Assembly: GCA_030619885.1 (NCBI GenBank)
Contig: JAUXAN010000019.1
Location: forward strand, 1 to 41,528
Origin: a bacterium
GTDB taxonomy: Bacteria > Hydrothermota > DG-26 > JAUXAN01
Direction of reading: 5' to 3'
DNA length: 41,528 nt
Shown: positions 1 through 41,528 of the stretch, in pieces
Position numbering within the stretch: the first letter of the stretch is position 1
How the letters are laid out: each line of letters opens with the position of its first letter
Notes under the pieces: generated by a model
What the model saw: only the letters and a program-made list of their open reading frames with translations
Told to the model about the DNA's origin: nothing
The model's database searches: none
Position numbers and translations under genes: made by a program

Positions 1-30
1 CCTTCGAGTCTTTGTGGCTAATAAAATCCT

Positions 31-50
31 GTCCATACGGATCCTGTGGA
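31..50. repeat. Short CCATACGG-type repeat copy
   Basis: This short stretch carries CCATACGGATCC, the core shared by a family of intergenic palindromes elsewhere in the window (near 1084, 3133, 3229, 4188, 14297, 21530 and 21760). Only one arm is present here. It is followed by an 'AATCTGCG' phrase and then the promoter of the first toxin-antitoxin module. Confidence 0.5.
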
Positions 51-82
51 AAAATCTGCGTCCTCTGTCCTTTTCTTTCTAC

Positions 83-110
83 TTGACAAAATAGTTGGGT
101 ATGGTATGAT
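83..110 (+). promoter_or_regulatory. Sigma-70-type promoter of the DUF6922/AbiEii module
   Basis: TTGACA at 83-88 and TATGAT at 105-110 are separated by 16 bp. A GGAGA ribosome binding site follows at 122-126, just before the ATG at 129. Confidence 0.7.
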
Positions 111-128
111 AAATATGGAAAGGAGATA

Positions 129-431
129 ATGAAGCGTCTTCCAAAGTTCTTGAAACCTTATTTCTGGGAGATTGATTTTAAGCGGCTTGATGCTGATAAA
201 TATCCCAGATATGTTATAGAACGCATCCTTGACTACGGTGATGAGAGTGCCCTCCGATGGCTCGGGAAGAATTTCACGCTCTCTGAAATACGAAAGGTTG
301 TATGCCAGACCCGTGCACTCTCTATGCGCAGCGTCTACTTCTGGGTTGCTGTTCTGGGTGTTGATAAGAAAAAAGTGCGATGTTTGTCAAAAGACTTCCA
401 AAAAATATACAGAGCAATCTGGCCCTATTAG
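129..431 (+). CDS. DUF6922-like small protein, probable antitoxin partner of AbiEii-like toxin
   Basis: This 100-residue basic protein has a good ribosome binding site directly upstream. Its N-terminal LPxxLKPYFWEIDF pattern and central region resemble the DUF6922 family, which I recall as commonly encoded directly before AbiEii-type nucleotidyltransferases. The downstream nucleotidyltransferase gene overlaps it by 52 bp, so the two are surely cotranscribed and probably coupled in translation. By analogy with type IV toxin-antitoxin pairs it is likely the antitoxin or regulator, but that role is inferred from position. No DNA-binding motif is obvious by eye. Confidence 0.7.
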   Translation: MKRLPKFLKPYFWEIDFKRLDADKYPRYVIERILDYGDESALRWLGKNFTLSEIRKVVCQTRALSMRSVYFWVAVLGVDKKKVRCLSKDFQKIYRAIWPY

Positions 432-1018
432 GTAAAAGTGGTGTAACCAAATGGTTCTATTTGGCTGGCGGTACAGCAATGGCTCTTTGGTTAGGACACC
501 GCATTTCCGTCGATCTGGACTTCTTTACACAAAAGAGTTTCGATTCGAAAAAATTGCAAGCCAAACTAAAAAAATTAGGAAACCTTGAAGTTGAGAATAT
601 CTCTGAAGGAACTTTTAATAGCGTTTTTGAAGGGACCACACTCAGTTTCTTTATCTATCCTTATCCTCTCCTTGAGGAATGTGAGAAGATATGGGAAGTA
701 CAAATAGCCGGGCTTACTGATATTGCTTGCATGAAGATTGATGCCATATCTAGCCGTGGGACGAAGAGGGATTTTGTGGATCTTTACTTCATTTGTCAAA
801 AGCACGACTCTTTGGTGAATCTCCTGGCAGCCTTTGATAAGAAATATCGAGGATCTGGATGCAGCCGTATTCATGTATTAAAGAGTTTAACCTATTTTGC
901 AGACGCCGAGGAACAAGCCATGCCCCGAATGCTTATCCCTGTAAAGTGGAAAGATATAAAGCAGTTCTTTGAAAAAGAAGTAGAAAAGATAGGAATGAAG
1001 TTTTTGAAAGGTGAATAG
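380..1018 (+). CDS. AbiEii/AbiGii-like nucleotidyltransferase toxin
   Basis: The 212-residue protein has the hallmark of AbiEii-type nucleotidyltransferases. There is a GGT motif at residues 30-32, followed by HRISVDLDFF with candidate metal-binding Asp45 and Asp47. A later K-x-D-A-I-x-x-R-x-x-x-R-D-F-x-D segment (about residues 119-134) matches the second conserved block. In characterised members, such enzymes transfer nucleotides to cellular targets such as tRNA and stall growth. The length is shorter than classical AbiEii (about 300 residues) but normal for the compact form. The start at 380 lies inside the preceding gene, which suggests translational coupling. The next ATG in frame lies after the GG motif, which supports this start. 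Confidence 0.85.
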   Translation: MFVKRLPKNIQSNLALLGKSGVTKWFYLAGGTAMALWLGHRISVDLDFFTQKSFDSKKLQAKLKKLGNLEVENISEGTFNSVFEGTTLSFFIYPYPLLEECEKIWEVQIAGLTDIACMKIDAISSRGTKRDFVDLYFICQKHDSLVNLLAAFDKKYRGSGCSRIHVLKSLTYFADAEEQAMPRMLIPVKWKDIKQFFEKEVEKIGMKFLKGE

Positions 1019-1083
1019 GGTATCTGTAGGGTCAGAAATCTGTTCTTCAAGTTCCCTTCCCTTTAAATTGAATGCCAAAGAGA

Positions 1084-1125
1084 TATCCCTACGGATCCGT
1101 TGCGCAGCATCCGTATGGATACGGG
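1084..1125. repeat. CCATACGG-type palindromic repeat
   Basis: TACGGATCCG is followed by a GCGCAGCATCC linker and CCGTATGGATACGG. The same order (GGATCCGTTGCGCAGCAT) recurs at 3114-3131, so this is a copy of a dispersed intergenic element. It lies between the AbiEii-like gene and the MazF gene. Confidence 0.65.
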
Positions 1126-1148
1126 CGTGGCAATCTCGTTTACATTTT

Positions 1149-1199
1149 GGAGTACTGTGACCGTGTCACAGTATTGCGTCAACACCGTTGGCGCACTCC
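1149..1199. repeat. Three-way-junction inverted repeat bounded by GGAGT/ACTCC
   Basis: The outer arms GGAGT (1149-1153) and ACTCC (1195-1199) are complementary. They enclose two hairpins: ACTGTGAC/GTCACAGT (1154-1161 with 1165-1172) and GCGTCAAC/GTTGGCGC (1176-1183 with 1187-1194, one G-T pair), each with a 3-base loop. The layout predicts a compact three-way junction. It resembles GGAGT-bounded stem-loop repeats that I recall from other environmental bacteria, but I cannot check this. Confidence 0.6.
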
Positions 1200-1264
1200 A
1201 TATTTCAATGACTTTCGAGAACCGTCCCCAAATTTTTATATACAAAAATGTATAATATCGTTTG

Positions 1265-1294
1265 TTAACCCAGCCTCTATAGAGGCTGGGTTAA
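1265..1294. other. Perfect 13-bp hairpin overlapping the mazF stop codon
   Basis: TTAACCCAGCCTC (1265-1277) and GAGGCTGGGTTAA (1282-1294) pair perfectly around a TATA loop. The minus-strand toxin gene ends inside it, at 1291. Neither strand shows a T-run after the stem, so it is not a textbook intrinsic terminator. It may stabilise the transcript end or work as a Rho-assisted stop. Confidence 0.6.
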
Positions 1295-1647
1295 TCCACT
1301 TCACGAGGTTCAAGCAGTAGGTAAATGCCATTAAGAATTTCCTGTATCCGCCGGTCTGATAGAGTTCCAATCTTCTCAACCAGATCTGATTTATCTACTG
1401 TGACGATCTGAGAAATGTTCACAACACTTCGTTTCGGCAAATTTGCTTCGCCCTTGGAAAGCAAAACATTACCCGGTGCCTTTGCTCGCTTAAAGTTCGA
1501 CGTTAGAGCACACACAACTACTGTATTAATACGACTGCGATTAAAGATGTTGTTTTGAATCACAACATGCGGGTGTCGATAGCCGGGGGTGGATCCAGAT
1601 GGTTCACCAAATTCAATCCAGAAGATATCTCCTTGATTAATCACCAT
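1291..1647 (-). CDS. mazF: MazF/PemK-family endoribonuclease toxin
   Basis: The 118-residue protein begins with the MazF-fold signature: GDIFWIEFGEP, then GYRHPHVVIQ (residues 22-31) with the conserved Arg24. A TVVVCALTS strand (residues 42-50) carries the usual Thr/Ser, and a NISQIVTVDKS strand follows. MazF/PemK enzymes cut mRNA at short sequence motifs and arrest growth when the antitoxin is lost. The start overlaps the end of the antitoxin gene by 7 bp, the typical antitoxin-first order. The length is normal for the family. Confidence 0.9.
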   Translation of the reverse strand: MVINQGDIFWIEFGEPSGSTPGYRHPHVVIQNNIFNRSRINTVVVCALTSNFKRAKAPGNVLLSKGEANLPKRSVVNISQIVTVDKSDLVEKIGTLSDRRIQEILNGIYLLLEPREVD

Positions 1648-1892
1648 TCTCCTTCCACAAGTCTACGATGCCGAGCCTTTGTCTGTGAGTGCCACTTTCT
1701 CTCCTTTTCATCCGGTTCATCATAAACTTTGTTGAGCCGATGAAGAATCTCTACATTCTGTTGCCTCTTAATAAAATCTTCTACTGCTTTTGTGAATAAG
1801 TCACTTCGTGAGATATGCATCTTGTGGGCAAGAACATCAACTTCCCTAAAGAGAGATTCCTTTATTGAAATTGCAGTCTTCATCTTGGCCAT
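1641..1892 (-). CDS. Ribbon-helix-helix antitoxin (MazE/CopG-like)
   Basis: This 83-residue protein has an N-terminal ribbon-helix-helix pattern. Residues 4-10 (MKTAISI) would form the DNA-contacting strand, followed by two helices (residues 11-42, with SRSDLFTKAVEDFI). The charged C-terminal tail is likely to wrap the MazF partner. An AGGAGGT ribosome binding site (1902-1908) precedes the ATG. A strong promoter lies just upstream, and such antitoxins usually repress their own promoter, so autoregulation is likely but not visible as a clear operator. Confidence 0.85.
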   Translation of the reverse strand: MAKMKTAISIKESLFREVDVLAHKMHISRSDLFTKAVEDFIKRQQNVEILHRLNKVYDEPDEKERKWHSQTKARHRRLVEGEW

Positions 1893-1919
1893 AATTGTTA
1901 TACCTCCTGTCCTACTATA

Positions 1920-1948
1920 AGTATAACATAATATTTTTTCTTTGTCAA
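1920..1948 (-). promoter_or_regulatory. Promoter of the RHH-mazF operon
   Basis: Read on the minus strand, TTGACA (1943-1948) and TATACT (1920-1925) are spaced by 17 bp, which is close to consensus. An AGGAGGT site follows before the ATG at 1892. Confidence 0.8.
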
Positions 1949-2088
1949 GTATTTTTAGCGAAGTTTGCTGAAAAAGTTACTGATGTACAGAAACCCAAAA
2001 AACAGCATAATGGGGATCAAACCTTGAAAATTTACTTGACATGGCAAGAAAAAACCTCGGCCGCATTTTTTACATAACCATATTTACT

Positions 2089-3039
2089 TTACAGGTGGGC
2101 TTTTTTATACCAGTCTACAAACCTTTTAATCCCCTCTTCAATTTTAACTTCTGGTGAGTAGTCGAGGAATTTTTTCGCTTTCTCTATGTCAGCATAAGTA
2201 ATTTTCACATCGCCTTTTGGTAATCGCTTTTGTTTTTTAACCTTTGCTCTTTTGTTAAAAGATTCTTCTAAGAGTGTGATGATGTAGTCAAGTTCTATTG
2301 GATTAGAATCACCAAGGTTTATTATTTCAAAGTTGAATTTTTTGTCAATCGCCCTGATTATACCTTTCAATATATCATCTATGTAAGTGTGGTCCCTTTC
2401 GGCCTTTCCGCTCCCGTAGACCGTGATTTCTCTGCCCTCTGTAATATATTTTGTAAACTTATGTATCGCCATATCAGGACGTTGTCTGGGACCATATACC
2501 GAGAAGAGGCGAAGGATTAAAATAGGTATGGCATATATTTTGTTATAGGTCTGGCAAAGTACCTCTGCTGCAAGTTTACTTGCACCGTATGGTGAGACAG
2601 GTTTGAGGGAGGGGTCATCTTCCTTAAAGGGTATTGAAAGAGTGTTTCCATAGACCGAAGAGGAAGATGCGAAGATGACTTTTACACTATAATCTTTACA
2701 TACCTCGAGGAGTGAGGTCGTTCCCCAAACATTAGTCGAGATATATGATTCAGGTTCTTTAACCGACCGTCTCGGGTTGGTTTTTGCAGCGAGATGGATA
2801 ACGGTTTCTACTTTTTCACTTTTAAAGATTTCGGAAAGCCATCTCTTCTCTCTTATATCACCCCGATACAATTTGAAATCTTTTCTACTGAGTGCGGATG
2901 AGATATTATGCTCTTTTATTTTCGGAGCATAAAAATCATCAAAATTATCTATGCAGATTACTGCTCTTTTTTGTAGAAGAAGTTTATCTATCAGGTTAGA
3001 ACCAACAAATCCTGCACCGCCTGTAATCAATATCGCCAT
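2089..3039 (-). CDS. NAD-dependent nucleotide-sugar epimerase (UDP-glucuronate/UDP-glucose 4-epimerase type)
   Basis: The 316-residue protein is an extended short-chain dehydrogenase. It has the GGAGFVG dinucleotide-binding loop at residues 7-13, Asp31 (IDNFDDFY) at the end of strand two for NAD selection, and the catalytic pair Tyr151/Lys155 (YGASK) with the SSSSVYG stretch at 126-131 supplying the Ser. The sequence SVYGPRQRPDMA and the D-H-T-Y-I-D-D-I block are typical of UDP-glucuronate 4-epimerases and close relatives that make precursors for lipopolysaccharide or capsule. The exact sugar cannot be fixed from sequence. It stands alone, with its own promoter so close to the ATG that the mRNA may be leaderless. 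Confidence 0.88.
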   Translation of the reverse strand: MAILITGGAGFVGSNLIDKLLLQKRAVICIDNFDDFYAPKIKEHNISSALSRKDFKLYRGDIREKRWLSEIFKSEKVETVIHLAAKTNPRRSVKEPESYISTNVWGTTSLLEVCKDYSVKVIFASSSSVYGNTLSIPFKEDDPSLKPVSPYGASKLAAEVLCQTYNKIYAIPILILRLFSVYGPRQRPDMAIHKFTKYITEGREITVYGSGKAERDHTYIDDILKGIIRAIDKKFNFEIINLGDSNPIELDYIITLLEESFNKRAKVKKQKRLPKGDVKITYADIEKAKKFLDYSPEVKIEEGIKRFVDWYKKAHL

Positions 3040-3045
3040 TTTGAA

Positions 3046-3074
3046 AATAAAGTAGAAAAATCGCTACCTGTCAA
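3046..3074 (-). promoter_or_regulatory. Promoter of the epimerase gene, possibly giving a leaderless mRNA
   Basis: On the minus strand, TTGACA (3069-3074) and TTTATT (3046-3051) are 17 bp apart. Only 6 bases separate the -10 box from the ATG at 3039, and no ribosome binding site fits in between. Confidence 0.55.
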
Positions 3075-3112
3075 GGAAAAAAGAATCCACGGATTGCACA
3101 GATTAACATCTC

Positions 3113-3245
3113 TGGATCCGTTGCGCAGCATCCCATACGGGTCTGCGACCGTATGGAATGGACAGATTTTAACCCCTTCCATTCATTCCGCCCATACGGG
3201 CATAGAGAGAGTAAAAAGCAAACCTATCCATACGGATCCTGTAGA
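3113..3245. repeat. Cluster of CCATACGG-type palindromes
   Basis: Positions 3133-3156 hold CCATACGG, a GTCTGCGAC core and CGTATGG, an almost perfect palindrome preceded by the GGATCCGTTGCGCAGCAT linker. Further partial copies follow at 3189-3200 (CCGCCCATACGGGC) and 3227-3240 (TCCATACGGATCC). The cluster fills the gap between the epimerase promoter and the next minus-strand gene. A short 'CACGGATTGCACAGATTAAC' phrase precedes it. Confidence 0.7.
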
Positions 3246-3268
3246 ACTGAATGAACAGATCAGACAGA

Positions 3269-3511
3269 TTAAGTTTCTACTATCTCTATGCCTATTTTTG
3301 AATGGGATTTTGTAGAAAGGTGAAGACTGATCGGTGCCATTATCGAAGCGAGTTTCTTCTTGCTCCCGGCCGGGATTTTTATCTGCAAAGAAGCATCATT
3401 TTTGGTGTTGCGTACTAAACTTACCTCACATTCAGGACATAGATTGACTATCTCAGCAGAGACATTGGCTATCAGTTGTTCCAGATCTACAATTTCATTT
3501 GGGTCTTTCAT
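3269..3511 (-). CDS. Small hypothetical protein, 80 residues
   Basis: I do not recognise this protein. It has an acidic N-terminus, two cysteines in a C-P-E-C arrangement (about residues 25-28), and a lysine-rich central segment followed by a beta-like C-terminal end. There is no signal peptide or membrane segment, so it is probably cytoplasmic. It ends in repeat-rich DNA and starts 4 bases after the stop of the outer-membrane-like gene upstream on the same strand, so the two are probably cotranscribed. Reality as a gene is supported by this tight spacing. Confidence 0.5.
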   Translation of the reverse strand: MKDPNEIVDLEQLIANVSAEIVNLCPECEVSLVRNTKNDASLQIKIPAGSKKKLASIMAPISLHLSTKSHSKIGIEIVET

Positions 3512-3515
3512 ATCC

Positions 3516-4082
3516 TCACCAGTTATAAGCTATTCCCATCAGTAGATAGTATGACTTTATCCTTCCGAAATCGTAAAATAGGTTGTATTCGCCTTCTTGA
3601 TTCAAGATAATAGTATACCTTATCATTGAGGAAATATCAACTGTTTTTGCGATATGAAAGTCAATGCCACTTTGTGTATGAAGACCAATTTTATTGTCGG
3701 ACAGGGTATAGTATTCGGTTATGATAAATGAAGGATATTCAGTTTTGTCAGCAACAGTATTTTTGAGAAGATGAATAGAGAACCCGGCACCAATCTTCAG
3801 TGTCACATTCTTGAGGAAGTGTGTCTTAAAAAGAGCGGTTTCATTGAAGAAGAGATCGGAGAAATTGCACGAACGAACCCTTCTACTTTCCTCTATTTTA
3901 CGAGATTTAAACCAGTATTCCATGCTACTCTCTACAGTGAAATTTGGTGTGAAATTCGAACTGTAGGAGAGTCCAAAAGACGGTGATGTACCTTGTGAAT
4001 AGTCTCCAACACCTGTCCACAAGGTTATGGCTTCAGCATTGGATGCTGTGAATAATATAAAAAACAGAACCGACGTGCACAT
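3516..4082 (-). CDS. Probable small outer-membrane beta-barrel protein
   Basis: The 188-residue protein starts with a hydrophobic signal peptide (about residues 1-18, ending A-E-A), which implies export. The rest alternates polar and hydrophobic residues in short strands rich in aromatic residues and glycine (for example FGLSYSSNF and LKIGAGFSIHL). It ends in Tyr-Asn-Trp, and an aromatic last residue is typical of outer-membrane barrels. About eight strands can be drawn, fitting an OmpX/OmpW-size barrel. No family is recognised and the role is unknown. The N-terminal Met is close to the signal hydrophobic core, so the true start could lie slightly upstream. Confidence 0.6.
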   Translation of the reverse strand: MCTSVLFFILFTASNAEAITLWTGVGDYSQGTSPSFGLSYSSNFTPNFTVESSMEYWFKSRKIEESRRVRSCNFSDLFFNETALFKTHFLKNVTLKIGAGFSIHLLKNTVADKTEYPSFIITEYYTLSDNKIGLHTQSGIDFHIAKTVDISSMIRYTIILNQEGEYNLFYDFGRIKSYYLLMGIAYNW

Positions 4083-4096
4083 TTTGTCTTATTGCA

Positions 4097-4205
4097 ATTC
4101 AGACACTGATTTACACTGATGACCGCAGATTATAAAAAGAATATTCGATCAGTGAACATCTGTGATAATCTGTGTCTAATGTATTTTCCATACGGATCCG
4201 CAGGG
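4097..4205. repeat. Dispersed 'AATCTGTG' phrase repeat with a CCATACGG fragment
   Basis: This gap contains several near-repeats of CTGATTTACACTGATGACC / AACATCTGTGATAATCTGTG, ending in TCCATACGGATCCG at 4187-4200. The same kind of phrase is found at 3089-3110, 6337-6360, 21556-21645 and 40528-40562. It looks like non-coding dispersed repeat DNA. Confidence 0.5.
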
Positions 4206-4250
4206 ACTTGTCATTTCAGTGATTTTAGGTGTTTAATGCATAATCTAGTT

Positions 4251-5330
4251 TCATGTAAGTACGCCGTATTTCAACGGAACCGGTGTGAATGTAACTATAA
4301 AGGCTATGAGCGATGCGATCCCAATCGCTTTCCTTTTTCTGTCGAGTGGTGTAATATCATCCAGCGGTGGTGGATGGTGGAAACCAAAAATCAACATTAA
4401 TCCCGCCCACAAAAACCAACCTACCCACAAAAATCCAAGAGGGATTAAGATAAGAAAAGCAATCCTTGCTATCCGACGATGATACTTTCCGAAGACTGCA
4501 TAACAGATATGTCCGCCATCGAGTTGACCGAACGGCAAGAGATTCATTCCTGTAACCAGTATCCCAGCCCACCCGGCAATCCCAATTGGATGGAGAAATA
4601 TCTCATAATTCGGAGGTAGAGTTGGTAAGGTCAATTTTGTGAGAAACGCGAGTAATAGAGAGTTGCCGAAGGTTAAAACTGGCTGACCCTTGATGATCTC
4701 CACACTCTTTATCTCCGAAAGGCTCAGTCCAATTATGCAGAATGGGATTGCGAGTAAAAGCCCGATGAGGGGACCGGAAGCTCCAATTTCGAGCAGACTC
4801 TTCCTGTCTGGAATTGGTGATCTCTGCTTTATTACAGCACCAAATGTCCCCAGTATATGTGGAAAGGGTATAAAATATGGGAGGGTTGCGTCCACCCCAT
4901 TCTTCTTTGAGAAAAAATAGTGGCCAAGTTCATGTGAACCGAGTATCGTCAATATAGCAAAAGAGAAAGGAATACCCAATACTATATCCCTTGAAAAAGG
5001 GTTTACACCTGCGTTCATCGCACCTGCAAAGACCGTTGTCAAGATTGTTAGGAGTAGAAGAACTATATTGACTGTGGGGCTGGACTTCTTTGCTTTTTGT
5101 GGAGGGAAGAAAGCTATTCTCAATATATCTTCATCTTTCTCCTTTGAAAGAAAAGGGATGCAGTTTTCTTTGTTTAATCTCTCCTTCAATGTCGGCATAA
5201 TGTCTTCAGGATAGACTCGAAATTTTCCCTTGAGTGTCACAAATTTTTTCGATACCTCCACATCACTGGTATCAAAAAAATCTGAAACCGCATCCTTCAA
5301 TCTTGCTATAAGGCTATTCAGGTCTTCCAT
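4251..5330 (-). CDS. Site-2-protease-type membrane metalloprotease (M50)
   Basis: The 359-residue protein has a soluble N-terminal domain of about 80 residues followed by about seven membrane segments. The zinc site H-E-x-x-H is at residues 133-137 (HELGHYF), and the third ligand motif NLLPFGQLDGGH is at 263-274. Both are diagnostic of the M50 family, which cuts substrates within membranes. The layout resembles the EGY/SREBP-protease-like branch rather than RseP, because no PDZ domain is seen between the two motifs. It overlaps fabD by 17 bp and follows it on the same strand. Its substrate cannot be told from here. Confidence 0.88.
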   Translation of the reverse strand: MEDLNSLIARLKDAVSDFFDTSDVEVSKKFVTLKGKFRVYPEDIMPTLKERLNKENCIPFLSKEKDEDILRIAFFPPQKAKKSSPTVNIVLLLLTILTTVFAGAMNAGVNPFSRDIVLGIPFSFAILTILGSHELGHYFFSKKNGVDATLPYFIPFPHILGTFGAVIKQRSPIPDRKSLLEIGASGPLIGLLLAIPFCIIGLSLSEIKSVEIIKGQPVLTFGNSLLLAFLTKLTLPTLPPNYEIFLHPIGIAGWAGILVTGMNLLPFGQLDGGHICYAVFGKYHRRIARIAFLILIPLGFLWVGWFLWAGLMLIFGFHHPPPLDDITPLDRKRKAIGIASLIAFIVTFTPVPLKYGVLT

Positions 5331-6255
5331 ATTTTAAAAACTCTACTACTTCACCGTATGTTTTCTTATCCTCTACATTCAATACAGTCACCTCTTTTTT
5401 AATCCTTTTTAAGAGTCCTTTCAATACCCTTCCAGGTCCAATCTCTACGAAATTCTCTGTTCCAACCTCTACAAGCCGCTCCATAGATTGTCTCCACAGG
5501 ACAGGATTTTCTAACTGGTTGATGAGAGATTCCCTTATTTTTTCACCATCTGTCAGGATTTGTGATGTATAGTTTGTGCAAACTGGCACATCAGGGGCTT
5601 TGATTTCGATTTCTTTCAGGGCAGAAGATAGGTTGGCGACCGCATCTTTCATAAGTGGGGAGTGAAATGCACCGCTCACTTTCAGTGGTATCGCTTTACG
5701 CGCACCACTCTCTTTTGCAAGTTGAACCGCCCTTGTAATCCCCTGTGCATCACCTGATATGACAATCTGTCCGGGTGCATTGAAGTTAGCAGGGACGACA
5801 ATATTTTCCCCACTCGCATCTTTGCATATTGATTCTACCTCTTCATCACCGAGCCCTATTATTGCAGCCATCGCTCCCCTTCTCTTGACCCCCGATTCAA
5901 ACATAAGTTCCCCTCTCAATTTAACGACCATCAATGCATCTTCAAATCCGATACTGCCTGATACAACCAGTGCAGCATATTCGCCTATGGAGTGTCCTGC
6001 ACAGAAGTCTGGTCTGGTCTTGTCTCTTATCGCTTCGTAGGCAGCCATGCTGCATACGAAGATAGCAGGTTGAGTGAATTTAGTTTTCTGCAACTCCTCT
6101 TCGGGCCCGTTAAAAGAGAGACTCTTTATATCGAAATCGAGTATACTGTTCGCCCTGTTATAGAGTAGAGCCGCCTCTTTGAAATTTTCATACAGTTCCC
6201 ATCCCATGCCCACATATTGAGAACCCTGTCCTGGAAATAGGAAAGCTGTTTTCAT
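5314..6255 (-). CDS. fabD: Malonyl-CoA:ACP transacylase
   Basis: The 313-residue protein has the full FabD pattern: FPGQGSQ (residues 7-13), the nucleophile Ser89 in GHSIGEYAAL, the malonate-binding Arg114 in VKLRG, and His198 in GAFHS. It moves malonyl groups from CoA to acyl carrier protein for fatty-acid synthesis in the cytoplasm. The length is normal. The usual fab neighbours (plsX, fabH, fabG, acpP) are absent; it sits between ruvC and a membrane protease. About 80 bases of repeat-containing DNA separate it from ruvC, so it may have its own promoter. Confidence 0.96.
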   Translation of the reverse strand: MKTAFLFPGQGSQYVGMGWELYENFKEAALLYNRANSILDFDIKSLSFNGPEEELQKTKFTQPAIFVCSMAAYEAIRDKTRPDFCAGHSIGEYAALVVSGSIGFEDALMVVKLRGELMFESGVKRRGAMAAIIGLGDEEVESICKDASGENIVVPANFNAPGQIVISGDAQGITRAVQLAKESGARKAIPLKVSGAFHSPLMKDAVANLSSALKEIEIKAPDVPVCTNYTSQILTDGEKIRESLINQLENPVLWRQSMERLVEVGTENFVEIGPGRVLKGLLKRIKKEVTVLNVEDKKTYGEVVEFLKYGRPE

Positions 6256-6336
6256 ATCCCTTCCTCCATTTTAATCTATAATGGAGATATAAACACGAAT
6301 TGCACGAATTTCTTCTTCTTTTGAGAATTTTTTATA

Positions 6337-6360
6337 TTATTCGTGTGCATCTGTGGTTTC
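6337..6360. repeat. Dispersed 'CGTGTGCATCTGTGGTTTC' phrase overlapping the 3' end of ruvC
   Basis: A related phrase, TTCGTGTGCATTCG, occurs at 18088-18101 and CGTGGTTTC at 18148-18156. Here it supplies the stop codon and the last residues of RuvC. An imperfect inverse copy, ACACGAATTGCACGAATTTC, lies at 6292-6311. Confidence 0.55.
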
Positions 6361-6858
6361 CTTTTTCTTAACCACTGATGTCGCATTGGAACTTGGTATT
6401 TTATATACATGGGTAAGTGCAATTGCCAATGCATCTATTGTGTCTTGCTCAAACTTCAGGTCTTCTCTGTTCAGTAATTTCTTCACCATATAATAGACCT
6501 GTTCTTTCGATGCACTTCCTCGCCCAACCGTCGCTTTCTTTACCTCCATTGGCGTATATTCAACTACCTCTACTCCATAACTCTCTAAAAGAGCAAGGAT
6601 AACTCCCCTAGCATGTGCCAAGAGGATTACGCTCTTTGGGTTTTTGCTGTAAAATACTGTTTCTATAGAACAAACTTCCGGTTTGAAATTCTCTATTATG
6701 TCTTTTATCTTATCGTGGATACTTTTAAGTTTTTTAGAAAGCGTGGTTTCTGATGGCTTGAACTCTCCTGCATCAACGAATTCTATCATACTTTTTTCTG
6801 TTTTCAGGACGGCATATCCAATTTTATTGAGCCCTGGGTCAACTCCGAGAATGGTCAT
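6337..6858 (-). CDS. ruvC: Holliday junction resolvase RuvC
   Basis: The 173-residue endonuclease carries the four acidic catalytic residues at the expected spacing: Asp7 (GVDPG), Glu66 (SIETVF), Asp139 and Asp142 (EQDTIDALAIA). It cuts four-way DNA junctions in recombination repair together with RuvAB. It overlaps yebC by 4 bp, which matches the frequent yebC-ruvC-ruvA-ruvB order, but ruvA and ruvB are not downstream. The last ten residues (KKKETTDAHE) are encoded by a dispersed intergenic repeat, so the natural C-terminus appears to have been extended or replaced. Confidence 0.96.
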   Translation of the reverse strand: MTILGVDPGLNKIGYAVLKTEKSMIEFVDAGEFKPSETTLSKKLKSIHDKIKDIIENFKPEVCSIETVFYSKNPKSVILLAHARGVILALLESYGVEVVEYTPMEVKKATVGRGSASKEQVYYMVKKLLNREDLKFEQDTIDALAIALTHVYKIPSSNATSVVKKKETTDAHE

Positions 6859-7604
6859 ACAGCTACCTTTGTCATCACATCTTCTGGTATATCAAAATTT
6901 GCATAGACATGCTGAACATCATCGTTCTCCTCTAATGTCTCTACCAGTTTCAATACCTGCTCTGCCTTCTTCCCCTCGAGTCTTATCTGATTTTGCGGAA
7001 GTTTTGTAATTTCGGCATGTTCAAATTCTATACCATTTTCTTTAAGACTGTTTTTAATAGATTCGAACCTGTCTATCGGACCGACTATTTCAAATGAGAT
7101 TTCGTCTGAGTGGACATCGTCAGCTCCACAGTCCAATGAGAGAGCAAGCAGGGTATCTTCATCACATTTTTTTCTTTCAACGATGACCACAGCCTTCGTC
7201 TTAAACATCCAGGATACACAACCAGCCGTTCCCAGATTACCTCCATGTTTGGTAAAGATGTGTCTTATTTCAGCAGTGGTGCGGTTCTTATTATCTGTCA
7301 CAACCTCTATCAGAATAGCGATGCCTCCGGATCCATATCCTTCGTATTGAACCTCTTCAAATGATACACCAGGAAGTTCACCAGTTCCCCTTTTTATTGC
7401 CTTCTCAATATTCTCATTTGGCATATTTGACGATTTTGCATGGAGTATAGCGCTTTTCAGTCTCGGATTACCTTCAGGGTCGCCGCCACCCTGTCTGGCT
7501 GCGACTGTTATCTCCTTTATCAATCTTGTGAATAGACTTCCTCTCTGTGCATCTGTCTTCGTCTTCTTTCTCTTGATATGTGCCCATTTAGAATGCCCGG
7601 ACAT
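6855..7604 (-). CDS. yebC: YebC/PmpR/TACO1-family protein
   Basis: The 249-residue protein opens with MSGHSKWAHIKRKK, the signature of the YebC family, and is of full length. Members were described as DNA-binding regulators. More recent work ties the family, like mitochondrial TACO1, to ribosomes stalled on proline stretches. It is the first gene of a yebC-ruvC pair, and its ATG is preceded by a GGAGG site in the short gap after the thiolase gene. The upstream acyl-CoA genes are on the same strand, so read-through is possible. Confidence 0.95.
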   Translation of the reverse strand: MSGHSKWAHIKRKKTKTDAQRGSLFTRLIKEITVAARQGGGDPEGNPRLKSAILHAKSSNMPNENIEKAIKRGTGELPGVSFEEVQYEGYGSGGIAILIEVVTDNKNRTTAEIRHIFTKHGGNLGTAGCVSWMFKTKAVVIVERKKCDEDTLLALSLDCGADDVHSDEISFEIVGPIDRFESIKNSLKENGIEFEHAEITKLPQNQIRLEGKKAEQVLKLVETLEENDDVQHVYANFDIPEDVMTKVAV

Positions 7605-7626
7605 AACTGCCTCCTGTTTAAAATTT

Positions 7627-8874
7627 CTATGCTGCTTTCTTTAATATCATCGCAGCTACGGTCTTATCGTTTCCTCCCATACTTATCATCAGACCATAAG
7701 GACGATTGGGGTCAATTTTTACCTGGCAGTCCTCTGCCTTTCCTGTCAATTGATGGAGAAGGTCTACCGCCTGTCTCACACCTGTGCCACCCGTATAGTG
7801 CCCGAATCCTACGAGTCCACCTGTGGCATTGGTAGGGATTTCAGAATCAGGGTTCGTTTTCCCTGCTTTGACAAATTCTGCACCCTCACCGTACTCGGCA
7901 AAACCAGCAGCTTCGACTGAGAGCAGACCCGATATTGTGAAACAGTCGTGCACCTCGGCTACACCGATATCTTTGCTCGAAAGTCCTGCCCTCTCGTAAG
8001 CTAAATTTACTGCCCTCTGCGAAGTATCCAGCTTTGTCAAATCAGGAGGTGGACTGGTCAGATCACCCTCAGACTGTCCAAAAGAGACGACTTCACAGGC
8101 ATCCTTCTTTGAAACTCCGAGTTTCTTTAGACCTTCTTCAGATGCGAAGATAAGTGCGGATGCTCCATCGGATACCTTTGAACAATCATACACATTTATA
8201 TATTCACAGAATACCTTTGGATTTGGAGGGGTCATTGCGGCAGCATAAAGGTCCTCGATTGAATTGTGATATTCTTGAGCCTTTGGATTCTTTCTCGCAT
8301 TCTTTATTGCCTGAACATACCACAGTGACATAGCCTCTCGTACCTTATCCTTACCGAACTTCTCAAAACATGCCCCTGCACGGTCTGAAAATTTGGAAGG
8401 GAAGAAGTATGCGTGTCCCTGCTTTCTTTCACCGGCGTAGTGTCCTGCACCCCCAAGAATATCTGCACCATAAATTGACTTGACGGTATTCTGCACTTCG
8501 ACACCGATACTCAGCACAGTATCCGCAAGGTCTGCAAGAATTGTCTTGATTGAAAAGACCAAAGCGAGTCCACCTGAAGCACATGCTCCCTCAACCCTGG
8601 TGGCAGGCTTATACAGAAATGATTCATCGATCATCGGGAAAAAACCGGGAAGATTTCCCTGACGATTGAACCGTGCTGCCATAAAGTTTCCAATAACACC
8701 CTCATCAATATTTTTTACATCGTTGACCTGACCAATAGCACCTTTACCAGCCTCTTTTACATAATGTTCGAGCCCGGGTCTTGGCTTCTTGGGATGGAAC
8801 TCCTTCCTTCCAGAACCGAACGAAACTGTGTTATAGCCTGCTATTACAAAAACAGTTTTTCTTAATTTTTTCAT
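7627..8874 (-). CDS. Thiolase-family acyl-CoA acetyltransferase (SCP2-type)
   Basis: The 415-residue protein is a thiolase. The nucleophilic Cys98 sits in VEGACASGG, His309 in EVHDCF and His359 in GFGHYTGGTG. The HDCF motif and the SMGGND C-terminal loop in place of a second CxG cysteine mark the SCP2-thiolase branch rather than classical AtoB/FadA. It probably makes or splits 3-ketoacyl-CoA. It forms a run with 3-hydroxyacyl-CoA dehydrogenase, crotonase and butyrate kinase, which points to butyrate or branched-chain acyl-CoA metabolism. The direction is not decided by sequence. Confidence 0.88.
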   Translation of the reverse strand: MKKLRKTVFVIAGYNTVSFGSGRKEFHPKKPRPGLEHYVKEAGKGAIGQVNDVKNIDEGVIGNFMAARFNRQGNLPGFFPMIDESFLYKPATRVEGACASGGLALVFSIKTILADLADTVLSIGVEVQNTVKSIYGADILGGAGHYAGERKQGHAYFFPSKFSDRAGACFEKFGKDKVREAMSLWYVQAIKNARKNPKAQEYHNSIEDLYAAAMTPPNPKVFCEYINVYDCSKVSDGASALIFASEEGLKKLGVSKKDACEVVSFGQSEGDLTSPPPDLTKLDTSQRAVNLAYERAGLSSKDIGVAEVHDCFTISGLLSVEAAGFAEYGEGAEFVKAGKTNPDSEIPTNATGGLVGFGHYTGGTGVRQAVDLLHQLTGKAEDCQVKIDPNRPYGLMISMGGNDKTVAAMILKKAA

Positions 8875-8886
8875 TTTTTAACTCCT

Positions 8887-10218
8887 TTAAATGTAATCAT
8901 TTATCGGACCGTAGAGCCAGTAGAATCCATTGGTTAAAACGGCGTTCACATCGTCCTCTGATTTTGCGACACCGCTCGAAACCAGTTCCTTTGCTATCTC
9001 TTTGGAACGGGCAAGATAAGTTCTGGCAAGTTCTGCCCCGAGTGTGTCTGCTTTTTTTAGATTTTCAAAATAGGATGAGAGTTTATCACCTTTTTTAGGG
9101 TCTGTGAGCAATTTCTTCCACGGGTTGAACCCTTCAGGTAGGTCGCCAATTTTGGAATCGAGATTCTCTTTCCAGTTTTCCTCAATAGCGATGTACTCCC
9201 CTTTTTCAATATCATACACTGCGACAGGTCTATTCTTCTCATACTTTAAAAAACCATCCTTCTGTGAACCGTCTGGTCTCTGTCCACCGAACACTTTTTT
9301 TTCAACCAGTCGGTCTATCAACTCACTCTTCAAACTCTCATCACCAAGATGTGTACGCATAACATTCAAGATACACTGGAAGACATCCACACCCACATAG
9401 TCTATAAGTTGGAATATACCCATTGGTCGTATGAGAAAATCCTGACTCACTCTGTTCATAATATAGATTCCACCCGGGAGTGAGTGCTCGCCTTTCAACT
9501 TTTCTACCTCGCCGATCGCATGCAAACCATCCCGCATGAAGTGACCATTTCCAATGAATCCAGAGATATCGTTTGCAGGGACTAACTTTTTACGAAGTCT
9601 CTTGCCGAGTTCAGTGGAGAATTCTATCAATTCCTTATTCGCTGTGGATGGTGTTATTACTTCCACGAGTTTTTGCACAACAGGGGGGTTATAGAAATGA
9701 TACCCTATGAGCCTGCCAGAGAGTTCAACTCGCTTGTCGAGAAAACCGATGGGTATGGAAGAAGTGTTCGTGAGAAAAAAAGTATCTTTACTGCATAAAT
9801 TGTTTAACTCTGTAAGCACCTTCGCCTTGATATTCTCGTCCTCTATTATCGCCTCAAAGACCACCTTCGAGTTCTTTGCAGCACCAAGGTCGGTTCCAGG
9901 TCTAAGGAGACTGAAGGCATCATAGACAAAGGCATCGATGATTTCTCTATTCTCTACAAGGTCCGCTCTGTCTGCATAAGCAGACCTCAAGAAAACGGTA
10001 GACTTTTCTGCTACCTTCGTAATCTGAGCTTTGATATACGCTAGGAGACCGTCGAGTACTTTCTCATTCACATCGATGAGGTTCAATCTGTAGAGTTTAT
10101 CAGGATTTTTTATTTTAAGTTTTGCCATTTCGGAAGCGATAAGGACAGCAATTCCACTACCCATCTTTCCTGCAGCACCGAGCACCGAGACATTCTCAAG
10201 CCTTTCATCAAGATTCAT
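8887..10218 (-). CDS. 3-hydroxyacyl-CoA dehydrogenase family protein
   Basis: The 443-residue enzyme has a Rossmann loop at residues 14-22 (GAAGKMGSG) for NAD. The NTSSIPI strand and the GYHFYNPP block with the catalytic His are typical of the family. The C-terminal helical domain includes DISGFIGNGHF, where many relatives have N-R. It is longer than the 280-residue FadB2/Hbd type, with extra sequence at the C-terminal end. It lies 12 bases upstream of the thiolase gene on the same strand, so the two steps of acyl-CoA chemistry are made together. The chain-length preference is unknown. Confidence 0.88.
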   Translation of the reverse strand: MNLDERLENVSVLGAAGKMGSGIAVLIASEMAKLKIKNPDKLYRLNLIDVNEKVLDGLLAYIKAQITKVAEKSTVFLRSAYADRADLVENREIIDAFVYDAFSLLRPGTDLGAAKNSKVVFEAIIEDENIKAKVLTELNNLCSKDTFFLTNTSSIPIGFLDKRVELSGRLIGYHFYNPPVVQKLVEVITPSTANKELIEFSTELGKRLRKKLVPANDISGFIGNGHFMRDGLHAIGEVEKLKGEHSLPGGIYIMNRVSQDFLIRPMGIFQLIDYVGVDVFQCILNVMRTHLGDESLKSELIDRLVEKKVFGGQRPDGSQKDGFLKYEKNRPVAVYDIEKGEYIAIEENWKENLDSKIGDLPEGFNPWKKLLTDPKKGDKLSSYFENLKKADTLGAELARTYLARSKEIAKELVSSGVAKSEDDVNAVLTNGFYWLYGPINDYI

Positions 10219-10339
10219 ATGTACCTCCTTTGCAATTACTTGGTACTGTCAAAAATCCCAGATATACCCACACACCAATACAAAAAAATTCTTTCTCTAT
10301 ATTCACCTGTGGGTTCATATAATTTTTGATATTATCCAC

Positions 10340-11110
10340 TCACCATTTTGGGTTCCGTTTTTCCAAAAAAGCGGACATCCCTTCTTTTGCCTCATCCACA
10401 GAGAAACAGACCCCGAATGCTTCTGACTCGTATTGGCTTGCAGTTGTGAAGTTGGAATCTATGCCTCGATTTATTACAGTCTTTGCAAGTTTTAAAGCTA
10501 CAGGTCCCATCTGGAGCATCTTCTTTGCGAGTGCTTTTGCCTCTTTCATTAAATCATCGGCAGGAACTACCTTATTAACGAGTCCAATTCTTAACGCCTC
10601 GTCTGCCTTCACCACCTCTCCAGTAAATATCAATTCCTTCGCCTTACCGATACCGATGAGTCTCGACATCCTCTGGGTGCCTGCCCATCCTGGGATGAGC
10701 CCGAGTTTCAATTCGGGTTGTCCAAAACTTGCGTATTCAGATGCGAGCCTTATATCACATGCCATGGAGATCTCACATCCACCGCCAAGTGCAAAACCAT
10801 TCACTGCTGCAATCACTGGTTTTTCCATATTCTCTATATAAGCGAGTACCCTCTGACCCATCTGTCCGAATGCCCTCGCCTGTAAAGAATCCATTTTTGA
10901 CATCTCATTAATATCTGCACCTGCTACAAATGCCTTTCCTTCACCTGTAAGGATAACGACCTTAACTTCATCATCCTCATTCAACTCATGAATCGCTTTT
11001 TCGAGTTCGAGCGTGGTCTCTGTATTCATCGCATTCAATGCATCGGGTCTGTTGAATTTGACAACAGCAATTCTCTCTTCCTTCTCTATCAAAAGATTTT
11101 TATACTCCAT
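10340..11110 (-). CDS. Enoyl-CoA hydratase (crotonase family)
   Basis: The 256-residue protein has the two catalytic glutamates Glu113 (ALGGGCEISMACD) and Glu133 (FGQPELKLG), and the oxyanion-hole segment FVAGADINEM (residues 61-70). This makes it an active hydratase that adds water to 2-enoyl-CoA. The length is standard. It sits 15 bases after butyrate kinase and about 120 bases before the dehydrogenase, all on the minus strand. No acyl-CoA dehydrogenase is present in the window to supply or use the enoyl-CoA. Confidence 0.93.
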   Translation of the reverse strand: MEYKNLLIEKEERIAVVKFNRPDALNAMNTETTLELEKAIHELNEDDEVKVVILTGEGKAFVAGADINEMSKMDSLQARAFGQMGQRVLAYIENMEKPVIAAVNGFALGGGCEISMACDIRLASEYASFGQPELKLGLIPGWAGTQRMSRLIGIGKAKELIFTGEVVKADEALRIGLVNKVVPADDLMKEAKALAKKMLQMGPVALKLAKTVINRGIDSNFTTASQYESEAFGVCFSVDEAKEGMSAFLEKRNPKW

Positions 11111-11125
11111 GAATACCCCCTTAAA

Positions 11126-12196
11126 TTAATATTCCTTTGCTTCTTCTTCTCCTTTAAGCACCCTCAATGCACCCTGTGCCAATGCTCTCAGTTCATCCTC
11201 TCCAGGGTAGAGTAGAACCCTTGCTATTTTCTCTACCCTCTTTCGAATCCAGTTGACCAACATTTTAGAAAAAACGAGTCCCCCTGTCAAGACGATTGTA
11301 TCGAGTTTACACTCAAGCACCGTCGCCATAGCACCTATCTCTTTTGAGATATCATAAGCCATTGCCTCATAAACCTCTTTTGCTTGTTTGTCTCCTTCTT
11401 TGATCTTCCGTTCAACCTCTGCTGCGCTGTTTAGACCTAAATATGCAACAAGTCCACCCTTACCCATAACCTTCTCTTTTATCTCTTCTTTTGTATATTT
11501 TTTGGAAAAGCACAATTCAATGAAATCCATCACAGGGAGTGTACCTGTCCTTTCGGGAGTAAATGGTCCACCAGATGTTGCGTTGTTGGCATCTATTATT
11601 CTTCCTCCTCTAACAGGAACTACGGAGATGCCGCCGCCGAGGTGTGCAACTACGAACCTGCTCTCTGAATACTTAATCTTGAGGTCGTGTGCAGCCTTTC
11701 TGGCGATGGCATGGATATTCAAGGCGTGCACCAGACTCTTTCTCGGTATTTCGGGCATACCCGAATATCTTGCCAATGACTCGAATTCATCCACACAGGG
11801 GGGATCGACGATAAAAGATGGTGCCCCAATCTCCCATCCTATCCCGTAGGCAAGGATTGCACCTAAATTCGATGCATGTTCTCCTTGAATCGATTTCCTT
11901 CCATCTTCTATCATCGTTTCAGAAACTCGATAAGTTCCACCTTGAATGGGTTTAAAGAGTCCACCCCTCGCAACCACTGCAGAAAGGGATTGCAAGAGAA
12001 CCCCTTTCTCTGAAAGAAACTGGAGGATTATATTTTTTCTGAAATTATATTGATCCCAGATATGTTTGTAGTCTGCGAGTTCTATCTTGGTATGACGCAG
12101 GGTCTGTTGAAATAATAATTTCTCATTCTCGAAGAGTGCAACCTTTGTTGAAGTTGAGCCAGGGTTTATCACGAGAATTAAAAAATTTTTTCTCAT
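11126..12196 (-). CDS. buk: Butyrate kinase
   Basis: The 356-residue protein belongs to the acetate/butyrate kinase (ASKHA) family. It has an N-terminal INPGSTSTKVALF phosphate loop (residues 9-21), a GGGISV motif, and a C-terminal GGLVFSK adenosine block. It interconverts butyryl- or isobutyryl-phosphate plus ADP with the acid plus ATP. It starts immediately after the stop of the amino-acid-dehydrogenase homologue, with no gap. In Bacillus the bkd operon also puts bcd next to buk, so a role in branched-chain acid energy metabolism is plausible. The matching phosphotransbutyrylase is not in the window. Confidence 0.93.
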   Translation of the reverse strand: MRKNFLILVINPGSTSTKVALFENEKLLFQQTLRHTKIELADYKHIWDQYNFRKNIILQFLSEKGVLLQSLSAVVARGGLFKPIQGGTYRVSETMIEDGRKSIQGEHASNLGAILAYGIGWEIGAPSFIVDPPCVDEFESLARYSGMPEIPRKSLVHALNIHAIARKAAHDLKIKYSESRFVVAHLGGGISVVPVRGGRIIDANNATSGGPFTPERTGTLPVMDFIELCFSKKYTKEEIKEKVMGKGGLVAYLGLNSAAEVERKIKEGDKQAKEVYEAMAYDISKEIGAMATVLECKLDTIVLTGGLVFSKMLVNWIRKRVEKIARVLLYPGEDELRALAQGALRVLKGEEEAKEY

Positions 12197-13270
12197 TTAA
12201 AATATCCTCCGCACACCACCGACTGCCTTTATTCTCTCATTTGCAATCTTTTGAGCCGCATAGAGGGGGGGGATATTTTCTCTCTTTGACCGTGCTATGA
12301 CCCCTGCCATTATATCGAATATCTTCTGTGCCTTTTCGAATCTTTTTTTGAGTGGGAGGTCACTGTACGATTTAGAAGAAACGATAAGTTCTGCCCCACC
12401 GATTACGAAAGCAGGGGCGAATAAAATTTCTCTCCTGTCGAGCAGTTCGGTATATTCATCTTTATAGAGTAGGTTACTCGCCGCACCTGCTATTATCTTG
12501 CATTTCAATTTTGGGATAGTATTCTTATCAAGAATTCCACCGAGTGCATTTGGAGAGAAGATGTCGCATTTGACTTCAAATGCCTCTTTCGGACGCACTA
12601 CCTCCACATTTTGATGTCTGTCCTGTATCTTCTTTATCGTATCATAATTTATATCGGTTATTACCACAGATGCTCCATCTTCGATGAGGTAGTCGCAGAG
12701 ATATGAGCCGACCTCACCCACCCCTTGAATGAACACCTTGAGCCTCTCAAATGAAGATGCGCCGAAGACTTCTTTAACGCATGCCCTCATTCCCCAGAAG
12801 ACACCGTATGCGGTCACCTGCCCACTATTTAGCGACTCGCCCAGTTCACGGGGAGAGGAGAGGACATAATCTGTCTCCCGCTTCACATAGATGAGGTCTT
12901 CATCATCCGTTCCCAAATCAGGATAGGTGATGAAATGCCCATTGAGCGAATTGACGAACCTACCAAATGCGCGGAAGTAAGATTCGCTCTTGTCTCGTTT
13001 GGGGTCACCCCAGATAATTGCCTTCCCACCGCCGTAATCACTCTCTGTAATCGCTGACTGATGGGTCATACTCACTGAAAGACGAAGTGCAGCCTCCAGA
13101 GCTTCCTCCTCTGTTTTATATCTCCACATCCGCATACCGCCGATTGCCGGTCCCAATGCTGTTGAATGAATAGCAATGATTGCCCGCAGATTTGTCTCTG
13201 CATCATAGCAGAAGACAACCTCTTCATGCTTCATCTCCTTGGAGTAATCAAAAACGCCTGTTTTTTTCAT
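12197..13270 (-). CDS. Glu/Leu/Phe/Val dehydrogenase homologue with altered substrate site
   Basis: The 357-residue protein aligns end to end with leucine dehydrogenase: IHSTALGPAIGG, a GGGK motif with Lys83, a Rossmann loop QGVGEVGSY and NALGG. Two residues that hold the amino-acid substrate in the family look changed. The first lysine (MTxK) is Gln71 in MTHQ, and the N-A-G-G segment reads I-G-G-A-E. It may therefore act on another substrate or have lost dehydrogenase activity. The start at 13270 is chosen because GGGAGGT lies 6 bases upstream; an ATG at 13282 falls on that ribosome site. It is directly followed by buk. Confidence 0.8.
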   Translation of the reverse strand: MKKTGVFDYSKEMKHEEVVFCYDAETNLRAIIAIHSTALGPAIGGMRMWRYKTEEEALEAALRLSVSMTHQSAITESDYGGGKAIIWGDPKRDKSESYFRAFGRFVNSLNGHFITYPDLGTDDEDLIYVKRETDYVLSSPRELGESLNSGQVTAYGVFWGMRACVKEVFGASSFERLKVFIQGVGEVGSYLCDYLIEDGASVVITDINYDTIKKIQDRHQNVEVVRPKEAFEVKCDIFSPNALGGILDKNTIPKLKCKIIAGAASNLLYKDEYTELLDRREILFAPAFVIGGAELIVSSKSYSDLPLKKRFEKAQKIFDIMAGVIARSKRENIPPLYAAQKIANERIKAVGGVRRIF

Positions 13271-13279
13271 AACACCTCC

Positions 13280-13325
13280 CATATCCCTACGTATCCGTTG
13301 GACGGATCTGTCATACGACTCTGTG
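13280..13325. repeat. CCATACGG-type repeat fragment overlapping a gene end
   Basis: CCTACGTATCCGTTGGACGG and TGTCATACGACTCTG resemble the arms of the dispersed palindrome (compare TGTCATACGATCCGTCCATTG at 21731). It lies between the flavoprotein and the dehydrogenase genes and encodes the last residues of the flavoprotein. Confidence 0.5.
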
Positions 13326-14144
13326 AGCGTCCAGTTCGGTTTTTCTCTTATGAATCTCTCTCAATTTTTTCCTAAAGATAACCTCTGTTTTTAAAATCCA
13401 GTTTTCAAAATGGTCTTTAACTTTTTCTTTTGTCCACCGATGGTTATTCAGATTATCTTCTGAGAAATAAAATCCATCTTCTCTCTCTTCCGCTTCTATG
13501 AGGCAGATAGGACACCGATACCTTTTACCCTCGATTCTCTCGAAGAGTGTTGAAAAACAGACAGGGCAGTGTTTTGAAATCTGGGATTGAAAAGATTTGT
13601 TCTGGAATTTCAAGATATTTCTGAGAGAGGATTTTAACCTCGAAATAGTTTTGTTATTCAGCAGCGACTCTCCTGGGCCGGCACCATAAGCGATAAAACT
13701 GTCTACAATTCTGAATCCCATAGACAAAAGGAAGATATTCATCATAGGCAATTGGAACTGTCCCCAGTTGGGAAGTCCTCCAGTCCCAATACTCACTGCA
13801 GGACGGCTGTAGATTTCTTCAAAATACTCTCTCATCAAAAGATACCTATCCACAACCATCTTTAACAAACCCGGAGGGGAGAGCACATAAGTTGGGGCGG
13901 TTAAAAAGAGCCCGTCTGCAGATTTCACTTTTGCAAAAAAGCGATACACATCATCTTCGAGAGGACATTTTACGCCTTTAAATACGCATTTCATGCATCC
14001 GGTGCACTCTGAAATTGAAAAATCTTTCAGGTAAACAACTTCCCCTGATGCACCATTTTTCAATGCCTCTTGCAATGCCAGTTTTGCTAACAACTCTGAA
14101 TTTCCTTTCCTACGAAAGGATGCGACCACTGCTACGAGATGCAC
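13311..14144 (-). CDS. Flavodoxin-fold iron-sulfur flavoprotein-like reductase with C-terminal zinc ribbon
   Basis: The 277-residue protein has an NADPH-dependent FMN reductase fold: VVASFRRKGNSELLA for the phosphate of FMN, LTAPTYVLSPP, and a GTGG loop at 120-123. Cys47, Cys50, Cys53 and Cys60 form a C-x2-C-x2-C-x6-C cluster like that of archaeal iron-sulfur flavoproteins. A second block, Cys193/Cys196 and Cys211/Cys214, looks like a zinc ribbon fused after the flavin domain. It is the first minus-strand gene of the run that continues with the dehydrogenase homologue and buk, with a repeat-filled gap of about 40 bases. Its electron partner is unknown. Confidence 0.78.
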   Translation of the reverse strand: MHLVAVVASFRRKGNSELLAKLALQEALKNGASGEVVYLKDFSISECTGCMKCVFKGVKCPLEDDVYRFFAKVKSADGLFLTAPTYVLSPPGLLKMVVDRYLLMREYFEEIYSRPAVSIGTGGLPNWGQFQLPMMNIFLLSMGFRIVDSFIAYGAGPGESLLNNKTISRLKSSLRNILKFQNKSFQSQISKHCPVCFSTLFERIEGKRYRCPICLIEAEEREDGFYFSEDNLNNHRWTKEKVKDHFENWILKTEVIFRKKLREIHKRKTELDAHRVV

Positions 14145-14223
14145 AATACTAATTTACTGAATCTAACAAATTTGTCAAGATAAATCGATATGCCTAAAGC
14201 GTATCAGATTTTTTCCGGAGGGT

Positions 14224-14321
14224 CACATACAGGTCTGCGGCCTGCCATTCCGCCCCTACGGGCCGTATGGCAGGATGCTGTATAACGGCCCTTCCCTACG
14301 GATCCGTATGGATAGGAAGGG
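14224..14321. repeat. Double CCATACGG-type palindrome
   Basis: Two hairpins stand side by side. CCTGCCAT (14241-14248) pairs with ATGGCAGG (14267-14274) around a CCGCCCCTACGGGCCG core. CCCTTCC (14289-14295) pairs with GGAAGGG (14315-14321) around the perfect palindrome TACGGATCCGTA (14297-14308). The first hairpin recurs at 21485-21518. It lies just upstream of the first PilZ promoter. Confidence 0.75.
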
Positions 14322-14351
14322 TATAGGAGAAAAAAAATATTCAAATTTTTC

Positions 14352-14380
14352 TTGACAAAGAGTTTAAAATATGTTAATAA
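14352..14380 (+). promoter_or_regulatory. Promoter of the first PilZ gene
   Basis: TTGACA (14352-14357) and TAATAA (14375-14380) are spaced by 17 bp. The box and about 80 downstream bases are nearly identical to those before the other two PilZ genes, which supports their importance. Confidence 0.65.
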
Positions 14381-14470
14381 ACTTTCTTGGTTGCATAAGT
14401 ATATATTGGAAGAGTTAAATTCTGTGTTAATCTGTAGTTGCATTTTTTCTTGATAAGGAGGTAATTTATT

Positions 14471-14827
14471 ATGAAACATGAGATAAGAAGGTATAAACGT
14501 TTAAGTACCCGTGGTGTCAATATTAAATTCAAGCTTGAAGATGAGAAGAGGGAATTTGATGCCAAATTGATGAACATAAGCGGCGGTGGCACCTGTTTCG
14601 AACTGGATTTAGAAGCAGAAGAGAAGATTTCGTTCTCTGTATTTAAACCCATTCTCTTCAATTTGAGATTTGGAGAGAAGGTCATCAAATGCAAAGGTCA
14701 GGTGATGAGGGTGTATACAAAGGTGGTGGATAATCGCACTCTCTATGAAATAGGGCTCGAATTCAAAGATATGGCGAGAGAGGATATTAAATTTATTTCT
14801 GATTATATTCACAAGGGCATGAAGTAA
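14471..14827 (+). CDS. PilZ-domain protein, copy 1
   Basis: The 118-residue protein is a single PilZ domain with both c-di-GMP-binding motifs: R6-x3-R10 (RRYKR) and N35-x-S-x-x-G40 (NISGGG). It should therefore bind c-di-GMP and change shape to act on a partner. It has a GGAGG ribosome site and a long, conserved leader of about 90 bases. Two paralogues lie at 18255 and 21860 with nearly the same leader. There is no partner gene directly downstream, where an unrelated ribosomal protein gene follows. Confidence 0.9.
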   Translation: MKHEIRRYKRLSTRGVNIKFKLEDEKREFDAKLMNISGGGTCFELDLEAEEKISFSVFKPILFNLRFGEKVIKCKGQVMRVYTKVVDNRTLYEIGLEFKDMAREDIKFISDYIHKGMK

Positions 14828-14957
14828 AATTTTTTTCATTTCGTCTGAAAATGTCAACTTTGCCAAGATCCGACCCCAAATGTCTTTCTCTATGACAGTA
14901 TGGGGGAATGGATGGAAGGAGTTAAAATCTGTGGTTTCCAGGTGGGTTCTTTTTTTC

Positions 14958-14986
14958 TTGACAAGGAGATTATTTTTCAGTAAATT
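14958..14986 (+). promoter_or_regulatory. Promoter of rpmA
   Basis: TTGACA (14958-14963) and TAAATT (14981-14986) are 17 bp apart, followed by an AAGGAGGT ribosome site before the ATG at 15013. It is preceded by a 'CTGTGGTTTC' phrase. Confidence 0.6.
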
Positions 14987-15012
14987 TTAAAAAATAAAGT
15001 AAGGAGGTATAG

Positions 15013-15267
15013 ATGGCACATAAAAAAGGTGTTGGTTCTTCGAGAAATGGAAGAGATAGTAATGCCAGTTTTTTGGGTGTCAAGAAATATGGCGGCGAGT
15101 TTGTGAAGGCAGGCAGTATCATAGTGAGGCAGAGAGGGACGAGAATCTGGCCCGGCTTCAATGTTGGAAAAGGCTCTGACGATACTCTCTTTTCCCTGAT
15201 TGATGGGGTGGTGAAGTTTGAAAACAGAAGCAGAACTCGAAAAAGGGTCAGTGTTTATCCAGCATAG
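15013..15267 (+). CDS. rpmA: 50S ribosomal protein bL27
   Basis: The 84-residue protein shows the bL27 sequence throughout: [16 protein letters not shown] at the N-terminus, then [10 protein letters not shown] and the C-terminal V-K-F-E block. Its N-terminus reaches into the peptidyl-transferase centre of the ribosome. The start needs no cleavage of an extra N-terminal extension of the kind seen in Firmicutes. The usual neighbours rplU (bL21) and obgE are missing here, so the gene stands alone with its own promoter and a strong ribosome site. Confidence 0.96.
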
Positions 15268-15330
15268 TCGAATACTTACCATTTAACCGTTTTCACATTT
15301 CTACAAGAACTGCACAAATAATATTTGAGC

Positions 15331-15347
15331 AGTTTATGCCTGTCCCC
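15331..15347. repeat. Solo copy of a transposase-element end
   Basis: AGTTTATGCCTGTCCCC matches the right end of the Y1 transposase element (AGTTTGTGCCTGTCCCC, 18061-18077) at 16 of 17 positions. No transposase gene is attached, so it is a remnant or a minimal target/REP-like unit. Confidence 0.6.
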
Positions 15348-15382
15348 ATAATTTTCTCTAACCTTTCAAAAAGGAGGAAGCT

Positions 15383-17050
15383 ATGAAGGTATTGGTGAGA
15401 TGTTTAATAATTCTGGCTATTATAGGCAGTGCAAATGTTGTTCAAAGTAAGACCCTTGAGGAGTACATTAAAGATGCTAAAAATTATCAAAGTTCTGGTA
15501 AACTTGAGCAAGCTATAAGTACAATGGAGGAGGCTGTTGGAGAATATCCAAATAGTTCCATGGCTTATACATATTTAGGTCAGTTTATAGGTATGCAGGC
15601 ACAAAAGATGGATGACTTTTCTGAAATATCCAAGGTTATTGATAGAACTTTTGATATGTGGGATAAGGCGATTTCACTTGATCCCAATAACTTCACCGCC
15701 AAGTTTCATCGGGGAGGTTGGGGAGTGAGTGTACCTGAATTCATAGGAAAGTTAGAATTGGGAATCAATGATCTGGAATTTCTAATCAATGTATTTGAAC
15801 AATCTCCTGATCCAGATGCAAAAGAGCAACTCGTGAGCGCATACCATCTTTTGGTGATTGGCTATCAGAAACAGGGAGAATTTCAAAAGGCAAAGCAATC
15901 GTGGGAGAAAGTAATTGAAATGGCTCCGGGGACAGAATATGCAGATGGTGCAAAAAGAAATATTAATAAAATTGTTCTTTTTGAGGAATGGCAATCTCAA
16001 CGTAATAAAAGAAAAAAACCAGACAGCCCGACAATTACGAATTTGAAAGAAAAGGTTCAAAAAGAACCGGATAATACTGGTCTTTTGATAGAATTAGGAA
16101 AAGCCTATTTTGATGCCGGGAATTATGAAGAGGCCGAAAAAGTACTAAAAGGAGCGATTAGTATAGACTCATCGAATCTTAACGCTTATAAATTACTTGG
16201 ATTAACCCTGGGAAAAATTGCAATGGAAGGATATGACCAGAGAATCTATATGGATACGGACTTTCGTACAAACCTCGTATTTGAGTCAATGAAATTTTTA
16301 GACAAAGCTGTCACTCTTGCACCAGAGGATATTGAGTTAAGGTTTTTAAGAGGGGCACTGGGAGTAAATTTCCCTTTCTTCGTAGGAAAGCTTGAGCAGG
16401 GGATAGATGATTTAAATATGGTTGTAAAAAGCAACGCTCCTGATTCTACCAAGGCTGAAGCTTTGTACTGGCTTGGATTCGCATACCAGAAAAAAGCTCT
16501 GAGCCAATGGATTGAGGTAGTATCTAAATATCCAGACTCTAAAGCATCCCAGATAGTATTTGATGGATTGCACCCTGGAGTAAAACGTGTCGATCTTTCG
16601 AAATATCGGACCCCTATTGTAGTTATAGATTTTGTCTTAGGATTAACTGACGAATTGGCTCCGCAAACCGCGGTGTGGATTGAAGACAGAGACGGTAAAT
16701 TCGTTAAAACCATCTATGTCTCTGGATTTAGTGGATACGCTAAAGAAGTACAGGTTAACCTTCCCAGATGGGCGACATCTTCTGAATTTGTTGATGTTGA
16801 TGGGGTTACAGGGGCAAGCATAGATTTAGGACATCATATTTATGTCTGGGATTTGAAGGACAGTTCAGATAGAAAAGTAAAATCAGGGGAATATATCGTA
16901 AAAGTGGAGGTTTCCTATTGGCCAAGTATGCAATATCAGTCGGTTTCGGCTACTATTAAGTTGGGGAGGAAAGAAGAACGAAAAGTAGTTGAGGAAGGGA
17001 ATCTGATACCTTATCTGGAAGTTAAATATGTTCCTAAAGGAGGGAAGTAA
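15383..17050 (+). CDS. Exported TPR protein with C-terminal DUF2271-like domain
   Basis: The 555-residue protein begins with a signal peptide (about residues 1-22, ending VVQS), so it is exported. TPR-like helical repeats occupy about residues 24-200 and 220-395, including a clear A-x-x-x-L-D-x-N-N-x-x-A unit. The two halves share motifs (GGWGVSVPEFIGKLELGI and GALGVNFPFFVGKLEQGI), so an internal duplication is evident. The last 150 residues (TAVWIEDRDGKFVKTIYVS and a later I-Y-V-W-D stretch) look like DUF2271, a predicted periplasmic beta domain. It has an AAGGAGGA ribosome site. Function is unknown; a periplasmic scaffold for redox or secretion proteins is possible. Confidence 0.75.
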   Translation: MKVLVRCLIILAIIGSANVVQSKTLEEYIKDAKNYQSSGKLEQAISTMEEAVGEYPNSSMAYTYLGQFIGMQAQKMDDFSEISKVIDRTFDMWDKAISLDPNNFTAKFHRGGWGVSVPEFIGKLELGINDLEFLINVFEQSPDPDAKEQLVSAYHLLVIGYQKQGEFQKAKQSWEKVIEMAPGTEYADGAKRNINKIVLFEEWQSQRNKRKKPDSPTITNLKEKVQKEPDNTGLLIELGKAYFDAGNYEEAEKVLKGAISIDSSNLNAYKLLGLTLGKIAMEGYDQRIYMDTDFRTNLVFESMKFLDKAVTLAPEDIELRFLRGALGVNFPFFVGKLEQGIDDLNMVVKSNAPDSTKAEALYWLGFAYQKKALSQWIEVVSKYPDSKASQIVFDGLHPGVKRVDLSKYRTPIVVIDFVLGLTDELAPQTAVWIEDRDGKFVKTIYVSGFSGYAKEVQVNLPRWATSSEFVDVDGVTGASIDLGHHIYVWDLKDSSDRKVKSGEYIVKVEVSYWPSMQYQSVSATIKLGRKEERKVVEEGNLIPYLEVKYVPKGGK

Positions 17051-17142
17051 GCGTTTTGTTTTGAGAAATATGTAAAAACAATATGTTGCGAAGAAGTATT
17101 TTAAGGGGACAGGCACAAACTTTTAAACTTTTGAACTTTTTA

Positions 17143-17170
17143 TTGACATTTGCTTATTCCTAATTATTAT
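17143..17170 (+). promoter_or_regulatory. Transposase promoter
   Basis: TTGACA (17143-17148) and TATTAT (17165-17170) are spaced by 16 bp, just inside the left inverted repeat. No strong ribosome site precedes the ATG at 17201, which would keep transposase levels low. Confidence 0.55.
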
Positions 17171-17200
17171 AGATATTAGAGCAAGAAAATATATGGATAT

Positions 17201-18049
17201 ATGGCAAGGGGACCTCGTTTAAAAGGTGAGGCATTATACCACCATATTTATGCCTGGGGAAATGATCGGAATCCGATTTTTAAATCAGACTCACACTATG
17301 AAAAATATCTTGAATATCTGGCCTCTTATGCATCCCGTTATAGTATAAATATCATTGCCTATGGGCTTATGGAATGGCACATCCACCTCTTTCTATTCGA
17401 TTCACTCGGTAAATTATCCCAATTTATGAATAATTTGCATGGGAGGTATGCGCAATTTTTCAATAGGGTAACTAAAAGGGTTAGGCATGTTTTTGGAGAA
17501 CGATTTAATAATAAAATTGTTCAGGTAAATAATTATGGTTTATGGTTATCACGATATATTCACCGACAAGCCGTCGAGACAGGCATAGTAAATGATCCCA
17601 TAGATTATCCGTGGACAAGTTATCGGGCATATATTGGATTGACTTCCAAAGGGTTTTTGAAACCTGGGATTATCCTTGAACAATTTGGTCAGGGTAAGGT
17701 AGCGTTTCGTCAATATGAGGAATTTATTATGGGTGAAGATGATGGTCCGATTAATTGGGCAAAAACAACGGGATCAATCATAGGAGATAAGGAATTTATA
17801 GAGACTCTTAAGGACTCGAAAGAAGAGAATAAAGAAAAGAAGTTAAATAATAAAGATTTAATCGAGAATGTGAGTAAACAACTTCACATTAGACCTGAAT
17901 TATTATTGAATCCTCAAGGTTGGCCTGATCGCAGGCTTCGTCATCAGGCATTTGCGATTTTGGTGAATAAGTATGGTATTTCGGCGACAGAGGTTGCTCG
18001 GGCATTTAAAGTTTCTCCAATGGCAGTAATAAAGGCATTGAAAAAGTGA
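17201..18049 (+). CDS. REP-associated tyrosine transposase-like protein (Y1_Tnp, IS200-like fold)
   Basis: The 282-residue protein has the HUH motif His60-Ile-His62 (MEWHIHLF) that holds the metal. Tyr119 in SRYIHRQAVETGIV sits where relatives read YIHLNPVRAGLV and is the likely nucleophile. The N-terminus (GEALYHHIYAWGNDRNPIF) fits the REP-associated transposase branch. The C-terminal 65 residues (about 218-282, ending ATEVARAFKVSPMAVIKALKK) form a helix-turn-helix-like domain reminiscent of the DnaA C-terminus, as in some family members. It would nick and rejoin single-stranded DNA at its repeat ends. It is intact, with no stop or frameshift, so it may be active. Confidence 0.88.
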   Translation: MARGPRLKGEALYHHIYAWGNDRNPIFKSDSHYEKYLEYLASYASRYSINIIAYGLMEWHIHLFLFDSLGKLSQFMNNLHGRYAQFFNRVTKRVRHVFGERFNNKIVQVNNYGLWLSRYIHRQAVETGIVNDPIDYPWTSYRAYIGLTSKGFLKPGIILEQFGQGKVAFRQYEEFIMGEDDGPINWAKTTGSIIGDKEFIETLKDSKEENKEKKLNNKDLIENVSKQLHIRPELLLNPQGWPDRRLRHQAFAILVNKYGISATEVARAFKVSPMAVIKALKK

Positions 18050-18094
18050 AAAAGTTTAAAAGTTTGTGCCTGTCCCCTGTCCTATTATTCGTGT

Positions 18095-18143
18095 GCATTC
18101 GATTAACCTGCCCCGCACTTGTGCATAAGTGCGGGGTGAATGC
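18095..18143. repeat. Stem-loop inserted within a dispersed phrase repeat
   Basis: CCCCGCACTT (18111-18120) and AAGTGCGGGG (18127-18136) pair perfectly around a GTGCAT loop. An outer pair, GCATTC (18095-18100) and GAATGC (18138-18143), extends it with a bulge. The flanks read TTCGTGTGCATTCG and CGATTCGTGGTTTC, which together form the phrase found uninterrupted at 6337-6360. The hairpin therefore appears to have been inserted. There is no T-run, so it is not a standard terminator. Confidence 0.65.
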
Positions 18144-18163
18144 GATTCGTGGTTTCTTTTTTC

Positions 18164-18192
18164 TTGACAAAAGGTTTAAAATATGTTAATAA
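18164..18192 (+). promoter_or_regulatory. Promoter of the second PilZ gene
   Basis: TTGACA (18164-18169) and TAATAA (18187-18192) are 17 bp apart. This is a near copy of the promoters at 14352 and 21649, including the downstream GCATAAGTATATATTG stretch. Confidence 0.65.
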
Positions 18193-18254
18193 ACTCTCTT
18201 GATTGCATAAGTATATATTGCAAGAGTTAAACTCTGTGTTAAAAGGGGGTTGTT

Positions 18255-18611
18255 ATGAGAAATGAGAGAAGAAGGTACAAACGTTTAACTGCCCATGGCG
18301 TCGATATTAAATTCAAGCTTGGAGATGAGGAGAAGGAATTTGATGCCAAATTGATGGACATAAGCGGCGGTGGCACCTGTTTTGAACTGGATTTAGAAGT
18401 GGAAAAGAAGATTGAACTCTCTGTGTTTAAACCCATTATTTTCGAATTAAAATTTGAAGAAAAACTCATCGAGTGTAAAGGACAGGTAATAAGGGTGTAT
18501 ACAAAAGTGGTGGATAATCGTACTCTCTATGAATTTGGGCTCGAATTTAAAGATATGCCAGAAGAGGATATTAAATTTATTTCTGATTATATTCACAAGA
18601 GGATGAAGTAA
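18255..18611 (+). CDS. PilZ-domain protein, copy 2
   Basis: The 118-residue protein keeps R6-x3-R10 and D35-x-S37-x-x-G40, so c-di-GMP binding is expected. It is very close to copies 1 and 3 over its whole length. Its leader is shorter than in the other copies: an AGGGGGT ribosome site directly follows the shared TCTGTGTTAA segment. It is followed after 6 bases by a coiled-coil gene, which is the best candidate for its partner, because a remnant of the same gene also follows copy 3. Confidence 0.9.
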   Translation: MRNERRRYKRLTAHGVDIKFKLGDEEKEFDAKLMDISGGGTCFELDLEVEKKIELSVFKPIIFELKFEEKLIECKGQVIRVYTKVVDNRTLYEFGLEFKDMPEEDIKFISDYIHKRMK

Positions 18612-18617
18612 AACCTT

Positions 18618-19556
18618 ATGGCTGAAGAGAAGAAACTTTTAGAATTGAAGAATCTTCCTTCATACGGCAAATTCGGTTCTCTTGTCAAAACTGAAGATGT
18701 TGAGGAACTGGTGAAAAGATATAAGGAACTATTTTCTGAATTCCAGGAAACAAATGAAAATTTACTCAAAGAAAAAGACAGTAAAATCAAAGAGATGGAA
18801 AGAGAGTTGTTAGAACAGAAATCTTCCGTTGGAAGTTTTAATAAGGAGTTGAATGAGAAGATAGAGAACATGGAACATACACAAAACGATTTGGAGAAGA
18901 AATTGACTGAATCTCAAAGGATGATAGATAAAAAGGAGAACATCATAAAAAAATACAAGGAAGAAGTACCAGAATACAAAGCGAAGATTGAAGGTTTAGA
19001 AGCAAAACTGAAAGAAGTTAAAGAAAACCTGAATACCAAGGAAACCCAGTTGGCTGGGTTTCAAGAAAGTCATGAAAAGTTAAAACAGGAGATACAGAAG
19101 ATAAAAAAGACTGGTTTTGGTAAAAAAGAGGATGAGAGTGGTAAATTCAAGGAAGCAACTCAAAGACTTGAAGAAGAATTTATAAAACTCGGACAAGAGA
19201 TGATGGAACGGGAAAAGGAAGAGAAACGATACAAAGAGGAAGAGAGAAAGTTAGAAGAAAGAATAAAAGGACTCGAAATCGAGAAGTCCACGCTATTGAA
19301 AAAGATCCGAGCTATGGAAGAAACAATAAACAAAGGTGGTGTGGTCTTTCCCGAGAGTGTCGAAGAATTGAGGCTGAAAACAAGGATTATAGACCTCGAG
19401 AAAGATAATGTGGAGTTAAGGGAGAAACATTCTAAATTGAAAGAAAAATTTAAAGAGCAGAAATCGTTGTTGAGAATAAGGAATGATGAGTTGAAATTTT
19501 ATGAAAAAGAAGTCAAGAGTTTAGAGAAAAAGTTAGAAAAATCAATGGACAGATGA
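18618..19556 (+). CDS. Long coiled-coil protein downstream of PilZ
   Basis: The 312-residue protein is almost entirely charged heptad-repeat sequence from about residue 30 to the end, rich in Glu and Lys, with no signal peptide or membrane segment. A short N-terminal region (residues 6-30, KLLELKNLPSYGKFGSLVKT) is the only non-coiled part. It probably forms an extended rod in the cytoplasm. The ATG lies 6 bases after the PilZ stop, so it is surely cotranscribed with that c-di-GMP sensor. I recognise no family; SMC-like or motility scaffold hits in searches would be expected from composition alone. Confidence 0.75.
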   Translation: MAEEKKLLELKNLPSYGKFGSLVKTEDVEELVKRYKELFSEFQETNENLLKEKDSKIKEMERELLEQKSSVGSFNKELNEKIENMEHTQNDLEKKLTESQRMIDKKENIIKKYKEEVPEYKAKIEGLEAKLKEVKENLNTKETQLAGFQESHEKLKQEIQKIKKTGFGKKEDESGKFKEATQRLEEEFIKLGQEMMEREKEEKRYKEEERKLEERIKGLEIEKSTLLKKIRAMEETINKGGVVFPESVEELRLKTRIIDLEKDNVELREKHSKLKEKFKEQKSLLRIRNDELKFYEKEVKSLEKKLEKSMDR

Positions 19557-19588
19557 TGCCGTTCCAACTTTTTAAATTGGAGCGGCAT
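19556..19588. other. Hairpin between convergent genes
   Basis: ATGCCGTTCCAA (19556-19567) pairs with TTGGAGCGGCAT (19577-19588) with one G-T pair. It lies exactly between the stop codons of convergent genes. A-rich sequence, not T-rich, follows it on the plus strand and no T-run follows on the minus strand, so it is at best a non-canonical terminator. Confidence 0.5.
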
Positions 19589-20376
19589 TAAAAAAGAATA
19601 TTCCAGTTTTTGCCATCATTGTTATCACGCTCTTTTTCGTTAAAGAAACAGAACTCGACTGTCTGTGTTCCCTCCTTACATTGAATGGTTGCTCTCCAGA
19701 GTTTGTCATTGTATCTTTTCATTTCAACATCTTCAATATTTTTCCAACTATCTACTCCCCAGTGAAGTTTGATTAAACTCGAATTAGCCAATTCAGGGGA
19801 AGGATAATAGAAGATATTAATAGGAGATTCTATTTTTGGATTTTTAGGAAAGGTAGATACCCTACCAGAAGATTCAGGAAGTTTGAAACTTTCAAGTTCA
19901 GCAAGAATATTCTTTGCTTCTTCAGCCAATTCGTCTTCGATTTCTAATTCGAGGAATTTCCTCCAATAAGAGAGAGCCTCATCTCTATTCATCTCGTCTG
20001 CAAAAATCTTTGCTAAATACCAATAAGGAAAGGGATAATCTGGGTCCAATGATATAGCTTTTTTGAATTCATCGATTGCTTTTTCTATCTTCTTTTGTTT
20101 TAGATAACACAAACCAACATTATAGTGGACGAAGGGATATTTATCGTCAATTTGAATCAATCTCTCGAAAATCTTGATACTATCCCAATATCTCTCTCTT
20201 TTATAAAGCAAGATACCGAGAGCATCGTACCCCTCTGGAAATTCTGGATCGATCTCGACTGCTTTCTTGTATTCTTCTATCGCAGAATGGAAGAGATTTT
20301 CTTCCAGCAGACCATCGCCCAAGGTGATATGATGTTTGGCCTTCTCTCTTTTTTTCTGTTTATCTTCTCCGTTCAT
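19588..20376 (-). CDS. Cytoplasmic TPR protein with C-terminal CBM25-like starch-binding domain
   Basis: The 262-residue protein has four TPR units in residues 10-155, with the usual A-x-x-x-x-P-x-x-P pattern. After a linker, the last 75 residues read like a CBM25 domain: an N-terminal NIFYYPSP strand, LHWGVDSWKN, a W-R-A-T-I strand and a final DNNDGKNW loop. CBM25 modules bind starch or glycogen and are normally found on exported amylases. No signal peptide is present here, so binding to internal glycogen is possible. It is the last gene of an operon with two bactofilins, 9 bases after the second. The CBM call is from motif recall only. Confidence 0.7.
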   Translation of the reverse strand: MNGEDKQKKREKAKHHITLGDGLLEENLFHSAIEEYKKAVEIDPEFPEGYDALGILLYKRERYWDSIKIFERLIQIDDKYPFVHYNVGLCYLKQKKIEKAIDEFKKAISLDPDYPFPYWYLAKIFADEMNRDEALSYWRKFLELEIEDELAEEAKNILAELESFKLPESSGRVSTFPKNPKIESPINIFYYPSPELANSSLIKLHWGVDSWKNIEDVEMKRYNDKLWRATIQCKEGTQTVEFCFFNEKERDNNDGKNWNILF

Positions 20377-20385
20377 ATTGAACCT

Positions 20386-20847
20386 TTACCTCCTTCCAGT
20401 TCTCGGGCCCGGTTCAGGTTTTCTCTTTGGTAGCTCTTTCTTCACTTCAACAGGTTTCTTCACCTCAACAGGCTTCTTTGCTGCTATAAGAGCTTCCTCA
20501 ATCTTCTTGGATGGCACTCCCATATCCATCTCTCCCATATCGATATTGCCCTTGAACTTCGCCCCATCAACAATAACAATTCTTGGGGCTTTAATGTCAC
20601 CGATCATCTTGCCCGTATTTTTGATGTCCAGTTTATCTGCAGATGTGGCATTGCCTAACAGTCTCCCGCTGATGCTCATATTCTGAGTATCTACATTCGC
20701 CTCGACAATCCCTGACTCCTTAATATACAGATCCTTCTTCAGTCTTATCTCACCTTCAATGCGGCCTTCAACTATAAGGTCTTCATTACCTTCCAGTTCT
20801 CCTTTTACTTCAATGGTTTTTCCTATTACAGTATTTGTTCCGTTCAT
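20386..20847 (-). CDS. Bactofilin (polymer-forming cytoskeletal protein)
   Basis: The 153-residue protein has the repeating beta-helix pattern of bactofilins: V-I-G-K-T-I-E-V-K-G-E-L-E-G-N-E-D-L at the start and repeated G-x-I/L turns through residue 105. A lysine/proline-rich tail (about 112-153) follows, containing a repeated PVEVKK motif. Bactofilins polymerise without nucleotides and help set cell shape or position proteins. It has a GGAGG ribosome site and lies 22 bases downstream of a second bactofilin, with which it may co-assemble. The basic tail could bind membrane, DNA or peptidoglycan. Confidence 0.92.
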   Translation of the reverse strand: MNGTNTVIGKTIEVKGELEGNEDLIVEGRIEGEIRLKKDLYIKESGIVEANVDTQNMSISGRLLGNATSADKLDIKNTGKMIGDIKAPRIVIVDGAKFKGNIDMGEMDMGVPSKKIEEALIAAKKPVEVKKPVEVKKELPKRKPEPGPRTGRR

Positions 20848-20869
20848 TTTTCCTCCTTATTTTAATTCA

Positions 20870-21235
20870 TTATTTTTTGCCCGTTTCCATATCAATATTA
20901 CCTTTGAACTTTGCGCCATCCGATATGACTACCCTGGGCGATTTAATGTCTCCTATCATCCTTCCATCGCTTGCAATCTCTGTCTTCGCCGATGCCATAA
21001 TATTTCCTTCCAACTCTCCACTTATATTCACTTCATTTGTGTTGATACCTGCTTTAATCCGGCCGGAATTCTCTATAAAGAGAGACTTTTTAAGATTTAT
21101 CATCCCTTCGACCCTTCCTTTGACAGTGAGGTCCTCATCGCCTTTGATCTCGCCTCGAATCACAATCGTCTCACCTATGGTTGTTCCTTTGTCAGGCTCT
21201 TTAGCAAACTCTTTCTTCTCAAATGGTGTTGCCAT
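20870..21235 (-). CDS. Bactofilin, second paralogue
   Basis: This 121-residue protein shares the beta-helix core with the downstream bactofilin (T-I-G-E-T-I-V-I-R-G-E-I-K-G-D-E-D-L; R-V-V-I-S-D-G-A-K-F-K-G-N-I-D-M), but lacks the basic tail and has a short charged N-terminal arm. It is the first gene of the bactofilin-bactofilin-TPR/CBM operon. The ribosome site GGAGGTG is clear. No strong promoter can be named in the AT-rich DNA upstream. Confidence 0.92.
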   Translation of the reverse strand: MATPFEKKEFAKEPDKGTTIGETIVIRGEIKGDEDLTVKGRVEGMINLKKSLFIENSGRIKAGINTNEVNISGELEGNIMASAKTEIASDGRMIGDIKSPRVVISDGAKFKGNIDMETGKK

Positions 21236-21480
21236 CTTTCCACCTCCTTAAATTTAATTTTCTAAAACTTAAAAGAACAGTAAGGCAATATGTCTTTAAG
21301 TAGTTTTATATTTTTATAATATATATTATGAACTGAGTATAAACGAAATGTGAATTTTCAGTAAAGAAAGGGAAAGAATATAAGGATGATATGTAAGTCA
21401 TTTTAAAAATAGGACGCAGATGACCCCCGTTAGAAAGTTCATTTATAAGGTAAAGGGAAATAATTCATTAGAATGATGTC
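21236..21480. other. AT-rich intergenic region without recognisable gene
   Basis: This stretch separates the divergent bactofilin operon and the third PilZ cassette. It holds long A/T runs (for example around 21310-21330) and no gene that I can support. The minus-strand operon promoter is probably here, but no clear box was found. The rest of the gap to 21859 is made of repeats and the PilZ promoter, listed separately. Confidence 0.6.
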
Positions 21481-21484
21481 GGGT

Positions 21485-21540
21485 CCTGCCATTCCGCCCC
21501 TATGGGCCGTATGTCAGGATCCGTATGGAACTTATCCGTA
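21485..21540. repeat. CCATACGG-type palindrome
   Basis: CCTGCCAT (21485-21492) pairs with ATGTCAGG (21511-21518) with one mismatch, around CCGCCCCTATGGGCCG. GATCCGTATGG follows. This is the same unit as at 14241-14274, and like that copy it lies upstream of a PilZ promoter. Confidence 0.7.
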
Positions 21541-21555
21541 GGAATATGGTAGTTC

Positions 21556-21645
21556 ACTAAGATTACAGAGGAAGCACAGAGATTTTTAATTATTTTTTAT
21601 TCTGTTTTTTTCTTTGTGAACTCTGCGTTCTCTGTGGTTTCTTTT
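21556..21645. repeat. Dispersed 'TCTGCGTTCTCTGTGGTTTC' phrase repeat
   Basis: This stretch (ACTAAGATTACAGAGGAAGC, then CTCTGCGTTCTCTGTGG) belongs to the phrase-like repeats that precede several TTGACA promoters in the window. The two ends are loosely complementary (CACAGAG with CTCTGTG), so it may form a long imperfect hairpin. Confidence 0.5.
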
Positions 21646-21648
21646 TTC

Positions 21649-21677
21649 TTGACAAAAAGTTTAAAATATGTTAATAA
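21649..21677 (+). promoter_or_regulatory. Promoter of the third PilZ gene
   Basis: TTGACA (21649-21654) and TAATAA (21672-21677) are 17 bp apart, as at 14352 and 18164. The leader of this copy is interrupted by a repeat insertion at 21733-21835. Confidence 0.65.
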
Positions 21678-21732
21678 ACTTTCTTGATTGCATAAGTATA
21701 TATTGGAAGAGTTAAATTCTGTGTTAACCTGT

Positions 21733-21835
21733 CATACGATCCGTCCATTGCACAGCATCCCATACGGGTCGTACGACCGTATGGAACGGATCCCATCCGG
21801 GTCTGCGACTGCAGGGATATGGGTGGTTGCAATTT
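21733..21835. repeat. CCATACGG-type element inserted in the PilZ leader
   Basis: About 103 bp of GC-richer sequence interrupts the leader between AACCTGT and TTGCA. In PilZ copy 1 the same leader reads AATCTGTAGTTGCATTTTTT without it. The insert holds CCATACG, the palindrome GTCGTACGAC and CGTATGG (21760-21784), an almost perfect 24-base palindrome, and a second GGATCC arm. Confidence 0.75.
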
Positions 21836-21859
21836 TTCTTGATAAGGAGGGAATTTGTT

Positions 21860-22216
21860 ATGGAAAATGAGAGAAGAAGGCATAAACGTTTAAGTGCCCA
21901 GGGTGTCAGTATTAAAGTCAATCTTGGAGATGAGGAGAAGGAATTTGATGCCAAATTGATGAACATAAGCGACGGTGGCTCCTGTTTTGAACTGGATTTA
22001 GAAGTGGAAAAGAAGGTTGAGCTCTCTGTATTTAAACCCATTCTCTTCGATTTGAAATTTGAGGAGAAGGTCATCGAATGCAAAGGTCAGGTGCTGAGGG
22101 TGTATACAGAGGTGGTGGATGATTGCCTTCGCTATGAATTTGGGATCGAATTCAAAGATATGACGAAAGAGGATATTAAATTTATTTCTGATTATATTCA
22201 CAAGAGGATGAAGTAA
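21860..22216 (+). CDS. PilZ-domain protein, copy 3
   Basis: The 118-residue protein keeps R6-x3-R10 and N35-x-S37-x-x-G40 (NISDGG). The start at 21860 is chosen because AAGGAGGG lies 9 bases upstream and because it aligns with the other two copies; the frame is open further upstream, but that part is leader. The gene lies downstream of a promoter copy and a repeat insertion in the leader, so its expression may differ from the other copies. A remnant of the coiled-coil gene follows it. Confidence 0.9.
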   Translation: MENERRRHKRLSAQGVSIKVNLGDEEKEFDAKLMNISDGGSCFELDLEVEKKVELSVFKPILFDLKFEEKVIECKGQVLRVYTEVVDDCLRYEFGIEFKDMTKEDIKFISDYIHKRMK

Positions 22217-22222
22217 AACCTT

Positions 22223-22297
22223 ATGGCTGAAGAATCTTCCATAAAGGAACAGTCTCCATTTTTTCAAGAGATGTCAAGACTTGACACTATGTATTAA
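22223..22297 (+). pseudogene. Remnant of the coiled-coil gene start after PilZ copy 3
   Basis: AAAACCTTATGGCTGAAG followed by AATCTTCC is identical to the start of the coiled-coil gene at 18618, except that 23 bases between two GAAG repeats are missing. The reading frame then runs only 24 codons and loses similarity. This suggests the PilZ-coiled-coil pair was duplicated as a unit and the second gene was then deleted. Confidence 0.65.
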
Positions 22298-22416
22298 ACT
22301 GGGCGGAAATCTCTGGTAATGACGGCAAAGTAAACCGTGTGACACCAGGGGTTTACATCATACGACTTGAAGCAAGTGACGAGGTCCAGGTCCTAAAAAT
22401 CATATTACTCAATTAG
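22285..22416 (+). pseudogene. C-terminal fragment of a secreted protein (sorting-domain-like)
   Basis: The frame reads a short open stretch that includes TPGVYIIRLEASDEVQVLK and ends in IILLN before the stop at 22414. This is the typical end of the C-terminal secretion/FlgD-like domains (type IX sorting domain style), where P-G-V-Y-x-x-R-L and K-x-x-L-L are conserved. A stop lies just upstream, and no start or body is present, so this is the stranded tail of a lost gene. Confidence 0.65.
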
Positions 22417-22459
22417 AAATGAGTAATGGGGTCAACCCTTTAAAAACACCAAAAATGTA

Positions 22460-22488
22460 TTGACATGAGAGGGAAACCGTGTTAGGAT
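22460..22488 (+). promoter_or_regulatory. Promoter, near-duplicate of the one at 29323
   Basis: TTGACA (22460-22465) and TAGGAT (22483-22488) are 17 bp apart. The spacer TGAGAGGGAAACCGTGT differs from that at 29329 by one base. An ATG follows 9 bases after the -10 box. Confidence 0.65.
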
Positions 22489-22497
22489 TAACAAAGT

Positions 22498-22596
22498 ATG
22501 GTACGACATTTAAGGATAGAATTTGATGAAAGGATAGGGAAAAGTGAAGAACTCGAGGAAATATCTGAGAAATATTTGGCAAACGTTAAGGGTTAG
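22498..22596 (+). CDS. Possible 32-residue leaderless small protein
   Basis: A short open frame begins 9 bases after the -10 box, with no ribosome site, so translation would be leaderless. The peptide starts MVRHLRIEFDERIGKSEEL and continues as a charged, helix-prone sequence. I do not recognise it. It could be a small regulator or the remnant N-terminus of a lost gene. Support is only the promoter and a plausible composition. Confidence 0.35.
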   Translation: MVRHLRIEFDERIGKSEELEEISEKYLANVKG

Positions 22597-22643
22597 CCTC
22601 AATGTACACTGTAGACGGTAGTTAAAATTAAAGGAGTGTGTAA

Positions 22644-23689
22644 ATGAACAATATTAGGAAATTGTCCGAAGAGGACCTTGAGGAGTATGTAAAAATTGTA
22701 TATAACGCATACCCGGGATTTGGACTGGATATTGAGAAACTTAGAGGCCGGATGCTGAAGATACTTAGAAGATACAGTAAGCAATTTATATGGTTTATAC
22801 AGGGAAGGGAAATTAATTGGTGGTATGAGATGCCTGGAGCTTACCATGAAATTATTATCTACAAAGACAGTGGGAGGAGGAGTTGGTCTTGTGGCGGTTG
22901 ATCTGCTTCACAAAAAGGAAAAGGTTTGCAAGGAGTTGATTACTTATTTCCTCAAGCACTATAGGAAAAAAGGCATAAGTATAGCTTTGCTCTATCCTTT
23001 TCGCCCTGATTTTTATAAAAAGATGGGTTTTGGATATGGGACCAAGGTGAACCAGTATAGAATAAAACCCGAAAGCCTGCCAAAGGGTGATTCAAAAAAG
23101 AACACAAGATTTTTGGATGAGGACGATAGAGAGGCGCTGCTGGAATGTTACAATAGACTTATGGATAGGACAAGCGGCATGATTGAAAAGTCAGATTTTG
23201 CTCTCCAGAGAATCTTTGACCAAAAGAATAGGATTGTAGCTTATGAGAAAGATGGTAAAGTACGGGGATATATAATTTTTACTTTTCAACCCACAAAAAG
23301 GATAATTTTCTAATGAATGACTTGGTCGTGAAAAAGTTCATTTATGAGAGCAGAGAGGCACTAATGGAATTAATGACATTCTTACATACTCAGCTGGATC
23401 AGGTCAATGATGTTATTCTTAATACACAAGAGGAATATTTCCATTATTTACTTAAAGGGATACTTTTCTGAAAAAAAATGAAGGTAGTACCATAGTTCAT
23501 TTTGAAGATGGGATACCCCATATAAAGGGAAAAGGCAGGTGGGATTTGGAAATAATCCTTGATATTTCTGACCAGAATTATGTTGATACAGTAAATAAAC
23601 TCTTTATGACTGAAACAAAACCGATCTGTATGACTCTATTCTATTATAATTTCTTTCCAAAAAGAAAACTGATTGGAGTCAACGTATGA
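22644..23689 (+). pseudogene. Decayed Eis-like GNAT acetyltransferase
   Basis: Four fragments in different frames read as one protein of the Eis/enhanced-survival acetyltransferase kind. Residues of fragment 1 (22644 to about 22810) are the N-terminus. Fragment 2 (about 22810-23313) has GGGVGLVAVDLLHKKEK and IALLYPFRPDFYKKMGFGYG, the acetyl-CoA binding core. Fragment 3 (23313-23471) and fragment 4 (about 23483-23689, HFEDGIPHIKGKG) are the C-terminal half, including the sterol-carrier-like domain. There are at least three frame changes and a probable internal deletion in fragment 4. The first ATG still has a GGAG ribosome site. Confidence 0.75.
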
Positions 23690-23754
23690 AAAGTGTGAAA
23701 AGTTTTTGTATGGTAGTCAATTAGAAATTCAATGCAGGAAAGCAACCTCTGCTT

Positions 23755-24651
23755 ATGAATGAAACTATCCCATATCTTGGAGAAATCTTATCTTTTGCAG
23801 TCGCTATTATCTGGGCATTTGCGGTTATCCTTTTCAAAAAAAGCGGCGAAACAGTTCATCCAATTGCCCTGAACCTGTTTAAAAACCTACTCGCTATGGT
23901 CTTATTTCTTCCCACAATGTTTATATTTAATGAAACGCTAATTCGCCAGGTCCCTTACAGTGAGTATGTACTTCTTATCCTTAGCGGGGTGATTGGTATA
24001 GGGATTGGAGACACGCTTTTTTTCAAAAGTTTAAACCTTATCGGGGCAGGCTTATCAGCCATTGTTGTTTGTATGTATAGCCCCTTTATTATAATCCTCT
24101 CTGTACTATGGCTCGGGGAGAGACTGACTCTTTTACAGGTGGCAGGTGCACTAATGATTATCTCAGCTGTGCTTTCAACAATTCGTGTAAAGAAGAGAGG
24201 AAAAATAAGCAGTCATGACCTTTTATGGGGAATTTTCTGTGGAGTGCTTGCAACAGCAGCGACGGCTGTAGGTATCGTGGCGATTAAACCATTACTCGGA
24301 CGCTCCCCGCTTTTGTGGGTAACGGAGGTTCGTTTGTTCGGCGGCACACTTTGTCTTGTTCTCATCACTCTATTTCATCCATTGCGTCGTAGAATCGTTT
24401 CTTCACTTTTTACTTCAAGTGGCTGGCGCTACACCATCAGCGGTTCTTTTTTGGGAGCGTATCTGGCAATGTTCATCTGGCTGGCAGGGATGAAATTTAC
24501 TCAGGTATCCATTGCATCTGCATTGAACCAGACAAGTACTATTTTTGTCTTTCTCTTCGCAGCCATTCTCCTGAAAGAGCCGATTACCTTGCGGAAAATT
24601 GTGGCAATCATACTCGCTGTCTCCGGGGCTTTCCTGGTCTTTCTCGGATAA
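23755..24651 (+). CDS. EamA-family (DMT superfamily) transporter
   Basis: The 298-residue protein has ten hydrophobic segments in two halves, each an EamA repeat. It carries typical signatures such as the GIGIGDTLFFKSL segment, L-W-L-G-E-R-L-T in the first half and an I-L-L-K-E-P-I-T motif in the second. Such proteins export or import small metabolites across the inner membrane; the substrate cannot be predicted. The length is normal and the gene is intact, although its neighbours on both sides are decayed. No clear ribosome site is seen before the ATG (AACCTCTGCTTATG), so the exact start is uncertain. Confidence 0.88.
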   Translation: MNETIPYLGEILSFAVAIIWAFAVILFKKSGETVHPIALNLFKNLLAMVLFLPTMFIFNETLIRQVPYSEYVLLILSGVIGIGIGDTLFFKSLNLIGAGLSAIVVCMYSPFIIILSVLWLGERLTLLQVAGALMIISAVLSTIRVKKRGKISSHDLLWGIFCGVLATAATAVGIVAIKPLLGRSPLLWVTEVRLFGGTLCLVLITLFHPLRRRIVSSLFTSSGWRYTISGSFLGAYLAMFIWLAGMKFTQVSIASALNQTSTIFVFLFAAILLKEPITLRKIVAIILAVSGAFLVFLG

Positions 24652-24662
24652 GAGATTAAGCA

Positions 24663-24944
24663 ATGGGAATTAAAGAGAACATGATTGAACAAAATATATC
24701 AAATTCAGAATACGATACTTTTTATGAAAAACTCAGTAATCTCCGATTGAGGATTGCAAACGACTTGCCCATTAAACTTGGGTTGCACATACTTGATGTT
24801 GGGGCTGGTTATGGATATTTTGCTATCCTCACCCCATTCTTTGAAGAAGTCTGGGCTCAATTTGGGCACAATATAGAAGAAAATGGGTTAGTCCATTACT
24901 CCAAGGTCATATTGATGATTACTCAAAAAGTTAGGGAGACTTGA
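24663..24944 (+). pseudogene. Truncated class I SAM-dependent methyltransferase
   Basis: The 93-residue reading has motif I of a methyltransferase (LHILDVGAGYGYFAI, about residues 41-55), then loses similarity and ends. A full-length family member would be 200 residues or more with motifs for SAM binding beyond this point. The tail (GHNIEENGLVHYSK) could be the shifted end of the same gene after an internal deletion. It is therefore called broken, although a small protein from it cannot be excluded. Confidence 0.6.
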
Positions 24945-24978
24945 CAAAACTTGATATAGATTGTATATTAAGATACTT

Positions 24979-25605
24979 ATGAAGGTAATCAATCAAGATA
25001 GTTTAGCTGCGACGCTCGATGCAGTGAACGAAGTCTTCTTCTTCGGGCGGTCTTTATCAAAGCCTGAAAGAGAACAAATCTCACAATGGATCGCCAGTCG
25101 GCAAGGCAGACCCGGCTCGTATGCCAACATGTTTGCTCCGACCGAGAATGATATTAAAAAGGGTGTAAAACTTTTCACCGGGGAAAGGGTTCGGTCCGGA
25201 GCTGCGATTCGCCATATCCTTGGAGAAGAGGCCTGCCGGGCGCTGACCCTCTTAGATGTATCCATTGTTGGTGTTCACAATGCCTTAAAACGTGCCAACC
25301 GTGGGATGATGTATGCGCTGAACCGGTCAAAACGTATGCCTGGAATGTATTGTTGTGGAATATGCAGTTGTTCCCTTTGGCGTCATCTGGCAGTGGGAGG
25401 ACTTGAAGATTCCGAACGCCGGTTAGCAGCAGGTATGAAGGCATTGAAGTTGCACCGCAGCGGTAATGGTAAATGGAATCGGTTTCCTTTTTATTACACA
25501 CTCCTTGCCCTAAGTGAGATTGATCTTCCCTTTGCTATCCAGGAGATGCGGTATGCCTCGGCGATATGTGAGCGATACTTGAGGACGCTCCCCAAAGGAC
25601 AATAA
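24979..25605 (+). CDS. Hypothetical protein with CCGICSCS motif
   Basis: The protein is about 208 residues if it starts at the ATG at 24979; the frame is open from a TTG at 24961. I recognise no family. It is soluble, mostly helical in appearance, with a cysteine-rich motif M-Y-C-C-G-I-C-S-C-S near residue 125 and a YALNRSKRMPG stretch before it. Four cysteines in eight residues suggest metal or cluster binding. Its base composition is richer in G and C than that of the decayed region upstream. No clear ribosome site is seen. Confidence 0.6.
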   Translation: MKVINQDSLAATLDAVNEVFFFGRSLSKPEREQISQWIASRQGRPGSYANMFAPTENDIKKGVKLFTGERVRSGAAIRHILGEEACRALTLLDVSIVGVHNALKRANRGMMYALNRSKRMPGMYCCGICSCSLWRHLAVGGLEDSERRLAAGMKALKLHRSGNGKWNRFPFYYTLLALSEIDLPFAIQEMRYASAICERYLRTLPKGQ

Positions 25606-25800
25606 GATCGCTCAACGTCGTCGATTCTTAGTTGAGAGAATTCTGGAAAAGTGCTGACGGATAGAAAAATAAAAGAGGACAGGCTACTTTTGGGGGTTCA
25701 ATGGGACATCATTTGTTTGTTCACTTGGCAGTGTAGGTGGATAAAATTTTATAATTGAACGATTTTTAAGTTACAAAAAAGGTTATCTGGAGGAGTAAAT

Positions 25801-25974
25801 ATGGAATTTGTGTTTCTCATAATTGCAGTTGTCGGATTTATTGCAACGATAATATTTGGCTTCCTGCAGGTTATTGTTCTTTTCAGAAGAGGAGATTTAA
25901 AATTTTCAAAAAGATATCCATTTAATCGATGCCAAGGCGACTCTATCAGAGCTATCAGGAGAAAAATGATATGA
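25801..25974 (+). CDS. Small membrane protein overlapping the kinase start
   Basis: This 57-residue open frame has a CTGGAGGAG ribosome site 5 bases upstream of the ATG. One membrane helix (about residues 4-28, [12 protein letters not shown]) is followed by a basic cytoplasmic tail rich in Arg and Lys. Its stop overlaps the kinase start as ATGA at 25971-25974, a classic sign of translational coupling. I propose it is a membrane partner or anchor of the kinase; this is inference from coupling only. Confidence 0.6.
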
Positions 25975-28205
25975 TTGGTAAAACCATATCACATTACAAA
26001 ATCCTCGAAAAGCTCGGAGGTGGGGATATGGGGGTGGTGTATAAAGCTCTGGACACTAAGCTTAAACGCACCGTTGCCCTGAAATTTCTGCCTTCAGAGT
26101 TAACCCGCGACCCTGAGGCCAAGCAACGTTTCGTTCAAGAAGCGCAGGCAGCCTCGTCACTGGATCATCCAAACATCTGCACCATCCATGAAATCGACGA
26201 GACCGAGGATGATCAGATGTTCATCTGCATGGCCTGCTACGAGGGCGAGACACTGAAGAAAAAGATTGAGCGTGGACCACTGAAGTTAGAAGATGTGGTT
26301 GATATCGCCATTCAAGTGGCTCAAGGTCTGACCAAAGCCCACTCACAGGGGATTGTGCATCGAGACATAAAACCAGCTAATATCTTTATAACAGAAGATG
26401 GCCAGGTAAAAATCGTAGATTTCGGTCTGGCCAAGTTAGCCGGACAGACGAGAATAACCAAGATCGGCACAGCCGTCGGCACGGTGGCCTATATTTCACC
26501 GGACCAAGCGCGTGGCGGAGAGATCGATCACAGAACAGATATCTGGTCTCTGGGAGTTGTTCTTTATGAAATGCTTACAGGGCAATTGCCATTTAAAGGA
26601 GAGCATGAGGAGGCGGTGCTTTATTCGATTTTTAAGGAGGAACCACAACTAATAAGACATCTACGGAGCGATGCACCAGAAGCGTTACAGCAGGTGGTGA
26701 TGAAGATGATGCAGAAAGAACCTCGAAGGCGGTACGAAGATGTGGAAGCCTTAATCGCAGACTTGAAATCCATTGATTTGAAACTCGGCTCCGCCGCTTC
26801 TTCAATGATTGCGGAAGAAAAGCCTTCCTCTTCCATCGCTGTTCTGCCTTTCGTGGATATGAGTCCGCAGCAAGATCAGGAATACTTCTGTGATGGGATG
26901 GCCGAAGAGCTCATCAATTCACTGACCCACATCAAAGGAGTACGGGTCGTTGCTTGGACCTCCGCTTTTTCATTCAAAGGAAGAGATACAGACATTCGCG
27001 AGATTGGCAGGAAGTTGAACGTGGAGACGTTGCTCCAAGGCAGTGTACGAAAAGCGGGTAAACGGTTGCGGATAACGGCAAAGCTTGTCAACGTGACCGA
27101 CGGCTACCATCTCTGGTCAGAGCGTTACGATCGGAAGATGAAGGATGTGTTTGCAATTCAGGATGAAGTCGCCTTGGCGATAGTAGCCAACCTGAAGGTC
27201 AATCTTCTGGGAGAAGAGAAGGCGGCGATTGTGAGGCGTCATACGAACGACCTTGAAGCCTATAACTTTTATCTGAAGGGGCGCTATTACTGGAACAAGA
27301 GGACAGAAGCGGGTTTTCAGAAAGGCATCGAGTACTTCCAGCAAGCAATCGAGAAAGACGCTACCTATGCTTTGTCCTACGCAGGAATAGCCGACTGTTA
27401 CAATCTCCTTGGGTGGTATTGTTTTCTTCCCCCTAAAGAGGCTTTCCCACGAGCAATGGCGGCAGCAGAGAAGGCACTGAAGATGGATGATAGCCTCGCC
27501 GAAGCTCACACCTTGCTGGCATTTACCAGACTGTATTACGATTGGGACTGGAAGGATGCTGAGAGGAAATTCAAGCGAGCCATTGAACTCAACCCCGGCT
27601 ACGCGACAGCTCATCATTGGTATGCCGAATATTTAGCGTTGATGGGGCGAATGGATGAAGGCATTATGGAGGCAAAACAAGCCTTAGAGTTCGATCCGCT
27701 CTCGCTCATCATAAATACACTTTGGGGATTTCTCTTCTACTTTTCGGGTCAGTACGATCAGGCGATAGAACAATGCCAGAAGACGCTCGAGATGGACCCG
27801 AAGTTCGTCCCAGCGCAATTCTTCCTGGGGTTGGCTTATGTGCAAAAGTCGATGTTTGAGGAAGCCATCACAGAATTTCAAAAAACGATAAGCCTTTTCG
27901 GAAGCAGCACTCTAATGGTAGCGGCGCTCGGGCATGCCTATGCAGTTTCGGGAAAAAGAGACGAAGTGCAGAAGGTGCTTGGCGAGTTGAAGAAGATATC
28001 GAAGCAAATGTATGTCCCGTCGTATTACACGGCAGCAATATATGCAGACCTTGGCGAGAAGAATCAAGCATTTGAATGGTTGGAAAAGTCATATGAGGAG
28101 CGCGATAATTGGTTGGTTTACCTTAAAGTAGACCCCATTTGGGACAGCGTGCGCTCAGACCCGAGGTTCACTGCTCTGCTTAAGAAGATTGGATTTGAAA
28201 AATGA
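25971..28205 (+). CDS. Serine/threonine kinase with TolB-like/FlgO-like and TPR regions
   Basis: The start at 25971 ([15 protein letters not shown]) is chosen because it matches the usual start of this kinase group and overlaps the upstream stop; the frame is open 14 codons earlier. Of 744 residues, 10-275 form a Hanks kinase: G16-x-G18-x-x-G21, Lys38, Glu57, HRD at 130-132 and DFG at 150-152. The usual S-P-E of the activation segment reads S-P-D (176-178). Residues 280-400 ([11 protein letters not shown]) look like the TolB/FlgO-type domain fused in such proteins. The remainder is TPR repeats to the end. There is no membrane segment, so it is probably a cytoplasmic signalling scaffold. Confidence 0.88.
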
Positions 28206-28420
28206 TCGGCCAAACCATTTCGCACTACAAAATCCTCGAAAAACTCTGTGGTGGGGCTATGGGTGTAGTATACAAGACAGAAGACACTAAACTTAAACGT
28301 ACTGTAGATCTCAAGTTTCTACCTTCAGAGTTGACACGTGACCCTGAGGCTAAGCAACGCTTCATCCACGAAGCGTAGTGAGCCTCATCACTCAATCATC
28401 ACAACATTGTAGCCATTCAT
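28202..28420 (+). pseudogene. Truncated kinase copy with stop codons
   Basis: The ATG at 28202 overlaps the stop of the intact kinase. The reading [15 protein letters not shown] repeats its N-lobe, then runs into TAG TGA at 28376-28381, where the intact gene has CAG GCA. Similarity continues to about 28420 (ASSLNHHNIVAIH). Key residues are already damaged (the glycine loop reads [11 protein letters not shown] reads VDLK). It is therefore a dead tandem duplicate. Confidence 0.8.
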
Positions 28421-28558
28421 TTTTGTTAACAACAAAAAATGATTAAATAAACAATATCAAAATTCTATTTTTTTCTTTCTATTTAGGTGTTAAGTTTTCA
28501 CATTTGACAAACAATCCGCGTTAACAGATCGCGAAGGGTTTCATCTAAAGATGTCACA

Positions 28559-28586
28559 TTGACAATAATCATGTATCAAGTATACT
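28559..28586 (+). promoter_or_regulatory. Promoter of the FAH-family gene
   Basis: TTGACA (28559-28564) and TATACT (28581-28586) are spaced by 16 bp. The rest of the 218-base gap (from 28421) holds an inverted repeat ATTTTTGTTAACAACAAAAAAT at its start and otherwise nothing I can name. Confidence 0.65.
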
Positions 28587-28637
28587 TGAATTATGTGCGT
28601 TATTGTTTGCCTATATTGAAGCTAAAGGAGGTAAATC

Positions 28638-29303
28638 GTGATAAGGTTGGAATTTGACGGTAGTGAAATAGATCTAAAAACAACAAAAATTATTGCCCTT
28701 GCCCGAAACTATAAGGCGCATGCAGAAGAGATGGGAAGCTCCGTACCAGAGGAGCCAAAGATTTTCCTTAAACCACCTTCTGCAATGATTGGTAATAACG
28801 GTGTGGTGATTTTACCGAAGATGTCAGAGCGCGTAGATTATGAGGTGGAACTTGCTGTCATAATTAAAGACAGTTGTCATAATATCTCTCCACAAGAGGT
28901 ACCGGAAAATATTTTGGGTTACACTATTATTGTTGATATTACTGCACGGGACATCCAGGCACAGGCAATGAAGGCGGGTATGTCATGGGCAGTGGCTAAG
29001 GGCTTTGATACCTTTGCACCAATTGGACCCAAAATAATACCCGCAAATAAGATTGATGCCAGTAATCTTGATATATGGCTGAAGGTCAATGGTGCGTATA
29101 AACAGCGTAGTAACACAAGGAATATGATATTTTCAGTGGAGGAATTGATTTCATTTATATCGAAGATCATGACCCTTGAGCCAATGGATATAATAGCTAC
29201 CGGCACACCTGAGGGTGTTGGCCCGATGAATGACGGTGACATTATTGAGGCGGGCATTGAAGGAATTGGGATATTGAAGTTCAGAGCAGAAAAGGAAAGT
29301 TAA
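28638..29303 (+). CDS. Fumarylacetoacetate hydrolase family protein
   Basis: The 221-residue protein starts with GTG at 28638 after an AAAGGAGG site. It is a single FAH domain: the RNYKAHAEEM block near residue 23, FLKPPSAMIG, the metal-binding E-x-E region DYEVELAVII (about residues 68-77), and GTPEGVGPMNDGD near 186. Members hydrolyse or decarboxylate 2-oxo and acylpyruvate compounds, using Mg2+. Closest types are acylpyruvases and oxaloacetate tautomerases/decarboxylases; the exact substrate is unclear. The gene has its own promoter and lies between two kinase genes to which it is not obviously related. Confidence 0.9.
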   Translation: MIRLEFDGSEIDLKTTKIIALARNYKAHAEEMGSSVPEEPKIFLKPPSAMIGNNGVVILPKMSERVDYEVELAVIIKDSCHNISPQEVPENILGYTIIVDITARDIQAQAMKAGMSWAVAKGFDTFAPIGPKIIPANKIDASNLDIWLKVNGAYKQRSNTRNMIFSVEELISFISKIMTLEPMDIIATGTPEGVGPMNDGDIIEAGIEGIGILKFRAEKES

Positions 29304-29322
29304 AAGGAACCAAAAAATTTCT

Positions 29323-29351
29323 TGACATGAGAGGGAAACTGTGTTAGAATT
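29323..29351 (+). promoter_or_regulatory. Promoter of the kinase-activator operon
   Basis: TTGACA (29323-29328) and TAGAAT (29346-29351) are 17 bp apart, nearly identical to the promoter at 22460. An ATG 8 bases after the -10 box opens a five-codon frame (29360-29377), upstream of the true start at 29399. Confidence 0.7.
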
Positions 29352-29398
29352 GGCAAAGATGGTCGATATAGCCTGAGAAGACCAGCTCGCTGCCGAAG

Positions 29399-32300
29399 AT
29401 GGTTAAAAAAAACCTTTCTCACTATAAACTTTTGAAAAAATTGGGCCGAGGGGGGATGGCCACAGTCTATAAGGCAGTAGACCTCACCAGCCAAAGACCT
29501 GTAGCACTGAAAGTGCTCTTCCCTCAGCTCTCATCTGATGAAATTACTCGCACACGGTTCCTCAGAGAAGCCAGAGCAGGGATGGAGCTGGATCACCCTG
29601 GAATTGTCAAAGTGTATGAGGTGGGAGAAGAGAAGAAGCAATCCTTTATTGCGATGGAATTGGTGGAGGGAAAAACCCTGTATGAGATGATACGAGAAGA
29701 GCCTCTTGATATGGAGAGAGTCATTGATATCGGACTCGAAATTGCAGATGCTCTGGCTGCTGCTCATGAGAGAGGAATCATCCACCGCGACATAAAACCC
29801 CAGAATGTCATGGTGAGTAATGGCACCGTTAAGGTTATGGACTTTGGATTGGTGAGAATGATGGATGCTTCCACTTTGACTGAGAAGTATGAGATCGTCG
29901 GCACGCTCTCTTATATGTCTCCCCAGCAGGCGATTGGTGCTCAGATTGATGAACGGAGTGACATCTTCTCGCTGGGTGTGGTGCTCTATCAACTACTCAC
30001 AGGTACCCTTCCTTTTGAGGGAGATCATCCGGGTGCGATTATCCATTCGATACTCCATTCTGATCCGCTGAGAATGGAGGAATTGAGAAAAGGAATACCT
30101 GTTGAGGTGGAGCAGGTTGTGTTCAAAGCTATTCAGAAGAAGCCTCAGGAGCGGTATCAGAGTGCAGTGGAATTCAAATCGGATCTGGAAAGGGTGAGAG
30201 AGATTCTGAAAGGAAAGCCCCACACGCTCATTGCCACCGAGGAGGTATTTGAGGAGCGGGCTCGAGGGATCTACTCTGCCTTGGCTGGACGGGAGCGGGA
30301 ACTAGAAATCCTGGAGGGTCATTTAGAACGGATGCTGAAAGGAGAGGGCTCAATGATCCTGGTGAGAGGAGAGGCAGGGATTGGCAAGTCTCGGCTTGTG
30401 TGGGAACTGGGGAGGAAAGCGAAAAGAGAGAAGGCCCGGTATTTTTTAGGTAGATGTGTCTTCGGAAAGGAAGGACTCCCTTACCAACCTATTCTTGAGG
30501 TCATTCGCTCCTATCTTGAGCTCAAGGGAGTGAGAGACACTGGAAGGCTCCATGATTTCATCAGGGAGAAGGTTCCTCATCTCACAGATAGGATGGGAGT
30601 TATCCAAACGTTTCTTTTTATGAAGGGAGAGAAGGGATCGTCATTGATCAACAAGGAGCAGCTCTGGGATACAGCTACGGAGCTTGTGAAAGTAATGTCT
30701 CAGGACAAACCCATACTGCTTCATCTTGACGATCTCCATTGGGCTGATCTCCCTACTTTGAACCTCCTTACCTACCTCTCGAGAAATACACGGGGAGAGA
30801 GGGTACTGATTGTAGGTACTTACAGACCAGAAGAGTTAGTAGAAGAGCCAGAAGAAAAGCCTCATCCTCTTCTATCAGCGCTGAAGAGAATGGGAAGAGA
30901 AGGGCTCTATAAAGAAATCAACCTGGAAAGGCTGGATGAGGAGAGAACTCAGAGCGTGATTCACTCAGTCTTCCCCCACTCTGATTTCCCTGAGAGCTTT
31001 GCCCATTTAATTTATGAGGAGACTGAGGGGAATCCCCTCTTTATCCTGGAAGTGTTGAAACTACTTCGAGATGAGGGAGTGATCAGTCAGGAAGATAGAG
31101 GATGGAGTCCAAGCGGTGATGTTGGGAAGGTAGATATTCCAGGCAGGGTGAATGATGTAATCATGAATCGGTTGGGGAGATTGAATCGTGAGGAGAGAAC
31201 CCTTGTAGATGTTGCCTCGGTGGAAGGGCGTTCTTTTCAATCTGACACCATCTGTCACTGTTTAGGACTCCCTCGGATGAAAGTACTGCTCAGCTTACAG
31301 GATTTGGAGCAATCTCATCATCTCATCCATGCCTCAGAGAGGGAGTACCATTTTGACCATGGTAAGATCAGGGAAGTCGCATACGACAATCTGATCCCGG
31401 AGCTGAAGAGAGAATATCACCGCCTCCTCGGAGAGTACTTCACGAAGAATTTTGGAGAAAAGGAAAAGTACGCGGGAAAGATCGCGCATCACTTGCTTGA
31501 AGCTGATGAAGAAAAAGAAGCACTCCCCTATCTTCTCAGGGCAGGAGAACATGCAAAGAATCTCTTTGCCAATGAGGAGGCGATTGGATATTTTGATAAG
31601 GGAATCGAACTGATAGATAAATACCTCGAACAGCATCCTACTCCAGATCTCCAGCGCACAAAGCTCACCCAGCTAAAAGGGAGGGTTGAAGTGAAAGCAT
31701 TGCTTGGTCGCTATGATGATGCTCGAGAGGACTATAAGAGCATAGAGAATCTTGCCAAGGGATTGGGAGACCGTAAGGAACAGGCCTATGGATTAAATGG
31801 ATTTGGGGCAACATCCAGGAGAAAAGGAGACTACGAGCTATCGCTCAACTACTACGAGCAGGCCCTGATAATTCAGAGGCAGATTGGAGACAAACTGGGT
31901 GAGAGTTCTACCCTCATTGGAATCGGACATGTCCATGAGAGCCGTGGAGACTATGAGCTATCGCTCAAATACTACGAGCAGGCCCTGGGAATTAAAAGGC
32001 AGATTGAGGACAAGCTGGGTGAGAGTTCTACCCTCATTGGAATTGGGAATGTCCATTGGAACCATGGAGACTACGAGCTATCGCTCAACTACTACGAGCG
32101 AGCCCTGAGGATTCGGAGGGAGTTGGAGGATAAGCTGGGTGAGAGTAATACTCTCTTTGGAATTGGGAACGTCCATTGGAACCGTGGAGACTACGAGCTA
32201 TCGCTCAACTACTACGAGCAGGCTCTGAGAATTAAAAGACAGATTGGGGACAAGCGGGGTGAGAGTGATACTCTCATTGGAATTGGGAACGTCCATGTGG

Positions 32301-33325
32301 ACCGTGGAGACTACGAGTTAGCACTCAGCTCCTACGAGCAATGCCTGAGGATTAAAAGACAGATTGGGGACAAGCGGCGTGAATCTATAGTCCTCGATAA
32401 TATTGGTTTCATTCATTGGAACCATGGGGACTACAAGCTATCGCTCAGCTACAACGAGCAAGCCCTAAGGATTCAGAGGCAGATTAGAGATAAGGACTCT
32501 GAGGGTAATACCCTTCATAACATCGGGCTCATTCATTGGAACCGTGGAGATTACGAGCTATCGCTCAGCTGCCTCGAGCAAGCCCTGAGGATTGTGAGGC
32601 AGATTGGGAATAAGCAGAGTCAATGGGAATCGCAGCACTATCTGTGCAAGCTTTGGTGGGATATGGGTGACACAGAGAAGTCATTAGAAAAACTTGAGGA
32701 GGCTAGGCGAATAGCTCAGGCAATTGGTACAAGGAAAATGAGTGTGCGGTCTCAAATTGATACAGGTCTAGCGAAGTTCCTCAGGGGTTTCTATGAAGAT
32801 GCTCATTTGGATATTCAAAAGGGCTTAAAAATAGCTAGGGAGATGAAGGAAATAGATGCAATTATCGAAGGACTTGTAGTTGCTGCCAGAATTGAAATTG
32901 TAAGGGGGAACGGTCTCAAGGCCAGCCAGTATGCAGAGGAAGCGCTCAGTCTGGCTATGGATAAGGGAAGGAAGTTTGACATAGCTCAGGCGCATCTCCT
33001 ACTTGCCTGTATCCATTTATCAAAGCGAGATCTGCAGGATGCAGAATCCTATGCCAGCCAGGCTCAGAAAATTTCCGAGTCCTGCGGGATGAAGGAACTT
33101 CTCCGGCAGGCTTACTATTATCTTGGTAAAGTCTATTACAAGAAGAAACAATATTCCCTGGCACAGGAGGAATTAAGAAAAGCTGAAGAGGTAGTTAACA
33201 AGATTTTATCGAATCTTGGTGAAGAATTGAGAAAAATTTATATAGCAAAAACAGAGACCAAAGAAATTTACAAAAATCTGAAAATCATCAAGAAAAGCAA
33301 ATCTAAAGGAAGGAGGAAGTCGTGA
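29399..33325 (+). CDS. Serine/threonine kinase-AAA ATPase-TPR signalling protein
   Basis: The 1308-residue protein has three parts. Residues 8-268 are a Hanks kinase with Lys38, HRD at 129-131 and DFG at 148-150; the third glycine of the loop is Ala21, and S-P-E reads S-P-Q (174-176). Residues 296-560 are a STAND/AAA_16-type ATPase with Walker A GEAGIGKS (324-331) and Walker B LLHLDD (440-445). Residues from about 690 to 1280 are TPRs, with seven 40-residue units that are near-identical in DNA. Such proteins sense a ligand through ATPase and TPR and then signal. It has no strong ribosome site and is coupled by a 4-bp overlap to a sigma-54 activator. Confidence 0.92.
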   Translation: MVKKNLSHYKLLKKLGRGGMATVYKAVDLTSQRPVALKVLFPQLSSDEITRTRFLREARAGMELDHPGIVKVYEVGEEKKQSFIAMELVEGKTLYEMIREEPLDMERVIDIGLEIADALAAAHERGIIHRDIKPQNVMVSNGTVKVMDFGLVRMMDASTLTEKYEIVGTLSYMSPQQAIGAQIDERSDIFSLGVVLYQLLTGTLPFEGDHPGAIIHSILHSDPLRMEELRKGIPVEVEQVVFKAIQKKPQERYQSAVEFKSDLERVREILKGKPHTLIATEEVFEERARGIYSALAGRERELEILEGHLERMLKGEGSMILVRGEAGIGKSRLVWELGRKAKREKARYFLGRCVFGKEGLPYQPILEVIRSYLELKGVRDTGRLHDFIREKVPHLTDRMGVIQTFLFMKGEKGSSLINKEQLWDTATELVKVMSQDKPILLHLDDLHWADLPTLNLLTYLSRNTRGERVLIVGTYRPEELVEEPEEKPHPLLSALKRMGREGLYKEINLERLDEERTQSVIHSVFPHSDFPESFAHLIYEETEGNPLFILEVLKLLRDEGVISQEDRGWSPSGDVGKVDIPGRVNDVIMNRLGRLNREERTLVDVASVEGRSFQSDTICHCLGLPRMKVLLSLQDLEQSHHLIHASEREYHFDHGKIREVAYDNLIPELKREYHRLLGEYFTKNFGEKEKYAGKIAHHLLEADEEKEALPYLLRAGEHAKNLFANEEAIGYFDKGIELIDKYLEQHPTPDLQRTKLTQLKGRVEVKALLGRYDDAREDYKSIENLAKGLGDRKEQAYGLNGFGATSRRKGDYELSLNYYEQALIIQRQIGDKLGESSTLIGIGHVHESRGDYELSLKYYEQALGIKRQIEDKLGESSTLIGIGNVHWNHGDYELSLNYYERALRIRRELEDKLGESNTLFGIGNVHWNRGDYELSLNYYEQALRIKRQIGDKRGESDTLIGIGNVHVDRGDYELALSSYEQCLRIKRQIGDKRRESIVLDNIGFIHWNHGDYKLSLSYNEQALRIQRQIRDKDSEGNTLHNIGLIHWNRGDYELSLSCLEQALRIVRQIGNKQSQWESQHYLCKLWWDMGDTEKSLEKLEEARRIAQAIGTRKMSVRSQIDTGLAKFLRGFYEDAHLDIQKGLKIAREMKEIDAIIEGLVVAARIEIVRGNGLKASQYAEEALSLAMDKGRKFDIAQAHLLLACIHLSKRDLQDAESYASQAQKISESCGMKELLRQAYYYLGKVYYKKKQYSLAQEELRKAEEVVNKILSNLGEELRKIYIAKTETKEIYKNLKIIKKSKSKGRRKS
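31831..32670 (+). repeat. Seven in-phase 120-bp tandem repeats within the kinase gene
   Basis: Units beginning CTACGAGCTATCGCTCAA occur at 31831, 31951, 32071, 32191, 32311, 32431 and 32551, exactly 120 bp apart. Each codes for one 40-residue TPR. The first four to five are the most alike, which points to recent expansion and probable copy-number variation among strains. Confidence 0.9.
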
Positions 33326-34878
33326 AAAATTTTATTGCCGACTCCGGACATACTCGGGGTAGCGACTCAGAGTTAACCCTTCCTCACGATCGATTGATGG
33401 ACCTCTTCCTATTTAGACAGAGGGTCAATCAGATCACTGAGGTAAAGACACTTCTCGATGAGATTCTCCATTCTGCTATCACCATCATTGGTGCCGAGAG
33501 AGGGATGATTATTCTCACCGATGAATCGGGTGAAGGCTACCGAACTGTGGCTTCTGAATCCCTCGAGAAAGAGGATATTGCCTTCAGCACCAGCATTGTT
33601 AAGGCAACCCTGGAGAGCAAGAAGTTACTTATGAGTACGGACCTCCGGTTGGACTCACGATTTAAAGATGCCGAAAGTGTCAGAGGACTGAACATTCTCT
33701 CTTTCATTTGCGTTCCTCTCATTGTACCAGGGTGGAGTAGTGCATTGGGTACCCTATATGTCGACCAACGAATCTATGTAAAGACCTTTACTCAGGAAGA
33801 TGCTGCCTTTCTCGAAGCTTTTGCCAACCTGGCTGCTATTGATATCAGTAATGCGAATCTGATGGAAGGGTTAGTAAGCGAGAATATCCAACTGCGTGAG
33901 GAAGTAGAGAAGAAATATGAATTTCCCGGAGTAATCGGTCAGAGCAAAGCTATGCAGAAGGTCTTCCGGGAGATGAAGCAAATCCTGAACGATGATTGCA
34001 CAGTTCTCGTTACTGGAGAGTCCGGGAGCGGGAAGGAAGTGATCGCCAAGGCGATCCATTACAATGGAAACAGAAAGGAGAGACCGTTCCTGGCAATCAA
34101 CTGTGGAGCCCTGCCCGAGACACTCCTGGAGGCTGAGCTTTTCGGTAGCGTTAGAGGGGCTTTTACAGGTGCCTTAGACAAGCAAGGGCTCTTTCAGGCT
34201 GCTCACGATGGTACCCTCTTTTTGGATGAGATTCATCACACAAGTGAAGCAATGCAAATCAAGTTGCTTCGGGTTCTCCAGGAGAAGGAAATCAGAAGGG
34301 TAGGGGGAACGAAAACTATCAAGGTCAATGTTCGATTGATTTGTGCGACCAACGAAGACTTACGAAAAACAATCCAGGAAGGACGTCTCCGTCAGGATTT
34401 TTACTATCGCATCAATGTGGTGACGATAGATGTACCCTCTTTGAGGGATCGTCGAGAAGACATTCCAGTGTTGGCACATCATTTTCTGGAAAAGTATACC
34501 AAGGAAAAGGGAAAGCATTTTCGTGGATTCCATAAGGGGGCGTTGGACGCATTGATGAACTACGATTGGGCTGAAAACAATGTAAGAGAATTAGAAAATG
34601 AGATTGAACGTGCGGTTATCTTTGCCAGGGACGGAAGTGCAATTAAGACCAAAGACTTGTCCGAAAAGCTCAGAAGTGGCGTGCCTATTACCAGAGAGGT
34701 AAGTGTTGACCTCTTCACTGATGAGGGGCGGCCATTAACCTGTAAAGAATTCGAGAAGAAGTACATCCATTTCATTCTTTCTCAGGTGGCTGGCAACAAA
34801 GCCAAAGCAGCCCAGATGATGGGCATCCCTCGCTCAACACTCAGGGGGAAGATGAGAAAGTTGGGCTTGAGTGATTAG
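33322..34878 (+). CDS. GAF-domain sigma-54-dependent transcriptional activator (enhancer-binding protein)
   Basis: The 518-residue protein starts with GTG overlapping the kinase stop (GTGA). Residues 25-180 are a GAF sensory domain. Residues 202-425 are the sigma-54 activator AAA domain, with Walker A GESGSGKE (232-239), the sigma-54 contact motif GAFTGA at 279-284 and Walker B LFLDE (299-303). The C-terminal helix-turn-helix (about 470-515, NKAKAAQMMGIPRSTLRGKM) is Fis-type. There is no response-regulator receiver domain; input most likely comes from the coupled kinase or a GAF ligand. Two palindromes and a sigma-54 promoter directly downstream are its likely target. Confidence 0.95.
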   Translation: MKNFIADSGHTRGSDSELTLPHDRLMDLFLFRQRVNQITEVKTLLDEILHSAITIIGAERGMIILTDESGEGYRTVASESLEKEDIAFSTSIVKATLESKKLLMSTDLRLDSRFKDAESVRGLNILSFICVPLIVPGWSSALGTLYVDQRIYVKTFTQEDAAFLEAFANLAAIDISNANLMEGLVSENIQLREEVEKKYEFPGVIGQSKAMQKVFREMKQILNDDCTVLVTGESGSGKEVIAKAIHYNGNRKERPFLAINCGALPETLLEAELFGSVRGAFTGALDKQGLFQAAHDGTLFLDEIHHTSEAMQIKLLRVLQEKEIRRVGGTKTIKVNVRLICATNEDLRKTIQEGRLRQDFYYRINVVTIDVPSLRDRREDIPVLAHHFLEKYTKEKGKHFRGFHKGALDALMNYDWAENNVRELENEIERAVIFARDGSAIKTKDLSEKLRSGVPITREVSVDLFTDEGRPLTCKEFEKKYIHFILSQVAGNKAKAAQMMGIPRSTLRGKMRKLGLSD

Positions 34879-34898
34879 TGGCTACCCCTCGCATCTCC

Positions 34899-34912
34899 GA
34901 CCATATTTGACC
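34899..34912. promoter_or_regulatory. Upstream palindrome-like site 1 for the sigma-54 activator
   Basis: GACCATATTTGACC shares CATATTTGACC with the perfect palindrome at 34968 but has an altered left arm (GAC for GGT). It lies about 170 bp upstream of the sigma-54 promoter, a normal distance for an enhancer site. Confidence 0.5.
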
Positions 34913-34967
34913 ATCCATAGGTAGTCCTTATACATAAACAACTTAATTCCTTTCCACAGGTTCAAGA

Positions 34968-34981
34968 GGTCATATTTGACC
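34968..34981. promoter_or_regulatory. Upstream palindrome site 2 for the sigma-54 activator
   Basis: GGTCATATTTGACC is an inverted repeat (GGTCA/TGACC around TATT). It lies about 100 bp upstream of the sigma-54 promoter. The two sites are 69 bp apart centre to centre. Confidence 0.6.
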
Positions 34982-35068
34982 TTTTTTCACTTTCATGGGG
35001 TTGACTCCAGTTAGGCCTATTTCTCATAAAGCTTTGTATTTTAAGTATTTATGAAGATTCGACTGCGA

Positions 35069-35083
35069 TGGCATGATTCTTGC
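35069..35083 (+). promoter_or_regulatory. Sigma-54 promoter (GG-N10-GC)
   Basis: TGGCATGATTCTTGC has GG at 35070-35071 and GC at 35082-35083 with exactly 10 bases between, close to the TGGCAC-N5-TTGC consensus. It lies about 85 bp before the ATG of the repeat peptide gene at 35169, just after the gene for a sigma-54 activator. Confidence 0.8.
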
Positions 35084-35168
35084 CCTATATTAGGGTATGA
35101 AAGCAAATCAGAAAGAGAGATGGGAAGGAAGTCATTATTTAAATTTAATTAAAAAGGAGGGATAAAAA

Positions 35169-35465
35169 ATGAGAAAGGGAATAGTTCTTGAAAGGTCATT
35201 TGAGGAAGTGTCGACTAAATTGAGTAAAATCAAAAAAGAAAAAGACCTCAAACCAGAAATAGGATCAAAAAAGGGAATAGTTCTTGAAAGGCTATTAGAG
35301 GAAGTATCGATTAGCTTGCCAAAAATCAAGAACGAAAAAAACTTCAATCCAGAAGGAGGATCAAAAATGAATACAACTCGGAATAAGAGAACAAGATTGA
35401 GTTTCGATAGGCCATCGCCATATCCTTTGCCTAAGGGACTCTTAATAGGATTCTATGGCAAATAA
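35169..35465 (+). CDS. Small protein of 32-residue repeat units, probable target of the sigma-54 promoter
   Basis: The 98-residue protein has an AAAGGAGGG ribosome site. Residues 3-34 and 35-66 are tandem repeats sharing K-G-I-V-L-E-R, E-E-V-S, K-I-K, E-K, P-E and G-S-K. The last 32 residues (67-98) differ and start with Met67. That Met is preceded by AAGGAGG at proper spacing (35353-35359), so a separate 32-residue peptide may also be made from 35367. The tail is basic and proline-containing (SFDRPSPYPLPKG), ending GFYGK. No family is recognised. It could be a secreted or modified peptide or a regulator. No modification enzyme is adjacent. Confidence 0.7.
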   Translation: MRKGIVLERSFEEVSTKLSKIKKEKDLKPEIGSKKGIVLERLLEEVSISLPKIKNEKNFNPEGGSKMNTTRNKRTRLSFDRPSPYPLPKGLLIGFYGK

Positions 35466-35483
35466 TAAACTATAGGATGTGAG

Positions 35484-35541
35484 AAAATGGGGACGGTTCC
35501 CTTTTTTAAAAGGTAGCAGAAATCAGAACCATCCCCATTTT
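35484..35541. repeat. GGGGAC-type inverted repeat, possibly also a terminator
   Basis: AAAATGGGGACGGTTC (35484-35499) pairs with GAACCATCCCCATTTT (35526-35541) with one mismatch. The right arm runs into TTTTTATT on the plus strand, so it could stop transcription of the peptide gene. The outer GGGGAC resembles the ends of the Y1 transposase element. Confidence 0.7.
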
Positions 35542-35722
35542 TATTCGATAATTTTTTCAGTTTGTTAAGTGTATAATATTCAAAGAGTCCCATTTGTCAT
35601 TTTTGAATTTTGATACTTAAGTATATTATATTCAAGTAATTTAGTAATAATATTATGTAAACTAACTAATCTTGGTACAGAAAAAAAGATCACTTTTTTC
35701 GCAAGTCGTTCATTTTCAAGGA

Positions 35723-35783
35723 GGAAAAATTTCGCCGAAATGCATTTTTCCCGATTGACAACCATAGACAAAACATGTACTTA
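35723..35783 (+). promoter_or_regulatory. Possible promoter with palindromic operator for the barrel protein
   Basis: TTGACA (35755-35760) and a weak TACTTA (35778-35783) are spaced by 17 bp. Just upstream, GGAAAAAT (35723-35730) and ATTTTTCC (35744-35751) form inverted arms around TTCGCCGAAA, a plausible operator. The rest of the 361-base gap from 35466 is AT-rich with a repeat at its start. Confidence 0.4.
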
Positions 35784-35826
35784 TAGAGGGTGCTTTTAAT
35801 CAACTAAGCGAGAGAAAGGAGGAAAC

Positions 35827-37938
35827 ATGGGTTTTTTATTATTGCTTTTGCTTACAATGAACAATGAGAAAGCTGTAGAGGTGCTTTTTACAGAAATTGC
35901 GCCTAAAATTGATGGGGTAATTGAAGAAGTCTGGCAGCAGGCAGATTCAGCCTATGATTTTGTCCAACACCTGCCATATGAAAAGACAGAGCCTACGGAA
36001 AAAACTGTGGTCTATGTGTTGCAAGATAAAGACAACCTCTATTTTGCATTCCGCTGTTATTCACAAAAGCATAAACCAATTGCCAATTTTACAAAAGACG
36101 AAGATTATGTTATAGTCAGAATTGACCCGTTTGGAAGTAAAACTACGGGATATTATTTTACGGTATTCGGAAGTAAGTTATTTCGGGATGGTTGGATACT
36201 TGATGACGGCCGCACTGAGGATGATTCCTGGGAGGGCGTGTGTTATCGGGCTATAAAATTGTATGATGATCGTTTCGAAGTGGAAATAAGGATTCCGTTC
36301 AAATCAATCCGGTATAAGAAAGACCTTGACAAGTGGGGTGTACAATTTATGCGACACATTGCCTTCAAGCGAGAGGATGACTACTGGACTGATGTCTTAC
36401 AGCAAGAAGGTGACTTGGTTTCAAAATGGGGCTCATTAACAGGTATAAATCCTCAGGCTACAGGCTACTATTTCGAATTATACCCTGAAGGATATGTGAG
36501 ATATGATAAAGACGAAGTGCAAGATACCACTGAATTCAAACCAAGTCTGAGCTTGAATTTCAAATGGGATGTAACACCCCAGGCAACCCTCAATGCAACT
36601 GTATATCCAGACTTTGCCCAGATTGAATCTGACCCGTTTACTTTAAATTTAGACCGCTACCCAGTATATTTGGATGAGCGGAGACCATTTTTTCTTGAAG
36701 GTAAAGATATTTTTCGTCTCTCTGATTTTGGTCCTCACGAAGGTTTTTTCCAAGAATTAGACATTTTCTATTCCCGCAGGATGGGTAAGTCGATGAATGG
36801 TGATGCAGTGCCTATCATTAGCGGACTAAAATTGACCAACAAATCAGAGAACTGGAACATGGGTATACTCGGTGCTTATACGGATGAATATGCTGAAGAT
36901 GATATGATAATTGAGTCCCGCAGATGGTTTAGTGCAATGAGGGCAAAGCACCGGGTATTTGAAACTTCAGATATCGGCATGCTCTTCAGCGGAACAATGG
37001 TAGATAGAGATGACTACAACTATTCGTTTGGGCTTGATGGAGTATATCGTAAAGGGGCTAGCCAACTTATTGTTCAAGGTGCATTGAGTGATAAGAATGA
37101 GAAAAGAGGCTGGGCGATATCTTCTGGATATAAAGGTTTTATGGGGAATTTTCTTACGAGGGCCACAGTTGGTGTTGTGAACGATTCTTTTGATGTTGGG
37201 GACATAGGCTTTGTCCCCTGGGCCGGAATAAAGAGGTTTAACATTTCCAGCGGTCCTTATAAGACATATCCTAAAGGTTTCCTTAGAGACCTGTATATCG
37301 CCCCGGGCATTTATGTTATCCAGGAGCCGGGTGATACAAACTGGTCAAAATTAGGTACCATAGATATTAACCCCAATTTTCGTAATAACTGGGGTCTATA
37401 TCTTTCAGCTACGGCTGGCCCTTATTATGAGGCGGATACAAATTACTTTCATCGCAGTGTTAATCTTAACATATGGGGCACGCTTTACGGTAACTTCTTA
37501 TTTTTTTGGTGTAATTATTCTTATTCGCACAATTACTTTCGTGAATTCTTGGCTTACCAAGCTGCACATTCTTTGTCATTCAACTATTCAATAATACAAC
37601 AGATGAGGGTAGGTTTTGATTCTAATCTATGGATTGAGTGGGATACGCTCAACACGATTATTGCGATTACGCCACGATTCAGACCAAAGGTCGAATTCAT
37701 ATTCAATGCCGACATGAATTTGAGTGTTTTCAGTCAATTTGTTATGGAAACACCAGGTACAGATTTTGGCGAGACTGATCTGAATTCAGTTCGAACAGGT
37801 CTGCTCTTTTCCTGGAACTTCTTGCCCAAGTCCTGGCTCTATATTGCATTGAATGATTATCGTGAACAAAAAGAAGGTAAAATACAACCCGTGTACCACA
37901 TTGGTGCAATCAAGGCAAAGTATCTAATCTACTTCTAA
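35827..37938 (+). CDS. DUF5916-like outer-membrane protein with N-terminal CBM9-like domain
   Basis: The 703-residue protein has a short hydrophobic N-terminus (MGFLLLLLLT), perhaps a signal peptide with the true start slightly different. Residues 20-200 (KIDGVIEEVWQQAD, L-Y-F-A-F-R-C-Y) are like the CBM9-type domain seen in this family. Then comes the DUF5916 hallmark, N-A-T-V-Y-P-D-F-A-Q-I-E-S-D-P, and D-E-R-R-P-F-F-L-E-G near residue 290. The rest is a beta-barrel-like region ending in Phe. The family is widespread in Bacteroidota and relatives; its role is unknown. The ribosome site is AAAGGAGGA. Confidence 0.82.
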   Translation: MGFLLLLLLTMNNEKAVEVLFTEIAPKIDGVIEEVWQQADSAYDFVQHLPYEKTEPTEKTVVYVLQDKDNLYFAFRCYSQKHKPIANFTKDEDYVIVRIDPFGSKTTGYYFTVFGSKLFRDGWILDDGRTEDDSWEGVCYRAIKLYDDRFEVEIRIPFKSIRYKKDLDKWGVQFMRHIAFKREDDYWTDVLQQEGDLVSKWGSLTGINPQATGYYFELYPEGYVRYDKDEVQDTTEFKPSLSLNFKWDVTPQATLNATVYPDFAQIESDPFTLNLDRYPVYLDERRPFFLEGKDIFRLSDFGPHEGFFQELDIFYSRRMGKSMNGDAVPIISGLKLTNKSENWNMGILGAYTDEYAEDDMIIESRRWFSAMRAKHRVFETSDIGMLFSGTMVDRDDYNYSFGLDGVYRKGASQLIVQGALSDKNEKRGWAISSGYKGFMGNFLTRATVGVVNDSFDVGDIGFVPWAGIKRFNISSGPYKTYPKGFLRDLYIAPGIYVIQEPGDTNWSKLGTIDINPNFRNNWGLYLSATAGPYYEADTNYFHRSVNLNIWGTLYGNFLFFWCNYSYSHNYFREFLAYQAAHSLSFNYSIIQQMRVGFDSNLWIEWDTLNTIIAITPRFRPKVEFIFNADMNLSVFSQFVMETPGTDFGETDLNSVRTGLLFSWNFLPKSWLYIALNDYREQKEGKIQPVYHIGAIKAKYLIYF

Positions 37939-38103
37939 TTACGAAAAATGGGATTAGGTCTTGACATTTGGCATGTTAAAAAACCGCAAGATCTATATAG
38001 GTCACTTTATGAGTTTTATGTGCGTAAAGTAGAATACTAACGGCAGATAACACGAGGGAGAAAAAATGGAGATAGGCTGCTTTTTTAGTAAAGGAGGTGT
38101 GCC

Positions 38104-38523
38104 ATGAAATATTTACACAAGTGGCTTGGAGTCCTAATGGACAATTTAGACGCTCAGGTTGATGAAAAAACACGGATAAAAGTGCTGGAAAACTGTGGTC
38201 GGGCCTGCATTCCTCGCAGCTTTATCGAGAAAGTCCAAGCTCGCAGAAACAGCGCGAAGGACATCGATGAATTTTTGACCAAGTTGAGTCAAATGTGGAG
38301 CCATTTGCAAAGGGATGATGACAATATCTATATAGTCTATGAAAAGTGTTATTGCCCTTTGGTAAAAGCATATCCTGACAAGCTGTCACCTCTTTTCTGT
38401 AACTGCTCTCGAGGTTGGATTAAAGAGTTGTTCGAGTCAGTTCTGGGAAAGCCTGTAGGGGTGGACCTTGAAAAGTCAATTAAACAAGGGAATGATGTTT
38501 GTAAATTTAGAGTTCGTTTATAA
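38104..38523 (+). CDS. Small cysteine-rich protein of unknown function (DUF6144-like?)
   Basis: The 139-residue protein has an AAAGGAGG site before its ATG. Cysteines lie in C-G-R-A-C (about residues 31-35), C-Y-C (82-84), C-N-C (98-100) and one near the end (C134 in DVCKFRV). The pattern and the G-x-D-V-C-K-F C-terminus remind me of the DUF6144 family, but I cannot confirm that. It is soluble, with no signal peptide. The next gene (AlkD-like) starts 15 bases after its stop, so they may be cotranscribed. Confidence 0.6.
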   Translation: MKYLHKWLGVLMDNLDAQVDEKTRIKVLENCGRACIPRSFIEKVQARRNSAKDIDEFLTKLSQMWSHLQRDDDNIYIVYEKCYCPLVKAYPDKLSPLFCNCSRGWIKELFESVLGKPVGVDLEKSIKQGNDVCKFRVRL

Positions 38524-38538
38524 ATCATTGAGGTAAAA

Positions 38539-39252
38539 TTGGGAAAAGCGATCATTCAAGAAATCAGACAGGAATTAAAAAAACATATTGATCAAGAATA
38601 TCATGATGGTGCAAAAAGATATATTAAAGAGGGAATAACATTGCTTGGGGTAAAGACCCCTATCGTTAGGGAAATTGCTGCAAAATACTTTTCAAGAATT
38701 AAAACGAAAACCAAAGAGGAAATATTCAACTTATGCGAAGATTTATTGAAATCTGGTTATAGTGAAGAAAGAACTATTGCTTTTAACTGGGCTTTTCGTC
38801 TTAAAAAGCACTATATATTATCTGATTTTTACATTTTTGACTCCTGGTTGAAAAAATATGTGTCTAACTGGGGAGCATGTGATGATTTTTGTACACATGC
38901 TTTTGGCAGGTTCATTTTCCACTTTCCTGAATTTGTGCCAGAGGTGAAGGAGTGGACAAAATCTAATAATAGATGGTTAAGACGGGCATCGGCGGTAATC
39001 ATGATTTATTCTATTCGTAGAAAGAAATATTTTGAAACTGTTTTTGAAATAGCAGACACACTCTTATTAGATGAGGATTATTTGGTGCAAAAAGGTTATG
39101 GATGGATGCTCAAAGAAGCGAGTAACTTGTATCCACAAGAAGTCTTTCGTTATGTTATGAAAAACAAGGCAGAAATGCCGAGAACATCACTGCGATATGC
39201 AATTGAGAAACTATCACCAGAGTTAAAGAAAAAAGCAATGAAAAAGGATTGA
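38539..39252 (+). CDS. DNA alkylation repair protein (AlkD-like, HEAT-repeat)
   Basis: The 237-residue protein has the helical HEAT-like repeats of the AlkC/AlkD family, for example LLGVKTPIVREIAAKYF near residues 35-51 and N-W-x-x-C-D-D-F-C near 113. These enzymes flip and excise N3- and N7-alkylated bases without a base pocket. The start at 38539 is a TTG with a poor ribosome site; no ATG is near, so the exact start is uncertain. It is followed at once by the DUF3795 gene. The length fits the family. Confidence 0.85.
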   Translation: MGKAIIQEIRQELKKHIDQEYHDGAKRYIKEGITLLGVKTPIVREIAAKYFSRIKTKTKEEIFNLCEDLLKSGYSEERTIAFNWAFRLKKHYILSDFYIFDSWLKKYVSNWGACDDFCTHAFGRFIFHFPEFVPEVKEWTKSNNRWLRRASAVIMIYSIRRKKYFETVFEIADTLLLDEDYLVQKGYGWMLKEASNLYPQEVFRYVMKNKAEMPRTSLRYAIEKLSPELKKKAMKKD

Positions 39253-39266
39253 AAGAGGGTGTTATT

Positions 39267-39614
39267 ATGATCGGAGCGTGTGGATTGATTTGCAATGAAT
39301 GCGATATCTTTCAAGCTTCAAGTGACCCTAAGATTGCACAGCAAATCGTAGATTGGTTTAAAAAAGAAAGAGGTGAAAAAGTGAGTCTGGAGGACATTCG
39401 CTGCTTAGGCTGCAAGGGTGATAGGACGAAGCATTGGTCTCCAGACTGTTGGATACTCGAGTGTTGTGTTGATAAAAAAGGGTTAGAATTTTGCTATGAA
39501 TGTGTGGGGTTTCCGTGCGAGAGACTAGAAGAATGGGCTAAAGGAAGCAAGAGATATGAGGAAGCTCTTAACCGACTAAAAGAGATGAGAAAAGATGAGC
39601 AAGACAATCCTTGA
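39267..39614 (+). CDS. DUF3795 cysteine-rich protein
   Basis: The 115-residue protein starts at 39267 (MIGACGLICNECDIFQAS) with GAGGGTG upstream; an earlier TTG frame start is less likely. It has C-G-L-I-C-x-x-C near the N-terminus, a C-x-x-C at R-C-L-G-C-K-G, then C-x4-C-C and a C-Y-E-C-x-x-F-P-C. These cysteines are typical of DUF3795 and predict metal binding. Function is unknown. It lies 14 bases after AlkD, and its 3' end overlaps the decayed gene that follows. Confidence 0.85.
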   Translation: MIGACGLICNECDIFQASSDPKIAQQIVDWFKKERGEKVSLEDIRCLGCKGDRTKHWSPDCWILECCVDKKGLEFCYECVGFPCERLEEWAKGSKRYEEALNRLKEMRKDEQDNP

Positions 39615-39829
39615 AGAGAGAAAAATTATAGAAACGATAAAAAGATTACCGAAAAGTTCTTTTACTATCCTTGACTTTATGGAGGCCTTCAAGAAGTTAT
39701 TTCCTGATGAGTGGCAGAGACTTGTTGAGTGGAAAAGGAGATTATCGAAGGGCAACGAAGGAGGAGAAGGAATTTTTTGCAAGTCCTCGGATAGCAATTT
39801 ATCGAAAAATAGAAAAAAATGTAGCATGA
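39595..39829 (+). pseudogene. Frameshifted and shortened hypothetical gene
   Basis: The ATG at 39595 reads MSKTILEERKIIETIKRL and continues to W-Q-R-L-V-E. After that, the meaningful reading moves to another frame (near 39740), which gives D-Y-R-R-A-T-K-E-E-K-E-F-F-A-S-P and stops at 39827. The second part looks like the natural C-terminus of the same hypothetical family, with an internal stretch missing. The original frame runs on into repeat DNA and is unlikely to be a real protein. Confidence 0.55.
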
Positions 39830-39852
39830 AAACGGGGGCTGTCCTCATTTTT
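39829..39852. repeat. Solo GGGGACAG-type element, reverse orientation
   Basis: AAAACGGGGGCTGTCCTCATTT is, read on the other strand, AAATGAGGACAGCCCCCGTTTT. It is a short palindrome-like unit related to the one at 40485. It lies directly after the decayed gene and before the GNAT gene. Confidence 0.6.
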
Positions 39853-39880
39853 CAAAATAAAATGAAAGAAAGGAAAAATT

Positions 39881-40438
39881 ATGAAGACACAGCATCTTTT
39901 GATTCATCCTATAACTCAACGGCATTTGAAATTTCTTTTAAAACTCTGGAATGACCCCCAGATTATGCGATATGCTGGATTTGCCAGAAATTGGAATTAT
40001 GAGCAGATCAAAGGATGGTACGAAAAATATAAGAAAAGATTAGCCAAGTACGGCAGTACCGAAATCCAATTCATTATCAGGCTAAAAAAAGGAACACTGA
40101 TTGGAGAAAGCGGGATAGGGAGATTAAGAGCAAACTGGTCATGTAGGAACTATAAAACGCCGCAAGATAAACTAGTCTTGATGACTGATGTTAAACTGGC
40201 AAAATCTTTCTGGAATAAAAGATACGGTACCGAGGCAATGAAAGCTATTGCACAATATGTTTTTACCGAGACAGACGCTGATTTATTTCTAGTGCCACCC
40301 CATCGAGATAATGTGCCGGCAATAAAAGTTTATGAGAAGGCGGGTTTCAAGAAAACAAAGGGAATATGGTATGGTTACCATATGATATATAAAATGAATA
40401 AAAAAGACTTTGAAGAAGTATATAGAGGAGCAAAATGA
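39881..40438 (+). CDS. GNAT-family N-acetyltransferase (RimJ/RimL type)
   Basis: The 185-residue protein follows the RimJ/RimL layout: an N-terminal R-H-L-K-F-L-L-K-L-W-N-D block, a mid-region G-E-S-G-I-G-R-L strand, and the acetyl-CoA binding area around Y-G-T-E-A-M-K-A. The N-x-P-A-I-K-V-Y-E-K-A-G-F-K signature is near residue 145. It probably acetylates an N-terminus, amino sugar or antibiotic; the acceptor cannot be told. A weak GAAAGG site lies upstream of the ATG. Its promoter is unclear and may be provided by the repeat DNA. Confidence 0.85.
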   Translation: MKTQHLLIHPITQRHLKFLLKLWNDPQIMRYAGFARNWNYEQIKGWYEKYKKRLAKYGSTEIQFIIRLKKGTLIGESGIGRLRANWSCRNYKTPQDKLVLMTDVKLAKSFWNKRYGTEAMKAIAQYVFTETDADLFLVPPHRDNVPAIKVYEKAGFKKTKGIWYGYHMIYKMNKKDFEEVYRGAK

Positions 40439-40484
40439 TTGGGATCAGTTTTTCAGATTTCGGATTCTTGCGGAAAAAATATTG

Positions 40485-40510
40485 AAAATGGGGACAGCCC
40501 CTATTTTTTT
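40485..40510. repeat. Solo GGGGACAG-type element
   Basis: AAAATGGGGACAGCCCCTAT plus a T-run forms a short hairpin (GGGG-ACA-G-CCCC) after the GNAT gene. The T-run could make it a weak terminator. The gap to 40635 then holds 'AACATCTGCGGAAATCTGCG' phrase repeats and a promoter. Confidence 0.6.
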
Positions 40511-40598
40511 CCGAATTCCATATTAAAATAAATCTGCGAACATCTGCGGAAATCTGCGTCCTATTAAAAAATCCTGTTAATTCTGTCAAAAATTTTAA

Positions 40599-40626
40599 TT
40601 GACATTTTTGTATTTTAGATTACTAT
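40599..40626 (+). promoter_or_regulatory. Promoter of trmO-like gene, possibly leaderless
   Basis: TTGACA (40599-40604) and TACTAT (40621-40626) are 16 bp apart. The ATG at 40636 follows 9 bases after the -10 box, without a ribosome site. Confidence 0.5.
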
Positions 40627-40635
40627 TATAATGTA

Positions 40636-41067
40636 ATGAATAATTCCTATAAAGTCAAACCCATAGGTATTGTTCACTCTAGTTTCAAAACAGGGAAAGA
40701 AGTCATTAACTCTAAAACAAATGAAAATGTGGGGGAGATCGAGATATTTAAAGAGTATGAAGATGGCTTAAGTGACCTTGGAGGATTCTCCCATATTGTC
40801 GTGATTTTCTGGATGCATAAATCTTCTTTCCGTTCTCTAAAGGTGCAACCAATTTATCATCCTGAGAAATTGCGTGGAGTATTTGCCACAAGACACCCAG
40901 ATAGACCAAACCCTCTCGGTATAACTATTGTCGAGTTGCTGGAGCGAAAAGGAAATATTTTAAAGGTTAAAGGGGTGGATATGATTGACGGCACCCCTAT
41001 TTTAGATATCAAACCCTACACTAAGAGAGATCAGAAAGTTCCTGCTGAATTTGGATGGCTTGAATAA
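40636..41067 (+). CDS. trmO: TsaA/TrmO-like tRNA methyltransferase
   Basis: The 143-residue protein has the TsaA-fold signature G-V-F-A-T-R-H-P-D-R-P-N-P-L-G-I-T (about residues 93-109) and a C-terminal D-I-K-P-Y-x-x-x-D. TrmO methylates N6-threonylcarbamoyladenosine (t6A) in tRNA in Escherichia coli using S-adenosylmethionine. This is the short form of about 140 residues, common in archaea and other bacteria, lacking the C-terminal domain of the 235-residue E. coli protein. Its tRNA target is by family inference. It may be translated from a leaderless message. Confidence 0.85.
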   Translation: MNNSYKVKPIGIVHSSFKTGKEVINSKTNENVGEIEIFKEYEDGLSDLGGFSHIVVIFWMHKSSFRSLKVQPIYHPEKLRGVFATRHPDRPNPLGITIVELLERKGNILKVKGVDMIDGTPILDIKPYTKRDQKVPAEFGWLE

Positions 41068-41248
41068 GCGAAAGAACATAAGTAAGTTTTGAGACCTGCT
41101 CCCAAAGAGAGGACATTAAAATTTATAATTTATAAGACTGATCCCAAAGGGTAAGAAAAAGTTTCATACGAGAGCAACTTTTCCCCTCCTAATTAGTCTA
41201 ATCTATGCATATGCAAAAGATGAAAATTTTTTCAAAAAGGAGGTAAAA

Positions 41249-41528
41249 ATGTTTGAACAAATGATACCGGGAGGAATCACAGCCATTTTGGCAATCGCTG
41301 GAGCATTTGCGATACCTATAGTGCTCATAGTGATGTTCTTTATCTTCATCTTTAAACTCGTAAAAGCAAAGCATGAGGAGAAAATCGCTATGATCAAGAG
41401 CGGATTGAAAGAAATGCCGAGTGGCAAGAGAGAAACAGCTCTTCTTGTAACTGGTCTCGTTTTTGGCGCAATTGGAGTGGCTCTCGTAATTGGATTACCA
41501 ATTGCAGGAGTGGCTGAGAAGATTGTTG
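41249..41528 (+). CDS. Membrane protein, truncated by the window end (DUF6249-like)
   Basis: The open frame runs off the window after 93 codons. An AAAGGAGGT site precedes the ATG at 41249. A hydrophobic segment (about residues 10-35) is followed by KAKHEEKIAMIKSG, then a second hydrophobic segment near residues 66-88. The H-x-E-K-x-A-M-I-x-x-G loop between two helices is what I recall from DUF6249 proteins. The role is unknown. Confidence 0.65.
   Translation, partial: MFEQMIPGGITAILAIAGAFAIPIVLIVMFFIFIFKLVKAKHEEKIAMIKSGLKEMPSGKRETALLVTGLVFGAIGVALVIGLPIAGVAEKIV

Follow-up and report, generated by a model that had tools for sequence, protein, structure and literature searches.

The closest described systems to the locus analyzed here are small bacterial proteins whose genes have a further start in frame with the first. 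In these systems one gene has two starts, and a long and a short product are predicted. The AerR isoforms are an example of N-terminal proteoforms that arise from an internal in-frame start (PMC6199135), and small bacterial proteins and N-terminal proteoforms are covered by a riboproteogenomic survey (PMC11005335). A likeness of another sort is offered by MITEs, REP sequences and Rickettsia palindromic elements, dispersed bacterial repeats (reviewed in PMC10969869) which, like the family described below, are multicopy, include near-identical pairs and have copies abutting gene ends. Double-glycine leader/C39 systems likewise have a GG just before a conserved C-terminal segment.

Within the window (the whole 41,528-nucleotide stretch of DNA that was analyzed), the open reading frame and its translation confirmed a 98-residue ORF, whose parts and neighbors are listed in Table 1. 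Judged from comparative sequence analysis, the gene appears to have two products, a long protein and a short basic peptide made from an internal start. We do not see in it a clear case of a new type of system; it is ordinary in kind and new as a family. With the internal-start proteins described so far no sequence relation is expected, and the locus differs from them in that its short form can be a free-standing gene and in that its upstream segment is duplicated. We consider it rather probable that the locus is a two-start small-protein cassette of WOR-3 genomes, in which a leader ending in xPEGGSK is joined to a conserved basic core, the short form would be the functional unit and expression would be under sigma-54-type control. 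In each full gene, an N-terminal segment of ∼32 residues with this ending is followed by a C-terminal peptide that is conserved, basic and contains proline (M...RNKRxxLSFxRPSPYPLPxGLLIGFW). The PEGGSK codons hold a second ribosome-binding site, so that the mRNA would give both the long protein and the short core peptide. The latter would most likely be a cytoplasmic regulatory or effector peptide, with the leader modulating its amount or form.

Table 1. Features of the peptide locus and its surroundings, in window coordinates
Feature	Position	Strand	Basis
Upstream regulator, a Ser/Thr protein kinase that carries AAA_16 ATPase and TPR repeats	29399..33325	+	Pfam Pkinase 6.9e-51, AAA_16 6.4e-24, TPR
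GAF / sigma-54 interaction / Fis-type HTH activator	33322..34878	+	Pfam Sigma54_activat 2.5e-68, GAF, HTH_8
Terminator-like hairpin between activator gene and peptide gene	34964..34985	+	Pattern scan, consensus match only
Sigma-54 (-24/-12) promoter-like site TGGCATGATTCTTGC	35069..35083	+	1 mismatch
Shine-Dalgarno sequence AAGGAGGG of the long form	35154..35161	+	Sequence; pairing -13.1 kcal/mol
98-residue ORF, predicted long form	35169..35465	+	Aligned with relatives
Leader unit 1 (residues 3-34), additional copy seen at the window locus only	35175..35270	+	Profile match 8.1e-17
Leader unit 2 (residues 35-66), corresponding to the one leader of C73, G036 and G046	35271..35366	+	Repeat comparison, alignment, leader profile
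Internal Shine-Dalgarno sequence AAGGAGG	35353..35359	+	Anti-Shine-Dalgarno pairing
Conserved core / predicted short form (Met67 to Lys98), shared by every family member	35367..35465	+	Family searches, codon test, alignment
Hairpin built of dispersed GGGGACGGTTC repeat; part at 35489-35507 terminator-like	35484..35541	+	Repeat count, pattern scan
DUF5916 / CBM9-like protein gene, next downstream, probably separate transcript	35827..37938	+	Pfam DUF5916 1.1e-18

The upstream part of the gene consists of two gapless, in-frame direct repeats (35174-35269 and 35270-35365) that are 82% identical over 96 nt, and we thus read residues 3-34 and 35-66 as a tandem duplication of the leader. The local alignment score of the two protein segments is 99, against 22 on average for shuffled sequences (z = 18), in agreement with the first-pass annotation, where they had been taken as clear repeats. 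That annotation had also counted the tail as a third unit and had considered a multidomain scaffold. The tail is indeed exactly 32 residues long, but residues 67-98 align to units 1 and 2 with a score of only 16, the level of shuffled sequences (p = 0.47 and 0.57), which rules out a third unit and with it a three-unit repeat protein. The equal length is, to judge by these alignments, a coincidence; two leader units and one unrelated conserved tail do not make a scaffold of repeated domains.

The AAGGAGG that had been pointed out before lies 7 nt ahead of the Met67 ATG (35367). Its pairing energy of -12.6 kcal/mol, computed against a generic bacterial anti-Shine-Dalgarno sequence that may differ from the host's own 16S end, is reached by about 0.2% of 491 internal in-frame methionines in long ORFs of the genome's loci. 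Shine-Dalgarno matches of at least 7 nt precede 3 of 599 internal methionines and 18 of 84 real starts. The start site is moreover predicted to be nearly unstructured. Where unit 1 meets unit 2, no Shine-Dalgarno sequence and no ATG are present (AAATAGG, AAG; -5.4 kcal/mol), and the internal start is therefore found only before the tail. Both ATG and Shine-Dalgarno sequence are kept in all five family copies that have an upstream segment, and in the distant copies of genomes G036 and G046 the pairing at the equivalent of Met67 is still -11.7 kcal/mol, the sequence having changed by wobble. The internal start thus appears well supported, with an in-frame, strong and properly spaced Shine-Dalgarno sequence that is kept in relatives. 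The earlier suggestion that one gene may give a long form and a short basic peptide gains further support from one relative that has the short form alone (C38) and another that keeps only the internal start (C60). The short form would be basic (computed charge about +5.5, pI 11.1).

The window protein matches five further places in its own 2.46-Mb genome. In total, we found eight loci of the family in three genomes of WOR-3, a bacterial candidate phylum: six in the window genome, one in G036 and one in G046. Counting units in these relatives, a check that had been proposed with the three-unit reading, gave two units in the window gene only and three in none. One leader and the tail make up the copy on contig C73 of the window genome (65 residues) and those in G036 and G046 (69 residues), which stand immediately behind a TetR-type gene and have a diverged leader N terminus, with KSKNE+NxNxEGGSK shared. 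At C60 (25.9 kb), homology starts just past the stop codon of a methyltransferase gene, and there is no leader start, with core and Shine-Dalgarno sequence intact. The C38 copy is a leaderless tail of 30 residues with its own Shine-Dalgarno sequence, starting at the ATG equivalent to Met67; this ATG and the end of a membrane-protein gene overlap. Since the anatomy of the copies varies in this way, the tail can be regarded as the constant part of the family and its ATG as the start codon of any copy without a leader. Contigs C11 and C60 each start with a further copy, made up of tail and hairpin; because both contigs begin with the same 141 bases, the left part of these copies is unread. These shared bases probably reflect an assembly break of k-mer length inside a repeat carrying core and hairpin. 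The hairpin stands behind the C11-start, C60-start and C38 copies and nowhere else in the window genome.

Searches of 147 genomes of the phylum with a tail profile recovered no other members above noise, and a motif scan of 84,980 species found none elsewhere. The family is absent from G001 and G002, the nearest genomes in the comparison. Viral contigs, phages and plasmids contained no relatives, and an origin from any of these was rejected. Pfam, NCBIfam, PHROGs, PADLOC and PDB gave only sub-threshold chance matches to the peptide, and its motifs were not found in the literature text searched. There were weak profile matches in G008, G030, G032, G048, G082 and G096 and on contig C5 of the window genome (E values of 0.008 to 0.2); the ones that were read, which do not include G048, look like chance. 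Pairing of the leader with other cores was rejected as well, as a leader-only profile recovered just the same loci above noise. We regard the family as new, real and rapidly diverging, and, by these searches, as confined to WOR-3 as far as seen. It adds an unannotated group of small proteins with a very narrow range from a mostly uncultured phylum, and its duplicated, single, startless and absent leaders form a natural comparison set for internal initiation.

The main rival explanation, which we hold to be unlikely, is that of a dispersed DNA repeat, either miniature mobile or REP-like, whose copies spread by inserting or recombining at gene ends, one frame being open incidentally. Such an element would account for the six places in one genome, for the two contigs sharing their initial bases, as happens when a repeat breaks an assembly, for the truncation of the C60 copy right past another gene's stop codon and for the cassette-specific hairpin behind three copies. 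It would also fit the high DNA similarity across distant genomes and the dN values close to dS in several family pairs. That dS is low when distant genomes are compared suggests horizontal exchange or a recent spread. However, homology between the window and C73 copies stops at the stop codon and not at shared termini. Neither terminal inverted repeats nor a palindrome was found at the borders of the window cassette, folds are at shuffle level, and the core frame with its Shine-Dalgarno sequence and ATG is intact in all copies where the region is present. In contrast to MITEs, REP sequences and Rickettsia palindromic elements, the peptide family has its own ribosome sites and shows partial coding constraint, with a codon-level signal in the core and at the leader end.

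This constraint was assessed by a codon-substitution test against column shuffles, with few and related sequences. A signal was obtained for the core among the own-genome copies (z = 3.6, p = 0.001) and among three representatives (p = 0.0065), and also over the leader's final 45 nt in five copies (p = 0.002). No signal was seen for the core in cross-genus pairs alone (p = 0.27; few sequences) or for the leader among own-genome copies (p = 0.6), and units 1 and 2 show no codon-level constraint relative to each other, dN being about equal to dS. Codon-level conservation, whose absence across relatives had been named in the first-pass annotation as refuting its reading, is thus present in the tail and at the leader end and lacking in these other comparisons. 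The EGGSK stretch may be conserved only for the Shine-Dalgarno sequence carried within it. An RNA element was rejected: the RNAalifold covariation term was unfavorable, single folds were at shuffle level, and the sole Rfam match, a caiA one that overlaps the first start, lay below threshold.

The layout of the gene, with a GG ahead of the conserved tail and a duplicated leader, would also suit a RiPP or double-glycine precursor from which a secreted or modified peptide is released, with EGG as the cleavage site and the tail as the product. We consider this very unlikely, since the tails at C38 and C60 lack any leader start and the GG coincides with the Shine-Dalgarno sequence. Peptidase_C39 was not found in the window genome (G000) or in G046, and export by this route was rejected on that ground; one such peptidase is present in G036. 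Among the neighbors examined (kinase, activator, DUF5916 protein, TetR protein and aspartyl protease) there is no RiPP modification enzyme, consistent with the first-pass annotation, which had seen none nearby. Its proposal of leader-core units thus fits the layout, but not the missing modification and export machinery. The locus differs from double-glycine/C39 systems in that its GG lies within Shine-Dalgarno codons, and RiPP or double-glycine export is not supported. Structure prediction (pLDDT 58, pTM 0.19) gave two low-confidence leader helices and an unstructured tail, and was too poor to be used. Apidaecin and Bac7 are examples of proline-rich antimicrobial peptides. The core, likewise basic and with an RPSPYPLP-like stretch, resembles these in this respect only and differs from them in having just 4 prolines in 32 residues and a hydrophobic C terminus.

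Under the two-start cassette reading, the window gene, which adjoins the Ser/Thr kinase and sigma-54 activator pair, would stand behind its own sigma-54-type promoter, so that the peptide would probably be made on a signal received by the pair. By chance, the two strands of the whole window together should hold 0.55 matches to such a site, and RpoN is encoded in the window genome. Given its own promoter site and the terminator-like hairpins before and after it, the peptide gene is best read as monocistronic. Kinase orthologues in family f10 are 45 to 54% identical. An obligate partnership of the peptide with the kinase/activator pair was rejected, since other genes lie downstream of the orthologous pairs in G119, G107 and G113; the link between peptide and pair is therefore local. 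G113 likewise has a sigma-54-like site just past the activator gene, there ahead of a different target gene. A more far-reaching proposal, which we regard as quite improbable, is a signal-controlled system new to WOR-3, in which the pair would switch on the cassette, long and short products would have opposing or complementary roles in a ratio tuned by leader duplication, and copying of the short peptide to other places in the genome would have turned it into a free-standing effector. Provided that the short peptide is made and active, it would offer an easily tested effector under kinase/sigma-54 control.

Downstream of the stop codon, the window has a terminator-like hairpin ahead of the DUF5916 gene, and in G046 the next gene begins about 75 nt downstream. 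Both would be compatible with an attenuation or arrest leader peptide controlling the next gene. This we judge highly improbable, as different copies are followed by unrelated genes, conserved RNA structure was not found, and the window hairpin is a genome-wide repeat: the GGGGACGGTTC hairpin behind the peptide gene belongs to a dispersed repeat with 38 exact copies. The motif TGGGGACGGTTC, at 35488-35499, has 38 exact and 41 one-mismatch copies in the genome, compared to 6 for a reversed control; its copies are REP-like, often forming facing pairs (hairpins).

Relatives of the TetR gene of G036 and G046 were also observed in other WOR-3 genomes. At L069, L076, L077, L078, L084 and L085, short, apparently membrane-anchored proteins are encoded downstream, some of which repeat a 'LMPEVVVTAPRFEYEDDAWSG' unit with a copy number that differs between relatives. 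At L071 and L073, the same TetR type stands directly ahead of a DUF5916 gene resembling the one downstream in the window, and TetR, peptide and DUF5916 genes thus recur together in varying pairings.
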